A model generated the notes under the pieces. It was given only the letters and a program-made list of their open reading frames with translations, did not search any database and was not told the origin of the DNA. A stretch of DNA of 64,000 bases from Cellulophaga fucicola (GTDB taxonomy: Bacteria; Bacteroidota; Bacteroidia; Flavobacteriales; Flavobacteriaceae). Shown here one piece after another: positions 1 through 64,000 of the stretch (positions are counted from its first letter, which is position 1; the number at the start of each line of letters is the position of its first letter). A program made the position numbers and the translations under genes. The stretch is taken from contig NZ_FPIY01000001.1 in assembly GCF_900119145.1 (NCBI RefSeq), positions 558,001-622,000 on the forward strand, written 5' to 3'.

Positions 1-2
1 GT

Positions 3-1775
3 GTGTTAATTGGGCCTTATGTTCTTGGTTTTATTGGTAAAGAAGGTGAAGATATTCTTCATTTTGCAGAGTTTGGTGTTGTAATGATGTTGTTTTTAAT
101 TGGTTTAGAAATAGAACCTAAAAACTTCTGGAAAATGCGAAAAACCATCGTAGGTATGGGAGGTTTGCAAGTCGCAGGCACAATGTTATTATCCTACTTC
201 TTATTTATTTTATTTGGGTTCGATTGGAAAGTGTCTTTAACATTTGCTATGGCAGTTGCATTATCTTCTACGGCAATAGCCTTGCAAACAATAAAAGAGA
301 AGGGCTTATTAAATACAACTTTTGGTCAATCTTCATTTTCAATATTACTTTTTCAGGATATAATAGTCATTTTTATGCTTGGTATGTTGCCATTGTTAGC
401 AAACACGAGCAGCGTTTCTTTAGAAAACAATGATGGGCACACTAGTCTGCTTCAAAATTTACCATTAGGTCTACAAACCTTATCTATTTTAGTCTCAGTA
501 GTGGCAATTATTATTGCGGGTAAATACTTAATAGTACCAATGTTGCGTAAAGTGGCTAAAACAGGAGTTAGAGAATTATTAATTGCAGCAGCATTACTCA
601 TTGTTTTTGGGATTTCTTTGTTAATGGAATTAGTAGGTTTAAGTCCTGCTTTAGGAGCTTTTTTAGGTGGCGTAGTTTTATCTAACAGTGAGTTTAAGCA
701 CGAGTTAGAAAGTACCTTAGAACCTTTTAAGAATCTACTTTTAGGTTTGTTTTTTATGGCTGTTGGTGCATCAATAAACTTTATTGTAATTGCAAAAAGT
801 CCGTTAACGGTTGGTGGTATTTTAGTTGCTGTAATAGTACTAAAGGCGGTAATTTTATTTATTACTGGTGCCGTTTTTAAGTTAAAATTGAATCAGAGAA
901 TGTTGCTAACCTTTAGTTTAGCGCAAGTAGGAGAATTTGCATTTGTATTATTGTCTTTTGCTTTTTCATTAAACATTCTAGAGCAAAGTCAAATGGATAT
1001 TATGCTCGTAGTAACGGCATTAACAATGACCATTACACCAATTATAGGAATGATTAATGAGCGTGTTCTATTACCTCGTTTAGGAACTAAAGAATCTATA
1101 AAAAGACCAATGGACCATATAGCAAAGTCACAAAAAGTAATTTTGGTTGGTTTTGGGCATTATGGAAGTACAATTGGCCGTTTTTTACGCACACACGGTG
1201 TAGAAGCTACTATTTTAGACCACGACTCTAATCGTGTAGATTTTTTACGTAAAATGGGTTTTAATGTTTATTATGGAGATGCTACAAGAGCAGATTTGTT
1301 AAAATCGGCAGGTATTGCAGACGCTAATATTTTAATTTGTGCTATGGATAACCCAGATGTCATTAAACAATTGGCAAAAATGGTAAAGAGTAAATATCCG
1401 AAAGTAAAATTAATGGTACGTGCTAAAAACCGATATGCTGCTTACGAGTTTTTAAATATGGAGATAGATCATATTTATAGAGATTCATTAGAAACTTCTT
1501 TAAAATTAGCAAGTGAAGTTCTTAGTCAAATGGGCTTTAGAAAATATACATTACAACGTCAGATTAAGAATTTTATCAAGTATGATGAGGATAGCTTAAG
1601 ACGCTTGGCAAAAGAAGGTAAAATAGGAGACGATAATTATATTTTTAAAGCACGTAAAGAATTAGAGCAGCAAGAAAAACTATTAGAGCAAGACTTTAAA
1701 AGAGGTATTGTTGAATTTGATGGTCATTGGGATGCAGAGCAAATTAGAAAGTCTTTAGATGATTCTAGTTTTTAG
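3..1775 (+). CDS. Kef-type K+/H+ antiporter with TrkA-N domain (5' end outside window)
   Basis: The reading frame is open to the left edge, and the first GTG codon falls inside a conserved membrane segment (VLIGPYVLGF), so the real start lies upstream and perhaps 60-80 residues are missing. Residues 1-350 form a run of hydrophobic helices typical of CPA2 monovalent cation:proton antiporters, including EIEPKNFWKMR and SPALGAFLGGVVLS. From about residue 375 there is a TrkA-N/RCK nucleotide-binding fold with the glycine motif GFGHYG and an acidic end of strand 2 (ILDHD). The last 80 residues are charged and helical. The family exchanges K+ (or Na+) for protons at the inner membrane under control of NAD(H) or glutathione adducts. 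It is followed after 2 bp by the TfoX-like gene. The exact ion is not known from sequence. Confidence 0.9.
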   Translation: MLIGPYVLGFIGKEGEDILHFAEFGVVMMLFLIGLEIEPKNFWKMRKTIVGMGGLQVAGTMLLSYFLFILFGFDWKVSLTFAMAVALSSTAIALQTIKEKGLLNTTFGQSSFSILLFQDIIVIFMLGMLPLLANTSSVSLENNDGHTSLLQNLPLGLQTLSILVSVVAIIIAGKYLIVPMLRKVAKTGVRELLIAAALLIVFGISLLMELVGLSPALGAFLGGVVLSNSEFKHELESTLEPFKNLLLGLFFMAVGASINFIVIAKSPLTVGGILVAVIVLKAVILFITGAVFKLKLNQRMLLTFSLAQVGEFAFVLLSFAFSLNILEQSQMDIMLVVTALTMTITPIIGMINERVLLPRLGTKESIKRPMDHIAKSQKVILVGFGHYGSTIGRFLRTHGVEATILDHDSNRVDFLRKMGFNVYYGDATRADLLKSAGIADANILICAMDNPDVIKQLAKMVKSKYPKVKLMVRAKNRYAAYEFLNMEIDHIYRDSLETSLKLASEVLSQMGFRKYTLQRQIKNFIKYDEDSLRRLAKEGKIGDDNYIFKARKELEQQEKLLEQDFKRGIVEFDGHWDAEQIRKSLDDSSF

Positions 1776-1777
1776 AT

Positions 1778-2116
1778 ATGCCAATTTCAGGAGACTTTTT
1801 AGACTATGTACTAGATCGGTTACTAAAATGGAATGGTGTTTACACTAAAAAAATGTTTGGTGGTGTAGGCTTATTTTTTGATGGTTTAATGTTTGGTCTG
1901 GTTTATAATGATACTGTTTCTTTAAAAATAGACGATACTAATGTAAAAAAGTATATTGAAGTAGGGGAGTCACCTATAGAAATATTTAAAACCAATACAC
2001 CCTTACCTTCATTCTATACTGTACCACCTTTAGTTCTAGAAGATATAGACAATTTTGTAATTTGGGCGCAAGAGTCTTATCAAATACAAGTAAAAAAGAA
2101 TTCTATAGATTTGTAA
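1778..2116 (+). CDS. TfoX N-terminal domain protein
   Basis: A 112-residue cytosolic protein that matches the N-terminal domain of TfoX/Sxy: an early MFGGVGLFFDGLMFGLVYNDTVSLK stretch (cited here only by its start and end at residues 27-51), then a PLPSFYTVPP segment and an acidic helix. The C-terminal TfoX domain is absent, as in many stand-alone bacterial homologues. In gammaproteobacteria TfoX activates competence, but short Bacteroidota forms have no shown role. It starts 2 bp after the antiporter stop and is probably cotranscribed with it; the gene pair ends facing the Nudix regulator with no obvious hairpin terminator. Confidence 0.8.
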   Translation: MPISGDFLDYVLDRLLKWNGVYTKKMFGGVGLFFDGLMFGLVYNDTVSLKIDDTNVKKYIEVGESPIEIFKTNTPLPSFYTVPPLVLEDIDNFVIWAQESYQIQVKKNSIDL

Positions 2117-2151
2117 AAAATAGAGTCTTTTAATATTTTAATAACAGCTAT

Positions 2152-2883
2152 TTATATGTTTATTAGGTAGTTTTTCTTAAACATTTTTTCATACAAATCT
2201 AGGCTAAACATATAGAGTTGCGCAGGTTTTTTAGAGACACCAACTTGTTTCTCATCTAATGCAATTATATACTTTTTGTTTATTAACTTTCTTCTAAAGT
2301 TTCTGTTATCTATTTCTATTCCTAAAATAGATTGATATAGATCTTGAGCTTCATTTATGGTAAATTTATCTGGGAGTAGTTTAAAAATAATAGGTTCGGA
2401 CAAACATTTTATTTTTAAATCTTCATATGCTTCTTCAATAATTTTTTTATGATCGAACCCTAATTCTGGTAAGTTGTTTACAGGAAACCACTTGGCTTGG
2501 TATTTGTTCTTATTTACATCTACATCTTCAGTTTTTAATAAAAAGTAGTAGGCAATTGTTATAGTTCTTAAGTTAAATTCTTCATTTTTAATCCAAATAA
2601 TATCCTTTTCGTTTGTCAATCGATCTGGATTACCAAAAGCCTTAAACTGTTTTTTATACTGCCCTGTTAAGCCTGTTAACTCCTTTAATACCCTAGTTGC
2701 CGTTTGGTCTAATGTCTCTTGCTTATAGACATGATATCCTGTTAAAACATAATCGTCTACCAAAACTTTTCCTTCAGCTTCTAAAAAACGTTTTATAACT
2801 AAAACATTCAAGGATTTTGTAGTTATATCATATCCAAAGACAACACAATCTACAGATATATTTAATATTTTTTCTGGCTCCAT
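2152..2883 (-). CDS. NrtR-family (Nudix + winged helix) transcriptional regulator
   Basis: The N-terminal 140 residues are a Nudix fold beginning VDCVVFGYD, and the C-terminal 80 residues form a winged helix (LPDKFTINEAQDLYQSILG, then NRNFRRKL). The Nudix box reads G-x6-E-x7-RVLKEL-TG: two of the catalytic glutamates of the REUXEEXG consensus are replaced, so it should bind rather than hydrolyse a nucleotide sugar or ADP-ribose-like ligand. That is the NrtR regulator pattern; in Bacteroidota such proteins often control neighbouring sugar operons. It is divergent from the sugar-alcohol operon at 3143, and palindromes in the shared intergenic region (2947-2963, 3094-3110) are the likely operators. 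The effector is unknown. Confidence 0.85.
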   Translation of the reverse strand: MEPEKILNISVDCVVFGYDITTKSLNVLVIKRFLEAEGKVLVDDYVLTGYHVYKQETLDQTATRVLKELTGLTGQYKKQFKAFGNPDRLTNEKDIIWIKNEEFNLRTITIAYYFLLKTEDVDVNKNKYQAKWFPVNNLPELGFDHKKIIEEAYEDLKIKCLSEPIIFKLLPDKFTINEAQDLYQSILGIEIDNRNFRRKLINKKYIIALDEKQVGVSKKPAQLYMFSLDLYEKMFKKNYLINI

Positions 2884-2888
2884 AACTA

Positions 2889-2905
2889 AACGTATTTAAA
2901 ATATT
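2889..2905. promoter_or_regulatory. Degenerate third operator next to the regulator start
   Basis: AACGTATTTAAAATATT keeps the left half (AACGTA) of the two better palindromes in this intergenic region, while the right half is degraded. It begins only 5 bp upstream of the regulator ATG on the minus strand, so it could serve for autoregulation. This is weak on its own. Confidence 0.3.
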
Positions 2906-2946
2906 GACTTAACTAGTATTATGCTAATATAGTAAATCTTATTTTA

Positions 2947-2963
2947 AACGTATTTTTTACGTT
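2947..2963. promoter_or_regulatory. Palindromic operator 1 (AACGTA-N5-TACGTT)
   Basis: A perfect inverted repeat with 6-bp arms, AACGTA and TACGTT, around five T. A related site (3094-3110) lies in front of the operon. Both sit between the divergent Nudix regulator and the sugar-alcohol operon, so binding by that regulator is the simplest reading. No binding data are available. Confidence 0.6.
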
Positions 2964-3058
2964 ATTAACCACATTGTACTTGTTGTTATATCCGTAATAA
3001 ACAGGCAAAATAATATAGATTTATGTTAAATTTGTATATATTTTTACTGAATATTAGG

Positions 3059-3110
3059 TTGTTAGGTTTTTTTTTATTTACATTTGAAAAATAAACGTAA
3101 AAATGACGTT
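3059..3110 (+). promoter_or_regulatory. Promoter of the sugar-alcohol operon with overlapping operator 2
   Basis: TTG at 3059-3061, a 17-nt spacer and TACATTTG at 3079-3086 match the Bacteroidota -33/-7 promoter pattern. The palindrome AACGT-N7-ACGTT at 3094-3110 lies directly over the expected transcription start. A protein bound there would block initiation, so repression by the divergent Nudix regulator is the likely mode. A TAAATTTG further upstream (3026 region) could be a second -7 element but lacks a good partner. Confidence 0.6.
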
Positions 3111-3142
3111 TGTAAATTTATAACCCAACTAGAGTCATAATT

Positions 3143-4012
3143 ATGAAAAAAATAGCGAGACCAATGTTAGATTGTATTTTTGATTTAGGCATAAAAAAGG
3201 CAAGTAAATTACTTTTAACCTCTACAACCATCTTATTGTTTTTTGGCGTAAATTTAGGAGTAGCGCAAGAAGAAGTGGTTAATGAGGATTATAAACCTTT
3301 TAGTATAGGTGCACATATAAAGAATATGCATACTTGGCATGGGTTTGTAGTTCATCCAGGTGCTCTTTTTGCAACAAATATTGAATACAACTCAAAGGAT
3401 ACCAAATTTACCTTTGGTTTTTGGGGAGGAGCTAGTTTTTCTACTGTAGATGTTGCAAATACTACTACAGGAGAAAATGTAAGTGCATATTATAAAGAAC
3501 TTTCAATTTATACTAAATACCGTTTTTCTGATAAGTTTTTTATTGAAGCTGTATCTCACAACAATTACACAGGTGTAGAAGAAAGAGGAGATAAGTTGCA
3601 CTATTGGAGTTACGATAAAACGCAGGGATATAATTTTGTCGATTTAAATTTTGGATATAATGTTACTCCAAATACGTTACTATACTTGGCAACCATTATT
3701 AATGGTGGTTCTGGAGATTACGAAATAAAAGAAAACGGATCATTAGAGAATTCTTGGACACACTATTTTGAAGTTAGTAGTAAAGTATGGCAAGATAAAA
3801 ACTCTAGTTTATCTCTTTTTGCAGGTGGTGCTTGGTCTTTTATTACAGATAAAACATTCTACACAGAAAGTTCTGGAAATATTATAAATGTTGGAGCAAC
3901 TTTTAGTGAAAAATTAGCAATAAGAGATTATAAAATTCCTGTAGATGTTACATTAATGTGGAACCCTGAACAAGAAAAAACTGTACTACAGTTAGATGTT
4001 ACTTTATTTTAA
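3143..4012 (+). CDS. Predicted outer-membrane beta-barrel protein, first gene of mannitol operon
   Basis: A 289-residue protein with a long N-terminal extension before a hydrophobic signal segment (LLLTSTTILLFFGVNLG) ending at AQ/EE near residue 42. The rest is rich in alternating aromatic and polar strands (FTFGFWGGASFS, YYKELSIYTKYRF, HYFEVSSKVW) and ends in LQLDVTLF with a terminal Phe, as in outer-membrane barrels. I do not recognise a named family. It leads the operon with the sugar ABC transporter 21 bp downstream, which suggests it is the outer-membrane channel for the same substrate. A shorter start at Met8 is possible. It is not a SusC/TonB-dependent receptor. Confidence 0.6.
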   Translation: MKKIARPMLDCIFDLGIKKASKLLLTSTTILLFFGVNLGVAQEEVVNEDYKPFSIGAHIKNMHTWHGFVVHPGALFATNIEYNSKDTKFTFGFWGGASFSTVDVANTTTGENVSAYYKELSIYTKYRFSDKFFIEAVSHNNYTGVEERGDKLHYWSYDKTQGYNFVDLNFGYNVTPNTLLYLATIINGGSGDYEIKENGSLENSWTHYFEVSSKVWQDKNSSLSLFAGGAWSFITDKTFYTESSGNIINVGATFSEKLAIRDYKIPVDVTLMWNPEQEKTVLQLDVTLF

Positions 4013-4033
4013 ACGAACCAAACATAAATAATT

Positions 4034-5098
4034 ATGAAAGCTAAAAATTTAAAAGCCACTTTTAATAAAATGTTTTTACCACTATTGGTTATTGCATTGT
4101 TTTTAAATGTAGTTGGCTGTGCAGAAGAAATTAAAACAACACAATCTAGCGGAAACGACACGGAAGATTCTGGAGAAATTTTTAATAGTAAATTAGATTT
4201 AACAGGCAAAAAAATTGGGTATTGTACTCCATCTTTAAACGCACCATACTACCAAGCATTACTACAAAGTATAAAATCTACAACAGAGAAAAATGGTATG
4301 GAATTTATATCTGCAGACGGTCAAAACGATATTAACAAGCAAATAGCAGCTGTAGAAGATTTAATTACCAAAGGTGTAGATGCTTTGTTATTAAACCCTA
4401 AAGATCCAGATGCCTTAGTTGGTGTAACAAAAATGGCTAAAGCGGCTGGTATACCTGTTTTTATTTTAGATAGCTCTATTAACCCTTCAGCAGATTTTGT
4501 AACTACAATACAGTCTAACAATTTAGCAAACGGTGAATTAGCAGGTGAGTGGTTGGTAAAAAAAATGGGGAATAAAAAAATGAACATCGCTTTATTAAGT
4601 GGTAATGCAGGTAACCCTGTTGGTAAAAAACGTAAGCAAGGTTTATTACAAGGTATAACAGAAGAACAACTTAGAACACAAGGTAAAATAGACTTAAATA
4701 TAAAAACACAAGCATATACAGAATGGTCTTATGCTGGCGGTTTACAAGCTATGGAAGATATTTTAGTGGCTCATCCAGATATTAATGTTGTAATTACTGA
4801 GTCAGACGTTTGTGTTTTAGGAGCTATTAAAGCAATAAAACAAGCAGGTAAAACCAATGATATTTTAATTGTAGCTGGCGCAGATGGTCAAAAAGAAGCA
4901 ATAAAATACATTATGGAAACAGATTTTTACGGATGTACGGCTATGAATAGTCCTGTACAAATAGGAAAAAATGCTGTTAAATACGCTATAGAATATATAA
5001 ACGGAAAAAGAGATTTTGATAAAACTTCTTTTACTGCTCCGTTATTAATTACAAAAGCAAATGCTGCTAAGTATTACAATCCTAAAGCATTATTTTAA
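4034..5098 (+). CDS. Sugar/polyol ABC transporter, substrate-binding lipoprotein
   Basis: A 354-residue lipoprotein: the hydrophobic segment ends in the lipobox LNVVGC with Cys29 as the lipid-modified residue. The mature part is a type-1 periplasmic binding fold (RbsB/XylF class): KKIGYCTPSLNAPYYQALL, then DLITKGVDALLLNPKDP, SDVCVLGAIKAIKQAG and GADGQKEAIKYI. These proteins capture pentoses, hexoses or polyols. Its neighbours supply the ATPase and permease and then mannitol 2-dehydrogenase and fructokinase, so mannitol (or a related polyol such as arabitol or sorbitol) is the inferred ligand. It is anchored in a membrane rather than free, as is usual for this phylum. Confidence 0.85.
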   Translation: MKAKNLKATFNKMFLPLLVIALFLNVVGCAEEIKTTQSSGNDTEDSGEIFNSKLDLTGKKIGYCTPSLNAPYYQALLQSIKSTTEKNGMEFISADGQNDINKQIAAVEDLITKGVDALLLNPKDPDALVGVTKMAKAAGIPVFILDSSINPSADFVTTIQSNNLANGELAGEWLVKKMGNKKMNIALLSGNAGNPVGKKRKQGLLQGITEEQLRTQGKIDLNIKTQAYTEWSYAGGLQAMEDILVAHPDINVVITESDVCVLGAIKAIKQAGKTNDILIVAGADGQKEAIKYIMETDFYGCTAMNSPVQIGKNAVKYAIEYINGKRDFDKTSFTAPLLITKANAAKYYNPKALF

Positions 5099-5115
5099 AT
5101 TAAATATCCATTACT

Positions 5116-6630
5116 ATGAAAGAGCCAGTAAATGAATACCGTCTTGAAATGTCTGGGATATCAAAAAGTTTTGGTGTTGTTTCTGTACTTAAAGATGTAA
5201 ACATTAAGGTTAAACACGGAGAAATACATGCTTTACTAGGTGAAAATGGTGCTGGTAAATCTACATTAATAAAGATCTTAAGTGGTGTACACCAAAAAGA
5301 TTCTGGAAAAGTAGTCTTAGATGGCGCAGAGATAAACCCTAAAAATACGCATGAAGGTCAAGTTCTTGGTATAAACGTAGTATACCAAGAGTTGTCATTG
5401 GTTAAAGATTTGTCAGTAGCAGAGAATATTTATTTACACAAATTAGGTGCTAGTAAATTTTGGATGAATTGGAAAGAACTAACTAAGAACGCACAAGAGT
5501 TATTAGATTCTTTAGGGTTTAAGATTGATGCTACTGCTACCGTAAGAGATTTAAGTATTGTTCAAAAACAAGTAGTAGAAATAGCAAAGGCAATATCTGA
5601 AGATACTAAAGTTTTGGTTTTAGATGAACCAACTACAGTTTTTGATCCTACAGACATTAAAAAATTGTTTAACAACCTTTTAAAACTGAAAGAAAAAGGA
5701 ATCTCTATAATATACATATCTCATCATTTAGATGAAATTTTTAAAATAGCAGACACCATAACAGTACTTAGAGATGGTATAGATACAGGAAGTGTACCTG
5801 TTTCTAAAACAGATAAAGACAGTGTAATACATTTAATGATTGGTCGTGAATTAAAAGATTTATACCCAGTTAGAGACTTAAAAATAGGAGAAGAACCAAT
5901 TTTTGAGGTTAAAAATTTAGCAGGTAAAGACTGCATAGTACATGATGTTTCTTTCTCTGTTAAAGCAGGAGAAGTTGTTGGTATAGCAGGTTTAGGCGGA
6001 AGTGGAAGAACAGAAACAGCAAAACTTATTTTTGGTGCCGACAAAAAGAAATCCGGAACAATATTTCTAGAAGGTGAAGAAATAAAAATTAATTCTCCTG
6101 TAGATGCTGCAGGTTATCAAATTGGTTTTGTTTCTGAAGATAGAAAGGAAGAAGGTGTGTTTTTACCTTTGTCTATTAGACGAAATATTAGTGTTACCAG
6201 TTTTGGATCTATATCTAGCAAGCTTGGTTTTATTAACATAGATAGTGAGTATAAAAAGGTTTTAGGTTTAATTGAAAAATTGAATATAAAAACACCAAGC
6301 TCTGAGGTTAATGTTAAAAACCTAAGTGGAGGAAATCAGCAAAAAGTAGCATTAGCCAAGTGGTTAAGCATAGATAGTAAAGTTATTTTTATAGATGAGC
6401 CAACAAGAGGAGTAGATGTTGGTGCAAAAATAGAAATCTATAAACTAATAAACGAAGTAGCTAAAAAAGGAGTTGGTGTTGTTGTAATATCTTCAGATAT
6501 GCCAGAGATTATGGGTATTTCAGATCGTATTCTTGTGATGCACGAAGGTACTTTTTATGGAGAATTACAAAAAGATCAATTCTCTGAAGAAAACATATTG
6601 CGTTACTCCATAGGAGAACCATTAAAATAA
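5116..6630 (+). CDS. Sugar ABC transporter, duplicated ATP-binding subunit (RbsA/MglA type)
   Basis: At 504 residues it has the family's usual length and two fused ABC domains. Domain 1 carries Walker A GENGAGKST (about residue 42) and Walker B VLVLDEPTT. Domain 2 has the variant Walker A GLGGSGRTE normal for this family's second half, the signature NLSGGNQQKVALAKWL and Walker B FIDEPTRGVDVGAK. It powers uptake at the inner membrane with the permease 28 bp downstream. It sits 17 bp after the binding-protein gene in the same operon. The first-domain signature is weakened to DLSIVQKQ, which is common among RbsA homologues. Substrate is inferred from the operon. Confidence 0.9.
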   Translation: MKEPVNEYRLEMSGISKSFGVVSVLKDVNIKVKHGEIHALLGENGAGKSTLIKILSGVHQKDSGKVVLDGAEINPKNTHEGQVLGINVVYQELSLVKDLSVAENIYLHKLGASKFWMNWKELTKNAQELLDSLGFKIDATATVRDLSIVQKQVVEIAKAISEDTKVLVLDEPTTVFDPTDIKKLFNNLLKLKEKGISIIYISHHLDEIFKIADTITVLRDGIDTGSVPVSKTDKDSVIHLMIGRELKDLYPVRDLKIGEEPIFEVKNLAGKDCIVHDVSFSVKAGEVVGIAGLGGSGRTETAKLIFGADKKKSGTIFLEGEEIKINSPVDAAGYQIGFVSEDRKEEGVFLPLSIRRNISVTSFGSISSKLGFINIDSEYKKVLGLIEKLNIKTPSSEVNVKNLSGGNQQKVALAKWLSIDSKVIFIDEPTRGVDVGAKIEIYKLINEVAKKGVGVVVISSDMPEIMGISDRILVMHEGTFYGELQKDQFSEENILRYSIGEPLK

Positions 6631-6658
6631 CCAATTAAATTATTAAAAAACTAACGTT

Positions 6659-7627
6659 ATGGCTTTAACATTAAAAGAGCAATTAAGCAGTCCTAGTGGT
6701 ATTCTTAAGTTTTTAGTAAAGTACAATACTGTATTTATATTTATTTTACTACTTATATTTTCAGCACTAATATCAGATGTATTTTTTACATCAGTAAATT
6801 TATCAAACTTACTAAAACAAGTATCTGGAATAGGTATTATTAGTATTGGTATGTTAATCGTTATTTTAACAGGAGGTATAGATTTGTCTGTAGGTTCTAT
6901 GGTAGCATTACTGGCAGTAACCTTTGCCATACTTGTCAATTTAGTAGTATTGCCTCTTGCCATTTTAATTACAATTGCTATTGGTTTTGGGTTGGGTAGT
7001 ATTTCTGGCTATTTGGTTGCTTATCAAAAAATGGCGCCATTTGTAGCCACATTAGCATTAATGACTATTGCTAGAGGTCTAGGTTTTATTTATTCTAAAG
7101 GATCTCCTATTACATTTAAAACCTACGGAGGTTTGTACATGTCTAATTTTGCAAACAACTCTACTTTAGGAATACCAAATATTGCTTTGGTATTTTTTAT
7201 CATCGTTATTATAACAATGGTTATGCTTAGGTATAATGTATTTGGCAGATTAATTATTGCAATAGGTAGTAATGAAGAAGCATCTCGTTTATCTGGTATT
7301 AAAGTAAATAAATACAAGTTTTTAGTCTATGCTATTTCTGGAGCTTTAGCAGCTACAGCAGCTATAATTGTTGCTTCTAGAACAAATCTTGGTTCTCCTA
7401 ATATGGGAATGGCCTGGGAGTTAGATGCTATTGCAGCGGTTGTAATTGGTGGTGCAAGCTTAAACGGAGGAAAAGGAACAGCAATAAACACTCTAATGGG
7501 TGTGCTTATTTTAGGACTAATAGGTAACATTTTAAACTTATTAAATGTACCATCTTACCCACAACAGGTAGTAAAAGGTGGCATCATCATATTTGCAGTA
7601 CTGCTTCAAAGATTTGAAAGTAAATAA
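6659..7627 (+). CDS. Sugar ABC transporter permease (RbsC type)
   Basis: A 322-residue integral membrane protein with eight to ten hydrophobic helices and the hallmark motifs of the RbsC/AraH/XylH family: LTGGIDLSVGSM near residue 75 and the EAA-like cytoplasmic segment around IGSNEEASRLSGIKVNKYKF, followed by AVVIGGASLNGGKGT. It forms the inner-membrane channel of the transporter with the preceding ATPase. It is followed 11 bp later by mannitol 2-dehydrogenase, which fixes the pathway context. Length is typical. Confidence 0.9.
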   Translation: MALTLKEQLSSPSGILKFLVKYNTVFIFILLLIFSALISDVFFTSVNLSNLLKQVSGIGIISIGMLIVILTGGIDLSVGSMVALLAVTFAILVNLVVLPLAILITIAIGFGLGSISGYLVAYQKMAPFVATLALMTIARGLGFIYSKGSPITFKTYGGLYMSNFANNSTLGIPNIALVFFIIVIITMVMLRYNVFGRLIIAIGSNEEASRLSGIKVNKYKFLVYAISGALAATAAIIVASRTNLGSPNMGMAWELDAIAAVVIGGASLNGGKGTAINTLMGVLILGLIGNILNLLNVPSYPQQVVKGGIIIFAVLLQRFESK

Positions 7628-7638
7628 TACAATATTCT

Positions 7639-9135
7639 ATGAAAAATTATAAATTAAACAGTGAGAATCTTTCGGCTATATCAGAGAGAATTTCAATTCC
7701 AAAATACGATAGATCTAAACTAAAAACAGGAATAGTACACGTTGGTATAGGTGGCTTTCATAGAGCACATGAGGCTTTTTATACAGATCAGTTATTACAT
7801 AACCAGAATATTACAGATTGGGGAATTTGTGGTGTAGCATTATTAGATTTTGATACTAAAATATACAACACCTTAAAAGAACAAGATGGCCTGTATACTT
7901 TAATTATTAAGGAGTTAGATGGCACCCACAAAAAACAAGTAATTGGTTCTATAGTAGAGTATTTATTTGCTCCTGAAGATCCAATAAAAGTTATAGAAAA
8001 AATGGCTAGTCCAGAAGTAAAAATTATAACGCTAACTATTACAGAAGGTGGTTATAATTATAATGAAGCCACAAAAGACTTTGATTTTAACAACTCATTA
8101 ATTAAACACGATTTAAAAAATATTTTTACGCCAAAAACTATTTTTGGTTACCTAACTCAGGCTTTAAAACTTAGAAAAGAAAGAGGTTTAAAAGGATGTA
8201 CAATTCAGTCTTGCGATAATATCCAAGGAAACGGACATATGACTAAGAGGATGTTGCTTAGTTATGTAAAGATTGCAGAACCTAATTTGGTAAAGTGGAT
8301 AGAAACAAATGTATCTTTTCCTAATGCAATGGTAGATAGGATAACACCTGCTACATCAGAATCAGATATCTTAATGTTAAAAGAAACTTCTGGTGTAGAT
8401 GATGCTTGGCCAGTTGTTTGTGAGCCATTTAGACAATGGGTTATTGAAGATGATTTTATAGAAGGTAGACCAGCCTGGGAAACTGTAGGAGCACAATTTG
8501 TAGCTAATGTAGAACCTTATGAAAAAATGAAGCTTAGCCTACTTAATGCAGGACATTCTGTATTGGGCATACTTGGTGCTTTAATAGGGTATTCTACGAT
8601 AGACGAAGCTGTACATAACGAAAACATTAAAACGTTTTTAAATAATTATATGAATATCGAGGTAACTCCCGTACTGGGTGACCTAGAAGGTATTAACTTA
8701 AGTGAATACAAAACCTCGTTGCTAGAAAGGTTTGGTAATATGAATATAAAAGATCAAATAGATCGTATTTGTTCAGAGAGTTCTGCTAAGTTCCCAATCT
8801 TTATATTACCAACGGTAAATTCACAATTAAAGAAAAACGGATCTATAAAAATGGCTGCTTTTATGGTTGCGGCTTGGGCAATTTATAGCTTAGGTAAGGA
8901 TGAAAACGGAAAGGTTTTAAATATTAAAGATGCCCTAAAACTAATTCTAGATATTAAAGCAAATGCAGCAAAAGAAAATCCAAAAGCTTTTTTAGAAATA
9001 GATTCAATTTTTGGTAATCTTATAGATGCTACACCTTTTGTAGACGCATATACATCTGCATATAAAAACATCACTACTAATGGTGTAGAAAAATGTGTTA
9101 TTGAGATGAATAATAACCTTGCAAACAATAATTAA
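7639..9135 (+). CDS. Mannitol 2-dehydrogenase family polyol dehydrogenase
   Basis: A 498-residue cytosolic NAD(P)-dependent long-chain polyol dehydrogenase. The N-terminal Rossmann motif is VHVGIGGFHRAH (residues 34-44), the central TPATSESD and CEPFRQWVIEDDF blocks are typical of the family, and the catalytic K-x4-N-x2-H motif is complete: Lys298, Asn303 and His306 in MKLSLLNAGHSVLG. It should oxidise D-mannitol to D-fructose, which the next gene can phosphorylate. Fructuronate and altronate oxidoreductases (UxuB, UxaB) belong to the same family, but the fructokinase neighbour and the sugar transporter favour mannitol. A comparable mannitol dehydrogenase plus fructokinase system is known from the marine flavobacterium Zobellia. 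Mannitol is abundant in brown algae. Confidence 0.87.
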   Translation: MKNYKLNSENLSAISERISIPKYDRSKLKTGIVHVGIGGFHRAHEAFYTDQLLHNQNITDWGICGVALLDFDTKIYNTLKEQDGLYTLIIKELDGTHKKQVIGSIVEYLFAPEDPIKVIEKMASPEVKIITLTITEGGYNYNEATKDFDFNNSLIKHDLKNIFTPKTIFGYLTQALKLRKERGLKGCTIQSCDNIQGNGHMTKRMLLSYVKIAEPNLVKWIETNVSFPNAMVDRITPATSESDILMLKETSGVDDAWPVVCEPFRQWVIEDDFIEGRPAWETVGAQFVANVEPYEKMKLSLLNAGHSVLGILGALIGYSTIDEAVHNENIKTFLNNYMNIEVTPVLGDLEGINLSEYKTSLLERFGNMNIKDQIDRICSESSAKFPIFILPTVNSQLKKNGSIKMAAFMVAAWAIYSLGKDENGKVLNIKDALKLILDIKANAAKENPKAFLEIDSIFGNLIDATPFVDAYTSAYKNITTNGVEKCVIEMNNNLANNN

Positions 9136-9136
9136 T

Positions 9137-10021
9137 ATGAAGAACATAGTTTGCTTTGGTGAAGTTTTATGGGATGTTTTTCCAACTCATAAAAAAATAG
9201 GAGGTGCGCCTTTAAATGTAGCCTTACGGTTACAGTCTTTGGGTAATAATGTCTCTATTATTAGTAGTATTGGTGATGATAAAAAAGGAAAAAAAATTAA
9301 AGCTTATATTGAAGAGCACGGCGTAAATGCTAGTAATTTACAGGTAAATGCAGCATTAAAGACAGGAAAAGTTAAGGTAATGCTTAACCAAAAAGGTTCA
9401 GCATCTTACGATATTAAATTTCCAAGAGCTTGGGATAATATTGAACTTACAGATACAAACAAAGCTCTAGCAGAAACTGCAGATGCTTTTGTGTTTGGTA
9501 GTTTGGTTGCGCGTGATAGCAATTCTAGACATACATTGTATACCCTTTTAAAATTAGCAAAATATAAAATTTTTGATGTTAATTTAAGAGAGCCATATTA
9601 TACCACAGATGTTTTAAATTACTTAATGAAGCAAGCTAACTTTATTAAGTTTAACGATGATGAAATTTTTGAAATAGGAAAAAATATAAACTCTAAAACA
9701 CACTCATTAGAGCAGAATATTAAGTTTATAGCAGCGCATACAAATACCAAGTCTATTTGTGTTACAAAAGGACGACACGGAGCTATTTTATATTATAATG
9801 ATGTTTTTTATTACAATAGTGGTTACCAAATAGAAGTAGTAGATACCGTAGGCGCAGGAGATTCGTTTTTAGCATCCTTAATTAATAAGTTAATTAATGA
9901 AAAAGATCCACAAGAAGCAATAGATTTTGCTTGCGCAGTAGGCGCATTGGTTGCTGGTAGCGAAGGTGCAAATCCAGAGATTAAAGAAGAAGATATTATT
10001 AAATTTATTTCCCCCAATTAA
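9137..10021 (+). CDS. Fructokinase, PfkB family
   Basis: The start at 9137 (MKNIVCFGE) is chosen because it opens directly on the first strand of the ribokinase fold and follows the dehydrogenase stop by one base; a start 18 bp earlier would overlap that gene. The 294-residue protein has the PfkB N-terminal signature GGAPLNVALRLQSLG, and the C-terminal signature DTVGAGDSFLASL holding the catalytic Asp and anion hole. It should phosphorylate fructose made by mannitol 2-dehydrogenase to fructose 6-phosphate, linking mannitol to glycolysis. It is the last gene before a strong hairpin terminator. Confidence 0.85.
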   Translation: MKNIVCFGEVLWDVFPTHKKIGGAPLNVALRLQSLGNNVSIISSIGDDKKGKKIKAYIEEHGVNASNLQVNAALKTGKVKVMLNQKGSASYDIKFPRAWDNIELTDTNKALAETADAFVFGSLVARDSNSRHTLYTLLKLAKYKIFDVNLREPYYTTDVLNYLMKQANFIKFNDDEIFEIGKNINSKTHSLEQNIKFIAAHTNTKSICVTKGRHGAILYYNDVFYYNSGYQIEVVDTVGAGDSFLASLINKLINEKDPQEAIDFACAVGALVAGSEGANPEIKEEDIIKFISPN

Positions 10022-10036
10022 CCGTTCCCCAAAACT

Positions 10037-10074
10037 AAAAACAGCTGTTTATTAATTTAAACAGCTGTTTTTTT
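10037..10074. terminator. Bidirectional terminator after the mannitol operon
   Basis: Perfect 15-bp stem (10037-10051 with 10058-10072) around a 6-nt loop, built on AAACAGCTGTTT, with A-runs on the left and T-runs on the right. It lies between the convergent fructokinase and carrageenase genes and should stop both. Confidence 0.88.
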
Positions 10075-10091
10075 ATGGTATAGAAATAAAA

Positions 10092-11567
10092 TTAATTACA
10101 AGAATTAATGGTGCCAACACCTTTATTACAAAGTTTAGCTGTATTATGTTTTACATTTAAAATGTAATTATTAGGAAAACCTTGTACGCTAGAAGTACTT
10201 ACGTTTACATTATAATTACCTAGACTATTATTACTTTTGGTATTGTCTATAGTAACGCCTAAAGAAGGACCGTTATACTCAAAACCAGTAGGGCCAGGTT
10301 TACATAGTTTAGACCATTCTGAACAAGGTAAATAAGGTAAAAAAGCTTGTTTTAACTTAGCTCCTGTATTTTTGTAAGTTACTTTTACATTTTTTACAGT
10401 AGAGTTTTTAAAACTTCCTGGCTTAATACCGTTTACAGTAGCATTAGGGTGATTGTATGCCTTTTCGCTAAAATCATTAGCTATTCTTGCAGCCCAAGTT
10501 CTTCCATTGTTACGTTTGTATACAATTTCTACAGAACCTGCACCCAAAATACCTTCTATGTAGTTTTTAAAAGCATCACCACTAGCTCTATTTTGCTTAT
10601 CAAAAATTTCTATAAATCCGTGTTCTACACGCACCGCATACGCGCAACCAATAGCAGTTACACCGTCTACAGTTACTTTGCCATTTTCCATAAAGTGTGG
10701 AGAAAACATAAGTGGTGTTAATCCATTTTTATTAATAATATTAGTAGCAAATATTTTTCTTACGCCTCCTTTTTTAGCGGTTTTCATAGCAAGGTTATCA
10801 GTCTCTAGTCTTAAAGTTACGCCACCAGAACAACTTAAGTTATTAAAAAGTATATTATCTGCAGCATATGCTTGTATTAAGCCGTAACCTGTATGTGCAT
10901 TGGTTTGGTCTATATTCTCAATAATACCATTATGTGGCCAAGCATTACCAGGTTTACCCGTAAAGCTTATAAGTATAGATGCAAATACCGTTTTTTCATC
11001 TTTAATAGAAAAGTTAGCTATTTTAAAATTATCTACATCACCAACATCTGCTACAATAATGTTTTTAGAAGAGTTACCTCTAACATCTACAATAAACTTT
11101 CCGCCTTTACCAATAATACTTACATTCTCAATTTTGGTTTCGGTTTTACTAGCAAAATCAAAGATTCTATGGTTTCTAGCTGGTGTTAATCCTTTTGTAG
11201 GGTAAATTACCGTTTCTTTTTCAATCTCTAAATGTACATTAGAGCGCATTCTAATTTTATTAAAATAATACTTTCCTTTAGGTATAATAACTACACCTCC
11301 AGAACTAGCTTGGTCTTTAATAGCTTTATTTAATTTTTCTGTGTCATCATTAGCATCTCTATTGTTAACACCATAATCTGTGACTAAGTTTACTTTGTTT
11401 GCTAGCACTGTTCTGCTTGGCGGTGTATAGAAGTTTGTGGCGTTTGCCCTCATTTCTATTGGAGCTTCTAAAATTTCGGAATCGTTAATTTCCTCTGCTT
11501 CTTTAGAGCATCCAATTGCTAATAATGCAATTGTAGCTAGATAAACATGTTTAAATTGTAATTTCAT
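10092..11567 (-). CDS. cgiA: Iota-carrageenase, glycoside hydrolase family 82 (lipoprotein)
   Basis: A 491-residue lipoprotein (lipobox LAIGC, Cys20) with a right-handed parallel beta-helix. The central region matches GH82 iota-carrageenases closely: FASILISFTG, HNGIIENI, GYGLIQAYAADNILF, then LRLETDNLAMK with the catalytic pair Glu255 and Asp257 at the positions of Glu245/Asp247 in the Alteromonas enzyme, followed by PHFMENGKVTV, NNGRTWAARIA, GIKPGSF and YNGPSLGVTIDNT. The enzyme cuts beta-1,4 bonds in iota-carrageenan of red algae with inversion. Acidic residues after the Cys (SKEAEE) resemble the surface-export signal of flavobacterial lipoproteins, so it probably faces outside. No type IX secretion tail is visible. 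No sulfatase, SusC or SusD gene is adjacent. Confidence 0.87.
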   Translation of the reverse strand: MKLQFKHVYLATIALLAIGCSKEAEEINDSEILEAPIEMRANATNFYTPPSRTVLANKVNLVTDYGVNNRDANDDTEKLNKAIKDQASSGGVVIIPKGKYYFNKIRMRSNVHLEIEKETVIYPTKGLTPARNHRIFDFASKTETKIENVSIIGKGGKFIVDVRGNSSKNIIVADVGDVDNFKIANFSIKDEKTVFASILISFTGKPGNAWPHNGIIENIDQTNAHTGYGLIQAYAADNILFNNLSCSGGVTLRLETDNLAMKTAKKGGVRKIFATNIINKNGLTPLMFSPHFMENGKVTVDGVTAIGCAYAVRVEHGFIEIFDKQNRASGDAFKNYIEGILGAGSVEIVYKRNNGRTWAARIANDFSEKAYNHPNATVNGIKPGSFKNSTVKNVKVTYKNTGAKLKQAFLPYLPCSEWSKLCKPGPTGFEYNGPSLGVTIDNTKSNNSLGNYNVNVSTSSVQGFPNNYILNVKHNTAKLCNKGVGTINSCN

Positions 11568-11801
11568 AGTAAATATTTTAAATTAATATTTACGCAATTT
11601 ATGATGTTTATTCTTACGTATATAAGAGTAAATTACTGTTAATTAACATTGTTTTACCTTTTAAGACCATTATTTAATGTTCAAAACCTGTAGTTTTAAT
11701 GTTTTAGGATGTGTTACAAACTGCTTAAGTCCTGGTAGTTAGCTAGTTGTGTGTTGTAGAACTAAATTTCTAGTAGGTCAATTAAATGTAAACTAGAATA
11801 G

Positions 11802-11858
11802 AGGTATTGTTTACCATCAACTAGGTATTGTTTAAAGACAATGCTTTTAGCATCTTTG
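11802..11858 (+). promoter_or_regulatory. Promoter of the Crp-like gene with 21-bp-spaced direct repeats
   Basis: AGGTATTGTTTA occurs twice, at 11802-11813 and 11823-11834, exactly 21 bp apart. The second copy contains the TTG (11828-11830) of a promoter whose -7 element CATCTTTG lies 20 nt downstream at 11851-11858. The ATG at 11863 follows the -7 element by only 4 nt, so the transcript should be leaderless or nearly so. Which protein binds the repeats is unknown. Confidence 0.55.
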
Positions 11859-11862
11859 TAAG

Positions 11863-12450
11863 ATGCATCAATCTATAGAAAAACATATTAGTAAACATAT
11901 TAGCCCAACAGCAGAAGAGTTGCACCAGTTTACTTCAGTTTTAAAAGAAATAACTATTGGTAAAGGTCAATTTTTAGTAGAACCAGGACAAATTGTTAAA
12001 CATAAGTATTTTGTAACAAAGGGATGTTTAAAAGCATATTATATAGACCCTAAGGGAAATAAACATATAATTCAGTTTGCAATAGAAAATTGGTGGGTTG
12101 GCGATTTTGATGGCTATTATAATAAAGTGCCATCTAAACTACATATAGAGGTTTTAGAAGACTCGGTATTGTTGTCTATAGATTATGACAGCCTACAAAA
12201 AATATATGATAATATGCCAATATTTGAGCGCTACTACAGACTTTTGGTAACAAATAGTACTATTGCACAACGTAAGCGTATACTGTCTTCTTTAGAGAAA
12301 AACACACAAGAACGGTATCTAGAATTTTGCGAAACGTATGCTAATATAGAGAATAGAGTGCCAAATTATGATATAGCAAATTACCTAGGTGTATCTCCGG
12401 AAAACTTAAGTAGAGTTCGTAAGCAACTAAAAAAGTTAAATATATCTTAA
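11863..12450 (+). CDS. Crp/Fnr-family transcriptional regulator
   Basis: A 195-residue protein with a cyclic-nucleotide-binding-like beta-roll (residues 20-110: KGQFLVEPGQIVKHKYFVTKGCLKAYYIDPKG is the start of it, at 34-65) and a C-terminal segment with NYDIANYLGVSPENLSRVRKQL as a helix-turn-helix. It resembles the short Bacteroidota Crp-like regulators whose ligand is usually unknown. It lies directly upstream of an old-yellow-enzyme gene in the same direction, suggesting control of that gene. The start at 11863 lies 4 nt after a -7 element. Confidence 0.82.
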   Translation: MHQSIEKHISKHISPTAEELHQFTSVLKEITIGKGQFLVEPGQIVKHKYFVTKGCLKAYYIDPKGNKHIIQFAIENWWVGDFDGYYNKVPSKLHIEVLEDSVLLSIDYDSLQKIYDNMPIFERYYRLLVTNSTIAQRKRILSSLEKNTQERYLEFCETYANIENRVPNYDIANYLGVSPENLSRVRKQLKKLNIS

Positions 12451-12486
12451 TTGATATAGGTCAATGGAATTGATAAAGCAGTCTCG

Positions 12487-12494
12487 TAAATTTG
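12487..12494 (+). promoter_or_regulatory. -7 element (TAAATTTG) before the ene-reductase gene
   Basis: A match to TAnnTTTG 27 bp before the ATG at 12521. The TTG at 12470-12472 is only 14 nt upstream, so the -33 partner is poor. The element lies inside a longer open frame and supports the shorter start for the reductase. Confidence 0.4.
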
Positions 12495-12520
12495 TATATA
12501 CAAACAAAATATACATTAGA

Positions 12521-13615
12521 ATGAGCAAGCAACAATTATTGACACCATATCATAAAAATATAAACCTAAAAAACAGAGTTGTTATGGCGCCTATGACGCG
12601 TAGCAGAGCAGATAACGAAGGTAGTGTAGCTACAGACGAGTTACACGGACTTTATTATGAGCAAAGAGCATCTGCAGGTTTAATAATAACAGAAGGGTCT
12701 CAAGTATCTAAGGATGCAGTAGGTTACATACACACTGCTGGTATACATACAGAAGAACAGGTAGAAGGTTGGAAAAAAGTAACCAAACGTGTACATGATA
12801 AAGGCGGAAAAATCTTTATACAATTATGGCACGTTGGCAGAATGTCTCATCCAGATTTTCATAACGGAGAGTTACCTCTTGCGCCATCTGCTATAAATCC
12901 TAATGCAAAATCTTATACTCCAGAAGGCTTTAAAGATACTGTTACACCTAAAGCAATGACTATAGATGACATTAAAACTACGGTTAAAGATTTTAAAAAT
13001 GCAGCTGCAAATGCTATAAAAGCTGGTTTTGATGGGGTAGAGATTCATTCTTCTAATGGGTACTTATTTCATCAGTTTTTTACTGCTACATCTAACCTAA
13101 GAACAGATGAGTACGGTGGAAATATTGAAAACAGAACACGTTTCTTTTTTGAGGTTTTAGACGCTATGAAAGAAGTTATTCCGCAAGAAAAAATAGGAGT
13201 ACGTTTTAATCCGTCTTTAGATGGTTTATTTGGTATAACTATGGATGAAGAAACAATACCAACATTTGAGTCTATTATTAAAAAATTGAACGATTACAAT
13301 TTGGCCTACGTTCATTTATCAGAACCGTTTACAGATGTATCTAATATTCCGTTTGCAGTAAAAGAAATTGCAAAGCATTTTAGACCATTATACAACGGAA
13401 CGTTAATGATAAATTCTGCTTTTGATCAAGTAAAAGGAAACAAAGTTATAGAAGATGGTTATGCAGATTTAGTAGCTTATGGTAAGCCTTTTATATCTAA
13501 TCCAGATTTAGTAGAGCGTTTTAGAGATCATCTAGAATTAGCAGAGTGGGATGAAAGTACATTTTACGTTCCTGGAGCAAAAGGATATACAGATTACCCA
13601 ACAGCTTCTAAGTAA
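12521..13615 (+). CDS. Old yellow enzyme family alkene reductase (NemA-like)
   Basis: A 364-residue FMN-dependent TIM barrel. The start at MSKQQLLTPY is chosen because a -7 promoter element lies in the extra sequence of a longer frame starting at 12464. Family motifs are RVVMAPMTRSRA at the N terminus, IFIQLWHVGRMSHP, GFDGVEIHSSNGYLFHQF with the active-site H-x2-N arrangement, and DEYGGNIENRTRFFFEV. It should reduce activated C=C bonds such as N-ethylmaleimide, enones or nitro esters, using NAD(P)H. It lies downstream of a Crp-like regulator and ends at a strong terminator, suggesting an electrophile-stress response unit. The natural substrate is unknown. Confidence 0.9.
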   Translation: MSKQQLLTPYHKNINLKNRVVMAPMTRSRADNEGSVATDELHGLYYEQRASAGLIITEGSQVSKDAVGYIHTAGIHTEEQVEGWKKVTKRVHDKGGKIFIQLWHVGRMSHPDFHNGELPLAPSAINPNAKSYTPEGFKDTVTPKAMTIDDIKTTVKDFKNAAANAIKAGFDGVEIHSSNGYLFHQFFTATSNLRTDEYGGNIENRTRFFFEVLDAMKEVIPQEKIGVRFNPSLDGLFGITMDEETIPTFESIIKKLNDYNLAYVHLSEPFTDVSNIPFAVKEIAKHFRPLYNGTLMINSAFDQVKGNKVIEDGYADLVAYGKPFISNPDLVERFRDHLELAEWDESTFYVPGAKGYTDYPTASK

Positions 13616-13662
13616 TTTGCTATAGAAAAGAACAACACTTAAAGTGTAATTCAATATTATTT

Positions 13663-13698
13663 AAAAGAGGCTCTATGCAACCATAGAGCCTCTTTTTT
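13663..13698 (+). terminator. Terminator after the ene-reductase gene
   Basis: A 15-bp perfect stem AAAAGAGGCTCTATG / CATAGAGCCTCTTTT around the tetraloop CAAC, followed by T residues. It is a strong intrinsic terminator. Confidence 0.92.
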
Positions 13699-13746
13699 GC
13701 TTTAATTTTTAATCTCTTATTTTTTCTTATAGGATTTAAAAGTGCA

Positions 13747-13812
13747 TTCACAGAAAACCAAACCCTATTCACAGATAGTATCTAAATGCTATGTTTGTTC
13801 TCTGCATCTTTG
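13747..13812 (+). promoter_or_regulatory. CotH promoter module with 21-bp-spaced TTCACAGA repeats
   Basis: TTCACAGA at 13747-13754 and again at 13768-13775, offset exactly 21 bp, then a -7 element CATCTTTG at 13805-13812, then 32 nt to the ATG. All three distances are identical in front of the YHYH operon (24296-24361). The first repeat is part of a 13-mer, TTCACAGAAAACC, present in both loci. The 21-bp offset is typical of LytTR-domain binding sites. The binding protein is inferred, not shown. Confidence 0.65.
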
Positions 13813-13844
13813 AGCCAGATTAATAACTATAATAAGACTTAAGG

Positions 13845-15302
13845 ATGAAAAAAAATAATTCGATATTGCTATTAGCATTACTAAATTTTATGTTTTTACT
13901 ATCGTGTTCTTCAGATTCTGAATCTACAGCAGACGATTTAGAAGAAACGGAAGAAACAGAATCGTATGTAGAAATGTATGAAGATTCTGACTTTACGGCT
14001 ACAGATTGGACAGACAATACGCATAGTAAAAGTGCAGATCCTAATTTTGAAGAAATTTTTCCTAATACAAAAGTAAATCGTTTAGACTTAGTTGTTACCA
14101 AAGATCGTTGGCAAAGTATGTTAGATGATATGACAACCAATTATGGCGAATTTGGAACCACTACAGGTGGTCCTGGAGCTGGTGGCCCTCCTGCAGGTGG
14201 TGGCGAATTGGTAGAAGCAGATGAGGATCCTATTTTTGTTCCTGCAGATGTATTTTACGAAGGTAAAGAATGGTATAGAGTTGGTATACGTTTTAAAGGA
14301 AACTCTAGCTTACAATCTACTTGGTCTAGCGGAAACTTAAAATTGTCTTTTAAACTTGATTTTGATGAGTTTGAAGATGAATACCCACAAATAGACAACC
14401 AACGCTTTTACGGATTTAAAAAATTGAGTTTAAAAAATAACTACAATGATAAATCTATGCTTAGAGAAAAAGTAGCTGCCGATGTATTTACAGCTGCAGG
14501 CTTGGTAAGTTCGCATACGGCATTTTATACAGTATACGTAGATCACGGAGACGGACCTGTGTATTTTGGATTGTATACTTTGGTAGAAGAAGTTGATGAT
14601 ACTGTTATAGATACACAGTTTTCTGATGATGATGAAAATTTATACAAACCAGATGGCGATGGAGCTAGTTTTGCAGAAGGTTCTTTTTCTGAAGAGGTAT
14701 TTGTAAAGAAAACAAATGAAGACGAAGCAGATTATTCTGATATATTAAGTGTTTTTGATGCTTTGCATGCAAGCAACAGAACAACAGATCCTGAAGCTTG
14801 GAGAACAAATTTAGAATCGGTTTTTGATACAGATCAGTTTTTAAAATATTTAGCAGTAAACACGGTAATTCAGAACTGGGATACGTATGGTAGAATGACG
14901 CACAATTACTTTTTATACAACAATCCAGATACCGATAAATTACAATGGATTCCTTGGGATAATAACGAGGCCTTACAACAAGGTAATATGCAAGGTTCTT
15001 TAGCCTTAGATTTCTCTGACTTAAACGAAGAAGAATGGCCTTTAATTGGGTATTTATATGCAGATGAAACATATAAACTACAATACAACTCTTATGTGCA
15101 AGATGTTATAGACAATGCCTTTAATGCAAGTACATTACAAGCAACATATACTACGTATGCATCTTTAATAGAGCCGTATGCAACCACAGAAATTACAGGA
15201 CATACATTTTTAAACTCTAGTACAGATTTTAGTACGGCAGTAAACGAATTAAAAAATCACGTTACAGAACGTGCAACAGCAGTACAAAATTATTTAGATT
15301 AG
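13845..15302 (+). CDS. CotH-kinase family lipoprotein
   Basis: A 485-residue lipoprotein (lipobox FLLSC, Cys21) followed by an acidic linker rich in Asp and Glu. The CotH core is visible as WYRVGIRFKGNSS, KKLSLKNNYNDKSMLREKVA, PVYFGLYTLVEEVD, then WDTYGRMTHNYFLYNN and LQWIPWDNNEAL. CotH proteins are atypical protein kinases, best known from Bacillus spore coats; bacterial lipoprotein forms have unknown substrates. A Gly/Pro tract (GGPGAGGPPAGGG, residues 108-120) interrupts the N-terminal region and resembles tracts in the YHYH protein and the protein at 26043. The promoter is built like that of the YHYH operon. The acidic sequence after Cys21 suggests surface exposure. Confidence 0.88.
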   Translation: MKKNNSILLLALLNFMFLLSCSSDSESTADDLEETEETESYVEMYEDSDFTATDWTDNTHSKSADPNFEEIFPNTKVNRLDLVVTKDRWQSMLDDMTTNYGEFGTTTGGPGAGGPPAGGGELVEADEDPIFVPADVFYEGKEWYRVGIRFKGNSSLQSTWSSGNLKLSFKLDFDEFEDEYPQIDNQRFYGFKKLSLKNNYNDKSMLREKVAADVFTAAGLVSSHTAFYTVYVDHGDGPVYFGLYTLVEEVDDTVIDTQFSDDDENLYKPDGDGASFAEGSFSEEVFVKKTNEDEADYSDILSVFDALHASNRTTDPEAWRTNLESVFDTDQFLKYLAVNTVIQNWDTYGRMTHNYFLYNNPDTDKLQWIPWDNNEALQQGNMQGSLALDFSDLNEEEWPLIGYLYADETYKLQYNSYVQDVIDNAFNASTLQATYTTYASLIEPYATTEITGHTFLNSSTDFSTAVNELKNHVTERATAVQNYLD

Positions 15303-15324
15303 TAATTAGTTGAGTTAGTTTTTT

Positions 15325-15355
15325 AAGCCAGTTATTTTAAATAACTGGCTTTTTT
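15325..15355 (+). terminator. Terminator after the CotH gene
   Basis: Stem AAGCCAGTTATT / AATAACTGGCTT with a 3-nt loop and a T-run after it. Confidence 0.9.
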
Positions 15356-15405
15356 GTGTTGTATAAACAAACAATCGCATATGGCTTTAGGTTTTAAAAA
15401 AAGGC

Positions 15406-15433
15406 ATAAAAAAACCGACCTTTTTTGGTCGGT
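15406..15433 (-). terminator. Terminator after rpoD
   Basis: On the minus strand, ACCGACC, a loop of six A, GGTCGGT and then seven T. It lies 27 bp beyond the rpoD stop. Confidence 0.88.
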
Positions 15434-15459
15434 ATTTATTTGTGGGGAAAAGGACCTTT

Positions 15460-16320
15460 TTACAGGTATGCTTTTAATACTTGGTTTTGAGATTTTCTGC
15501 GCAGTATTACAATTGCTTTTTCTCTAATTTGTCTAACGCGTTCTCTACTTAATTCAAACACTTCACCAATCTCAGAAAGGCTCATAGGAGCTTTTTCTCC
15601 AATACCGTAATACAGGCGTATAATTTCGCTTTCTCTACTAGGTAAGGTTTTTAATAACTGTGTAATGTCAGAACTTAAAGATTCTTTAATCATATTAACA
15701 TCAGGACTTGTTACGTCTTTAGATTGTATAACAGTGTATAGGTTAGATGTTTCTCCGTCTTCAAAAGGAGCATCCATAGACAAGTGTTTACCAGAGTTTT
15801 TCATAGCAGTTTTAACCTGTGATGTACTCATATCTAATTCTCTAGCAATTTCTACAGCGCTAGGAGGTCGTTGGTAATTTTGTTCTAAAGAAGAAAAGAC
15901 TTTGTTAATTTTACTAATCTCTCCAATTTTATTTAAAGGTAAGCGTACCATACGAGATAGTTCAGATATTGCTTGTAAGATAGATTGTCTAATCCACCAT
16001 ACTGCGTACGATATAAATTTAAAACCTCTTGTTTCATCAAAGCGTTGTGCAGCTTTAACTAGTCCAACATTTCCTTCATTAATTAAATCTGATAATCTCA
16101 ATCCGCTTCCTTGGTATTGTTTTGCAACCGAAACTACAAAACGTAAATTGGCGTTTACTAATTTGTTAAGTGCAACTTGATCTCCTTCGCGTATTTTTTT
16201 TGCCAGTTCTACTTCCTCATCAATGGTAATCATATCTAGCTTAGATATTTCTTGAAAATACTTTTCTAATGATTTAGTATCTCTGTTTGTAATTTGCTTC
16301 GTGATCTTTAGTTGCCTCAT
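15460..16320 (-). CDS. rpoD: Primary sigma factor RpoD/SigA, short Bacteroidota type
   Basis: At 286 residues it has the normal length of the Bacteroidota housekeeping sigma factor, which lacks region 1.1. Region 1.2 (DTKSLEKYFQEIS), region 2 with the DLINEGNVGLVKAAQRFDETRGFKF block start (residues 82-106) and the -10-reading SYAVWWIRQSI, region 3 and region 4 with the helix-turn-helix LSEIGEVFELSRERVRQIREKA are all present. It directs transcription from promoters of the TTG/TAnnTTTG form found throughout this window. It is monocistronic, ending at a strong terminator. No sign of a second sigma gene in the window. Confidence 0.97.
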   Translation of the reverse strand: MRQLKITKQITNRDTKSLEKYFQEISKLDMITIDEEVELAKKIREGDQVALNKLVNANLRFVVSVAKQYQGSGLRLSDLINEGNVGLVKAAQRFDETRGFKFISYAVWWIRQSILQAISELSRMVRLPLNKIGEISKINKVFSSLEQNYQRPPSAVEIARELDMSTSQVKTAMKNSGKHLSMDAPFEDGETSNLYTVIQSKDVTSPDVNMIKESLSSDITQLLKTLPSRESEIIRLYYGIGEKAPMSLSEIGEVFELSRERVRQIREKAIVILRRKSQNQVLKAYL

Positions 16321-16501
16321 ATATGTGTTTTAGTTAATATTTCTCTTACCTTATTATACCATTTTATTTACGTAATTCCTAATTAAAAGGCATATTTTAT
16401 CAATTTTTTGTTAAAAAATAGTTATTTAGGGTTAAAATAGTACTTTTTTAGATTTTTGTAAAAACAAGAAAATACGTTAACAAGTTGATAGGTAGTGAAC
16501 T

Positions 16502-16541
16502 AAAAATGCCTTTCTGAAGAATACTTCAAAAAGGCATTTTT
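16502..16541. terminator. Bidirectional terminator between the beta-helix gene and rpoD upstream region
   Basis: Long stem AAAAATGCCTTTCTGAAG / CTTCAAAAAGGCATTTTT with a 4-nt loop (one internal mismatch). It lies 22 bp after the stop of the minus-strand beta-helix gene. Confidence 0.85.
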
Positions 16542-16562
16542 GTATTTAAATTATACTAAATG

Positions 16563-17939
16563 TTACCAACCGTCTAAAACGCACTGCATAGTATATGGTT
16601 TGGTTGTAGATAAAGGTAAATCTTGTAGCTCATCACCCAAATAATTACCACTAGCAGAACCAGTAGCATTTTTAAAACGATAAGACCAACAGTACCTAAG
16701 GTTGGTATGTTCTTCTGAATATGTTACTAAATTATCTTCTAGAATTACATTGTCAAAATCTGAGAATGCTAAAAAGTAGCCTAAAAACTTGTTTCTACGT
16801 ACATCTGCATCTGCACTTTTGTACATATACATTCCGCAATTGTTAAGTACGTTGTCGTGTACATAAGTAGCTCTGTTGTGTCCTTTATCTCCACCACTAG
16901 AATATTGTATGTAACCCAGCCTACCATTTACAGAGCCGCTAAGCATTGTAATTGTATTTCTGGCAATAATGTTGTGGGTTTTATGCCAAGAAACAAGAGG
17001 ACCATCTATATATACGTTACCATCTCCTTGCTCTAATATGTTATCTAAAATATAAACGTTTTTACCACTAGTGTTTACAATGTCTCCGCCTTTGTTATGG
17101 TGAAAGTAATTGTTATGTATTAAAATGTCTTCATCTACACGGCCAGCACCCTCTATGTCTATTCCAAATTGTGGACTAGTACCATTTATATTATGTATTT
17201 CATTATCTGTAATAGTAATACGTTTGCCACCAACAATAGAAATTCCTTGTCTACGGTTGTTAAAAATGTTATTGTTTGTAAAAGTAACATCTGTAGCATC
17301 TAGGACTAAAGAACCATCGCCTGTTGTATCTTTAATAACCATATTATCTATTAAAACAATGTTACTATCGTTCCAAACACAAATACCATGACCCTCATCA
17401 TGAGATGTAGCACCATCACTTTCGCGAGGTGTAAAAATATGAGAATCTCTATCACCCTTAATTGTACCATCTCTAACAATAATATTATCGCCATCTAAGC
17501 TAATAATACAGTAGTTCCATTTGTCGTTTGTATCCATTTCTAATACGGCACCTTCACTAAAGACAAACTCTGTATTGTTGTGTATTTCTATGCCACCTTG
17601 GTATATTTCGTTTACATCTTTACCAACAAGGTATTCACCTTTTGGTAATGTAACCATACCAAAACCCTCGTCATAAGCCCAGTCTATTGCAGCTTGTAAA
17701 TTAGCAGTTGTAGTAACAGGGTCTGTGCCGTTGTTAGGTATATTCCACTGCTCTAAATCTATAATGTATTCTTGTATGTTGGTTACTTCTGGTTGCTTAG
17801 AGCTAAAGGCTAGTTTTGGCAAACCATCACCGTCTAAGTCTTCTGCAGTAACTTTATTAACTACGTCTAACTCGTCCTTATTACAAGAGGTTAGGCATAC
17901 AAGTAGGGCTAAAAATAAAGAATGGGATACTTTTTTCAT
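16563..17939 (-). CDS. Right-handed beta-helix repeat lipoprotein
   Basis: A 458-residue lipoprotein (lipobox LTSC, Cys19; next residues NKDELD match the K-acidic surface-export pattern of flavobacterial lipoproteins). After a short DLDGDGLPK segment that looks like a calcium-binding loop, the protein opens like pectate-lyase-type helices (ANLQAAIDWAYDEGFGMVTLPKGEYLV start at residue 82) and then shows repeated coils with NNxIFNNRRQGISI, ITDNEIHN, IHNNYFHHN and YILDNIL. The fold is shared by polysaccharide lyases, glycosidases and epimerases acting on alginate, pectin and carrageenan. No catalytic motif I can name is visible, so activity is left open. Being near the GH82 gene hints at algal polysaccharide use. 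Confidence 0.75.
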   Translation of the reverse strand: MKKVSHSLFLALLVCLTSCNKDELDVVNKVTAEDLDGDGLPKLAFSSKQPEVTNIQEYIIDLEQWNIPNNGTDPVTTTANLQAAIDWAYDEGFGMVTLPKGEYLVGKDVNEIYQGGIEIHNNTEFVFSEGAVLEMDTNDKWNYCIISLDGDNIIVRDGTIKGDRDSHIFTPRESDGATSHDEGHGICVWNDSNIVLIDNMVIKDTTGDGSLVLDATDVTFTNNNIFNNRRQGISIVGGKRITITDNEIHNINGTSPQFGIDIEGAGRVDEDILIHNNYFHHNKGGDIVNTSGKNVYILDNILEQGDGNVYIDGPLVSWHKTHNIIARNTITMLSGSVNGRLGYIQYSSGGDKGHNRATYVHDNVLNNCGMYMYKSADADVRRNKFLGYFLAFSDFDNVILEDNLVTYSEEHTNLRYCWSYRFKNATGSASGNYLGDELQDLPLSTTKPYTMQCVLDGW

Positions 17940-18139
17940 GTTGTTTTTTTCTAATTTAATAGGTTGTAAAAACTATGTTATATCTAAATTTAGATATAAC
18001 AATGCATAAAATAGTAAACTGATTTTTTCTTTAATTAGTATTATAAAGAAGCACAACTTTGTTTTTTTAGAGGCATCTTATTCTTTGATAATTAACTTAA
18101 AAGCTATAGTTAATAGGAGGGAAGAGTCTATTTTAAAAT

Positions 18140-19534
18140 TTACTCTAAACTACTAATAATGTTTAGAAATTTATACTTACTATTAAACAACTTGTATTCT
18201 GTATCTATTTCTTTAAGCTGACTTTCTATTAGTTTTACTTCTCTGTAATTAACTAAAAAAAGAGAACCTTCGCCCAAATTAAACATACGTTCTTCTGCGG
18301 TTACCAACCTTGTATAATCTATGACTAAACTCTTTAAAATGGAATGCTGTACTTGGTAAGACTCAATTTCTTGTAAACTACTATTTATTTTATTTTTTAA
18401 ACTCACTTTTGTAGCCATAATATCAAAGTCTACATCTTGCAGCTTTACTTTGGCTAACTTTAAATCTGCACGTTCTTTTCTTAAAAATAAAGGGAAGCTA
18501 ATAGCTAAACCAGTTTTGTAATTGGCAGTATTAAAGCTATTAAGATTTTCATAATCTGCACTTAAAAAGTTATACTGCAAATCTATTTTAGGCAATAGGT
18601 TGTTTGTTTTATAGCGCTTATCTATTGTTAAAATATTCTTTTTAATTTCTAATGCTCTTAATTTAGGATGATTTTCTATTAAATTATCTGTTGTATCGTT
18701 TAAAAGTGAACTATTAAGTACAGCGTCTATAGTAGCAATGGTGTTTATGTCTGGTGTAATGTTATCTTCAATCTCTAATGGTACATTGTTTTGCAACCAT
18801 AAAAAGTTAGAAACTTCTAGGGTCGATTTTAAATAACCAATTTTTGCTTTTTCTAAATCTAACAATCTATTTTTGTAATTAATGCCAGCCTCTAGCGTAT
18901 CTATTGCAGGTTTATCACCAGCTCTAAAGCTCTTTTTTACGTTTTGTAAACGTGTGTCTGCATTTACCAAATAGCTTTTGTAAGCAACAACAGCTTTGTA
19001 GTTTTTTAGCCAATTAAAATAAGACTCAGATGCGTTGTACAAAAAGTCGCTAATTACCAATTTTTGTTTTGCTTCTGCTTGTTCTGTATATAGTTTGGCT
19101 TGTTTTAGGGTTGCCATTCTTTTATTGGTAAGCAAACCTTTTGCAAGCGATACAGAAACACCAGCACTATACAAACCATCTTCTGGCGTATTGTATTCTG
19201 GGTTTAGATAAACCCCTTCGTTATTTTCATAATTTGCTTTTAGCTCTATACCATACCAGGTAGGTATTTTAAAAGTAGCGTTTAGCTTATCATAATAATC
19301 TGTGTTTTTAAACTTTTTATTGGCAAAATCTACTTCTAATTTAGGATCAAAAGCACCTCTAGATTTTAGTAATTTAGCTTCGCCCTCTGTAGTTATAAGA
19401 CGCGCTTGTTTAACTATAGGGTGGTACTTTTTTACATAACCTAAATATTCCTCTAGACTTAATATAGTATCTGTTTTTTGCGAAAATGTCACAGAAAACC
19501 ATAAAGAACACACAACAATTAGTATTTTTTTCAT
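18140..19534 (-). CDS. TolC-family outer-membrane efflux protein
   Basis: A 464-residue outer-membrane protein with a cleavable signal peptide (ILIVVCSLWFSVTFSQ). It has the two long-helix repeats of the family: residues 25-230 (LSLEEYLGYVKKYHPIVKQARL ends near 47) and 260-460 (LIENHPKLRALEIKKNILTIDKRYKTNNLLPKIDL segment), with short strands (FPLFLRKERADLKLAK). It is the outer exit duct of the export system; its ATG sits one base inside the stop of the HlyD-like gene, so the two are translationally coupled. It is the last gene of the TetR operon. Confidence 0.87.
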   Translation of the reverse strand: MKKILIVVCSLWFSVTFSQKTDTILSLEEYLGYVKKYHPIVKQARLITTEGEAKLLKSRGAFDPKLEVDFANKKFKNTDYYDKLNATFKIPTWYGIELKANYENNEGVYLNPEYNTPEDGLYSAGVSVSLAKGLLTNKRMATLKQAKLYTEQAEAKQKLVISDFLYNASESYFNWLKNYKAVVAYKSYLVNADTRLQNVKKSFRAGDKPAIDTLEAGINYKNRLLDLEKAKIGYLKSTLEVSNFLWLQNNVPLEIEDNITPDINTIATIDAVLNSSLLNDTTDNLIENHPKLRALEIKKNILTIDKRYKTNNLLPKIDLQYNFLSADYENLNSFNTANYKTGLAISFPLFLRKERADLKLAKVKLQDVDFDIMATKVSLKNKINSSLQEIESYQVQHSILKSLVIDYTRLVTAEERMFNLGEGSLFLVNYREVKLIESQLKEIDTEYKLFNSKYKFLNIISSLE

Positions 19535-20895
19535 TAGGCTTTCTTTTTGTCTTTAGAATCGGTTTTTTTAGCTGTAGGCTGATAAAAATTTGGAGGAAAA
19601 CTGTTTATTTGTCTCCAAAGTTCAAACCAAATAGGTACGTTCTCTAACAAAGCAATGGTTTTAGCACCAGAGCCTACACGTATAGCTGTTGGCCAAGCTA
19701 CCATATTAGAATCGGGCTTTAAAAGCACACGATATTTACCATTATTACTAATAAAATTTTCTATAGCAACAATTTTAGCACCATACGTACCATAAGACAC
19801 ATTTGGCCAACCGCTAAATACAATTGCAGGCCAACCATCAAACTGTACACGTACTTCTTCACCAACGTGTATTAAAGGTAAGTCTATTGGTTTTACATAC
19901 ATTTCTACTGCCAACTCGTAATCTGCGGGCATAATACTTACCAAAGGCTCACCTTCTTTAAAGGTTTCACCCAAACCGGCTTTTATTGTTTTGTTTATAA
20001 AGCCAGCTTGTGGCGCAGTAATAAATAATAAACTGTTTCGTTTTTTGTAATTGGCTAAATTGGTCTCTAGTTTAGACACTTGTGCTTCTATATCTAATCC
20101 ACCAGATTGTGCAGTGTATAAACTACTTTGTGCTTTGGCAATTTTATCTGCGTATGTAGCGCCTAAAGTAGCAATTGCAAGCTCACTGTTAATAGCATCT
20201 TGTCTTGTACTTAGTAATTTATTTTGTTGCGATATTAACTTGGCGTTTACCTCTTGGTATTTAGAACGTTTTTCTTCTACATCTTTTACAGCTTTTAAAC
20301 CATCTTCTTGCAACTGTATTGTACGTAAATACTGTTTGTTTGCAATATCTGCGTTAATTTTTAAAGCTTCTAAATCTATGCTATCGCTTACTACTTTTAA
20401 GAGTGTTTGTTTTACCTTGTTTTTTGCTTGTTCTAGTTTTAAACGGCGTTCTTGTTGCAATGCGTTAATCTGACTCTGTAATGCGTTTACTTTGTTTTTA
20501 TAAGCTGTAACAGAAGATGATTTTGCTGTAATTTGGTTGTCTGTACGCTCTGCCAAGCGCTCATCAAAATACTCACTTTTTACTTCAGAAATCCTAAGTA
20601 TAGTATCTCCCTTTTTTACAAAATTACCCTCTTGTACAAACCATTCTTCTACACGCCCAGGAATCTGAGATTGCAATGTTTGTGGTCTTTGGTTTGGTTT
20701 TAAAGTAGTAACATTACCCTGACTAGATATATTTTGCGTCCACGGTAGAAACAAAATGAGAATTAAAATAACAGTAAAAATCAATAAGAACTTTTTAAAG
20801 CCTTTGTTGTATTCTTTTGTAAAAATATCTTTACCAGACTTGTACTTTGTCAAGTCAATAAATTCAGATACTTTATTGTTAGATATATTTAGCAT
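19534..20895 (-). CDS. HlyD-family membrane fusion protein
   Basis: A 453-residue periplasmic adaptor. An N-terminal cytosolic segment leads to one membrane helix (FLLIFTVILILILFLPW, about residues 34-50), then a split biotinyl-lipoyl domain (GRVEEWFVQEGNFVKKGDTI), a long coiled-coil hairpin (residues 105-270) and the returning lipoyl strand (FITAPQAGFINKTIKAGLGE). It ends with a beta-barrel domain (VRVQFDGWPAIVF). It connects the ABC protein downstream of TetR with the TolC-like exit duct, in type I secretion or drug export fashion. It starts 3 bp after the ABC gene. Confidence 0.87.
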   Translation of the reverse strand: MLNISNNKVSEFIDLTKYKSGKDIFTKEYNKGFKKFLLIFTVILILILFLPWTQNISSQGNVTTLKPNQRPQTLQSQIPGRVEEWFVQEGNFVKKGDTILRISEVKSEYFDERLAERTDNQITAKSSSVTAYKNKVNALQSQINALQQERRLKLEQAKNKVKQTLLKVVSDSIDLEALKINADIANKQYLRTIQLQEDGLKAVKDVEEKRSKYQEVNAKLISQQNKLLSTRQDAINSELAIATLGATYADKIAKAQSSLYTAQSGGLDIEAQVSKLETNLANYKKRNSLLFITAPQAGFINKTIKAGLGETFKEGEPLVSIMPADYELAVEMYVKPIDLPLIHVGEEVRVQFDGWPAIVFSGWPNVSYGTYGAKIVAIENFISNNGKYRVLLKPDSNMVAWPTAIRVGSGAKTIALLENVPIWFELWRQINSFPPNFYQPTAKKTDSKDKKKA

Positions 20896-20898
20896 AGT

Positions 20899-22566
20899 CT
20901 ATTTTTTGTTGTTAATTATAACTCCGTTCTTAAGTGTAATTTGTTTGTTACACTTTTTCTCCCAACTCTTGTTATTGCTTACAATAACCAAACTCCAAGA
21001 GTGCGTAGCTAGCGTTAAATAATTAATAATTGCTGTTGCTTCTTGCGAGTCAAACAAGTCTAACGGATTCTCTAATATCAATAGTTTTGGTTGCTTAACA
21101 ACAGCCCTAGCCAAGACCAATTTTTTAGTAGCTGTATAAGAAATTTGCTTTCCTTCTGGTATTAACATTGTATTTAAACCATTTGGTTGCTGCTTTAAAA
21201 ATGGTGTTAAGCCTAAGTTTTCAAAAGTGTTATAAATAGTGGCATCAGAAATATCTTTGTTACCAAATGTAATGTTCTCTCTAATGGTTCCTTCAAAGGT
21301 AGTTTCTTCAAAAAGAGACATTCCTAAAATAGCTCTGTATTTATTAATGTATAAACTCTCTATAGACAAATTGTTTACGTGTATATAGCCCTCTGTAGGG
21401 AAGGTAACACCAGCAATAAGTTGCAATAGGGTAGACTTACCAGAACCACTCTCTCCAGATATTAAAATACGGTCTTTAGGGTTTATGGTAAAAGATATAT
21501 CTTTAAGTAAAGGCGTATTATTTTCGTTTACTTTATAAAATACATTTTTAAGCTCAACAGTTAAGTCCTCATTGTTATCTAACAATTCGCCTTCTTGCGC
21601 TTCTATAGGTTTGTCTACAACTTGCCCTAGTTTTTCTATGGCAGTTAGTACATCATAAAAAGACTCTAAACCTAAAATTAGTTTTTCAACCGAGTTTATA
21701 ACCAAAAGAATAATAATCTCTGCGGCAACAAATTGTCCAATATTCATACGTTGGTCTAGAACTAAAAAACCACCAATAGAAAGTAATCCAGCTGTAACAA
21801 TAACTTTAAAACCAACCATTTGTAAAAACTGAATCTTTAGTATTTTAAAATGACTTTCTCTAGATGTTACATAATCACTAACCAAATCATCGGTTTTTTC
21901 TAAAGCTAAAGCCGTTTTTCCAGATAGTTTAAAGCTAATAACAGAGCGCGAAATTTCTTGTAACCAATGCGCAACTTTGTATTTGTTTTTAGACTCTTTT
22001 AAACTTGTATCTAAACCTCTTTGAGACGTATATTTAAAAACAATGTATACCAAAAGCAGTAGCAATACCCCAAATAATATAAAAAATGGATGGTAAAAAG
22101 ATAGCAGAATTAAAGCAAACATTATTTGCAATAGGGCAGATGGTACATCTATTAATATTTTAGACAAGCCTTTTTGTATGGTAAGCGTATCAAAAAAACG
22201 ATTAGCCAATTCTGGAAAGTGAAAATTACGTAACTCGTTCATCTTAATTTTAGGAAAACGGTAACTTAACTCAAAAGACGATCTTGTAAAAATACGTTGC
22301 TGTATGGTTTCTATAATACGAATCTGCATTAGTTTTAAAACGCCCGAAAAAGCAACACCCACAGTAACCAAAACAATTAAAACCACCCAAGAAGCAGAAA
22401 CCTGCGCACCTTGTAGTAAATTAATAATAGTCTGTATACCAATTGGCAAACTTAAAGCTACAATACCCTCAAAAATGGCAAAATAACCTATCTGAAAAAT
22501 GTCTTTGCGCTCTAATTGTAATAGGCCTAAAAAACGTTTCCAAGGAGATAAAGTATTATTTGGCAT
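20899..22566 (-). CDS. ABC transporter (fused membrane/ATPase) with degenerate nucleotide site
   Basis: A 555-residue half-transporter of the type I secretion class: six-helix membrane domain (residues 25-310), then an ABC domain. Walker A is intact (GESGSGKST, 371-379), but the rest is altered: the Q-loop glutamine is missing around 412-420 (AILGMSLFEE), the LSGGQ signature is SYTAT (476-480), Walker B reads LLILENP with Glu499-Asn500 in place of Asp-Glu, and the switch histidine position is Asn (IVSNN, 529-532). As a homodimer it would have no normal catalytic site. It may bind ATP without ordinary turnover or use a different mechanism. The gene overlaps the TetR gene by 11 bp and sits 3 bp before the HlyD gene. 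Confidence 0.85.
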   Translation of the reverse strand: MPNNTLSPWKRFLGLLQLERKDIFQIGYFAIFEGIVALSLPIGIQTIINLLQGAQVSASWVVLIVLVTVGVAFSGVLKLMQIRIIETIQQRIFTRSSFELSYRFPKIKMNELRNFHFPELANRFFDTLTIQKGLSKILIDVPSALLQIMFALILLSFYHPFFILFGVLLLLLVYIVFKYTSQRGLDTSLKESKNKYKVAHWLQEISRSVISFKLSGKTALALEKTDDLVSDYVTSRESHFKILKIQFLQMVGFKVIVTAGLLSIGGFLVLDQRMNIGQFVAAEIIILLVINSVEKLILGLESFYDVLTAIEKLGQVVDKPIEAQEGELLDNNEDLTVELKNVFYKVNENNTPLLKDISFTINPKDRILISGESGSGKSTLLQLIAGVTFPTEGYIHVNNLSIESLYINKYRAILGMSLFEETTFEGTIRENITFGNKDISDATIYNTFENLGLTPFLKQQPNGLNTMLIPEGKQISYTATKKLVLARAVVKQPKLLILENPLDLFDSQEATAIINYLTLATHSWSLVIVSNNKSWEKKCNKQITLKNGVIINNKK

Positions 22567-23236
22567 TTGTTACTGTTTTTAAAGTTAAGTCGGTAAAAAA
22601 GTCTGTTGGTGTTGTAGTAGTATTACAATTGGTAATAGACTTAAAATGTTGTTGTATAAAATGTTGGTGTAAAGATCCCTCTACCATAGTACTAGCATAG
22701 CTTAATGCAAATTTATAGTCTGGGTTGTATGCCAAGATAATATCTGCAATACGCTGTATAGTGCGCTTGTAAGGCATAAAAAAGCCCTCTTTATTATCCT
22801 CGTCTACATCTTTAGTATAGTATACCTTAGAGTTCTCGTTAATAATAATAGAATTAAGTAACACCTCGTTAATATGGCTGTATTTATTGTCTTGTTCTGT
22901 GGTTTTAGTTACCACTTCTATGGCTTTTTTAAGTTTTTCTGTAGCATCTGTAATACTGTAGGTTTCTATAACCAATTGGTATTCTACCCAACCCCAATAC
23001 CAAGCTGTTAAGTACATAAGTAGTTTGTGTTTACTCTCAAAATAACGGTAAATAGAACTCTCGTTAGAACCAATATTAGCACCTAGTTTTTTAAAGTTAA
23101 AATCTTCAAAACCAATTTCTTCTAGAAGAATAATACTGTTTTCTATAATTTTTTTACCTAAAGTAGAAGATTCTGGATCTTTTAAGTAGATGCCTGTTGG
23201 TATTTCTATTTTAATGTTTGATAGTAATGTCTTCAT
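22556..23236 (-). CDS. TetR-family regulator of the export operon
   Basis: A 226-residue protein with a TetR-type N-terminal helix-turn-helix (IIENSIILLEEIGFEDFNFKKLGANIGSNESSIYRYF spans residues 30-66; key part FKKLGANIGSNESSIYRYFESK) and a long helical ligand-binding part. It is the first gene of the operon TetR-ABC-HlyD-TolC and overlaps the ABC gene by 11 bp, so it is co-expressed with the pump it presumably controls. A perfect 17-bp palindrome over the promoter (23261-23277) is the expected operator. The inducing compound is unknown. Confidence 0.85.
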   Translation of the reverse strand: MKTLLSNIKIEIPTGIYLKDPESSTLGKKIIENSIILLEEIGFEDFNFKKLGANIGSNESSIYRYFESKHKLLMYLTAWYWGWVEYQLVIETYSITDATEKLKKAIEVVTKTTEQDNKYSHINEVLLNSIIINENSKVYYTKDVDEDNKEGFFMPYKRTIQRIADIILAYNPDYKFALSYASTMVEGSLHQHFIQQHFKSITNCNTTTTPTDFFTDLTLKTVTNAK

Positions 23237-23254
23237 AGATACAAATTATACGCG

Positions 23255-23277
23255 CAAATATAATAGTATTACTATTA
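23255..23277 (-). promoter_or_regulatory. TetR operon promoter and 17-bp palindromic operator
   Basis: TAATAGTA-T-TACTATTA (23261-23277) is a perfect inverted repeat with 8-bp arms. On the minus strand it runs directly into the -7 element TATATTTG (23262-23255), about 19 bp before the ATG. A dimeric TetR protein bound here would cover the promoter, giving autorepression of the whole export operon. Confidence 0.7.
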
Positions 23278-23497
23278 AAAAAGAAATACAAGCTATTAAT
23301 TAGATGTTGTTTTAATGTAAAATAAATGTAATGTACTGTTTATTATGTGCTTGTACTGATGCTAAAAAACAAAATAAATGATATCTTTAGACGTTAAGTC
23401 GATAAAAACACCAAAATCGCAATAGTTTTAGATTGATAATTTGATGTATGAATATTTAAAAAGAGCTATAGTTGCAGTGAGGAAAATGAGTAAAGGA

Positions 23498-24203
23498 GTC
23501 TAGATTTTTTTGGTTCGTTTTTTTATCAATGAAAAAAATGATCAAATATTGTTTAGTGTACAATTAGTTACCGACACATTTTAATCTCCTTACTACTACA
23601 ATTAAAACACTAGAATTGACAGTTTATTAAATCTTAATCAGAATATTCTTTTTAGGCTGACCTACGAAAGTCTTGAGTAAAACTAAAGTTGAGATTTCGT
23701 GCAAATAATCCGTTTGTTATGAATTCAAACAGCGTTTGAAGAAGTTAGCGGTTATTTAGAAATTGAAACGTATAGTTTAGCAATGGGTTCGTGAGTCTAG
23801 ATTTTTTTGGTTCGTTTTTCTATCAATGAAAAAAATGATCAAATATTGTTTAGTGTGCAATTAGTTCCCGATACATTTTAATCTCCTTACTACTACAACT
23901 AAAACACTAGAATTGAAAGTTTATTAAATCTTAATCAGAATATTCTTTTTAGGCTGACCTACGAAAGTTTTGCGTAAAATTAAAGTTGAGATTTCGTGCA
24001 AATAATCCGTTTGTTATGAATTCAAACAGCGTTTGAAGAAGTTAGCGATTATTTAGAAATTGAAACGTATAGTTTAGCAATGGGTTCGTGAGTCTAGATT
24101 TTTTTGGTTCGTTTTTTTATCAATGAAAAAAATGATCAAATATTGTTTAGTGTACAATTAGTTCCCGATACATTTTAATCTCCTTACTACTATAATTAAA
24201 ACA
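23498..24203. repeat. 297-bp tandem direct repeat, 2.4 copies
   Basis: Copies start at 23498, 23795 and 24092 (each at GTCTAGATTTTTTTGG), a period of exactly 297 bp; the third copy stops after about 112 bp. Copies differ by only a few bases. No long open frame is present, but each unit ends in a short frame reading EVSGYLEIETYSLAMGS-stop, which looks like the decayed end of a gene. Each unit also holds T7/A7 stretches able to fold (TTTTTTTATCAATGAAAAAAA). The 1157-bp gap 23237-24393 holds this repeat, the TetR promoter on its left and the YHYH promoter on its right, and no supported gene. Confidence 0.9.
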
Positions 24204-24295
24204 ATATAACTGATACCATCTACTCTTCAGAAAAAAATGAATAAAAAACCTCTTTTCTACATTTTATAAAATCTAAAAACGAGTACAACCAAGGT

Positions 24296-24361
24296 TTCAC
24301 AGAAAACCTAGCAGCGTTTACAGAAAGTTACTATTTGGTACAGTATCTATACATAGATTTG
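24296..24361 (+). promoter_or_regulatory. YHYH operon promoter module with 21-bp-spaced repeats
   Basis: TTCACAGA at 24296-24303 and TTTACAGA at 24317-24324 (offset 21 bp), then TAGATTTG at 24354-24361, then 32 nt to the ATG at 24394. Repeat offset, repeat-to-promoter distance and leader length all equal those of the CotH gene at 13.8 kb. This points to the same regulator, likely of the LytTR class. Confidence 0.65.
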
Positions 24362-24393
24362 AAATAAAAAATTATAACTCAATCTATAATAAT

Positions 24394-25368
24394 ATGAAAC
24401 TAAAACTAATAAGCATATTTATAGCAACACTAGCTGCTGCTTGTAATAGCAACGATGATTCTAATACTACAACTAACTCAAATGATTTGGTTGTAAGTGT
24501 AGATCCTTCTTTATTTTTAACAAACTCAGGCAACGTAACTGTTACAAAAGTACCTTGTACTTTATCTGACGGTACAGTTACAGATTGTTACGAGATTGTA
24601 ACAACAAGTACACCTACAGACCACGAAATGGGACCTTGGTGTCCAGAAAATATTGCTGATGACGCTTCTAAAGGCGGAATTTGGTTAGAAAATGGTGAAG
24701 TACACGATGTAGATGGTGCTTTTATAGAAAATATGGCCACTTTTTACAACGATACTAAATGGAAAATGTACGATGCCAATGGTGATATCTATACTACAGA
24801 AACCGAAGAAGATTGTGCCAATGCTGCCAACCCAAATGTTGGTGAGGAGTACGAGAATTTTTGTGTAGAGTGTTTACCATCTTATTTAGGAGAACTAACA
24901 CAGACATATACAATACCAGTTACACCAGTAAAACAAAGTAGTACTTATAGTTTTGGTGGCCCTCCAGGACCTCCAGGTGCAAATGGAGCTGGCCCTTCTC
25001 AAAGAGGTGTAGCTTTTAATGGTGTTGTTTTTGATGCTCCGGCACCTACAGACGCTATTTTAGGCGCATATACTTTAGCACCTTTTGATGATGCAGGCGG
25101 ACATATTAATTTAAACGCAGGTTACCATTATCACGCAACTACAGGAGTATCTACGCAAATTGCTCAAGAAGATGACCATGCGGCACAAATTGGGTACGCT
25201 ATGGATGGTCACGGTTTATATGCACAATTAGATGCTAATAGTAAAGAACCTACAGATTTAGACGAATGTAGAGGGCATACAGATAGTGTTAGAGGATACC
25301 ATTACCACGCAGATGCTCCAGGATCTAATAATTTTATAGATTGCCTTTACGGTGCTTACGTTAACTAA
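24394..25368 (+). CDS. YHYH-domain surface lipoprotein
   Basis: A 324-residue lipoprotein (lipobox AAAC, Cys17, followed by an acidic NSNDDSN stretch typical of surface export). The YHYH motif occurs twice, at 244-247 (GYHYHATTG) and 302-305 (GYHYHADAPG), each in the context expected for the YHYH family. Many Cys residues (CPENI, CVECLP, DECRG, DCLYG) suggest disulfides or metal binding. A collagen-like GGPPGPPGANG tract lies at 188-198. The function of the family is unknown; histidine clusters suggest metal binding. It leads an operon with the two genes that follow and shares its promoter layout with the CotH gene. Confidence 0.82.
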   Translation: MKLKLISIFIATLAAACNSNDDSNTTTNSNDLVVSVDPSLFLTNSGNVTVTKVPCTLSDGTVTDCYEIVTTSTPTDHEMGPWCPENIADDASKGGIWLENGEVHDVDGAFIENMATFYNDTKWKMYDANGDIYTTETEEDCANAANPNVGEEYENFCVECLPSYLGELTQTYTIPVTPVKQSSTYSFGGPPGPPGANGAGPSQRGVAFNGVVFDAPAPTDAILGAYTLAPFDDAGGHINLNAGYHYHATTGVSTQIAQEDDHAAQIGYAMDGHGLYAQLDANSKEPTDLDECRGHTDSVRGYHYHADAPGSNNFIDCLYGAYVN

Positions 25369-25381
25369 AAACAATACAACT

Positions 25382-26032
25382 ATGTTTAAAAAATTGCTAT
25401 GTATAGGTATGCTTTTGGTTGCATTAACTACTAAAGCACACCAAACAGATATTTCTACAACAATGTTGGTAGAAAAAGAAAATAATTCTTGGGTTTTGCA
25501 AATTAGCGCATCATTAACGGCTTTTCAGCAAGAAATAAGACTTCATTATGCAGATACACCTTATAAAACACCAGAGGAGTTTAAGCAAATGGTTCTAGAC
25601 CATTTAAAAAAGAATGTAAGTTTTGTTTTTAACGGGTCAAATACTATTACGCTTAGCAATGGTTTTGTACAACTAGGACACGAGACAAAAGTAGTTTTTA
25701 CGGTTGAAGGTGTACCAGCCAAACAAACCAAGTTATTGGTAAAAAACACAGCTTTTACAGACGTTTATAAAAGTAAAAGTGCTCTAGTAATATTAAAAAA
25801 AGGGTTTACAAAAGAGCGTTTTGTACTAAATGAAGCTAACAAACATAGGTTAGAGTTAAGAGCTCAGGATACTAATTTTGTGTTGAGTACAACACAGGAA
25901 GCAAGCATATTCTCTTATCAGAATTTATTTGTAATACTTTGTATTACAGGTATTGGTTTTATGGTAAAAAGAGTGTTTGTGGCTAAGGAAAACGAGGAGG
26001 TAGAGGACCACAAATTAAGAAGACTAAAATAA
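25382..26032 (+). CDS. Hypothetical secreted protein with C-terminal membrane anchor
   Basis: The start at 25382 (MFKKLLCIG) is chosen because it opens directly on a signal peptide ending at TKA/HQ; an earlier frame start would overlap the YHYH gene. The 216-residue product has a beta-rich exported part resembling small DUF6702-type proteins (HQTDISTTMLVEK, then LNEANKHRLEL), which I can only suggest, and a C-terminal membrane helix (NLFVILCITGIGFMVKRV) followed by a basic and acidic tail. It lies 13 bp after the YHYH gene and 10 bp before the next gene, so it is in the same operon. Confidence 0.6.
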   Translation: MFKKLLCIGMLLVALTTKAHQTDISTTMLVEKENNSWVLQISASLTAFQQEIRLHYADTPYKTPEEFKQMVLDHLKKNVSFVFNGSNTITLSNGFVQLGHETKVVFTVEGVPAKQTKLLVKNTAFTDVYKSKSALVILKKGFTKERFVLNEANKHRLELRAQDTNFVLSTTQEASIFSYQNLFVILCITGIGFMVKRVFVAKENEEVEDHKLRRLK

Positions 26033-26042
26033 AGAAAACACT

Positions 26043-26813
26043 ATGAAAATAAAATTAACAATCTTATATTTTTTAATCTGTACCGTTATTATAGCGCAGG
26101 ATAAAGAAACGTTTACAGGAAGTGAAGATAATGTAGAATACAAAGCAATTTTTGACGGCAAAGATGTGTATGTAACATTACGCACAGAGTTTAAAGAAAC
26201 TATGCAATCTATGTTACACCGTGGTTACACCATATATTTTGATGTAAAAGGAAAGAAAAAGAAGAACGTAAGCATACAATATCCTTTAAAGGCAGCAAGA
26301 CCAGAAAAAGGTTCTAGACCAGAAAGAGGAGAACGTAGAGAAAATGATGAAAAAGGTGAGGAAAAAGGTCCAGATATAGCAAAAATGATTGAAAATACCC
26401 CTAAAAAGGCAAATTACACCTATTTTGATTCTTCTGAGGATTTTAATTTAGATATGAATAATTTGGGTATTGTAATGAATTATAGCTATGAAAATAGTGA
26501 AGTAGGTCCAATTTTAGAATATCATTTAAAAATACCAGCATCTAAAATATCTGAAGATACTAGAGATATGTCTAAATTATCTATTGGTATTGTTTCTACC
26601 AAACAAGAACAAAAGAAAAACGGACAACAATCTGGTTTTAGTATGGGAGGAAAACAACGCGGTGGCGGACAAGGCAGACCTCCTGGTGGAGGCGGTGGCC
26701 AAGGTGGTGCAGGAAGAGGTAGTGGCGGAAGACCTCCACAAGGGAATACTACAACAACTGAAGTAGAAAAAATAGATTTTTGGTTTAAGTTATATCCTAA
26801 AAAAATGAAATAA
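26043..26813 (+). CDS. Hypothetical secreted protein with Gly/Pro/Arg-rich tract
   Basis: A 256-residue product with a signal peptide (TILYFLICTVIIAQ). Two regions look beta-rich (residues 20-80 and 130-190); they are separated by a charged segment with PEKGSRPERGERREN. A low-complexity tract of GGGQGRPPGGGGG type fills about residues 203-239 before a final strand (KIDFWFKLYPKKMK). I do not recognise a family. It closes the YHYH operon. The Gly/Pro tract echoes those in the YHYH and CotH proteins, and this may be functional or simply a shared linker type. Confidence 0.6.
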   Translation: MKIKLTILYFLICTVIIAQDKETFTGSEDNVEYKAIFDGKDVYVTLRTEFKETMQSMLHRGYTIYFDVKGKKKKNVSIQYPLKAARPEKGSRPERGERRENDEKGEEKGPDIAKMIENTPKKANYTYFDSSEDFNLDMNNLGIVMNYSYENSEVGPILEYHLKIPASKISEDTRDMSKLSIGIVSTKQEQKKNGQQSGFSMGGKQRGGGQGRPPGGGGGQGGAGRGSGGRPPQGNTTTTEVEKIDFWFKLYPKKMK

Positions 26814-26859
26814 GAGAATAAACACTAACCATTACATATTGCAGAATATTTTATTTCTG

Positions 26860-26888
26860 AACCGATTACTTAATTGTAGTCGGTTTTT
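26860..26888 (+). terminator. Terminator after the YHYH operon
   Basis: Stem AACCGATTAC / GTAGTCGGTT (one mismatch), loop TTAATT, followed by a T-run. Confidence 0.85.
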
Positions 26889-26903
26889 TTATGCTCTAAC
26901 CCA

Positions 26904-27641
26904 TTATTTTTTTATAATAGGTTCTAATACGGCCCAAACATTATTTGCTACTATTTTTTGACCTTTACTAGTAGGATGAATACCATCTTCTTGGTTTAAT
27001 TCAGGAATACCACCAACATCTTGTAGTAAAAAAGGAATTAAATAAAGTTCATTTTGTTTAGCTAACTCAGGAAAAATAGTTTTAAACTCTGTACTATACT
27101 CCTGTCCCATATTTGGAGGCAATTGCATACCAGCTAATATAATTTTTGTTGTCGAATTTTTTGCTAGTACTGCATCTATAATAGCTTGTAAGTTTTTTCT
27201 TGTTTCTGATAAAGGCACTCCACGTAAACCATCATTAGCACCTAATTCTAATATAAAAACCTCTATTTTTTGATTTAGAACCCAGCTTATTCTGTTTTTC
27301 CCGCCAGCAGTTGTTTCTCCACTTAAACCAGAATTTATAACAGTATATCCCAAAGAAAGTGAATCTATTTTTGTCTGAATAATTGCTGGAAAAGCATCAT
27401 TTACATCATCTAAACCATAGCCAGCCGTTAAACTATCTCCAAAAACTAAAATGGTTTTGGTGCTACTTTTTTCTTTAATAGCTTCTTCAGTTGCTTTCTC
27501 TTCGGGAAGCTTATTCTTAGAATTATCTGATTTACAAGCGAGTAGGAGTATTAAGAATGAAAAATAACAAAACTTTAGGAAAAGCTTTACTGCATTAACC
27601 TTTATATCTAAAATCATTTGATTATTTTTCAAATTCAGCAT
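26904..27641 (-). CDS. tesA: TesA-like SGNH esterase (lipoprotein)
   Basis: A 245-residue SGNH/GDSL hydrolase. All blocks are present: VFGDSLTAGYG with the catalytic Ser, GLSGETTAGG with the block II Gly, LELGANDGLRG with the Asn, and DGIHPTSKGQ with the Asp-x-x-His pair. A lipobox LLLLAC near residue 36 suggests it is a lipoprotein, unlike the free periplasmic E. coli enzyme. Family members hydrolyse arylesters, thioesters and lysophospholipids. It is divergent from an ABC pair of YbbA/YbbP type, the same partnership as tesA-ybbA-ybbP in E. coli. A start at Met9 is also possible. Confidence 0.87.
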   Translation of the reverse strand: MLNLKNNQMILDIKVNAVKLFLKFCYFSFLILLLACKSDNSKNKLPEEKATEEAIKEKSSTKTILVFGDSLTAGYGLDDVNDAFPAIIQTKIDSLSLGYTVINSGLSGETTAGGKNRISWVLNQKIEVFILELGANDGLRGVPLSETRKNLQAIIDAVLAKNSTTKIILAGMQLPPNMGQEYSTEFKTIFPELAKQNELYLIPFLLQDVGGIPELNQEDGIHPTSKGQKIVANNVWAVLEPIIKK

Positions 27642-27672
27642 TTTTTTTGAAACATTATATTTAATAAGTACT

Positions 27673-28362
27673 ATGGCAAAGATATTAAAGATTGACCAAC
27701 TGGAGAAAACATATACAAGTGGTTCTAAAAATTTAACGGTATTATCTAATGTTTCTTTTGAAGTTGAAAAAGGCAGTATTTTTTCAATTGTTGGTCCTTC
27801 AGGAAGTGGTAAAACAACCTTATTGGGTTTATGCGCTGGTTTAGATTACCCAAGTGCTGGTAAAATTGAGTTATGTGGTAGTAATTTAGAAAACTTAGAT
27901 GAAGATGAACGCGCGCAATTACGGAATAAAGAGGTTGGTTTTATTTTTCAGAATTTTCAATTATTACCTACACTTACTGCTTTAGAAAATGTAATTGTGC
28001 CTTTAGAGTTACAAGGTGATAAAAACGCCAAAAAGGTAGGTATGGAACTGTTAAAAAAAGTAGGACTAGGAGATCGATTTGATCATTATCCTTCGCAATT
28101 ATCCGGTGGGGAGCAGCAACGTGTTGCGTTGGCCAGAGCTTTTTGCAACAAACCATCTATTTTATTTGCTGATGAACCTACAGGAAATCTAGATGAAGAA
28201 ACAGGTGAAAAAGTTATTCAATTATTGTTTGAATTGAATAAAGAAGCTGGAACAACCTTAGTAATTATTACACACGATTTAGATTTAGCCAATAGAACAC
28301 AACAAATACTACGATTAAAAGGAGGTAAAATTATGTCGAACGAAAAAACAATGGTAGGCTAA
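27673..28362 (+). CDS. ybbA: ABC transporter ATP-binding protein, YbbA/LolD type
   Basis: A 229-residue ATPase of the MacB/LolD/FtsE group. Walker [11 protein letters not shown]-loop [18 protein letters not shown], signature [16 protein letters not shown], Walker [13 protein letters not shown] and the switch His in VIITHDLD are all intact. It works with the large permease that follows; the stop codon overlaps the permease ATG by one base. Together with divergent tesA it forms the conserved tesA-ybbA-ybbP neighbourhood. E. coli YbbAP has no settled substrate; lipid or lipoprotein handling is likely. Confidence 0.9.
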
Positions 28363-30902
28363 TGAGTGTTTTCTCTTCAAAAACTTCAGTACAATGGCTG
28401 TTTAAAATGGCGTGGCGAGACGGAAAAGCTAGTCTTTCTAGATTAATGCTTTTTATGGCATCTATTATTTTGGGTATAGCTGCGGTTGTCTCCATTCAAT
28501 TGTTTAGTGAAAATTTAAAACAAAATATTAAAAACCAGAGTAAAGCTTTAATGGGGGCTGATTTTATTATAGATAGTCGGCAACTCCCAAATGAAAAAGT
28601 TCAAGCTATAATAGATTCCTTAAATGTGGCAGCTTCAGAAGTTAATTTAGTTTCTATGGCAGCATTCTCCAAAAATGATAGAACAAAATTAGTGAAAGTA
28701 CGTGCTATAGAAGGTGACTTTCCTTTTTATGGCACATTAGATACCGAGCCGGTCAGTGCTGCTGGAAATTATCAAGAATTAGGTGGAGCATTAGTCGATG
28801 CCACGTTAATGCTTCAATATAATTTAAAACCAGGAGATTCTATTAAATTAGGGAAAATCACTTTTCCTATTATAGGCGCTTTAAAAGCTATACCGGGAAG
28901 TACCGCTATTTCTACCTCTGTAGCACCACCTGTGCTTATTCCTTTTCGATTTATTGAAGATACTGAGTTGCTACAATTAGGAAGTAGAAAAGAATACCAA
29001 TATTTTTTTATAGCACCACCTTCCATGGATTTGGAGGAGTTAGATAAAAAGATTGATCCTATTTTAGATGATGAAAATGCAGATTTAGATACTCATACAA
29101 GTACAAGTGAGCGTTTAGGGAGAAGGTATGATAACGTGAGTAAATTTTTAAATTTAGCTGCATTTATAGCACTTCTATTGGGCTGCGTTGGTATTGCAAG
29201 TTCTGTTCATATTTATATTAAAGAAAAATTAAAAAATGTGGCTGTTTTAAAATGTTTAGGAGCCACCAGAAAACAAACTTTTTTAATTTACCTAATACAA
29301 GTAATTGGTATTGGGGTAGTTGGTGGTATTTTAGGTGTTACTATTGGAATTGGATTGCAATATATCTTTCCGTATTTTTTACAAGATTTTTTACCTTTTG
29401 ATGTGCAAATATCAATTACAATGCAACCATTAATAATGGGTATAAGCTTAGGTGTTTTAATGTCCGTCTTATTTGCTTTACTACCGTTATTAGGTACATG
29501 GTATGTTTCACCTTTAGAAGTTTTAAGAGGCACAGATGAGAACGTAGTAAAACCTAGAAAAGCTAGATTTTTTACGTTGGTAGCGATTTTACTTTTTATG
29601 TTTTTATTCTCTTTTTGGTTGTTGAAAAATGCTTTGTTTGGATTGGCTTTTACGGTAGGAATTTTAATTGTTTTCGCTATAATGGCAGGTATTTCGAACC
29701 TTTTTATGAACATTATTAGAAAGTATTTTCCGAGTAATTGGGAATTTACAGAACGTCAAAGCTTATTAAATTTATTTCGGCCAAACAACCAAACAATGGT
29801 GCTAATTTTAGCCATTGGTTTGGGTACTTTTTTAATAAGTACGTTGTATTTTACTAAAGATATTCTGCTAGCTAAAACTTCTATTGAAAACAGCTCGGAC
29901 AATCCAAATATTATATTAATGGATGTGCAAACAGCACAAAAAGAAGCAGTTGTTAAAACTATAGTTCCTAAAGGTTTGAAAGTGATTGATAATATTACTA
30001 TTGTAACAATGCGATTACATCAAATTAAAGATGCATTGGTAAATGATATTAGGAAAGATACAACTTCAACTATGAATCAATGGATTTTAAATCATGAATT
30101 TAGGGTAACTTATCGTGATTCATTATTAGATTCGGAAGAATTGTTAGAAGGAACTTGGACAGGAGAAAGAAGTGAGGGCGAACCTATTTTAATTTCAATA
30201 TCAGATAATATTGCGCGTGATGCAGATTTAAAAATTGGAGATAAACTTGTTTTTAATGTACAAGGTGTTCTAATGGAAACCATTATTGGTAGTATAAGAA
30301 AAGTAGATTGGGGACGAATGCAATTGAATTTTTCAGTTGTATTTCCTAAAGGTGTTTTAGAGAATGCGCCTCAGTTTAGTGTTTTAACAACTAATGTTCC
30401 AAATGAAGCTATTTCTGCAGATTTACAGCGAGATTTAGTGGCTAAATTTCCAAGTATTTCAGTGTTAGATTTAAGACAAGTATACACTGTAATTGAGGAT
30501 GTCTTAGATAAAATTTCTTGGATTATAAATTTTATGGCTTTCTTTAGTATTCTTACAGGAATTATTGTTTTAATTGGTTCAGTTAGGAATAGTAAATATC
30601 AACGAATTAAAGAAAGTGTATTATTAAGAACCTTAGGAGCTAAAAGCAAACAAATTTTACAAATTACAGCTTTAGAATATATTTATTTAGGGATATTAGG
30701 AAGCTTGGCGGGTATTTTATTATCGCTAATTAGCAGTCAGTTATTAGCAGTGTTTTTATTTAAGGAACCTTTTATTCCGTCACTTGTTCCTTTTTTAGTA
30801 TTTCTTCCTGGTATTACTTTGTTAGTGTTAATTATTGGTTTAAGCAATATTAGAAGTGTATTAAAAAGTCCGCCATTAGAAGTATTGCGGAAAGAAGGTT
30901 GA
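28362..30902 (+). CDS. ybbP: FtsX-family permease, YbbP type
   Basis: An 846-residue permease with a duplicated layout: N-terminal helix and MacB-like periplasmic part (residues 20-250), first FtsX core (about 255-370, NVAVLKCLGATRKQTFLIYL), further helices, a second periplasmic part (480-690), and a second FtsX core (about 715-845, VLLRTLGAKSKQILQIT, then SPPLEVLRKEG). This ten-helix form without a membrane fusion protein is typical of YbbP/LolC relatives that extract molecules from the membrane. It is translated with the preceding ATPase. Confidence 0.88.
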   Translation: MSVFSSKTSVQWLFKMAWRDGKASLSRLMLFMASIILGIAAVVSIQLFSENLKQNIKNQSKALMGADFIIDSRQLPNEKVQAIIDSLNVAASEVNLVSMAAFSKNDRTKLVKVRAIEGDFPFYGTLDTEPVSAAGNYQELGGALVDATLMLQYNLKPGDSIKLGKITFPIIGALKAIPGSTAISTSVAPPVLIPFRFIEDTELLQLGSRKEYQYFFIAPPSMDLEELDKKIDPILDDENADLDTHTSTSERLGRRYDNVSKFLNLAAFIALLLGCVGIASSVHIYIKEKLKNVAVLKCLGATRKQTFLIYLIQVIGIGVVGGILGVTIGIGLQYIFPYFLQDFLPFDVQISITMQPLIMGISLGVLMSVLFALLPLLGTWYVSPLEVLRGTDENVVKPRKARFFTLVAILLFMFLFSFWLLKNALFGLAFTVGILIVFAIMAGISNLFMNIIRKYFPSNWEFTERQSLLNLFRPNNQTMVLILAIGLGTFLISTLYFTKDILLAKTSIENSSDNPNIILMDVQTAQKEAVVKTIVPKGLKVIDNITIVTMRLHQIKDALVNDIRKDTTSTMNQWILNHEFRVTYRDSLLDSEELLEGTWTGERSEGEPILISISDNIARDADLKIGDKLVFNVQGVLMETIIGSIRKVDWGRMQLNFSVVFPKGVLENAPQFSVLTTNVPNEAISADLQRDLVAKFPSISVLDLRQVYTVIEDVLDKISWIINFMAFFSILTGIIVLIGSVRNSKYQRIKESVLLRTLGAKSKQILQITALEYIYLGILGSLAGILLSLISSQLLAVFLFKEPFIPSLVPFLVFLPGITLLVLIIGLSNIRSVLKSPPLEVLRKEG

Positions 30903-31065
30903 TAATTTTTGGTAGGTTATTATAATAACATATAGAACACTTAACAAAAAATCTCATCGATAGAATTGTGGGTTTAGTATAGTAATATGCCCAATACATC
31001 TATTACTGTTTACTAAGATTGTATATAGTTTCACCTTTGAAGTGTAAATCTAAAACACCTTAAAT

Positions 31066-32397
31066 ATGAAACTATATTTCATTTTAGCAAGCTTACTATT
31101 TGTGCAATTCTCTTTTGCCCAAGAAGCTTCTACTACCACAACACCAAAAGTTTGGTCTTTAGAAGAATGTATTGCTTATGCATTAGAAAACAACATTACA
31201 ATTAAAGATGCTGTATTAGATAAAAATAGTGCAGCGGTAGATTATAGCAAATCTAAATCTGCTAGGTTGCCTAATTTATTTGGTAGTGCATCTCAGAATT
31301 TCTCTAGCGGTAATACCATAGACCCTATTACAAGTGATTATGTTACAGACCAAATACACAGTACTAATATTGGTATTAATAGTTCTGTGACTTTGTTTCA
31401 GGGAAAACAAATTACCAACCAAGTAAAACAAAGTAAACTGTTGTTAGAGCAACGTATTTACCAAGAAGAAATAGAGAAGAATAACATTGTTCTAAACCTT
31501 TTAGAAAACTACTTACAGGCATTATACAGTAAGGAAAACATTGCTATTGCAGAGAGTAATCTAGCAGCATCTGAAAAGGAAGTATTGCGAGCTAAAGCAC
31601 GTTTAGATGCAGGTACAATCGCCTTAAACGACTATACAGAGGCACAAAGCCAAGCAGCTACTAATAAATACAATGTAATTTCGGCAAAAAACGAGTATCA
31701 GCAATATATAATTGTGCTTAAACAATTATTAGAATTACAACCTATACAAGAGTTAGAAATAGAAACAATATCTAATGAGGATTCTGCATTAAACTTAGAG
31801 CTTAATAGGGTAGAGCTGTATAATAAAGCGTTAGATTTTTTACCAGAATTAAGAGCAAGTACTGTAAATATTGCTGCCAATGAAAAGGAGTTGGCTATTG
31901 CAAAAGGTGGTTATTTACCAACACTTTCTTTAGTTGGGAGTATGGGATCTGGTTACACAAGTATAAACGATAATACCTTTACAGATCAGTTTAATATAAA
32001 CTTTAACCAGAAACTGGGATTGTCCTTAAATATTCCAATTTTTAATAGAAACCAAACAAAAGCAGCGGTAGAAACGGCAACTATTAATATAGAAAAAGCC
32101 GAAATACAGAAACAAATTACCGAGAAAGAAATTTATAAAAAGGTAGAAACCACGTACCAAAACGCAGTGTCTGCTCAGGAACAAGTTATTGCTTCAGAGG
32201 CATCTAAAAATGCAGCAGAGGAGTCTTACAAACTAGCTCAGAAAAAATACGAGTTAGGAGGTTTAAGTACAACTGATTTAGTAATTAGTCAGAATACCTA
32301 TACCAACGCACAACAGAATTATTTACAAGCCAAATATTTAAATATTTTGTATCACCAGTTGTTACAATTTTATCAAGGAAACGACATCAAACTTTAA
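31066..32397 (+). CDS. TolC-family outer-membrane efflux protein (Mac-type operon)
   Basis: A 443-residue protein with a signal peptide (LASLLFVQFSFAQ) and two TolC repeats: WSLEECIAYALENNITIKDA at residue 30 and the second repeat from about 240 (LYNKALDFLPELRAS), with long helices ending in QLLQFYQGNDIKL. It is the outer-membrane channel for the MacA-MacB-like genes that follow 10 bp downstream. It opens a six-gene operon ending in its own sensor kinase and LytTR regulator. A CACCTTTG at 31032-31039 may be its -7 element. Confidence 0.9.
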   Translation: MKLYFILASLLFVQFSFAQEASTTTTPKVWSLEECIAYALENNITIKDAVLDKNSAAVDYSKSKSARLPNLFGSASQNFSSGNTIDPITSDYVTDQIHSTNIGINSSVTLFQGKQITNQVKQSKLLLEQRIYQEEIEKNNIVLNLLENYLQALYSKENIAIAESNLAASEKEVLRAKARLDAGTIALNDYTEAQSQAATNKYNVISAKNEYQQYIIVLKQLLELQPIQELEIETISNEDSALNLELNRVELYNKALDFLPELRASTVNIAANEKELAIAKGGYLPTLSLVGSMGSGYTSINDNTFTDQFNINFNQKLGLSLNIPIFNRNQTKAAVETATINIEKAEIQKQITEKEIYKKVETTYQNAVSAQEQVIASEASKNAAEESYKLAQKKYELGGLSTTDLVISQNTYTNAQQNYLQAKYLNILYHQLLQFYQGNDIKL

Positions 32398-32407
32398 TAT
32401 AAACAGT

Positions 32408-33613
32408 ATGAAAAATAAGAAGAATATAATTATAGGCAGCATTGTATTAGTTGCGCTTGCTGTAGTGGCATTCACTTTTTTAAAGGGTGATGATGCTATT
32501 GTCGTAGAAGCAAAAACAGTAGCTGCAAAAAAGGCAAATGTAACAACAATGGTTACTGCAACAGGTACAATGGAACCTATTACTCAGGTAGAAGTTGGTA
32601 CGCAAGTATCTGGAGTTGTAGAAAAAATATATGTTGATTATAACAGTATTGTAAAAGAAGGACAACTTATAGCGGAGTTAGATAAAACCAATCTTAACGC
32701 TTCTAAAATACAGGCACAGGCTGTGTATGATAATGCTGTTAACCAAAGAAACTATATGCAAAGTATTTACGACAGACAAAAAACCTTGTTTGATAGTCAG
32801 GTTATTAGCAGATCTGATTATGATGATGCTTTAAATAATTTGCAGACAGCAAAAGGGACGGTAACGCAACGTTATTCAGATTTGCAACAAGCAAGAACCA
32901 ATTTAGGGTATGCCAATATATACTCGCCAATAGATGGTGTTGTATTGTCTAGAGCTATAGACGAAGGGCAAACGGTTGCAGCAAGTTTAAGTACGCCAAC
33001 CTTATTTACCATTGCACAAGACTTAAAAGAAATGCAAGTAGAGGCAGATGTAGATGAAGCAGATATAGGACAAGTAAAAGAAGGGCAACGTGTAACGTTT
33101 ACCGTAGATGCATATATAGGAGAAACGTTTGAAGGTGTAGTTACACAAGTACGTTTAGACCCAACTGTTACTTCTAATGTAGTAGCGTATACGGTTGTAA
33201 TTAAGGCAGATAACCCAGATTTAAAACTGAAGCCGGGATTAACAGCAACTATTTCAATTTACACATTAGAATTAAATGATGTATTAACTGCGGAAGCTAA
33301 AGCCATCAACTTTAAACCAGAAAGAGAAGTTTTTGCAAGCTATAATTTACAACACCAATTACCAGAAAGTACGACTACGAAATCTAAAGAAGGAACAACA
33401 CTATGGATATTAGAAAGCAATGGGGCAATTACTCCTAAAACAGTAACTCTAGGTGCTAGCGATGGTATAAATGTGCAGGTCCTAAGTGGAGTGTTAGAAG
33501 GAGAAAAACTAGTATATAGCTTAAAAGGTGTTGTTAAATCTGAAGCTAGTGTTTCCGGTAAAAGCGAAAGTCCGTTTATGCCACAAAAACCAGGAGGTAA
33601 CAGGAAAAAATAG
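32408..33613 (+). CDS. macA: MacA-like membrane fusion protein
   Basis: A 401-residue adaptor with one N-terminal membrane helix (IIIGSIVLVALAVVAFTFL), the lipoyl half-motif QVSGVVEKIYVDYNSIVKEGQ, a coiled-coil hairpin (residues 95-165) and the second half-motif IYSPIDGVVLSRAIDEGQTV, followed by beta-barrel and membrane-proximal domains. It bridges the MacB-type inner-membrane parts and the TolC channel, using the separate ATPase and permease genes downstream. The cargo may be an antibiotic, peptide or lipid. Confidence 0.9.
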   Translation: MKNKKNIIIGSIVLVALAVVAFTFLKGDDAIVVEAKTVAAKKANVTTMVTATGTMEPITQVEVGTQVSGVVEKIYVDYNSIVKEGQLIAELDKTNLNASKIQAQAVYDNAVNQRNYMQSIYDRQKTLFDSQVISRSDYDDALNNLQTAKGTVTQRYSDLQQARTNLGYANIYSPIDGVVLSRAIDEGQTVAASLSTPTLFTIAQDLKEMQVEADVDEADIGQVKEGQRVTFTVDAYIGETFEGVVTQVRLDPTVTSNVVAYTVVIKADNPDLKLKPGLTATISIYTLELNDVLTAEAKAINFKPEREVFASYNLQHQLPESTTTKSKEGTTLWILESNGAITPKTVTLGASDGINVQVLSGVLEGEKLVYSLKGVVKSEASVSGKSESPFMPQKPGGNRKK

Positions 33614-33619
33614 ATAATC

Positions 33620-34363
33620 ATGAGTAAAGCAATCATAAAAATAGAAGATTTAAAACGTGAGTTTACCATGGGAACTGAGACGGTTCATGCATTAAGAGGT
33701 ATTTCGTTTGATATTAAAGAAGGAGAATTTGTGACTATTATGGGATCAAGTGGTTCTGGAAAAAGTACCATGCTTAACATTTTAGGATGTTTAGATCAAC
33801 CAACGTCTGGAACCTATGAAATTGATGGTGTAAGAGTGAAAGACTTATCTAGAAATGAATTGGCAACTATTAGAAACGAGAAAATTGGATTCATTTTTCA
33901 ATCTTATAATTTATTAGCAAGAACATCAGCTATTGAAAACGTAGAATTACCACTGTTATATAACAGTAAAGTATCTACAGAAGAACGTAGAAAACGTGCT
34001 ATTGAAGCTTTAGAGAAAGTAGGATTAGGCGAACGATTGCATCATACACCTTCGCAGCTTTCGGGAGGACAACAACAACGTGTGGCTATTGCCAGATCGT
34101 TGGTTAATAATCCAGTAATGATTTTAGCTGATGAAGCCACAGGAAATTTAGATACAAGAACGTCGTATGAGATTATGGCGTTATTTCAGGAGTTAAATAA
34201 ACAAGGGATTACAATCACATTTGTTACGCATGAACCAGATATAGCCACATTTAGTAGTAGAACTATTGTGTTAAAAGATGGTGAAGTGATGCAGGATTAT
34301 GAGAATCATAATATTCAATCTGCAGCAAATGAATTGGCCAAATTACCTAAACAAGACGATTAA
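33620..34363 (+). CDS. MacB-like ABC ATPase (separate subunit)
   Basis: A 247-residue ATPase with Walker [11 protein letters not shown]-loop [18 protein letters not shown], signature [16 protein letters not shown], Walker [13 protein letters not shown] and switch His in FVTHEPD. E. coli MacB has the ATPase and permease in one chain; here they are two genes separated by 2 bp. It lies 6 bp after the macA-like gene. All catalytic residues are present. Confidence 0.92.
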
Positions 34364-34365
34364 TT

Positions 34366-35586
34366 ATGAGACTATTAAATTTATTTAAAATCGCTACAAA
34401 AGCCATCATTCTTAATAAAACAAGAACCTTATTAACGATGCTTGGGATTATTATAGGTGTAGCCTCTGTTATTGCAATGTTAGCTATTGGCGAGGGCTCT
34501 AAAGAAAGTATACGTACTACTATTTCTAGTATGGGTTCTAATATGATAACTATAAAAGCAGGAGCAGATGTTCGGGGAGGTGTAAGGCAAGAAGCAAGTG
34601 TTATGGAATCGCTGACTTTAAGTGATTATGAAGCAATTAAAGCACAATCTACATTGTTAAGTTATAGTTCGCCAGTGGTAGATGGTAGAGGTCAGGTTAT
34701 AAACGGTTCTAACAACTGGCCGTCATCTATATATGGGGTAAACCCAGAATACTTAAATATTAAAGTTGTGGGCTTACAAAGCGGTAGTATGTTTACAGAT
34801 ACAGAAGTGCAAACGGCAGCTAAAGTTGCTGTAATTGGACAGACTGTTGTAGAAAATGTTTTTCCTGATGGTCAAGATCCCGTAGGGCAAATGATTCGTT
34901 TTAATAACATTCCTTTTAAAGTAATTGGTGTTTTAGAGGAAAAAGGAGAAAACACCTTTGGTCAAGATCAGGACGATGTATTTATTGCGCCATATACAAC
35001 GGTGCAAAAACGTATTTTAGCTATCGATCATTTAAATCAGATTATGTCATCTGCTATCAGTGAGGAAGATGCGCCAAATGCTGTTTTAGAAGTTTCTGAA
35101 ATTTTAAGAGAACAACACAAATTAACAGATACTGATACAGATGATTTTACAGTACGTTCTATGGAAGAATTAATTTCAACCTTTAGTTCTACAAGCGAAA
35201 TGCTTACTATATTATTAGTTGCAGTAGCTAGTATCTCTTTATTAATTGGCGGAATTGGAATTATGAATATTATGTATGTTTCTGTAAAAGAACGCACCAA
35301 AGAAATTGGCTTACGTATGGCAGTAGGAGGTAAAGGATCTGATATTTTAATGCAATTTTTAATAGAAGCTATTTTAATTAGTATTACTGGCGGAATTTTA
35401 GGTGTAATCTTAGGCTTAGGAGCAACCGTCTTTATAGAAAAATTCTTAAATTGGCCTACAAGCGTTGCAATGTATTCTATTGTAATTTCTTTTGTAGTGT
35501 GTGCTGTAACAGGAATCTTTTTTGGATGGTATCCTGCTCGTAAAGCATCTGCATTAGATCCAATAACCGCTTTACGTTACGAATAA
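34366..35586 (+). CDS. MacB-like permease
   Basis: A 406-residue permease with one N-terminal helix (LLTMLGIIIGVASVIAML), a MacB periplasmic domain (residues 45-275) and three C-terminal helices carrying the FtsX core: MNIMYVSVKERTKEIGLRMAVGGKGSDIL is at residues 302-330, and the end is SALDPITALRYE. It acts as the mechanotransmission part of a tripartite pump rather than as a classical channel. It is followed after 5 bp by the LytS-like kinase gene. Confidence 0.92.
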   Translation: MRLLNLFKIATKAIILNKTRTLLTMLGIIIGVASVIAMLAIGEGSKESIRTTISSMGSNMITIKAGADVRGGVRQEASVMESLTLSDYEAIKAQSTLLSYSSPVVDGRGQVINGSNNWPSSIYGVNPEYLNIKVVGLQSGSMFTDTEVQTAAKVAVIGQTVVENVFPDGQDPVGQMIRFNNIPFKVIGVLEEKGENTFGQDQDDVFIAPYTTVQKRILAIDHLNQIMSSAISEEDAPNAVLEVSEILREQHKLTDTDTDDFTVRSMEELISTFSSTSEMLTILLVAVASISLLIGGIGIMNIMYVSVKERTKEIGLRMAVGGKGSDILMQFLIEAILISITGGILGVILGLGATVFIEKFLNWPTSVAMYSIVISFVVCAVTGIFFGWYPARKASALDPITALRYE

Positions 35587-35591
35587 TAATT

Positions 35592-36629
35592 ATGTATAAA
35601 AACAGAAAAATAACAGTCTTATCGCATATACTAGTTTGGTTACTTTTATTTAGTATGCCTTACTTATTGTCTTATGGTCAAGAACAAGAAGTTAATAGAG
35701 TTTTAGCACGCTTTTGGATACCGCTAGTGTTCTCAGCTATTATCTTTTACCTCAATTATTTTGTATTAATAGATCAATGTTTTTTTCCAAAGAAAATGGT
35801 ATTGTTTATTACTATAAATGTAATTATTATTGCTTTTTTTCTGTTTTTAAAAGAATATATAGAAGATAATTTTTTTCAAGATATTATTAAAAAACGCTCT
35901 AAGGACAGTGTTAGATCTGGACCAACTTTTAAAATGGGAATCTATATACAAGTACTGTCCTATATGGCACCTTTGTTATTTTCAATAGCTATAAAATCTA
36001 CAAAAAGATGGGCAAAAACAGAAGCAGAGCGTAAAGAAGCTGCTAATTTTAAATTAAAATCAGAGTTGCAACATTTACATTATCAGCTACAACCACATTT
36101 CTTTTTTAATTCTTTAAATAACATTTATGCTTTGGTAGATATTTCTCCAGAACAGGCAAAAACATCTATACATAGTTTAAGTAAACTAATGCGTTATATG
36201 TTGTATGAAACTAATGTAGAATTGATATCGTTGTCTAAAGAAATAGATTTTTTAAAAAAATACATAGAGTTAATGAAACTTCGTGTATCTGATAAAACAG
36301 TTGTAAATTATAGTTTTCCAGCAGAAGAAACAGGTATTAAAATAGCACCTTTATTATTTATTTCATTAATTGAAAATGCTTTTAAACACGGTGTATCTGC
36401 AAGTAAAAAGAGTACAATTAATATAGAAATGATTTGTAAAGAAAAGACGGTATATTTTACAATAAAAAATGATGATTTCCCTAAAAAGATAGATGATAAA
36501 AGTGGCTCTGGAATAGGACTTCCTAATATAGAAAAGCGCTTAGAGTTACTGTATCCAAAGAAATACAACTTTAAAACAACTCTAGAGAACAACCATTTTG
36601 TATCTCATTTAGAAATTGAAACCAACTAG
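35592..36629 (+). CDS. LytS/YehU-type sensor histidine kinase
   Basis: A 345-residue kinase with four N-terminal membrane helices (residues 10-135) and a cytosolic His_kinase module: the phosphoacceptor motif LQPHFFFNSLNNIYAL with His169, then the N box LIENAFKHG and the G box SGSGIGLPN. There is no large external sensor domain, so the signal is probably sensed in the membrane. It lies 5 bp after the permease and 3 bp before the LytTR gene. Pump plus cognate two-component genes in one operon suggests feedback on pump expression or membrane stress sensing. Confidence 0.92.
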   Translation: MYKNRKITVLSHILVWLLLFSMPYLLSYGQEQEVNRVLARFWIPLVFSAIIFYLNYFVLIDQCFFPKKMVLFITINVIIIAFFLFLKEYIEDNFFQDIIKKRSKDSVRSGPTFKMGIYIQVLSYMAPLLFSIAIKSTKRWAKTEAERKEAANFKLKSELQHLHYQLQPHFFFNSLNNIYALVDISPEQAKTSIHSLSKLMRYMLYETNVELISLSKEIDFLKKYIELMKLRVSDKTVVNYSFPAEETGIKIAPLLFISLIENAFKHGVSASKKSTINIEMICKEKTVYFTIKNDDFPKKIDDKSGSGIGLPNIEKRLELLYPKKYNFKTTLENNHFVSHLEIETN

Positions 36630-36632
36630 ATT

Positions 36633-37361
36633 ATGAGCAATATAAAAATTACTTGTGTTATTGTAGATGATGAACCTATGGCGCTTAATTTAGTAAAAAG
36701 CTATGTTGAAAAAACCCCTTTTCTAGAGTTAAAGCAAAAGTGTAGTAGTGCAATTGAAGCTATGGAGTGTATTAAAAACGAACCTGTAGATTTATTATTT
36801 TTAGACATACAAATGCCAGATTTAACAGGCATAGAGTTCTCTAAAATGCTACCAAAAGAAACACGTGTAATATTTACAACTGCGTTTGATGAGTATGCTT
36901 TGGAAGGCTTTAAGGTAGAGGCTTTAGATTATCTATTAAAACCTTTTGATTATGCAGAATTTCTAGCAGCAGCAAACAAAGCAAGTACTTGGTTTTCGTT
37001 AGTAAAAGGAAAAAAACAATCTATAGTTTCAGAAGAAAAAGAATTCCTTTTTGTAAAATCTGAGTACAAGCAATTGCGAATTAAACTTGCAGACGTCTTG
37101 TATTTTGAAGGTTTAAAGGATTATATAAAGATATGGTTAAAGGACAATCCTAAACCTGTTTTAACACTTATGAGTTTAAAGTCTTTAGAAGAGGAGTTGC
37201 CAGAAACTAATTTTATGCGTGTTCATAGATCTTTTATTGTTTCCTTAAAAAATATAGATGTTATAGAACGTAGTCAGATTATTATTAACGACCAACGTAT
37301 TACCGTTTCTGAACAGTACAAACCTCGATTTTTAGAGTTTATAACAAACAATTCGCTTTAA
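36633..37361 (+). CDS. LytTR-family response regulator
   Basis: A 242-residue regulator: receiver domain with acidic pocket VDDEP and phosphoacceptor Asp58 in LLFLDIQMPD, conserved Thr (IFTTAF) and Lys (LLKPFDY), followed by a LytTR DNA-binding domain (residues 140-240: KQLRIKLADVLYFEGLKDYIKI segment, then FMRVHRSFIVSLKNID). LytTR proteins bind direct repeats spaced about 21 bp. It is partnered with the kinase just upstream. It is the only LytTR gene in the window, so it is one candidate, though not a proven one, for the 21-bp repeats found at other loci here. Confidence 0.93.
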   Translation: MSNIKITCVIVDDEPMALNLVKSYVEKTPFLELKQKCSSAIEAMECIKNEPVDLLFLDIQMPDLTGIEFSKMLPKETRVIFTTAFDEYALEGFKVEALDYLLKPFDYAEFLAAANKASTWFSLVKGKKQSIVSEEKEFLFVKSEYKQLRIKLADVLYFEGLKDYIKIWLKDNPKPVLTLMSLKSLEEELPETNFMRVHRSFIVSLKNIDVIERSQIIINDQRITVSEQYKPRFLEFITNNSL

Positions 37362-37531
37362 TTAATTCCATTTAGACTTTATTACTTCTATGTAATTTGT
37401 GTATTCGTAGATACAATTAAGGCATCTATCTATTTGCTTTTTTTAAGACCTTTTTAGGGTATACTTTTAAACTATTGATAAGAAATAGAGTCTTATTAAA
37501 GTATAAAGTTTAACCTTAAAATGTATCAATT

Positions 37532-38122
37532 ATGAAAAAATTAATTAAAAAATACATAGTACCTATAACTCTTTTGGTGGCGTTTACAACACAAGTTTCG
37601 GCACAAAGAAAACGTACTACTAAAGAAAAAACTGTAGTAACAACTACAACCACAAGAAGTACAACAAGTAGAAGAGTGCCAAGTACAAAAGTAACGTACA
37701 GAACACCTAAAAAGAAAGTTGTATCTGTAAGAACAGTACCTAATAGAACAGTTATAAAACATAGAGGGCAAGATTATTACTATGCTAATAATAGGTTTTA
37801 TACACAATCTAGAGGTAGGTATATTGTAATTGCACCAAAAGTTGGATTTAGAATAAAAGTATTGCCTACAAACTATAAAAGAGTACGTTTTAACAATCAC
37901 ACTTATTTTAATGTACAAGGTATTTTTTACTCAGAAGTAAACAATGAATATGAGGTTGTAGATCCAGAAGTTGGTACTATTGTGTATGAGTTACCAGACG
38001 ATTATGAAAAGGTAACCTTAGACGGACAATCGTATTACGAGTATGCTAATGTATTGTATGAAAAAGTACAAGTAAACGGAACAAGAGCCTATGAGGTTGT
38101 TGGTATTATAGATATGAACTAA
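37532..38122 (+). CDS. Secreted DUF6515-like protein
   Basis: A 196-residue protein with a signal peptide (IVPITLLVAFTTQVSA), a basic Thr/Ser/Arg-rich linker (residues 28-75) and two repeats of a small domain with a pattern of V-LP-nYK-V-NG-YYf-gxFY: first around HRGQDYYYANNRFYTQ, next at VLPTNYKRVRFNNHTYFNVQ, then ELPDDYEKVTLDGQSYYEYA. This resembles DUF6515, whose role is unknown. It stands alone between the efflux operon and a strong terminator. Confidence 0.72.
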   Translation: MKKLIKKYIVPITLLVAFTTQVSAQRKRTTKEKTVVTTTTTRSTTSRRVPSTKVTYRTPKKKVVSVRTVPNRTVIKHRGQDYYYANNRFYTQSRGRYIVIAPKVGFRIKVLPTNYKRVRFNNHTYFNVQGIFYSEVNNEYEVVDPEVGTIVYELPDDYEKVTLDGQSYYEYANVLYEKVQVNGTRAYEVVGIIDMN

Positions 38123-38150
38123 GTTGGGTTTGTTTAGGTTAGTTCAAAAA

Positions 38151-38188
38151 AAAGGAGGATAATTATACGCTAATTATCCTCCTTTTAT
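38151..38188. terminator. Bidirectional terminator between convergent genes
   Basis: Stem AAAGGAGGATAATTA / TAATTATCCTCCTTT with 5-nt loop TACGC, A-run on the left and T-run on the right. It lies between the DUF6515-like gene and the desaturase gene. Confidence 0.9.
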
Positions 38189-38257
38189 ATTTTATTGTTT
38201 CTTCAAAAAAAATAACTTGAATAGACAAAATGTTTCTAATTTAGAATAGAAGTTTAG

Positions 38258-38296
38258 TTTTAGACACACCTACAAAAGTATTGCATAAAACTATAA
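38258..38296. repeat. Diverged echo of part of the 297-bp repeat
   Basis: These 39 bp match 30 positions of 23947-23985 in the tandem repeat (shared blocks TTTTAG, ACCTAC, AAAGT, TTGC, TAAAA). They lie just beyond the desaturase stop. The likeness suggests a dispersed, decayed element, but the region is AT-rich and the match is short. Confidence 0.35.
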
Positions 38297-38299
38297 AAA

Positions 38300-39043
38300 C
38301 TATTTATTAGAAACTGTAATAGGCTTAAGTTTAATAACACCAACAGCATTTAGTATTTTAATAATCACGTAGGTAACATCTACCTCGTACCATTTTACAC
38401 CAAAATTAGCTCTACTAGCATATTTATGGTGGTTATTATGGTAACCTTCACCCATCATTAAAAAATCGAACCTAAAAAGATTTTTGCTGGTGTTTTTCAT
38501 TTTAAAGTTTACGTAGCCATAAATATGACCAAACCAGTTAATAATAACACCGTGTATTGGTGCCATTAAAAAAGCAATTGGTAATAATGCCCACTGCCAA
38601 ACTGCTGTTGTAAAGTATGCGAAAAACAGAATATACAATGTTATCCAAAGCAATCTAGAAAATCTAGAACTCGCAAAGGCATCAAAAGCTTTCCATTGCG
38701 GCACATTTTTAGTAAAACGTTGGTCTATTTCAATGCGTTGTTTATTTATATCTTGGTATACTGTTTTTGTACGCCACATCATAGCAAATAAATTGGCATC
38801 ATGAGATGGTGAATGTGGATCTTTTTCTGTATCTGTATATGCATGGTGCATACGGTGCATAACGCCATAACCATAGGCACTTAAATAACTAGAACCTTGA
38901 AAAATCCAAGTTAATACAAACGTAATACGCTCCATAGTTTTGGACATTGTAAATACTTGGTGTGCTGCGTACCTGTGTAAAAAGAAAGATTGAAAAAATA
39001 AACCTCCGTACCATAGTACTATAACAAAAATGACTACTGCCAT
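38300..39043 (-). CDS. Acyl-CoA/acyl-lipid delta-9-type fatty acid desaturase
   Basis: A 247-residue membrane di-iron desaturase. The three histidine boxes are present: HRYAAH (His23-His28), HRMHH (His63-His67) and HNNHH near residue 200. Three or four hydrophobic segments separate them. It inserts a double bond into membrane acyl chains, typically raised in cold-adapted marine bacteria. The promoter on the minus strand is TTG-N20-TACCTTTG. It is convergent with the DUF6515-like gene and lies downstream of a Crp-like gene on the same strand, but has its own promoter. Confidence 0.9.
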   Translation of the reverse strand: MAVVIFVIVLWYGGLFFQSFFLHRYAAHQVFTMSKTMERITFVLTWIFQGSSYLSAYGYGVMHRMHHAYTDTEKDPHSPSHDANLFAMMWRTKTVYQDINKQRIEIDQRFTKNVPQWKAFDAFASSRFSRLLWITLYILFFAYFTTAVWQWALLPIAFLMAPIHGVIINWFGHIYGYVNFKMKNTSKNLFRFDFLMMGEGYHNNHHKYASRANFGVKWYEVDVTYVIIKILNAVGVIKLKPITVSNK

Positions 39044-39058
39044 AACTCTTTTTTTTTA

Positions 39059-39089
39059 CAAAGGTAGACTGCTGTTTATCTAAAAACAA
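39059..39089 (-). promoter_or_regulatory. Desaturase promoter
   Basis: On the minus strand, TTG (39089-39087), 20-nt spacer and TACCTTTG (39066-39059), with the ATG 16 bp downstream. This fits the Bacteroidota consensus closely and implies a leader of about 10 nt. Confidence 0.65.
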
Positions 39090-39114
39090 TGAACCTAAGT
39101 CAATAAAAATGGGC

Positions 39115-39684
39115 TTATAGGCGCTTTCTTATACGACTAAGAGCTTGTGCCGTTATGCCAATGTAAGAACTTATGTACTTTAATGGAATTATCTTTAAAA
39201 GTTCTGGTCTTTCCTTAAATAATTTAAGGTAACGTTCTTCTGCGGTAAGGTTTAATAAATTCTGTTCTCGCTTAGATTTTAATAAAAATAAACGTTCTGC
39301 TGTTAACCTACCTATAAAATTGCCTATTTGTGTTTTGGCGTAAACCTCTTGTAAATCGTTATAAGTAATACTTAAAAGGGTAGTTTTAGAAAGTGCCTGT
39401 AGCTCGTATGCAGATGGTTGCTGCGTTAAAAAAGAATCGTATGCACTAACAAACTGATTGTCAAAACTAAAACCAAACGTAATTTCTTTATCCGGATTTT
39501 CTTTAGGTATAAACAAACGCACCACGCCAGTTTCTATAAAAGAGATATGATTTTCTATTTCATTAACCTTTAAAAAAACAGTCTTTTTAGCAATTACACG
39601 ACGCTGTAATTTAGACGTAAAAAACTCCCAATCTTCATTAGAAATTGTTGCTATTTGATCTAAGTATGCTTTTATCTGGTCCAA
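39115..39684 (-). CDS. Crp/Fnr-family transcriptional regulator (TTG start)
   Basis: A 189-residue protein with a beta-roll sensor domain (VFLKVNEIENHISFIETGVVRLFI at residues 36-59) and a C-terminal helix-turn-helix (IPLKYISSYIGITAQALSRIRK). The frame has no ATG before the conserved domain, and an in-frame stop lies 7 codons upstream, so TTG at 39684 is the best start; the aligned start of the other Crp-like protein here supports this. A promoter TTG-N22-TATCTTTG ends 28 bp upstream. Its ligand and targets are unknown; the neighbouring desaturase is a possible target. Confidence 0.82.
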   Translation of the reverse strand: MDQIKAYLDQIATISNEDWEFFTSKLQRRVIAKKTVFLKVNEIENHISFIETGVVRLFIPKENPDKEITFGFSFDNQFVSAYDSFLTQQPSAYELQALSKTTLLSITYNDLQEVYAKTQIGNFIGRLTAERLFLLKSKREQNLLNLTAEERYLKLFKERPELLKIIPLKYISSYIGITAQALSRIRKRL

Positions 39685-39711
39685 ACCTTTTAATCCTAGT
39701 AATTAAGCCTG

Positions 39712-39744
39712 CAAAGATAAGCATTACTGCTTTTTTGGCGTCAA
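39712..39744 (-). promoter_or_regulatory. Promoter of the second Crp-like gene
   Basis: On the minus strand, TTG (39744-39742), 22-nt spacer, TATCTTTG (39719-39712). It would give a leader of about 20 nt before the TTG start codon at 39684. Confidence 0.55.
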
Positions 39745-39763
39745 TTAAAAATTATAATTACAA

Positions 39764-39832
39764 CGAATATAGATTGAGACTACTCAAATATATATGCACT
39801 ATATATCTCTATAATAAATTGGTCTATTTTTG
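39764..39832 (+). promoter_or_regulatory. Promoter module with 21-bp-spaced CRAATATA repeats (locus 1)
   Basis: CGAATATA at 39764-39771 and CAAATATA at 39785-39792 are offset by 21 bp; TATTTTTG at 39825-39832 is the -7 element, 40 bp from the start of the second repeat. The same repeat, offset and 40-bp distance are found before the four-gene secreted operon (44658-44726). The second repeat extends to CAAATATATATGC, 12/13 identical with the other locus. Confidence 0.6.
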
Positions 39833-39858
39833 GTTACCACATTAAAGTGTATCATAGA

Positions 39859-41529
39859 ATGAAAAAGTTTATTTATTTGAGTGCCATAATCGTTGTTTTT
39901 TCATCTTTTTTTTCGTGCAAAAAGGAGCTAACAGAACAGCAAAAAGTATTTTTAGAGTTTGCAGAACTAGAAAATACGTATGGAGGTTCTAATTACTATT
40001 ATAATTTAGATTTACAGAGTTTTTATGAAGAAGAACCTGTTTTTTATGATAGTATTTTTGATATTAAAAAATTAGAAAAAGAATTACAACAGAACTTTAC
40101 AATTCAGAAAGATGATAATTCTACCCTAAATTACAGCTACTCTAACATTAGTAACCCTTTACAATACCCGCATCAAGTAGTTTTTAAAGATGTTGTAGAA
40201 GATACTGTACATGTAGAATTCTCTGTTTTTAACCCAGATAGTTACGAAAAGTTTTCTTTAACAAAAGAAGATGTTGGTACTAAATTTATAAAAGATGGTT
40301 TAAATATTACGGTATTGGATGTAAGAAATGATGCAGCAACTTTAGTATTAGAAAATACAGCAAAAACTAACGATTATTCTTATACATACGGTAAACGTAC
40401 AAATAGAGGAGACACTGCAGAGGAACCAATAGGTTATAAAAATAATTTATTTAGTGATGGTAATTATAAAAAACCAAATAAAAAAGGTCGTTTTACTGGG
40501 CTTAAAAACGATACATTAAAAGTTACTTTTGATAGGTTAAGTATTAGTGTTACAGACGAAAAAGGAAAAACCATTAAAAGTGATGGGAGTATTATAGATT
40601 TTAGACATTATTTATGGTACAGAAATAATGATATGCCTTATCCAGAGTTATTACAATCTTATTATAATTTAAGAGATAGGTATAAAGAAGAAAGTAAAGA
40701 TCCAAACCATAAGTATAATCCGCTGTATGTAGTTAACCTTAGAGGTATGGGTAAAATTGATAAGTTAAACTTTTTTCTTCGTTCAAATAAGGGAAAAAAG
40801 GAAGTTTTAAATTTAAAACCAGTAGTAAATGAAGTGCTTGCTAGCACCGTTTTAAAGGAAGATAAATACATTGAAAAACCAGTATATAAAAAATTAGAAC
40901 TTTTAACTAATTCTATTATAAAAAAGGAATTAAAAACACGTTTTGTGGCTTTAAACCAGGACAATAAATACAATTTATATACTTCATTACCTTCTAATTA
41001 TGACAATCTTAATAAAATTTATGTAACAGATCTATATATAAAGACAGAAGGTAACGATTCTATAGAAGTTAATAGAATGGAAAGTTATTACAATGGTTTT
41101 TTAATAGGAAATCCAGAAAATATACAAAGTAGAACGTTTGAGATTCAAGACGATACTATTTCATATACAAAAGTAAGAGGCACAATAAGTGTAAGTAGGC
41201 AAAAAATTGAAGAAAAAGTTTATACGTTAGATAAACTACCTAAAACATATAGTTATGATAAGAGTACTAATTCTTTAGATGTAGAAGTAGATAACTCTTT
41301 AGGGCAATTCTTTTTATATGCATTTACAAATGAAGACTTGCAAACATCAATACCTTATTACGTGTTAGAGTCAGATCAAGAGAATCACGTAATTATAAAT
41401 TTTAAAACTAAACCTAAAACAATAATTATTAGGCATAAACCTTATGATTGGAAATATTCTACAGATGATTATATAACAGAAGTTCCTTTTGAAATTAAAA
41501 TACCGAGTAAAAACCTAAAAAAAGGGTAG
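39859..41529 (+). CDS. Hypothetical lipoprotein, 556 residues
   Basis: The start at 39859 (MKKFIYLSA) opens on a lipoprotein signal ending in SFFSC with Cys20; a Met four codons earlier is less likely. The mature protein is large, charged and beta-rich, with stretches such as VVFKDVVEDTVHVEFSVFNPDSY and KIYVTDLYIKTEGNDSIEVN, and ends in a predicted beta domain. I recognise no family. It is followed 76 bp later by another secreted protein in the same direction. Its promoter carries 21-bp-spaced repeats shared with the operon at 44780. Confidence 0.65.
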   Translation: MKKFIYLSAIIVVFSSFFSCKKELTEQQKVFLEFAELENTYGGSNYYYNLDLQSFYEEEPVFYDSIFDIKKLEKELQQNFTIQKDDNSTLNYSYSNISNPLQYPHQVVFKDVVEDTVHVEFSVFNPDSYEKFSLTKEDVGTKFIKDGLNITVLDVRNDAATLVLENTAKTNDYSYTYGKRTNRGDTAEEPIGYKNNLFSDGNYKKPNKKGRFTGLKNDTLKVTFDRLSISVTDEKGKTIKSDGSIIDFRHYLWYRNNDMPYPELLQSYYNLRDRYKEESKDPNHKYNPLYVVNLRGMGKIDKLNFFLRSNKGKKEVLNLKPVVNEVLASTVLKEDKYIEKPVYKKLELLTNSIIKKELKTRFVALNQDNKYNLYTSLPSNYDNLNKIYVTDLYIKTEGNDSIEVNRMESYYNGFLIGNPENIQSRTFEIQDDTISYTKVRGTISVSRQKIEEKVYTLDKLPKTYSYDKSTNSLDVEVDNSLGQFFLYAFTNEDLQTSIPYYVLESDQENHVIINFKTKPKTIIIRHKPYDWKYSTDDYITEVPFEIKIPSKNLKKG

Positions 41530-41605
41530 CACATTTTTTATTAGTAGAATAAAAATGACTATAAATAGAAAAACACTATTAACAAGAATCATAAATAATT
41601 TAAAG

Positions 41606-42601
41606 ATGAAAAAATACATTGGCTTATTAGTACTTATTTTTAGTATTAGTTCACAAGCTCAAGATTATAGAGAAATAGTACCGTTTCAGTACAAAGGTAA
41701 ATGGGGAATTGTAGATTCTTTAGCTAATGAAATAGAAGCACCTAATTATGAAAGGCTAAAGTTATTTAATGACTTTACTTATGCCGAGTTTGATGGTAAA
41801 GATTTATTTAATTTAAAAACAGGAGAAAAATTTAAATCACCTGGGCATTTTAAGGCAACTTTAAATTTAGAAAACCAGACTTATTATTTATTCACCAATG
41901 ATAAAAACTCAGTTTTAATAAATTTTGATACAAACGATACCATTCAGCTTTCTAGAAAATATGATTATGCAACAATAGTTCAATTGCATGATATAAATGG
42001 AAACAAAACAAATAGTATTATAAAACTTTCTTTAGGAAATTATAAAATGATACTTGCTAAGAATGATAAAAAACTAACTCCTTTGACTAATTTAGAATAC
42101 GGAGATAGTGATGTAGAAATGATAAATAAAAGTGGAGACGCTGTTGGTTTTGTTATCAAAAATAAAGGGTATTATACTTTTTATAATGACAAATACGAAA
42201 TACTTAAAAAAGCCAAAGTACAACCCAATACAGATGAGAATAATCTTGATTTTATAGATGAAGTTGTTACAAAACAATTACCAACTATATACAATACATA
42301 TGTAGAGTCTACAGAATCTTACAGTAGTGATATTTGGGACGATTCTTGGGATTTAACTCCTTATGTGGCAGAACCTAATGTAGTAAGTGATTATTATATA
42401 ACAGGGAACGGAAATTCATTTTTTATAGCAAATAAGAAGGACCAAAGCAAACAGCTGAAAATATATACAAAAACTTATAGTTATAGTAAATCTTATGAAA
42501 TGATAGCTATTAGAGAAACAAAATCTAGCTTCTTTTTTGATTCTAGATATATGAATTTATCACGTATATTATTCCCTGAAAAATACTTAAAGCAAGAATA
42601 G
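41606..42601 (+). CDS. Hypothetical secreted protein with WG-like repeat
   Basis: The start at 41606 (MKKYIGLLV) fits a signal peptide ending at SQA/QD; the longer frame from 41555 adds a basic stretch with no signal. The 331-residue product opens with YKGKWGIVDSLANEIEAPNYE, a single unit like the WG beta-propeller repeat (KWGivd...i.P.Y), and continues beta-rich without clear further units. Function is unknown. It follows the 556-residue lipoprotein gene and precedes a terminator, so the two form one operon. Confidence 0.62.
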   Translation: MKKYIGLLVLIFSISSQAQDYREIVPFQYKGKWGIVDSLANEIEAPNYERLKLFNDFTYAEFDGKDLFNLKTGEKFKSPGHFKATLNLENQTYYLFTNDKNSVLINFDTNDTIQLSRKYDYATIVQLHDINGNKTNSIIKLSLGNYKMILAKNDKKLTPLTNLEYGDSDVEMINKSGDAVGFVIKNKGYYTFYNDKYEILKKAKVQPNTDENNLDFIDEVVTKQLPTIYNTYVESTESYSSDIWDDSWDLTPYVAEPNVVSDYYITGNGNSFFIANKKDQSKQLKIYTKTYSYSKSYEMIAIRETKSSFFFDSRYMNLSRILFPEKYLKQE

Positions 42602-42635
42602 TAAGCTATTAGAATAGTATTTGTTGTTATACAAG

Positions 42636-42670
42636 AAACCCAATCTTTAAAATTAGAAGATTGGGTTTTT
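42636..42670 (+). terminator. Terminator after the two-gene lipoprotein operon
   Basis: Stem AAACCCAATCTT / AAGATTGGGTTT, 9-nt loop, T-run. Confidence 0.9.
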
Positions 42671-42685
42671 AGTTTAGTATAGAAT

Positions 42686-42701
42686 ACAGATATCCGTAAT
42701 C
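42686..42701 (+). promoter_or_regulatory. Conserved TACAGATATCCGTAAT motif upstream of DUF2130 gene
   Basis: It is 15/16 identical to TACACATATCCGTAAT at 60964-60979; the core ATATCCGTAAT also occurs at 2988-2998. All three are intergenic and in the same orientation. It could be a transcription-factor site. Role unknown. Confidence 0.35.
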
Positions 42702-42861
42702 TAAATGGTATTAAAGGTGGTAACTTTATATGCTTACTTTAAATAGTGACATAATTTATTTAATATTATACGCACATATAAATATATTTAATAAAAGTAT
42801 TTTATAGTTTTACTACATAGTAATAAGTTACACTTTTTCAAGCAGAATAGAATTCCATAAT

Positions 42862-44124
42862 ATGAAGAACGAAAATCAGATTAAATGCCCTAATTGTGGT
42901 ACATCAATAGATGTTCAAGACATTTTATCGCATCAACTAGAAGAAGAAATAAAACAAAAATATCAGTCTCAAATAGCAGAAGAGAAAAGAAAATACCAAG
43001 GAGAGCAAGAGAAACTGAAACAAGAGAAAATAGTTTTTGAGCAAAAGAAAAGACAAGAAAATGAATTGTTTCAAGAACGATTAGAAAATCAGCTTAAAGC
43101 AGATAAAAAGGAAATAGAAGCTAAATTAAAGCTAAAATTAAAGGAAGAGCAGTCTGAACAGTTTAGTGCCTTGCAAAAGGAATTGAACGAAAAATCTGAA
43201 CAAGTAAAAGAACTAAACAAATCTAAAGCGGAAATAGAGAAGCTAAAGAGAGAAAAGTCTGAGCTAAAGGATGCAGCAGAAGCAGATGCTCAGAAAAAAT
43301 TAAATGAAATTCTTATTTCTGAAAAAGAGAAGATTAAAAAATCTGAAGAAGATAAAAACGAATTGCGTTTTAAAGAAATGCAAAAACAGTTAGAAGACCA
43401 GAAAAAGCTTACTGAAGAAATGAAACGTAAGCAAGAGCAAGGTTCTATGCAGTTGCAAGGAGAAGTACAAGAATTGGCAATAGAGGAGTGGCTAGCATCA
43501 CAATTTCCATTAGATACTATAGAAGAAATAAAAAAAGGAGCTAGAGGCGGAGATTGTATACAAATTGTACATACTAGAACAGAGCAGAATTGTGGTACTA
43601 TTTACTATGAGAGTAAAAGAACCAAGGATTTTCAGCCAAGTTGGATAGAGAAGTTTAAAGCAGATATTAGAGATAGAGGGGCAAATATTGGAGTTCTAGT
43701 TACAGAAGTTATGCCGTCTGATATGGACCGAATGGGCTTAAAAGACGGAATCTGGATTTGTAATTACGAAGAATTTAAAGGATTGTGTACTGTGTTAAGA
43801 GAAGGCATTGTGCAGGTAAACAATGCTATAATGACCCAAGAGAACAAAGGCGATAAAATGGATTTGCTTTATGATTACCTTACCAGTAATACATTTAGAA
43901 TGCAGATTGAAGCTATTGTAGAAGGGTTTACACAAATGAAATCTGATTTAGAAAGTGAAAAGCGTTCTATGCAACGAATTTGGAAACAAAGAGAGAAGCA
44001 AATAGATAAGGTTGTAACCAATACTATAGATATGTATGGTTCTATTAAAGGTATTGCCGGAAATGCCATACAATCTGTAAAAGCGCTGGAGTTGCCTGGT
44101 TATGATGAGGAATTAGACATGTAA
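42862..44124 (+). CDS. DUF2130 protein with long coiled coil
   Basis: A 420-residue cytosolic protein. It opens with a zinc-ribbon-like knuckle IKCPNCGTSIDV, continues as a highly charged coiled coil (residues 25-200, rich in Lys, Glu and Gln), and ends with the DUF2130 domain: LQGEVQELAIEEWLASQFP, then EIKKGARGGDCIQIVH, YYESKRTKDFQPSWIEKFK and GVLVTEVMP. That domain has a nuclease-like (restriction-endonuclease fold) look, with the D-x-E-x-K-type elements GDCI and YESKR, but activity is unproven. The gene stands alone. Confidence 0.87.
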   Translation: MKNENQIKCPNCGTSIDVQDILSHQLEEEIKQKYQSQIAEEKRKYQGEQEKLKQEKIVFEQKKRQENELFQERLENQLKADKKEIEAKLKLKLKEEQSEQFSALQKELNEKSEQVKELNKSKAEIEKLKREKSELKDAAEADAQKKLNEILISEKEKIKKSEEDKNELRFKEMQKQLEDQKKLTEEMKRKQEQGSMQLQGEVQELAIEEWLASQFPLDTIEEIKKGARGGDCIQIVHTRTEQNCGTIYYESKRTKDFQPSWIEKFKADIRDRGANIGVLVTEVMPSDMDRMGLKDGIWICNYEEFKGLCTVLREGIVQVNNAIMTQENKGDKMDLLYDYLTSNTFRMQIEAIVEGFTQMKSDLESEKRSMQRIWKQREKQIDKVVTNTIDMYGSIKGIAGNAIQSVKALELPGYDEELDM

Positions 44125-44278
44125 CTTGTTTATACTCTTTTATTTAAATAATATGAAGAAGTGTAATTAGTAAAATTAAATATTTTTTAAAGTATTGATT
44201 TTTAGTGTGTTATAAATTAAAAGTGTTTTGTTTTTAACTTAAGCAACTATTATGTAGTCTTTCTAGTTTATTTGGCAC

Positions 44279-44286
44279 TATCTTTG
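44279..44286 (+). promoter_or_regulatory. -7 element of the cold-shock gene
   Basis: TATCTTTG fits TAnnTTTG and leaves a leader of about 30 nt that is almost free of G and C. No clear -33 partner at the usual distance. The leader is too short for a classical cspA thermosensor. Confidence 0.45.
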
Positions 44287-44322
44287 TAATCTTATTATCA
44301 AATTATTAATTACAATATTATT

Positions 44323-44514
44323 ATGAGTAAAGGAACAGTAAAATTTTTCAACGACACAAAAGGATTCGGATTTATAACTGAAGAAGGAGTAGACAAAGAT
44401 CATTTTGTACACATTTCAGGATTAGTAGATGAGATTCGCGAAGGTGACGAAGTTGAATTTGATTTACAAGAAGGAAACAAAGGATTAAATGCAGTAAACG
44501 TAAAAGTTATCTAA
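44323..44514 (+). CDS. Cold-shock-domain protein
   Basis: A 63-residue single OB-fold protein of the CspA family. Both RNA-binding motifs are there: RNP1 KGFGFI in NDTKGFGFITEEG and RNP2 in DHFVHISGL. It is slightly short, as usual for Bacteroidota homologues, which have HFVH in place of VFVH. It acts as an RNA chaperone at low temperature or during growth transitions. It is monocistronic with its own promoter and a strong terminator. Confidence 0.95.
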   Translation: MSKGTVKFFNDTKGFGFITEEGVDKDHFVHISGLVDEIREGDEVEFDLQEGNKGLNAVNVKVI

Positions 44515-44534
44515 TTATATATTTCAAGTTTTTT

Positions 44535-44566
44535 AAAAGCCCATCAATTTATTGATGGGCTTTTTA
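44535..44566 (+). terminator. Terminator after the cold-shock gene
   Basis: Perfect 14-bp stem AAAAGCCCATCAAT / ATTGATGGGCTTTT with a 2-nt centre, followed by T. Confidence 0.92.
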
Positions 44567-44657
44567 TTTTTATATACCTCACCTACAATACCCAATATTA
44601 TACTTCCTTAAAATTACAATAGTACACTTCAATTATTTAATAAGTTAAAAAGCATTA

Positions 44658-44726
44658 CGAATAAAGATTAAAGAGATACGAATATATATGCGTCTTATAA
44701 TCTTCTAGCCCTCCATTCTATATTTA
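44658..44726 (+). promoter_or_regulatory. Promoter module with 21-bp-spaced CGAATA repeats (locus 2)
   Basis: CGAATAAA at 44658-44665 and CGAATATA at 44679-44686, offset 21 bp (each preceded by TA, so TACGAATA twice), then TATATTTA at 44719-44726 as the -7 element, 40 bp from the second repeat. The layout equals that at 39764-39832. The leader to the ATG at 44780 is about 50 nt. Confidence 0.6.
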
Positions 44727-44779
44727 CATCATATATAGAAATGCTTTAAACAACAAACTATTAATTTAAATAATTACCT

Positions 44780-45988
44780 ATGAAAAAAACAATACTATGC
44801 TTATTAGTATCTGTAAGTACTTTTGGAAGCTATGCTCAGGAAAAAACTGACGTAGTGTATAGAAGAAGCTCTCTGTTTACTGTTATGGTTACAGATGAAG
44901 ATAGAAAATATGCAGATGTTATTGAAGAAGCTTTTATCTCGGCAGATATACCGGAAAAGTTTAATAACCACAACATCGATTTAAGAACAATGCCTAAGAC
45001 TTACGATTCTTCATCTTCTAAAGAAGAAATCAAGGCAGCTCAAAAAATTGCTATTCAAGAATACTTTTCAAAAAATAACATTGCAAAAGCAGTTGTAGCT
45101 AAATGGTTTAATAGAAGTGCAAAAGGCGGATTTAATATGGATCTTATTTCTGAAAGAGGATCTTATAATGCTACAGACTTAGATGTAAAGATTGCTAAAA
45201 GCAGTGAAAGAGGTTTGGCTTTATTAGCAGATGCTGGTGAAGAGCTTATTAAAACCACTTTTGTTGTAGTTAACGATTTTGACTATATAAGTAAAGAAGA
45301 AGTAGCAGAAAAAGCAAAAGCAGGATTAGGATTTGCATCTAGCTTAACCGGTAATAGTGGTTTAGGTAATAAAATTGCAAATAAAACTCTTGATGTTGCT
45401 GGTAAAGGATATGTAATTAAAACAACATCTAACCTATACAAATTGGTTTGGGACGAAGAGACTGCAGCTATTTTTTACAATGACTATTGGAATGATGATT
45501 CTGATATAGATCAAGCAAAAAAAGTTGCTTTTGAAGAATCTGATATTTTTAAGTTAGAATTAGTTGGTACAGAAGTAGCTTGGGCAGATTTACAAGCAAC
45601 ATCTTTTACTAGAAAAAGTGAAGAACAATTAGTTGCAGTTGCAACAGTTAAAGCTGTTGATGCTGTAATTGCAAAATTGCAAAGAAAATACGAAGTGTTT
45701 AGAACTAAGACACCTTTACAAAGTGGAGATCCTTTAGCTGCTAAAATTGGACTAAAAGAAGGCCTAGAAGCTGGTGATAAGTACGAAGTTTTAGAACAAA
45801 CTATAGATAAAAACGGAAAAACATTTTACAAAAGACAAGGTATTATTAAGGTTGATAAAAAACAGATTTGGGACAACCGTTTCTTAGCTGGTGAAGAAAC
45901 TGATGCACCTAAAGATGCAAAAGAATATACTTTATTTAAAGGTGGTAAAAATTACTACTCAGGAATGTTAATTAGACAAATTAATTAA
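44780..45988 (+). CDS. Hypothetical secreted protein, first gene of four-gene operon
   Basis: A 402-residue protein with a signal peptide (LCLLVSVSTFGSYAQ). The mature part is mixed alpha/beta: an N-terminal region with FTVMVTDEDRKYADVIEEAF and AIQEYFSKNNIAKAVVAKWFNR, a Gly/Ala/Lys-rich middle (KAKAGLGFASSLTGNSGLGNK segment), and a C-terminal beta part (KYEVLEQTIDKNGKTFYKRQG) that looks like an SH3-like or OB-like barrel. I recognise no family. Spacing of 10-18 bp to the next three genes, all with signal peptides, shows an operon. It is controlled by the 21-bp-repeat promoter. Confidence 0.65.
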   Translation: MKKTILCLLVSVSTFGSYAQEKTDVVYRRSSLFTVMVTDEDRKYADVIEEAFISADIPEKFNNHNIDLRTMPKTYDSSSSKEEIKAAQKIAIQEYFSKNNIAKAVVAKWFNRSAKGGFNMDLISERGSYNATDLDVKIAKSSERGLALLADAGEELIKTTFVVVNDFDYISKEEVAEKAKAGLGFASSLTGNSGLGNKIANKTLDVAGKGYVIKTTSNLYKLVWDEETAAIFYNDYWNDDSDIDQAKKVAFEESDIFKLELVGTEVAWADLQATSFTRKSEEQLVAVATVKAVDAVIAKLQRKYEVFRTKTPLQSGDPLAAKIGLKEGLEAGDKYEVLEQTIDKNGKTFYKRQGIIKVDKKQIWDNRFLAGEETDAPKDAKEYTLFKGGKNYYSGMLIRQIN

Positions 45989-45998
45989 ACGCAATACA

Positions 45999-46523
45999 AT
46001 GAATAAATTTATATCAAAAATTGGCGTAATAGCAGTACTATTAGTATGCTTTAGCTTTAATGCCAACGCACAACGCAAAAAGGCAAATAGAGATACTAAA
46101 GAGTGGAGATATGATGTGGAATGCGAAGGCATTGCAAAGCAAGGATCTAAGCTAGTAAAAGTTTGGTCGTACTCTAAAAACCCAAAGTTTGCTATTGAGC
46201 AAGCAATGAAAAATGCTGTACACGGTATGGTTTTTAAAGGATATTCTGGCGGAGGTAATGGTTGTACTTCGTTTAAACCATTAGTTACAGACGTAGGAGC
46301 AGAGAGTGAGCACGCTGTATTTTTTGCAGATTTCTTTAAAGATGGTGGCGAATTTAGAAAGTATGTTACAGCAGCAGCAGATGGTAATATAGCACCTGGA
46401 GACCGTTTAAAAGTTAGCAAAAAAGAATATAAAATAGGAGTGGTTGTTAATGTTTCCACAGATCAATTAAGAAAAGCATTAGAAGCAAAAGGAATAATTA
46501 GAGGTTTAAGCTCAGGATTTTAA
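45999..46523 (+). CDS. Hypothetical secreted protein, second gene of four-gene operon
   Basis: A 174-residue protein with signal peptide (IAVLLVCFSFNANA). Its mature part has WRYDVECEGIAKQGSKLVKVWSYS (residues 35-58), AIEQAMKNAVHGMVFKGY and a final YKIGVVVNVSTDQLRKALE. The strand-helix-strand order faintly recalls the LPP20/FlgT-N class of small envelope domains, but I would not assign it. Two Cys may form a disulfide. Ten bases separate it from the first gene. Confidence 0.62.
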   Translation: MNKFISKIGVIAVLLVCFSFNANAQRKKANRDTKEWRYDVECEGIAKQGSKLVKVWSYSKNPKFAIEQAMKNAVHGMVFKGYSGGGNGCTSFKPLVTDVGAESEHAVFFADFFKDGGEFRKYVTAAADGNIAPGDRLKVSKKEYKIGVVVNVSTDQLRKALEAKGIIRGLSSGF

Positions 46524-46540
46524 TCATAAAAAATAAAATA

Positions 46541-47500
46541 ATGAAAAAGAATATTATCGCACTTGTTGGTTTTTTAATGCTAGCAGTATCATTCAGTTTT
46601 GCTCAGGCAAAAAAACCAACAATAATGGTTGTACCTAGTGATGTTTGGTGTAATCAAAACGGATATATGTTAAGTTATAATAACCAAGGAACAATTGTAA
46701 AAATTCCTGATTATAAAAGAGCTTTTCAAGAAAATGCACAAGTACTACAAGTAATTAGTCAAATTAATGGTATGATGGCAGAAAGAGGTTTTCCTCTTAA
46801 AAATATGGAATCAGCTATTAAAACATTAGAGTCTAATGCAGCAGAAGACAATATGCGTTCTTCTAAAGATTCTGGTAGTGGCGTAAGTGAAAGTCCAATA
46901 GACGCACTTAAAAAAGTTGCTAAAGCAGATATTATTATGCAGTTAACTTGGACAATTAATAAAACAGGTCCTAAAAAGTCTATTAACTTTAATTTACAAG
47001 GTTTAGATGCATATACAGACAAACAAATAGCTACAGCATCTGGTACAGGAGCACCTTCTTTTGCTGCAGAAGTACCAGTTTTATTATCAGAGGCAGTATT
47101 ATCTCATATGGATAATTTCTCTAGTTCTTTACAAACGCATTTTGATGATATGTTTGAAAACGGACGTGAGATTATCATTAGAATCCAGAAATGGGATGAT
47201 TGGGATGGTGATTTAGAAACTGAATTTGGTGACGATGACGAAGAGTTAGGAATTGTTATTGAAGATTGGTTAGCAGATAATGCAGTTAAAGGTAGATTTA
47301 ACACTACAGATATGACAGCAGATATGGCTTTATTTGAGCAAGTTAGAATTCCTCTTTTTAATGAAAAAGGAAGAGCTATAGATGCTAGAAGATTCGTTAG
47401 AGAATTAAGTAAAAAATTAAAAGATGCTCCTTTTGGAATTCCTAACAAAGTTGTTATGAAAGGTTTAGGTAGAGCAACAATTATACTAGGAGGTAAATAA
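46541..47500 (+). CDS. DUF6175-like secreted protein, third gene of four-gene operon
   Basis: A 319-residue protein with signal peptide (LVGFLMLAVSFSFAQ). It begins KKPTIMVVPSDVWC, as in CsgG/TolB-N-type domains, and continues with QISQINGMMAERGFPLKNME, DIIMQLTWTIN and a beta-rich NFNLQGLDAYTDKQIATASG. An acidic strip (FGDDDEELGIVIEDW) lies near residue 230. The likeness to DUF6175 is from memory and should be checked. The N-terminal fold suggests a relation to envelope-assembly proteins of the CsgG/FlgO type. Confidence 0.62.
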   Translation: MKKNIIALVGFLMLAVSFSFAQAKKPTIMVVPSDVWCNQNGYMLSYNNQGTIVKIPDYKRAFQENAQVLQVISQINGMMAERGFPLKNMESAIKTLESNAAEDNMRSSKDSGSGVSESPIDALKKVAKADIIMQLTWTINKTGPKKSINFNLQGLDAYTDKQIATASGTGAPSFAAEVPVLLSEAVLSHMDNFSSSLQTHFDDMFENGREIIIRIQKWDDWDGDLETEFGDDDEELGIVIEDWLADNAVKGRFNTTDMTADMALFEQVRIPLFNEKGRAIDARRFVRELSKKLKDAPFGIPNKVVMKGLGRATIILGGK

Positions 47501-47511
47501 AACATAGAATT

Positions 47512-48450
47512 ATGAAAAAATTATTATACATACTATTGTTTTCTGTTGCAGGCTCAATGGTTGCTCAAGAAAAAATTAATACAGATGGTATTGCCTTGGC
47601 TACCTATGTACCACAACAAATTGAAAATGTACCAGCTTCTGCAAGAAAAATGCTTGTAAACAGATTGGCGCAGATTATTACTAAAAACGGAATTAGTGAA
47701 AACCCATACAACTCTAGGTTTGTATTGGTACCTAATGTTACTGTTTTAAGTAAAGATGTTACAGCAACTGCACCACCAAAAATAGCATTAAATTTAAACG
47801 TTACGTTATATATTGGCGATGGTATTGAAGGTACAATATTTGCTAGTGAGTCTATAGAATTAAAAGGTGTTGGTACTAATGAGACTAAAGCGTATATGTC
47901 AGCTATTAAAAGACTTTCGCCTAAAAATGCTCAGGTTTTAGAATTTGTAGAAGCAGGTAAAACAAAAATTATAGAGTACTATAATGCTAACTGTTCTAAC
48001 ATTCTTAAAAAGGCATCTGCTTTAGAGTCTCAGAATCAATTTGAAGAAGCATTGGTTTTATTAACTACTGTTCCTGAAGCTAGTACTTGTTTTGATAAAG
48101 TAAAATCTAAAATTAAAGTATTATACCAAAAGAGTATTGATAGAGATTGTAAGCAAAAGCTTTCTGAAGCAACAGCGATATGGTCTGCAAATCAAGATTT
48201 AAATGCTGCTAACGAAGCAGGAGCTATTTTAGCTAGCGTTGAGCCACAAGGTTCTTGTTATGGTCAAGTAAAGTCATTATATGCTAAAATTGCAGCTAGA
48301 GTTAAGGATGTAAGCGATAGAGATTGGAAATACCAGTTAAAAGTTTTAGACTTAAATGAAACTTACATTAAAGCAGCTAGAGATGTTGGTGTTGCCTACG
48401 GTAAAAATCAGCCTCAGAATGTAAATTACAATGTAAGAAGTTGGAGATAA
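47512..48450 (+). CDS. Hypothetical secreted protein, last gene of four-gene operon
   Basis: A 312-residue protein with signal peptide (LLFSVAGSMVAQ). The first half has a CsgG/FlgO-like run: ALATYVPQQIENVPASARKML, then RFVLVPNVTVLSKDV and IALNLNVTLYIGDG. The second half is helical and Cys-bearing with two TPR-like units (ALESQNQFEEALVLLTTVP and DLNAANEAGAILASVEP). This could bind partner proteins of the same operon. The gene ends at a terminator shared with the end of the tamL gene region. Confidence 0.62.
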   Translation: MKKLLYILLFSVAGSMVAQEKINTDGIALATYVPQQIENVPASARKMLVNRLAQIITKNGISENPYNSRFVLVPNVTVLSKDVTATAPPKIALNLNVTLYIGDGIEGTIFASESIELKGVGTNETKAYMSAIKRLSPKNAQVLEFVEAGKTKIIEYYNANCSNILKKASALESQNQFEEALVLLTTVPEASTCFDKVKSKIKVLYQKSIDRDCKQKLSEATAIWSANQDLNAANEAGAILASVEPQGSCYGQVKSLYAKIAARVKDVSDRDWKYQLKVLDLNETYIKAARDVGVAYGKNQPQNVNYNVRSWR

Positions 48451-48488
48451 TCGTATTTTTTTATAAGATAGATTAGTTTGTTTAGAAA

Positions 48489-48519
48489 GGCCTATCAATT
48501 TATTTTGATGGGCTTTTTG
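48489..48519 (+). terminator. Terminator after the four-gene operon
   Basis: Stem GCCTATCAA / TTGATGGGC (one T:G pair), 6-nt loop, T-run. Confidence 0.85.
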
Positions 48520-48556
48520 TTTTATATAAATGAAGAATTAAAGTTTTATATTCACT

Positions 48557-50869
48557 TTAAAAAGGGTATCCAATAGCAAAGTTGAACATTAGATTATCAT
48601 CTCCACCATCAAAAAAAGGAATTCTACTACGTTCTCCTTCTGTAAGGTAAGGTACTCTAAATGGAGATGCTAAATCTAAACGAATTACAAAACTTTGTAC
48701 GTCTACTCGCAACCCAAAACCAACTCCTGCTCCCAATTCTCTAACCCAATCACTGCCAAATTTACCTTCACTTTTTAATTGCTCGTTAAAAGCGATTCCT
48801 TCTGCAGTTTCATCATCAGATATTTCTGGGTCATAGGTTAACCAAACATTACCAGCATCAGCAAATAAAGCTCCTTTTAAGTAAGAGAAAATAGGAAAAC
48901 GATATTCTAAGTTTGCTTCTAAACGCAGGTTACCAGACTGATCAAAATAAGAAGAACTATTATCCTCTGTAGAAAAAGTTCCAGGACCTAAAGAACGAAT
49001 ACTAAAAGCTCTAACACTATAAGGTCCGCCAGAAAAGTATTGTTTTACAAATGGTAAGGTAGTAGAGTTGCCATATGGTAATCCCCAACCAGCAAAAGCT
49101 CTTGCTATAAATGTTTGTTCATTTTTCCATTTAAGATAGTATCTAAAATCTACATCTAATTTTGCATACTGTGCATAATCTAAACCAAAAGCAGTTTCTT
49201 TTCCGCCATTTAAAAGATGTAAGGCGTTACCAGCGATATCAAAATTTGCAGAGATGTAAATGGGTTTGGATATATTTTCATCTACCAATTCGTTATAGGT
49301 AAATTTATAATTAAGTCCGGCTATAAATTGTTGTTCAAAACTGCTTTTTAGATACGGATTATCATCTAATATTTCTTCAAACTCAGTGGTAGTGTTTGTT
49401 AAGTTTACATAGTTTATACTTATAGGATTTAGCTCGTGATACACATAGTTATTGGCTTTCCAGATGTAACCAAAAGAAGTATTAAAAGATGTTAGCGTGT
49501 ATAATTTACTTCGATCTAAAAAATCTGCACCCAAACTAATTTTTGTTTTAGGTACATTGTATTTAAACCTACTTGGAGAAAAAGGTACTAATCTAGGAAT
49601 AATTAAATCTGTTTTTAAACCACCAGCAATACTACTAAGCCCAGAATCGCTACTGCCAGAAAGTTGAGTTTCGTAAGAAAAACTACCTGTTATGCTTAAC
49701 GTTTCTCCGCCTCCAAAAACATTTCTATTGTTGTATGACAATGAAACACCTGGGCCAGCAAACCCATTAGATTTAGTAACACCTTGCAATTCTGCTCGTA
49801 AAGACCTTTTTGTTAACGGAGATAAGTAAATATCCATATCTAAAGAACCAGAACCGTCTGCAATTGCTGTAGTATCTTTTTCTTTAAATTGAATGTTTAC
49901 AAATTTGTAACTCCCTATAGAAGATAGTCTATTACTTGTAAGTCTAGCTGTATTTGCATTGTACTTTTGTCCTTTTTCAAAAAGAATATAAGGTTGCAAT
50001 TGTTCTGGTTTAAAAAACTCATTGCTCTGTACAAATTTAATACCGTTTACAATACTTGTTTGGTTTACAGTAGCAGTATCGCCAATAACATATTTAGGGT
50101 ACACTGTAATAGAATCTATAGTGTAGGGTATGGTAGACTTTGGAGGCGTATTTTTCTTTAAACGAAGAAAAAGGTCAAATTTAGACGTATCGTATCTATT
50201 GGTATCTGCTTCAAAAATTAGAAAATCTGAGTTAAAATTGTAGTATCCTCGCTGTTTTAGTCGATTATCTATACGTTCTCTCTCAAATTTCATTAATTCT
50301 AAATCAAATCTATTTCCAGGTTTAATTTTAGTATCGGCTAATATTTCTTGTATTTCAGCATAAATAGGTAATGAATCTTTGTCTAGTTCAAATTTTTCTA
50401 AACGGTAGGGACGTGGCAAGTTAGTGGTATAGGTTACGCCAGCATATTTTTTAGTGCTATCTATTTTAGACTTTACTTTGCTGTAAAAAAAGCCTCTGTT
50501 ATCTAATCTGTTTAATATTAGTTTTTCTACACGTTTAGGATCTACATCTGACAAAAAAACAGGTTCTTCTCCAAACTTTTTATTCAGCCATTTATTAATA
50601 AATCCGGGTTTTTCTTTTTGTGCTTTGTAGTGATAATATAAACCTAAGTTGCTGCCAAGAAATTTAGAATTTGGTTGAAGCGGTATTAATGTATTTAGCT
50701 CTTCTTTTACTATTTTGGTTGCTATGGTATCTTCTTCAGTTTCTACTATTATTTTAGACCCTGCATATAATATTTCATCTTCAGGTATAAACTTAGCTAC
50801 GCTACAAGAATAGCAAACCACTAGTGTTAGCAGAATAAAAATATAACGGTATGGTGCGTTTTTTTTCAA
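48557..50869 (-). CDS. tamL: TamA-like Omp85 lipoprotein (TamL)
   Basis: A 770-residue Omp85 protein: POTRA domains (about residues 30-370) and a C-terminal 16-strand barrel ending in FAIGYPF with terminal Phe. The usual Omp85 block appears as GPGTF and the GGPYSVRAF loop. A lipoprotein signal (VVCYSC, Cys22, then SVAK) replaces the ordinary signal peptide; a lipid-anchored TamA form called TamL is known from Bacteroidota. It is downstream of tamB by 54 bp on the same strand. TamAB-type systems carry lipids or assemble outer-membrane proteins. Confidence 0.9.
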   Translation of the reverse strand: MKKNAPYRYIFILLTLVVCYSCSVAKFIPEDEILYAGSKIIVETEEDTIATKIVKEELNTLIPLQPNSKFLGSNLGLYYHYKAQKEKPGFINKWLNKKFGEEPVFLSDVDPKRVEKLILNRLDNRGFFYSKVKSKIDSTKKYAGVTYTTNLPRPYRLEKFELDKDSLPIYAEIQEILADTKIKPGNRFDLELMKFERERIDNRLKQRGYYNFNSDFLIFEADTNRYDTSKFDLFLRLKKNTPPKSTIPYTIDSITVYPKYVIGDTATVNQTSIVNGIKFVQSNEFFKPEQLQPYILFEKGQKYNANTARLTSNRLSSIGSYKFVNIQFKEKDTTAIADGSGSLDMDIYLSPLTKRSLRAELQGVTKSNGFAGPGVSLSYNNRNVFGGGETLSITGSFSYETQLSGSSDSGLSSIAGGLKTDLIIPRLVPFSPSRFKYNVPKTKISLGADFLDRSKLYTLTSFNTSFGYIWKANNYVYHELNPISINYVNLTNTTTEFEEILDDNPYLKSSFEQQFIAGLNYKFTYNELVDENISKPIYISANFDIAGNALHLLNGGKETAFGLDYAQYAKLDVDFRYYLKWKNEQTFIARAFAGWGLPYGNSTTLPFVKQYFSGGPYSVRAFSIRSLGPGTFSTEDNSSSYFDQSGNLRLEANLEYRFPIFSYLKGALFADAGNVWLTYDPEISDDETAEGIAFNEQLKSEGKFGSDWVRELGAGVGFGLRVDVQSFVIRLDLASPFRVPYLTEGERSRIPFFDGGDDNLMFNFAIGYPF

Positions 50870-50923
50870 ATTAAAGTATGCTTTATTGTTTAGGATTAGC
50901 CAGTAAGCTTATCCGTTTTATAA

Positions 50924-53900
50924 TTACTTTTCACTTTTTGTGTCTACTTGCTTTTCCTTTTCTTCTTTCTCTTTTGCTTCTTTGTTTTTAGCCTTTTCTT
51001 CTTTTTTAAGAGGACTAAACAGCTCACTAAAACTATTAAATTCTCTATTAAAAATTAAGGCGACGCCAGTTAAAATAAGCTGACCATCTATAACATTCTG
51101 GTATTCATTTCTACGAAACCCTTTAAGTCGGTATCTTCCATCTTCAGACAATAAATACTCCAGACTTACATTACCAATAATAGGTGTTTCTCCTTGGTCT
51201 TCTTGTGCACTACCTTCTACATCTACAGCGCTACCTGCAGACACAATTAACCTATTATTAAATAGTTTTTTCTTGGCATTTATGTTTAGTTGGGTTCTGT
51301 CTTGTGGGTTATCTCCTTGGTAGTCTGTAAAGCTATCCAAATCAAAATCTAGCTCAAAACCAGAACTCCCAAATATTTTATCAGAAAAAGCATTTAATTC
51401 TCCAGAAAGCACCTTATTTACATTGTTACGTGCAATTGTTGCTGTACCGCCACCGCTACCATCACTGCCAGTATCAGGGAAAAACCGGTTTAAAGCCAAT
51501 AAAGAAAATACTTGTTTGTTTAGTTCGGTTTCTTGTTCGTTTAACTGTTGTACTCGTGCGTAAACAGCACCACTTAAAGAGCCTTGTGCTTCTTCTGGCA
51601 TATCTAAATCAAAAGACAACTCAGGTTTTAATAATTGTCCGTCTACATTTAAGTAGACCATAAATGGTAGTACTTGTTGGTATTTGCTAGAAACGCTGGC
51701 ATCTTCACTAGAAGTAACACTAGCCATTAATGTACTTGCAGATGTTTCTACATTATAAATAGCTGTAACATCTAAATCTGCATCCATTGGGTTTCCTTGC
51801 CAAGTAATAGTACTACCAGGTTTAATAGTAAATTTCCGTTTTACTAAATTATAAAGAATAGTCTCGTAATGGCCATCTTTAAGCTCGTACCTTCCGGAGA
51901 GACTCATATTTCCATTAGAATTCATACCAAAATTTAAAGCTGCATCTCCAGAAACTCTAAGGTTATCACCCGTTTTTTTATCAATTATAACATTAAAAAC
52001 AGCATCATTAGCAATTTCTAAAACCGTATTTACTTTATACCCTTTAAATATAGAAGAAGACTCTTCTTTGTCTTTACGGGTAAGTATATCATCAGGATTT
52101 TCTCTATTTACAAAAATTACAATACCATCTCTTTCTTCTACATCTAGCTGCGATTCTGGTACAACGTATGTAATGTCTGTAACTTTGCGCACTCTAAGTA
52201 AACCAGAGACAATAGGGAGGCTCATATTACCTTTTACAGTAATATCTGCATCCATACTTGCTTTACCGTAAAACAACTCGTTATCTTCTTTGGTAGAGTT
52301 TATGACCTGGAACGCATCTGCTTTTAAATTAAGATCAAAACTAGGGTTGGTTAATTCTTTGGTTTTAATGGCTCCGTTTAAGGTAAAACTATTGTTATTG
52401 TTATCGTTAATCTCAAAATTATCTAGAAATAAGCCCGAGTTATTGATCTTTAGTTTTTCATTAGAAATTTTAAAAACTGAATTTAAGTCTGCTACTTTAA
52501 ACTGAGTATCATTAAATGTAAAATCTCCATTGTATTCTGGATCTGTAGTAGTGCCAGATACTTTTACAGTACCAGAAATAGCACCTTCTGAGTTTGTTAT
52601 AGCACCTTCTGCAAAAGATTCTATAATTTTTAATTCTAATTTATTAAGGTCTAAGTCAAGATTTAGTTTTGTGCCATTCTCAGCAGCAGCATAATCTCCA
52701 GTAAGATCCATATCTATACCGCCATCTTTTAAAGATAAGTCAAAATTGTATTTAGAATTACTTGTAGATTCGGCATTAAGACTAAGATTACCCAACGAGT
52801 TTTGTAAAGCTTTTAACTGGTTAATTTTAAAATCGGCTACAATTCCTGAGGCTCCAAAAGGATTTTCTACCACTAGGCTACCATTTACCAAACCAGAAGC
52901 TAGTGCTTCATCTGGGTTTAATAGGCTTAAAAAAGTCTGAAGGTTAAAATTACTAAACGCAACACCCAAATGTTCTTTTGTGCTACCAGCAATAGCGTTA
53001 CTAATTAATAGTTCTTGCGTGTCTTTGGTAAATTTTACATCTTTAAAGTTTAATAATTTTTCTGCAATAGTAATGTTGTTTTCTTGCGGAATTGTCCATT
53101 GTTTTTTATTAAAAATAAGTTCAGACGGATTTATATGAACTTGAACTGTATCTTTTGCTAGCGTTACTTCTGATGCTATATGTACCAGTTTTTTATCATC
53201 GTCAAAAGATGTAAAATCTAATAAAAGCGCATTGTTTTTTAAATTACCCGTAAATAAGGTTTTCTTTATTAAAATAGGATCTGCTACCAAGCTTTTAAGT
53301 CCGGCAGAGAAGTTTAAATCTGTAGCATCACCATTTACCAATATACTAAGACTATCTATTACAGTGCCATTATAAACTGCAGAAGGCATTAAAAGTTGTG
53401 CACTTAAATTTTTAGTAGTTGCATTAAAATTAGCCTTCATTGTAATAGAATCTAATTGCTCTATACCGTTTAGCAAAACATCAGTTACAATAGGAGAGGG
53501 CTTTAACAGAAAGTTTACATCTACTACAATAGGACTCACAATAGTATCTATTTTTTTAGTAGAAAAATAACTTTTAAACTGTTTGTCTATGGCAGAAAAC
53601 ACAAGTTCTGGTGAACCATTAGAGGTTAGGTTTCCTTTAAGAAAATCACTAGAAACAAGCATTTTTGTATTATCGGCATCAATTTTTGCATCTAGCGTTA
53701 CATTGTCCATTCTGTATTGCTCATTATTATACACAGCAATAGTTTCTAAAATGTCCATTTTTAGTTTAAAATCTTCCGGATTACCACTAAAATTTGCATT
53801 TAACTTAGTTCCAAGTTTTATATTCTCTTGCGTAACTCCTAATGCATATAAATCTGCACCAATAAGGTTTAGTTTTAACTGTATACTAGATGCAATAGAA

Positions 53901-55942
53901 TCTAGTTTAAGCTGAGTATTTGTTTCTATGTTTAAGTTATCATCCTTAAAATTTAGATCAATATTACCCTTGCCATTTGTAATTTTTCCTGATAAATTAA
54001 GCGATGAAAAATCGTAATTATTAAAGTCTAATGTAGTAAACTGTGTGTTTAAAGTTGCATTTAAGGTGTTTATACTAGAACCATTACCTGCAGCATTCAT
54101 AGTAAAAGAAAGTCCGCCTAATTGTTCATTTTTTAGCAGCTTATCTAACCGTAGATTGTCAACATTTAAATTACCAGTAAAAGCGATTTTAGTTGTATTG
54201 CTATAGTTTCCGGTAAGTTTTGCTGTTCCTTCAGGGATTTTAAGTTCTAAGTTGCCTTTTACATTTGTTGGACTACCACTTGCCATAGCAGTTAAAGTAA
54301 TGGTTTTAGGCACACTAATTCCAAGGTCTTTTTCAGAAACAAAATTTAGAACATCTTTACGGTCTGTAGTTGCTTTTATAGTATTAAAATTAAACAAAAG
54401 CGAATTAGTATCTGTAACATTATTTAATTCCCCTTGTGCAATTAATTGTGTGTTTTTCCCCCATTTTAGCTTTAAATCTGGAATTTTAATAGCTTTTAGG
54501 CTTCCTTTTGCTGTAATATTGCCTATTATCTGTTTATGGGCAACCTTGGTAATATATTCGTTTTTAGCTAAATCTGGTTGAAAAACATGAGCATCGGTTA
54601 TTGCTACATTTAGCTTGGGTATAAAAAGATTTAGAGTTGCTAATTCTGGAGTATCTATAAGTTGTTGTATAGAGGTGTAATTAAGTGATGCATTACCAGA
54701 TAAAGCACTCCTATTGGTTTGCAGCTCTAGATCTGAAACCGTAGTAGAAGTATTATCTACACTAGCTTTTAAAGCAGCGTTTTTTAGGGTGAAACCACTT
54801 TGCTCTTTAAAAGAAAAAGCATCTAAAGATACATTGGCTTTACCGGCTGTATAGTTTATGTTACTGGCTTGTATATTAAAATCTGTAATAGCCATTGCAG
54901 AAGCGTTAAATATGCCTGTAACTGGTTTTTGGTCTCCGTTTAAAATAGTTATATTATTGTCTGCTAAATCTACTTTTTGTAGTTGCACGGTGTATTTAGG
55001 CCATTTAAAGGAAAGATTATTTTTAGGTACGCTAAGACTATCATTTTTACTTACTTCTTGTTCAGCTGTTTTTAGGTATACTGTAGAATTTTTTAAACCT
55101 ACATAGTCTATGTTAAAAACGTTGTTTGCTAGATCTGCCTTTGGAATATCTAATGTAAAAGCACCAACTTTTACAGTTGCTAGCATATGATCTGGAACCG
55201 ACTTATAATTTGCTTTTATTGCCTTTAAAGATAAGTTGTTTATAACAAAATAGGGTAGTGCAGATGCTGTAGTGTCTTCTTTGGCTATAGGAAAAGCTTT
55301 GGTTTGCGTGTAGTTAATGTTGGTTTCTTTTATAGCAAGTTCATCAACTATAAAACGCATTTTTTCTAGGTTAATCTCATCTACGTCTAACTCTAAATTG
55401 CCTAATTTAAAATGACTATTTACCCCTAAAAATGCATCATTGTACGTAACATCAAAATCAGAAAAAGAAACAGTACCAATAGTAATATCTAAGGGTTTGC
55501 TTTCTGTGGGTGTTGTTACCGTATCTTGCGTAGCAAAGGCATTGACTAAAAAACTAAAGTTAAATTCTTCAGTGTCTTCTTTTCTTGTAATATTGGCTTT
55601 TAAACCATTCCATTCTAAGGATTTTAATTCTATAGTATTACCCCAAATAATAGGTACAAATGGTACATTAGCTTCAATGTTTTTAGAATATACTAGTGTG
55701 TCACCTTTTTTGTCTTCTAAATAAAGGCCTTCTAAAAAAATGTTACCGGAAAAAGTTAAAAAAAGACGCTCTATACGTACCTCTGTATTTGTTTTTTTAG
55801 AGACGTAATTTACAACTTTGTTCACTATAATATCTTGTCCCCACTGACTTCTTATAAATAGTATAACACCTATAAATAGTAGCAGCAGTACGGCAAGTAC
55901 TTGTAGTGAACGCTTAAGAATACGGTTTTTTTTCTTTTTCAT
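50924..55942 (-). CDS. tamB: TamB, AsmA-like intermembrane transport protein
   Basis: A 1672-residue protein: N-terminal membrane anchor (LAVLLLLFIGVILFI), then a very long beta-rich region built of AsmA/TamB-type strands (VDNLRLDKLLKN, IDLNFKDDNLNIETN and many like them), and the C-terminal TamB domain (about residues 1250-1640, with RKFTIKPGSTITWQGNPMDADLDVTA segment and LEYLLSEDGRYRLKGFRRNE). Such proteins form a hydrophobic groove spanning the periplasm for phospholipid transfer. The tail is a Lys/Glu-rich helix (EKAKNKEAKEKEEKEKQ). It lies upstream of tamL in one operon. The length is common for Bacteroidota. Confidence 0.93.
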   Translation of the reverse strand: MKKKKNRILKRSLQVLAVLLLLFIGVILFIRSQWGQDIIVNKVVNYVSKKTNTEVRIERLFLTFSGNIFLEGLYLEDKKGDTLVYSKNIEANVPFVPIIWGNTIELKSLEWNGLKANITRKEDTEEFNFSFLVNAFATQDTVTTPTESKPLDITIGTVSFSDFDVTYNDAFLGVNSHFKLGNLELDVDEINLEKMRFIVDELAIKETNINYTQTKAFPIAKEDTTASALPYFVINNLSLKAIKANYKSVPDHMLATVKVGAFTLDIPKADLANNVFNIDYVGLKNSTVYLKTAEQEVSKNDSLSVPKNNLSFKWPKYTVQLQKVDLADNNITILNGDQKPVTGIFNASAMAITDFNIQASNINYTAGKANVSLDAFSFKEQSGFTLKNAALKASVDNTSTTVSDLELQTNRSALSGNASLNYTSIQQLIDTPELATLNLFIPKLNVAITDAHVFQPDLAKNEYITKVAHKQIIGNITAKGSLKAIKIPDLKLKWGKNTQLIAQGELNNVTDTNSLLFNFNTIKATTDRKDVLNFVSEKDLGISVPKTITLTAMASGSPTNVKGNLELKIPEGTAKLTGNYSNTTKIAFTGNLNVDNLRLDKLLKNEQLGGLSFTMNAAGNGSSINTLNATLNTQFTTLDFNNYDFSSLNLSGKITNGKGNIDLNFKDDNLNIETNTQLKLDSIASSIQLKLNLIGADLYALGVTQENIKLGTKLNANFSGNPEDFKLKMDILETIAVYNNEQYRMDNVTLDAKIDADNTKMLVSSDFLKGNLTSNGSPELVFSAIDKQFKSYFSTKKIDTIVSPIVVDVNFLLKPSPIVTDVLLNGIEQLDSITMKANFNATTKNLSAQLLMPSAVYNGTVIDSLSILVNGDATDLNFSAGLKSLVADPILIKKTLFTGNLKNNALLLDFTSFDDDKKLVHIASEVTLAKDTVQVHINPSELIFNKKQWTIPQENNITIAEKLLNFKDVKFTKDTQELLISNAIAGSTKEHLGVAFSNFNLQTFLSLLNPDEALASGLVNGSLVVENPFGASGIVADFKINQLKALQNSLGNLSLNAESTSNSKYNFDLSLKDGGIDMDLTGDYAAAENGTKLNLDLDLNKLELKIIESFAEGAITNSEGAISGTVKVSGTTTDPEYNGDFTFNDTQFKVADLNSVFKISNEKLKINNSGLFLDNFEINDNNNNSFTLNGAIKTKELTNPSFDLNLKADAFQVINSTKEDNELFYGKASMDADITVKGNMSLPIVSGLLRVRKVTDITYVVPESQLDVEERDGIVIFVNRENPDDILTRKDKEESSSIFKGYKVNTVLEIANDAVFNVIIDKKTGDNLRVSGDAALNFGMNSNGNMSLSGRYELKDGHYETILYNLVKRKFTIKPGSTITWQGNPMDADLDVTAIYNVETSASTLMASVTSSEDASVSSKYQQVLPFMVYLNVDGQLLKPELSFDLDMPEEAQGSLSGAVYARVQQLNEQETELNKQVFSLLALNRFFPDTGSDGSGGGTATIARNNVNKVLSGELNAFSDKIFGSSGFELDFDLDSFTDYQGDNPQDRTQLNINAKKKLFNNRLIVSAGSAVDVEGSAQEDQGETPIIGNVSLEYLLSEDGRYRLKGFRRNEYQNVIDGQLILTGVALIFNREFNSFSELFSPLKKEEKAKNKEAKEKEEKEKQVDTKSEK

Positions 55943-56179
55943 CTAAGACACAAATATCTAATAATTTTATGGAAAGAATATCCTTTACGGCACCTACTTT
56001 TGTTAGAGTGTAAGATTTAACATCAATCTATAAAAATATTAAAGTTATAACTACATATTTGGTATTTAGATATCTAAGGTTATAGTGCTTACTATTTTAA
56101 AAATTGATGTGAATAATAAAGTCACATTGTTTATGAAATTGTGAAATGATTTGTATTTTACTAAAAAAATAGAAGTAGA

Positions 56180-56650
56180 ATGAGTAAAGAAAAGTTTATG
56201 CAAGAAGCTGTAAATGCAGCTTTAAAAGGAATGCAAAACAACGAAGGCGGCCCATTTGGCTGCGTTATAGTTAAAGACGGAAAAATTATTGGTCGTGGTA
56301 ACAACAAAGTAACATCTACCAATGACCCAACAGCGCACGCAGAAGTTACAGCCATTAGAGATGCGTGTAAAAACTTAGATTCGTTTCAGTTAGACGGTTG
56401 CACAATTTATACCTCTTGTGAGCCTTGTCCTATGTGTTTAGGTGCAATTTACTGGGCAAGACCAGACAAAGTATACTACGGAAGTACCCAAGGAGATGCC
56501 GCTAATATTGGTTTTGATGATGAGTTTATTTACAAAGAAATTCCGTTACCTTATAGTGAAAGAAGTATACCTTTTGAGCAATTAGCGCCAGAAATAGCTA
56601 TAAAGCCTTTTCAAGAATGGACAAAAAAAGAAGATAAAACAGAGTACTAA
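56180..56650 (+). CDS. guaD: Guanine deaminase (cytidine-deaminase-like fold)
   Basis: A 156-residue zinc deaminase, the same length as Bacillus GuaD. The zinc motif is His53-Ala-Glu55 (PTAHAEVTAIRDAC) and Cys83-x2-Cys86 (SCEPCPMCLGAIYWAR). The segment GFDDEFIYKEIPLP and the aromatic C terminus fit guanine deaminase more than tRNA adenosine deaminase TadA, but TadA-like activity cannot be ruled out by eye. It converts guanine to xanthine for purine salvage. It has its own long AT-rich leader and a strong terminator. Confidence 0.82.
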   Translation: MSKEKFMQEAVNAALKGMQNNEGGPFGCVIVKDGKIIGRGNNKVTSTNDPTAHAEVTAIRDACKNLDSFQLDGCTIYTSCEPCPMCLGAIYWARPDKVYYGSTQGDAANIGFDDEFIYKEIPLPYSERSIPFEQLAPEIAIKPFQEWTKKEDKTEY

Positions 56651-56669
56651 TTATAAGTTACTTGGTTTT

Positions 56670-56718
56670 AAAGCACTACTTAAACAAGTTAAATACTGGT
56701 TTAAGTAGTGCTTTTTTT
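56670..56718 (+). terminator. Terminator after guaD
   Basis: 16-bp stem AAAGCACTACTTAAAC / GTTTAAGTAGTGCTTT, 13-nt loop, T-run. Confidence 0.9.
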
Positions 56719-56815
56719 ATTGATTGGAGAATAAAATGTATAGCGTTAACAAAAAATTTAATTGCGATAATACCACAATACAAATACCTATAATTTTGAC
56801 TTTTAAAAAAAAGAT

Positions 56816-57337
56816 ATGGAAAATTGGTTGTTTGCCTCAGGTGAAATTATAGGAAAAGTTATACTAAGTATTTTAGCAATTTTTACAATAGTTATTGTAA
56901 TTACCAGAATATCTGGCTTACGTACTTTTTCCAAAATGTCTAGTTTTGACTTTGCATCTACCATTGCAATAGGTTCTATATTAGCGTCTATAGTTTTAAA
57001 TTCTAGCCAATCTATTACTAAAGGTGCAATAGCTTTGGGTGGTATTATATTATTTCAATCTGTTTTTTCATATTGTAAACGCAAGTTCTCCTGGTTTAAT
57101 AGCTTGTTTACTAACAGTCCAATGTTATTAATGGAAAATGGCGAATTTATATTTAACAATTTAAGAAAAACAAATGTAGATGCTAAAGATGTGTATGCTA
57201 AGCTTAGAGAAGCTAATGTAAAAGATAAAAGCGAAGTTTTAGCCGTAATATTAGAAAGCACCGGAGATATATCTGTACTACATAAAAGTAAAGATGTTGA
57301 GCTGTCTAAAGACATTTTAACGGGTGTTAAAAAGTAA
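56816..57337 (+). CDS. DUF421 (YetF/YcaP) membrane protein
   Basis: A 173-residue protein with three N-terminal helices (IIGKVILSILAIFTIVIVI at residues 9-27, ASTIAIGSILASIVL, GAIALGGIILFQSVF) and the family motif RISGLRTFSKMSSFDFA near 31-47. The cytosolic domain is the usual DUF421 unit (LLMENGEFIFNNLRKTNVD, VYAKLREANVKDKSEV, ILESTGDISVLHK). Function is unknown; homologues are linked to envelope stress. It is monocistronic or forms a pair with the next gene. Confidence 0.88.
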   Translation: MENWLFASGEIIGKVILSILAIFTIVIVITRISGLRTFSKMSSFDFASTIAIGSILASIVLNSSQSITKGAIALGGIILFQSVFSYCKRKFSWFNSLFTNSPMLLMENGEFIFNNLRKTNVDAKDVYAKLREANVKDKSEVLAVILESTGDISVLHKSKDVELSKDILTGVKK

Positions 57338-57357
57338 ACAGATTAAAAGATATGCAT

Positions 57358-57365
57358 TACTTTTG
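57358..57365 (+). promoter_or_regulatory. -7 element before the gene at 57395
   Basis: TACTTTTG fits TAnnTTTG and lies 29 bp before the TTG start codon. It supports a separate transcript for that gene. No convincing -33 partner. Confidence 0.4.
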
Positions 57366-57394
57366 TACTAATTAGGTATTATAAAAACTATAAT

Positions 57395-57994
57395 TTGTTA
57401 GAAAAAAGGCAACAATTGCCCTCAGAGCAATTAACAGATACAGACTATTTTATTTACTGCTTAGAGGCTGTAGAAGATATAGAAATTGATACGGTTACCA
57501 CTGCACAAAAAAAGTTAGCAGAATTAACCTCGCAATATGGTGTAGCTAGTATTTATAAAACGTGCGATACCATTGAAGGTTTAGAGACAAGCTTAAATAC
57601 ATTGATCCTAGATGATCATAATTTTAAGAACTATGAAATTATTTACCTGGTTATAACAGGTGAAGCAAATAGTATTTGTTTAAACGACTATTACTATAGT
57701 TTACAAGAAATTGCAGAAATTTTTGAAGGAAGATTAGAAGGTAAGATTTTACATTTTTCAAACGCAAAAATCTTAGATTTAGACGAGGAAGAAGCACAAT
57801 ATTTTATAGATATCACTGGTGCAAGAGGTGTTTCTGGTTACGGTAATGCATATAACGGCGTAACTAGCTCGGATCTAGATATAGCATTCTTTAACTTATT
57901 TAAAGAAGATGATAATATGTTTGATGTTGTAGAAGAGTTACATCAAAGACATTATAAAATGTGTAAACTATTAGATTTTAGATTGTATTATTAA
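57395..57994 (+). CDS. Hypothetical cytosolic protein, DUF6642-like (TTG start)
   Basis: A 199-residue protein without signal or membrane segments. No ATG is found between the upstream stop at 57344 and the conserved start of the protein, so TTG at 57395 is the best start. The sequence TDYFIYCLEAVEDIEIDTVTT, AKILDLDEEEAQYFIDITGARGVSGYG segment and the end HQRHYKMCKLLDFRLYY resemble DUF6642, a flavobacterial family I know only by name; an alpha/beta fold of caspase or toxin-immunity type cannot be excluded (YLVITGEANSICLNDYY looks like a core strand plus loop). Confidence 0.6.
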   Translation: MLEKRQQLPSEQLTDTDYFIYCLEAVEDIEIDTVTTAQKKLAELTSQYGVASIYKTCDTIEGLETSLNTLILDDHNFKNYEIIYLVITGEANSICLNDYYYSLQEIAEIFEGRLEGKILHFSNAKILDLDEEEAQYFIDITGARGVSGYGNAYNGVTSSDLDIAFFNLFKEDDNMFDVVEELHQRHYKMCKLLDFRLYY

Positions 57995-58056
57995 TTTACC
58001 TGTAATAACTACACTTTTAAATACAAAACACTTGGTAAACTATTAATTATAGACAA

Positions 58057-58824
58057 TTAAATGTTTTTCTCGCTTAAATATTTCCAGTAACGTTTAGGTA
58101 CATGTTGTACGTGGAGTTTCATATTTTTTCTAGATGCAATATTTGTACTTTTAAAATAATCGTTCCATAATTGCTGAAATTCTAATTCTACTTCAGCAAA
58201 AATAGCTGAAGAAGTTTTTGTAGGATCAAAATTAGCATCTAACTCTAGCGTAATTATATCTACCTTTTTTAAATCGTAATAAATACCATATTTACGCTTT
58301 AAATCATAAATAAGCCATTTTTGGTCTGCATAGCGCTTTTCAAAATGTTTTTTTATAAGTGGTAGCACATTAAAATCTGGTTCTATATTGGCAAAATAAA
58401 CACCATCTTTAGTAAGTTTAAATCGTACAAAAGCTTCCATTCTGTGTTTTTCCCTTCCAACGTTTTTGGTAAGCTTGGCTATATCTAAAATATGTTTGTT
58501 TGTAAAGTCAGACCCAACATTTTTTTTAGATGCAAACACATACACTATGGCATTGTATAACGTATCTTCTACAATGGTTTTTTCACTTAAAAAAGCATAA
58601 TAAAACCGACGTACTTCGTCTGTAGACATTTTCTTTTTTAAGCCAGCCCAAACACGGTTTGCTTTTTCTTGGTTGGTATATACTGTTTCAGAACCACCAA
58701 ACAAAGGTTCCTGAAATCGTTGTTTAGTAACAATTTTAACTGTTTTTAATTTCATCTCAAAAGCAGTAAAAACCGCAGTTAAAAATCCATCAAAAGATCC
58801 GTCATAAATTAGTGTTGTTTCCAT
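58057..58824 (-). CDS. TIGR03915-family putative DNA metabolism protein
   Basis: A 255-residue protein that starts LIYDGSFDGFLTAVFTAFE and ends with a DUF4130 domain (ANIEPDFNVLPLIKKHFEKRYADQKWLIYD at residues 153-182, FQQLWNDYFKSTNI, then a basic RKNMKLHVQHVPKRYWKYL). It is always found with the radical-SAM protein encoded just upstream; both are named putative DNA modification/repair factors from genome context. The two genes are 9 bp apart. The chemical function is not known. Confidence 0.9.
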   Translation of the reverse strand: METTLIYDGSFDGFLTAVFTAFEMKLKTVKIVTKQRFQEPLFGGSETVYTNQEKANRVWAGLKKKMSTDEVRRFYYAFLSEKTIVEDTLYNAIVYVFASKKNVGSDFTNKHILDIAKLTKNVGREKHRMEAFVRFKLTKDGVYFANIEPDFNVLPLIKKHFEKRYADQKWLIYDLKRKYGIYYDLKKVDIITLELDANFDPTKTSSAIFAEVELEFQQLWNDYFKSTNIASRKNMKLHVQHVPKRYWKYLSEKNI

Positions 58825-58833
58825 AACACAAGT

Positions 58834-60096
58834 CTATCCAAAAAGATTTAATTGGTTGCTAAGTAAATCTGTATACTTACTGCTGGAGTTTTGTAATATT
58901 AACCCCTTAATTTTTTCGGCAGTTAAATCTCTAGTTTCAAATTTATTAGACGCACAAACTAAAAAGTATTGCGCACGATTTAACGATACGCCAATAGCTT
59001 TTAAATGGTCCCAATTAAGTTCTCTGTAACGTCTAGCTTTTAGTATTTTATAAACAGATTTCATACCCAAACCAGGTATTCTTGCCAGCATATGCTTATC
59101 GGCCTTATTTACATCTATAGGATACTCGTGTAAATTACGTAAAGCCCATCCTAATTTAGGATCAATATCTAAATCTAAATGTTGGTGCTGTTCGTTTAAA
59201 ATTTCTTCAATATTAAACCCATAAAATCGCAATAACCAATCGGTTTGGTACAGTCTGTTCTCGCGTAGCATAGGAACAGGAGTTCCAATTTGTGGCAAGC
59301 GCGTATCATAACTAATAGGCACATAACCAGAGTAGTACACACGTTTTAAATTAAAATTTTTGTAAAAGTAATTAGAGGTGTACATAATTTGCATGTCATT
59401 TTCACCACTAGCGCCCACAATCATTTGTGTGCTTTGTCCACCAGGTGCGTATTTTGGCGTACTTTTAATAAGTTTCTTTTCTTTTTTATACTGTATAATT
59501 TCATTTTTAACCTTTATCATAGGTTTAATAAAATCGGCTCTATTTTTATCTGGAGCCAAAAGCTTTAAGCCTTTTTCAGTCGGAATTTCAATATTTACAC
59601 TTAGTCTATCTGCATATAAACCAGCCTCACGCATTAACTCATCACTAGCACCAGGAATAGATTTTAAATGTATATATCCGTTAAAGTTTTCTTCTAAACG
59701 CAATTTTTTAGCCACAGCAACCAAGCGTTCCATAGTATAGTCTGCACTTTTAAAAATTCCAGAGCTTAAAAAAAGACCCTCAATATAATTACGTCTGTAA
59801 AAGTTTATGGTTAAATCTACCACCTCTTGTACTTTAAAAGCAGCACGCTTAATATCATTGCTTTTGCGCGTAACACAGTAGGCACAATCAAATATACAAT
59901 AGTTGGTAAGTAGTATTTTTAGTAGCGATACACAACGGCCGTCTTCTGTATACGTATGGCAAATACCAGAAGCAGATGCATTACCTAATCCTTTATTAGT
60001 GTTTGTTCTGTTGCTACCGCTAGAGGAGCATGATACATCATACTTTGCAGCATCTGCAAGGATGTTTAATTTTTCTTGTACACGTTCAAAAGACAT
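58834..60096 (-). CDS. Radical SAM putative DNA modification/repair protein
   Basis: The start at 60096 (MSFERVQEKL) is chosen; a longer frame to 60153 adds 19 hydrophobic residues that would overlap the promoter. The 420-residue protein has a radical SAM core with the iron-sulfur cysteines Cys67, Cys71 and Cys74 (CIFDCAYC), an upstream Cys-rich segment (DVSCSSSGS), and a C-terminal helix-hairpin-helix (LARIPGLGMKSVYKILKARR) suited to DNA. It belongs to the TIGR03916 type. It is the first gene of a pair with the TIGR03915 gene and divergent from a LexA/CI-like repressor. Confidence 0.92.
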   Translation of the reverse strand: MSFERVQEKLNILADAAKYDVSCSSSGSNRTNTNKGLGNASASGICHTYTEDGRCVSLLKILLTNYCIFDCAYCVTRKSNDIKRAAFKVQEVVDLTINFYRRNYIEGLFLSSGIFKSADYTMERLVAVAKKLRLEENFNGYIHLKSIPGASDELMREAGLYADRLSVNIEIPTEKGLKLLAPDKNRADFIKPMIKVKNEIIQYKKEKKLIKSTPKYAPGGQSTQMIVGASGENDMQIMYTSNYFYKNFNLKRVYYSGYVPISYDTRLPQIGTPVPMLRENRLYQTDWLLRFYGFNIEEILNEQHQHLDLDIDPKLGWALRNLHEYPIDVNKADKHMLARIPGLGMKSVYKILKARRYRELNWDHLKAIGVSLNRAQYFLVCASNKFETRDLTAEKIKGLILQNSSSKYTDLLSNQLNLFG

Positions 60097-60167
60097 ACCT
60101 AAAAATTTGAGTTTAGACTGTAAAGATACAATGTAAACAAATAAAAAACACATTTTGTAATTAATTT

Positions 60168-60188
60168 ATATCTCATATTATGATATAT
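60168..60188. promoter_or_regulatory. 21-bp palindrome in the repressor/repair divergent promoter
   Basis: ATATCTCATA-T-TATGATATAT pairs in 9 of 10 positions of each arm. It is centred in the 135-bp gap between the radical-SAM gene (start 60096) and the LexA-like gene (start 60232), 16 bp upstream of that gene's -7 element TATATTTG (60204-60211). It is a natural operator for the LexA-like protein over both promoters. Confidence 0.6.
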
Positions 60189-60203
60189 AAGTGTGTAATT
60201 TAC

Positions 60204-60211
60204 TATATTTG
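60204..60211 (+). promoter_or_regulatory. -7 element of the LexA-like gene
   Basis: TATATTTG, 20 bp before the ATG at 60232. The palindrome at 60168-60188 covers the -33 region expected for this promoter. Confidence 0.55.
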
Positions 60212-60231
60212 ACACTGAAAATAATGCAGTT

Positions 60232-60837
60232 ATGAACCGTATTAAGTACGTATTAGAAGACAAAGGAATAAAGCAAACTTGGTTAGCAGAAAAGCTAGGT
60301 AAAAGTTACAATATGGTAAATTCTTATGTACAGAATAGGAGGCAACCTAGTTTAGAATTGTTGTATGAAATTGCCCATATTTTACAAGTAGAAGCCAGAG
60401 ATTTGTTAGACGGCAACCAAGCAGTTTTTAACACCAATAATACAGTTAAAACAGACACTGTTAGTATACCTTTAGTAGGCTCTGTAGCGTGCGGATTGCC
60501 AATTTTTGCAGAAGAACATATTGAAGCTAAAATTGAAGTTTCTACCAAGCTAGTAAAAAAACCTTCAGATTATTTTTTGCTAAGAGCTACAGGAGACTCT
60601 ATGAACAAAAAAGGAATAAACAGTGGCGATTTACTACTAATAAAACGCCAGCATACTGCAGAAACCGGAGATCTAGTACTTGCCTTGTTAGATGATGAAG
60701 CAACGGTTAAAGAGTTTATAAACAACGGTAGCAACCTTGTTTTAAAACCTCACTCTACAAACCCAAAACACCAACCAATTATTTTAACTACAGACTTTAA
60801 AGTACAAGGTGTTGTAGCAGATGTTATTAAGGTGTAG
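60232..60837 (+). CDS. LexA/CI-like self-cleaving repressor (XRE HTH + S24 peptidase)
   Basis: A 201-residue repressor. The N terminus is an XRE-type helix-turn-helix (KGIKQTWLAEKLGKSYNMVNSY at 11-32), not the winged helix of true LexA. The C-terminal S24 domain is complete: cleavage pair Cys87-Gly88 (GSVACGLP), nucleophile Ser123 in ATGDSM and Lys160 in ATVKEF, spaced as in LexA (84/119/156 in E. coli). It should cleave itself on RecA activation by DNA damage. The divergent gene pair is a DNA-repair unit, so this looks like a small SOS-type circuit. No phage genes are nearby. Confidence 0.88.
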   Translation: MNRIKYVLEDKGIKQTWLAEKLGKSYNMVNSYVQNRRQPSLELLYEIAHILQVEARDLLDGNQAVFNTNNTVKTDTVSIPLVGSVACGLPIFAEEHIEAKIEVSTKLVKKPSDYFLLRATGDSMNKKGINSGDLLLIKRQHTAETGDLVLALLDDEATVKEFINNGSNLVLKPHSTNPKHQPIILTTDFKVQGVVADVIKV

Positions 60838-60963
60838 TTAAATACATAAGTTTTTTAGTATTTTCTTTTGTACAAAGCAGGAGGGAAGTAGCATTTTGTA
60901 TTTAGGATAAAAGATGTTACACATAATTAATTTTATACCATTTATAAATAAATAGTACCCAAG

Positions 60964-60979
60964 TACACATATCCGTAAT
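60964..60979 (+). promoter_or_regulatory. Conserved TACACATATCCGTAAT motif upstream of the ATPase gene
   Basis: 15/16 identical to 42686-42701. The rest of the 254-bp gap 60838-61091 holds no gene I can support; at its right end is the GTTAGCTGTAAT core (61063-61074) that matches the cassette-like boundary at 63403. Confidence 0.35.
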
Positions 60980-61062
60980 TGTAGTAAAAAAAATAGTTCT
61001 ACATTGTAGGGGAATTAAACAACCAAAAGTAAACCAAACTACACTATGTGCGTTTATATGTA

Positions 61063-61074
61063 GTTAGCTGTAAT
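61063..61074 (+). other. Cassette-boundary-like core GTTAGCTGTAAT (left)
   Basis: Ten of 12 bases match GTTTGCAGTAAT at 63403-63414. Each copy is immediately upstream of a gene (17 bp before the ATPase ATG; 0 bp before the lipoprotein ATG). The two would bracket a 2340-bp unit carrying the ATPase gene. Short, so could be chance. Confidence 0.3.
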
Positions 61075-61091
61075 TTCCATAAAAACTCAGA

Positions 61092-63266
61092 ATGAAAGAA
61101 GAACTTCATATTCAATTTGAAAATTGTTTCGGAATCGGAAAATTAGACCACTTATTTGATTTCAGCATAAGTAATTCATATCTAATTTACGCCCCAAATG
61201 GAACGATGAAAACCTCTTTCGCAAAAACATTTGATTTAATTTCGAAAAATGATTCGAAACAAAAACCTAGCGATAGAATTTATAAGAATAGAATTACTAA
61301 ATACGAAGTTCTAATTGAAAATAAGGAGATTAATCCAGAAGATATATTAGTAATAAACGCTGAAGATAATAATTTCGATGCATCAAGTAAAATCAGCAGT
61401 TTCTTAGCTAGTAAAGAATTAAAACAAGAATATGATTCTATCTACAAAGAATTAAATGACAATAAAGTCGAATTTATAAAAAAACTAAAAATTATATCAC
61501 AAAGTACGGATTGTGAAACAGAATTTATAAATACGTTTTCAGAAGATGAAAACGCTAATTTTTTTGAGGTTTTAAATCAACAAATTATTAATCTAAAAGC
61601 AAAATTTGAAAAATTTGATTTTAGATATAATGATGTTTTTGACAGGAAAGGAAACGTGAAAAAATTTCTTGATAAAAACAAAACTATTTTAGACCAATAC
61701 ATTAATGATTACAAAAATATTATTTCTAAATCAAGGTTCTTTAAAGATTCAACTGATAATACTTTTGGGACTTATCAAGCAAACGTTATTATCAAATCTA
61801 TTGAAGATAATTCTTTTTTTCAAGCAGGTCATAAGTTTGTTTTAGAAGATGGTACTGAAATAGAAAATGTAGAAAATTTAAAATCAATAATTCAAGATGA
61901 AATTCAAAATATTTTAAATGATGAAAAACTAAAAGCATCCTTTGAAAAAGTAGATAAAGCAATTGGTGCTAATGCAGAATTAAGGTCTTTTAAAAACGTT
62001 TTAGAAAAAAACAACTTAATTCTAATTAAACTAAAGGATTATGAAAAATTTAAACAAGAAATTTGGATTAATTATTTTTCAGAAATAAAGGAAGAAGCAA
62101 TAGAATTATTAGATTTTTATAAATCCAAAAAAGCTAGGTTAGAAAAAATTATTAGCGATGCTAAAAAGGAATTTACTTTATGGAAAAATATTGTAACCAC
62201 CTTTAATTCTAGGTTTCACGTTCCTTTTAAAGTAAATATTATAAACCAAGAAGATATAATATTAAAACAAGAGACAGCTAATCTAAACTTTGATTATTCT
62301 GACAGAGGAAAAGAACCAATAAAACAAACCCGAGATAATTTACTTTCAATACTAAGTAAAGGAGAACAAAGAGCTTATTTTATTTTACATTTCCTATTCG
62401 AAATTGAAGCTCGAAAATTAAAGCAAAGTAGAGATTTACTAATATTCGATGATGTTGCAGATTCATTTGACTATAAAAATAAATTTGCAATTATTGAATA
62501 CATAAAAGAGATTCACGAAAAAAATGATTTTAAAGTTATTATTTTAACTCATAATTTTGACTTCTATAGAACCATTACATCAAGACTGTATTTAAATAGA
62601 GATGTAATTTATATGACAACAAAAAATTCAGAAAATGAAATCACTTTACATAAAGGTGAATATGTAAATGATGTTTTTAGTTATTTTATTAAAAAATTTA
62701 AGAAAGAGAAGTTTTTTATTAGCTTGATTGCATTTGTAAGGAACTTAATTGAATACAGTGAAAGCAAGAATAATCAAGATTATTTAATCCTAACAAGTTG
62801 CTTGCATCGAAAAGAAGAGTCAGAAAATTTACTAGCTAAAGACATTTTTAAAATATTTCAAAAGAAACTAATCTTTTTAAAAGATAAAGCAATTGATTTT
62901 GGAGAAGAAAATTTAATTCAGTTAATAATCAAAACAGCAGATTCTATAAAATCAGATGACTCAAATGAAATAGCTCTAGAAAATAAAATTTGTTTAGCAG
63001 TTGCAATTAGATTAGAAACAGAAAAATACTTGATTAATAAACTTCCTGATTTTGATTTAAAAGCTATAAATAAAAACCAAACTCAAGTTTTGTTTAAAGA
63101 ATATTGTAAAAAATATCCTGACAGTCAAAATAGTTTGAAAATAGATAAAGTCAACTTAATGACACCTGAAAACATTCATATTAATGCATTTATGTTTGAA
63201 CCTTTAATTGATATGTCTATGATTCATCTAATGAATTTATATAAAGAAATAAAAAGTTTGAATTAA
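61092..63266 (+). CDS. SMC-like ABC-type ATPase, possible defence or anticodon-nuclease-type protein
   Basis: A 724-residue protein. The P-loop APNGTMKT (34-41) lacks the usual second Gly (Met instead). A coiled-coil middle (about 100-400) is followed by an ABC signature LSKGEQ (421-426), Walker B with Asp-Asp (LLIFDDVADSFD, 449-460) and a switch-type His487 (IILTHNFD). This is the AAA_13/RloC/PrrC class of head-and-coil ATPases, found in phage defence. The C-terminal part (530-724) holds Arg550-x3-Glu554 and His572, a pattern reminiscent of the Arg/Glu/His set of PrrC-type nucleases, though the spacing differs. It appears lower in G+C than its neighbours and flanked by cassette-like sequences. 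Confidence 0.7.
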   Translation: MKEELHIQFENCFGIGKLDHLFDFSISNSYLIYAPNGTMKTSFAKTFDLISKNDSKQKPSDRIYKNRITKYEVLIENKEINPEDILVINAEDNNFDASSKISSFLASKELKQEYDSIYKELNDNKVEFIKKLKIISQSTDCETEFINTFSEDENANFFEVLNQQIINLKAKFEKFDFRYNDVFDRKGNVKKFLDKNKTILDQYINDYKNIISKSRFFKDSTDNTFGTYQANVIIKSIEDNSFFQAGHKFVLEDGTEIENVENLKSIIQDEIQNILNDEKLKASFEKVDKAIGANAELRSFKNVLEKNNLILIKLKDYEKFKQEIWINYFSEIKEEAIELLDFYKSKKARLEKIISDAKKEFTLWKNIVTTFNSRFHVPFKVNIINQEDIILKQETANLNFDYSDRGKEPIKQTRDNLLSILSKGEQRAYFILHFLFEIEARKLKQSRDLLIFDDVADSFDYKNKFAIIEYIKEIHEKNDFKVIILTHNFDFYRTITSRLYLNRDVIYMTTKNSENEITLHKGEYVNDVFSYFIKKFKKEKFFISLIAFVRNLIEYSESKNNQDYLILTSCLHRKEESENLLAKDIFKIFQKKLIFLKDKAIDFGEENLIQLIIKTADSIKSDDSNEIALENKICLAVAIRLETEKYLINKLPDFDLKAINKNQTQVLFKEYCKKYPDSQNSLKIDKVNLMTPENIHINAFMFEPLIDMSMIHLMNLYKEIKSLN

Positions 63267-63279
63267 TAAAAAAAACTGG

Positions 63280-63410
63280 GCATAACACCGTCTATAATTA
63301 ATTACTAGTTTTAGCTAGTTTAGAAAGTCCTTACGGATTTTCTATTCGGTTTTTATTTGCTAAATTAGGTGCTTAAACACGCAACTAATTTTACACAAAC
63401 AGGTTTGCAG
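63280..63410 (+). repeat. attC-like imperfect inverted repeat
   Basis: About 130 nt that fold on themselves: GCATAAC at 63280-63286 faces GTTTGCA at 63403-63409, AATTAATTACTAGTTTTAGC pairs loosely with the region GCTTAAACACGCAACTAATTT, and the centre is AGAAAGTCC (63322-63330) / GGATTTTCT (63335-63343) with a TTAC loop. The size, outer AAC/GTT ends and position directly between two unrelated genes recall integron attC sites or related Bacteroidota cassette elements. No integrase lies in the window. Confidence 0.45.
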
Positions 63411-63414
63411 TAAT

Positions 63415-63930
63415 ATGAAAAAAGAAATTCAAAACAGAAAGGTTTCACTTAGATATATTTGTTTAGTTTCATTTATCTCAATTAGTCTTTATTCTTGTAT
63501 AATGGGAAAACATTATCCAGCGAAGATATCTAAATTTCACCCACTTTTTTGGGGTGAGATTAAAGAAAATAATTTGAAAGGAATTGCAGACACCACAGTT
63601 GTTTTTATTACCGGAAAGGTGAATAATTATGCTTTGAATGCAGAAGAAGGAATTGAACTAATTTTTCTTAATAAAGAAAACAACAAAGAATTTAAAACAA
63701 TTACTGATTCTAATGGTGATTTTAAAACAGAAATAATTAACGGATTATACAAATTAGAGATAATACCCTACGAATATGGGAGGACCCCAACATTAAATTT
63801 TGAAAATTTAAATTTTAAACCTGGAGAAATACGAGAATTAGTAATTTATACGGAATCATCTTCTGAGACTATAGCGAAGGATACCATTTTTAAAAGTAAA
63901 AGAGCTTATAATAAATATCTCAAAAGGTAA
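63415..63930 (+). CDS. Hypothetical lipoprotein with carboxypeptidase-regulatory-like fold
   Basis: A 171-residue lipoprotein: a basic N terminus, hydrophobic segment and lipobox SLYSC (Cys28). The mature part has an Ig-like beta domain of the carboxypeptidase-regulatory kind: TVVFITGKVNNYALN, GIELIFLNKENNKEFKTITDSNGDFKTEI (residues 82-110) and GLYKLEIIPYEYG. Such domains often serve as linkers or binding modules at the cell surface. The ATG follows the attC-like element directly. It may belong to a cassette; the next cassette boundary, if any, is beyond the window. Confidence 0.65.
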   Translation: MKKEIQNRKVSLRYICLVSFISISLYSCIMGKHYPAKISKFHPLFWGEIKENNLKGIADTTVVFITGKVNNYALNAEEGIELIFLNKENNKEFKTITDSNGDFKTEIINGLYKLEIIPYEYGRTPTLNFENLNFKPGEIRELVIYTESSSETIAKDTIFKSKRAYNKYLKR

Positions 63931-64000
63931 CAGCTTTAGAATAGAAAAAGATTAAAAAATAGCCTAGAAGCCTAGTGACTATCAGACTTTCTATATGTGA

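Follow-up and report, generated by a model that had tools for sequence, protein, structure and literature searches.

What joins a CotH kinase-like lipoprotein to an operon headed by a YHYH lipoprotein, when both stand behind promoters of one and the same design? To our knowledge, CotH-like secreted kinases and YHYH proteins are without a known role in these bacteria. The question arises from a 64,000-nucleotide stretch of the Cellulophaga fucicola genome (the window, meaning the whole stretch of DNA that was analysed), in which an earlier note had described a shared promoter blueprint and had proposed that one LytTR-type regulator governs both loci. A base-by-base reading of the two promoters (Table 1) bears the layout out exactly. 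The repeats are offset by 21 bp, 37 bp lead from the start of the second repeat to the -7 element of 8 bp, and 33 bp lead from its last base to the ATG, so that the four distances are equal to the base before CotH and before the YHYH operon. The identical 13-mer TTCACAGAAAACC is likewise present at both sites, and the -7 element before CotH fits the Bacteroidetes type TATCTTTG given in the accessible part of PMC6193735.

Table 1. Coordinates of the promoter elements, genes and regulator pairs (window numbering, except where prefixed C8)
Feature	Coordinates	Strand	Details
LytTR-type direct repeat pair before CotH	13747..13775	+	TTCACAGA twice (13747-13754, 13768-13775), 21 bp period
Putative -7 promoter element before CotH	13805..13812	+	CATCTTTG; ATG at 13845
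CotH kinase-like lipoprotein, 485 aa	13845..15302	+	Pfam CotH 1.4e-73
CotH 3' UTR	15303..15363	+	AGTTGAGTTAGTT and terminator; resembles 3' end of relatives' candidate small RNAs
LytTR-type direct repeat pair before YHYH operon	24296..24324	+	TTCACAGA (24296-24303), TTTACAGA (24317-24324)
Putative -7 promoter element before YHYH operon	24354..24361	+	TAGATTTG; ATG at 24394
YHYH lipoprotein, 324 aa	24394..25368	+	Pfam YHYH 7.7e-10
DUF6702 protein	25352..26032	+	Pfam DUF6702 8.1e-06
p256, Gly/Pro-rich exported-looking protein, 256 aa	26043..26813	+	YHYH operon
Window kinase	35592-36629		behind TolC/MacAB-like efflux operon
Window LytTR regulator	36633-37361		pairs with window kinase
Third blueprint site	C8:542540-542626		~15 kb before window; three repeats 21 bp apart
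LytS-type histidine kinase	C8:541447-542469	-	His_kinase 1.9e-23
LytTR response regulator	C8:540773-541454	-	Response_reg 8.4e-22, LytTR 1.1e-20

Among the encoded proteins, the CotH lipoprotein matches spore coat protein H (PDB 5jd9, E 4.1e-13), a structure search found no solved relative of the YHYH lipoprotein, and p256 matches none of the Pfam or NCBIfam families at E <= 0.01. The module does stand directly upstream of the p256 orthologue in the loci of four relatives (L069, L072, L078, L081).

Both loci of the original set stand, and the genome has a third member, which lies outside the window and so beyond the view of the earlier note. Its repeat pair is 98 bp from the ATG, the same as at both window sites. 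On one side of this third site lies a LytS-type kinase/LytTR regulator pair, on the other a divergent EF-hand/YHYH/MORN/SCO1 operon. The kinase adjoins the response regulator on the same strand, as the cognate LytS/His_kinase sensor of a LytTR-type operon would, and profile scores give the regulator both a receiver and a LytTR DNA-binding domain. At all three sites the direct repeats keep a period of about 21 bp upstream of the promoter, as LytTR operators do. The guess of a LytTR-type regulator finds support in the pair adjoining the third site; that the genome encodes 17 LytTR domains speaks against a ready assignment to this pair. Among 26 distinct genomes with the regulator, 21 have the repeat pair at <=1 mismatch in the divergent promoter between kinase and EF-hand gene, as against 0 of 820 background tiles; at 2 mismatches this background climbs to 31 of 820. 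The distance to the start of the kinase gene is 72 or 93 bp in 21 of the 26. At locus L236 no module is seen even with 2 mismatches allowed. Moreover, a regulator orthologue is present in each of the 10 genomes with believable blueprint sites in a scan of 100 genomes. The sites could instead belong to another LytTR regulator, foremost the window pair, whose regulator shares 78-86% identity with a LytTR regulator encoded some 6 kb away from CotH in G031 and in four Zobellia loci. Such an assignment is improbable, given that a scan of the window found no perfect repeat match near this pair and that the repeats recur in the divergent promoter of the C8 pair type.

The blueprint is probably, as judged from its sequence and setting, the operator-promoter of one LytS-type kinase/LytTR two-component system encoded 15 kb before the window. 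Once phosphorylated, the regulator would occupy two or three TTYACWNA repeats that follow one another every 21 bp, or two helix turns, and would bring RNA polymerase to a promoter whose -7 box is of the CATCTTTG type. The predicted effect is joint activation, rather than repression, of the EF-hand/YHYH/MORN/SCO1 operon, CotH and the YHYH/DUF6702/p256 operon, and these three units may together constitute one envelope-protein set. The proposal of one regulator for CotH and the YHYH operon is thereby supported, with a likely regulator named. A literature search, with most subscription papers outside its reach, returned no paper combining any two of YHYH, LytTR and CotH and no account of a CotH/YHYH regulon.

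The earlier note had made its case depend on conservation before orthologues, and this is what is found, both for the EF-hand/YHYH operon in the 21 genomes above and for CotH, which is preceded by the module at <=1 mismatch in 10 of the 12 CotH-bearing genomes of the genus. The two exceptions are L296, with 2 mismatches and CotH inside an operon, and L298 (G012), with none. Four of the ten genus promoters (L291, L292, L293, L295) are without a TTTG box at the expected spacing, and in a scan of named genomes the exact repeat pair lies within about 130 bp upstream of the gene in 10 of 60 CotH relatives. Of 17 other genera, 11 have the CotH, EF-hand and YHYH genes together in one stretch, and in G010 (L311) EF-hand, CotH, YHYH and DUF6702 form a single operon, uniting both window loci. 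The suggestion that CotH and YHYH act jointly gains support from other genomes, where a single operon or stretch brings these genes together. These same gene orders, together with the position of all three sites within 40 kb, are what might be expected had promoter DNA been recently duplicated and moved with the genes as these were rearranged, with no common control today. The elements keep their spacing although the DNA between and around them is not alike, and they are retained in several genera; recent duplication, which the earlier note had denied, is hence very improbable and is kept at low weight.

The significance of the blueprint rests on its perfect matches. Since the window by itself shows no significant excess of the repeat pair when <=3 mismatches are allowed (9 versus 5.3 expected, with 10 of 100 shuffles reaching 9), whole-genome and multi-genome counts were used. 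The whole 3.92 Mb Cellulophaga genome holds 3 perfect matches of TTYACAGA-N13-TTYACAGA, and the full blueprint TTYACANA-N13-TTYACNNA-N29-YANNTTTG also has 3 perfect matches, the two window sites and the third site beside the regulator pair, and 0 with 1 mismatch; at 2-3 mismatches its 64 sites on both strands, versus 37 for the reversed pattern, come near the control. Across 100 genomes including this one, a slightly stricter blueprint at <=1 mismatch gives 23 sites in 11 genomes versus 1 reversed-pattern site. These precede members of the gene set (15), candidate small RNAs (5), an arylsulfotransferase-like lipoprotein (2) and, as to the worry that many unrelated genes might carry the module by chance, a single unrelated gene. 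The wider consensus was partly derived from sites later counted with it and the genomes are related, so that p-values overstate independence. Loose forms of the pattern are common, but the reading that AT-rich promoters are alike by chance is strongly disfavoured by the 23 sites against 1 and the 21 of 26 promoters against 0 of 820 tiles.

Nine genera have, in place of the LytTR module, a promoter of ECF-sigma-like type together with an ECF sigma factor encoded in the cluster. The predicted recognition motif RCAAGTTT/ACAAGTTT-N13-CATCTAAA is found in the stretch at <=1 mismatch in 9 of 9 genomes with the sigma factor and 0 of 8 without it (17 genomes). The distribution of the two types over 46 genomes, two duplicates dropped, gives a Fisher p of 0.0004, with kinship ignored and G267, at 42% identity, counted as positive. 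Strict exclusivity of the two regulators was rejected, as G005, G009 and G016 carry both. G009 and G016 have a second YHYH/MORN/SCO1 set beside the sigma gene, at which neither promoter type was found.

Further, six Cellulophaga genomes have repeat pairs upstream of short units that end in a terminator and are candidate small RNAs. Two of these genomes hold tandem arrays of seven and four units, with a good repeat pair kept by 3 of 7 and 3 of 4. None of the candidates belongs to an Rfam family at gathering score, and in that of G013 an 81-aa ORF begins inside the terminator. The CotH 3' UTR is similar to the G002 unit (E 6.2e-10), and its match to a covariance model is weak (E 0.11). This model, built from 15 units and searched over 55 stretches at E <= 0.5, gave 33 matches, of which 14 are the units it was built from, 3 run antisense within arrays and 16 are others. 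Of these 16, 13 lie at 3' ends of set genes. Most matches are weak (4 below E 0.02), and several share the terminator stem only. An exact search of 1.10 Mb (L119 and L127 removed as duplicates) finds the 11-mer TTGAGTTAGTT 17 times, versus 3 and 3 for two scrambles, with 3 of the 17 at set gene ends; at 1 mismatch there is no clear excess (50 versus 38 and 38).

By BLAST, the G002 unit has antisense matches to an ECF sigma gene's leader, both in the genome studied here (E 2.5e-5) and in G003 (E 6.1e-4). The present genome is without the G002 unit, whose predicted duplex with the leader of this genome was equalled by 0 of 300 and 0 of 100 shuffles; its own CotH 3' UTR was equalled against that leader by 77 of 300. 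For the G015 unit and its own leader, 28 of 300 dinucleotide shuffles were equally good. With a cruder block shuffle, same-genome duplexes were matched, per 100, by 2 (G002), 0 (G011), 8 (G015), 13 (G017_1), 5 (G017_3) and 52 (G004_1). The ECF sigma mRNA as a small-RNA target is a lead only. It is tentatively proposed, and more doubtful than likely, that the envelope gene set swapped its master regulator in flavobacterial evolution, between the cluster-encoded ECF sigma factor of some genera and the LytTR two-component system of others. On this reading, a 3'-UTR element of the set would have turned, where LytTR control prevails, into independent small RNA genes, each behind a LytTR promoter, and would have multiplied into tandem arrays; in the G002/G011/G015 group it would pair with the mRNA of an unrelated ECF sigma factor where translation starts.

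With a defined regulator, operator and gene set, the role of CotH-like kinases and YHYH proteins becomes a testable question. If the exchange of sigma factor and LytTR control is true, it would offer a clean case of a gene set changing control while its membership is still recognisable. The arrays, in turn, could be LytTR-driven multicopy small RNAs, circuits little described in the phylum.

Overall, the proposed system invites comparison with three described ones, each known here from part of its source. LytTR sites in Bacteroides are given as 9-bp repeats with 12-bp spacers, such as ACCACTTAT, and a -7 of the type fitted here (PMC6193735), and AgrA repeats are centred near -60 (PMC4227749). 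The repeats reported here show a resemblance, and only that, to the ACCACTTAT type. Shared with AgrA and HdrR/BrsR (PMC6193735, PMC4227749) are the LytTR domain, direct repeats of 21-bp period just upstream of the promoter and an autoregulatory placement, whereas the repeat TTYACWNA, the CotH/YHYH/EF-hand lipoprotein targets, the often three repeats in the divergent promoter and the candidate small RNAs among the targets set the present system apart. CotH has been described with a polyphosphate polymerase and DUF4956 beside pel genes in streptococci, clostridia and bifidobacteria (PMC7112168). A relative, G209 (L126), has VTC, DUF4956, DUF2490 and CotH in a row, and the scanned proteins of this genome's stretches include neither VTC nor DUF4956; the EF-hand, YHYH, MORN and SCO1 companions of the present set do not appear in what was read of that source. 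Finally, while the candidate units, known from sequence alone, differ from LhrC of Listeria in their LytTR sites and their occurrence in Flavobacteriaceae, they are like LhrC under LisRK (PMC4132741) in forming several short terminator-ended units with promoter sites for a two-component regulator.

The promoter distances that the earlier note had described before CotH and before the YHYH operon hold to the base (a repeat period of 21 bp, 37 bp from the start of the second repeat to the -7 box and another 33 bp between the box and the ATG), and the two promoters do have the 13-mer TTCACAGAAAACC in common. Across the whole Cellulophaga fucicola genome (3.92 Mb, 21 contigs), perfect matches to the repeat pair number three, as do those to the full blueprint. 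With 2-3 mismatches, 64 matches to the full blueprint are obtained against 37 for the reversed pattern, and these are mostly background. The third site carries three repeats, at 542540, 542561 and 542582, and lies 98 bp from the ATG, as at the other two sites.

Features discussed (C8, contig carrying the window; L, numbered loci; bare coordinates, window)
Feature	Location	Remark
Third blueprint site	C8:542540-542626	15 kb before the window
Downstream of third site		EF-hand protein (96 aa), YHYH lipoprotein (278 aa), MORN protein, SCO1 protein
Divergent from third site	C8:541447-542469, C8:540773-541454	His_kinase sensor, receiver-LytTR regulator
CotH	13845-15302	
CotH 3' UTR	15303-15363	
YHYH lipoprotein	24394-25368	
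p256	26043-26813	
Second His_kinase-type/LytTR pair	35592-37361	behind TolC/MacAB-like genes
ECF sigma gene leader	C8:16307-16798, leader	
Tandem array, seven units	L150:6345-8550	genome G017; LytTR-type sites, terminator-ended
Tandem array, four units	L149:9697-10491	genome G004; LytTR-type sites, terminator-ended
Cluster ECF sigma factor, 105-aa follower, Spy-like protein	L126:3297-4818	also L128, L131 and others
Kinase with outer loop	L031:5447-6469	

In a set of 100 genomes, including that of C. fucicola, the blueprint at up to one mismatch occurs at 23 sites in 11 genomes, against a single reversed-pattern match. Behind these sites stand EF-hand genes before YHYH (5), CotH (5), p256 (4), the YHYH gene of the window (1), an arylsulfotransferase-like lipoprotein (2; G013 and G009, loci L066 and L071), a terminator without ORF (5) and one unrelated gene (G033, L074); for EF-hand and CotH, the ATG follows at 97-101 bp. 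The LytTR regulator has an orthologue (E <= 1e-70) in 28 of 48 chosen genomes, or 26 once two duplicates are removed. The 200 bp ahead of the kinase contain the repeat pair in 13, 21 and 25 of these 26 at 0, <=1 and <=2 mismatches (all but L236), against 0, 0 and 31 of 820 tiles elsewhere, the wider repeat TTYACWNA being derived from some of the same sites on which it was counted. In 21 of the 26, a pair begins at a distance of either 72 or 93 bp from the kinase alignment.

CotH is present in 12 of 18 genus genomes (E <= 1e-60), and in ten of the 12 the pair precedes it with at most one mismatch, 94-101 bp from the ATG; the TTTG box is not at its expected position in four of these ten. In L297, one of the ten, the perfect pair lies at 122 bp; of the other two genomes, L296 has a pair with two mismatches and L298 none. 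In a scan of named genomes, ten of 60 CotH relatives (L153-L160, L163, L211) are preceded by the exact pair at no more than about 130 bp. In the family scan of one genome per genus, CotH occurs in 18 of 199 genomes, and in 11 of the 17 other than C. fucicola (L121, L122, L125-L132, L135) EF-hand, CotH and YHYH share one strand and stretch. In G010 (L311), EF-hand, CotH, YHYH and DUF6702 follow one another and no gap exceeds about 90 bp; there the window's CotH and YHYH loci form a single operon.

In nine of those 17 genomes the stretch contains the motif ACAAGTTT-N13-CATCTAAA (first-base variant included, <=1 mismatch). It stands upstream of EF-hand, CotH or YHYH genes and of the genes behind a cluster-encoded ECF sigma factor, which exactly these nine possess. 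Three of the eight genomes without the motif (G185, G018, G031) have the exact LytTR pair, which is absent from all nine stretches with the motif. Exclusivity of the two controls is a tendency, because three Cellulophaga genomes have both regulators. The Spy-like protein of the sigma operon matches Metal_resist weakly, under the cut-off, and metal or envelope stress is our guess at the signal. The regulator of the second pair, at 35592-37361, shares 78-86% identity with a LytTR regulator encoded close to CotH in G031 and in four Zobellia loci.

In G002, G011 and G015 the module behind CotH leads to a terminator without ORF, and G011 has lost CotH itself; no CotH orthologue was found in the array genomes G017 and G004. 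G013 has one unit, whose terminator contains the start of an 81-aa ORF. The pair at <=1 mismatch is present in three of seven (G017) and three of four (G004) array units, and the remainder retain a single good repeat together with the -7 box. An alignment of 15 units reveals conservation of a TTGAGTTAGTT-like part and of a terminator stem, three rows of the G002 group being out of register with the stem. In six pairs of the stem both partners have changed, where shuffles give 3.1 and 5 of 500 reach six. Rfam gave no family at its threshold. The C. fucicola CotH 3' UTR is similar to the G002 unit at its 3' end, which hints at a 3'-UTR origin of the candidate small RNAs. The ECF sigma gene leader is antisense to the G002, G011 and G015 units, with uneven statistics.

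The predicted products comprise exported lipoproteins, proteins of metal- or calcium-binding type (EF-hand, YHYH, SCO1) and CotH, and likely share one envelope process. By eye, Gly/Pro-rich (GPP-type) stretches are seen in the translations of CotH, YHYH and p256, and also in the kinase outer loop. CotH is related to the solved spore-coat CotH structure. Judging from the distances, transcription would start 5-7 bp past the -7 box, with the repeat centre ~55 bp ahead, and two or three regulator molecules sitting on one DNA face would activate it; a passage on AgrA (PMC4227749) describes a repeat centre near -60, close to this spacing.
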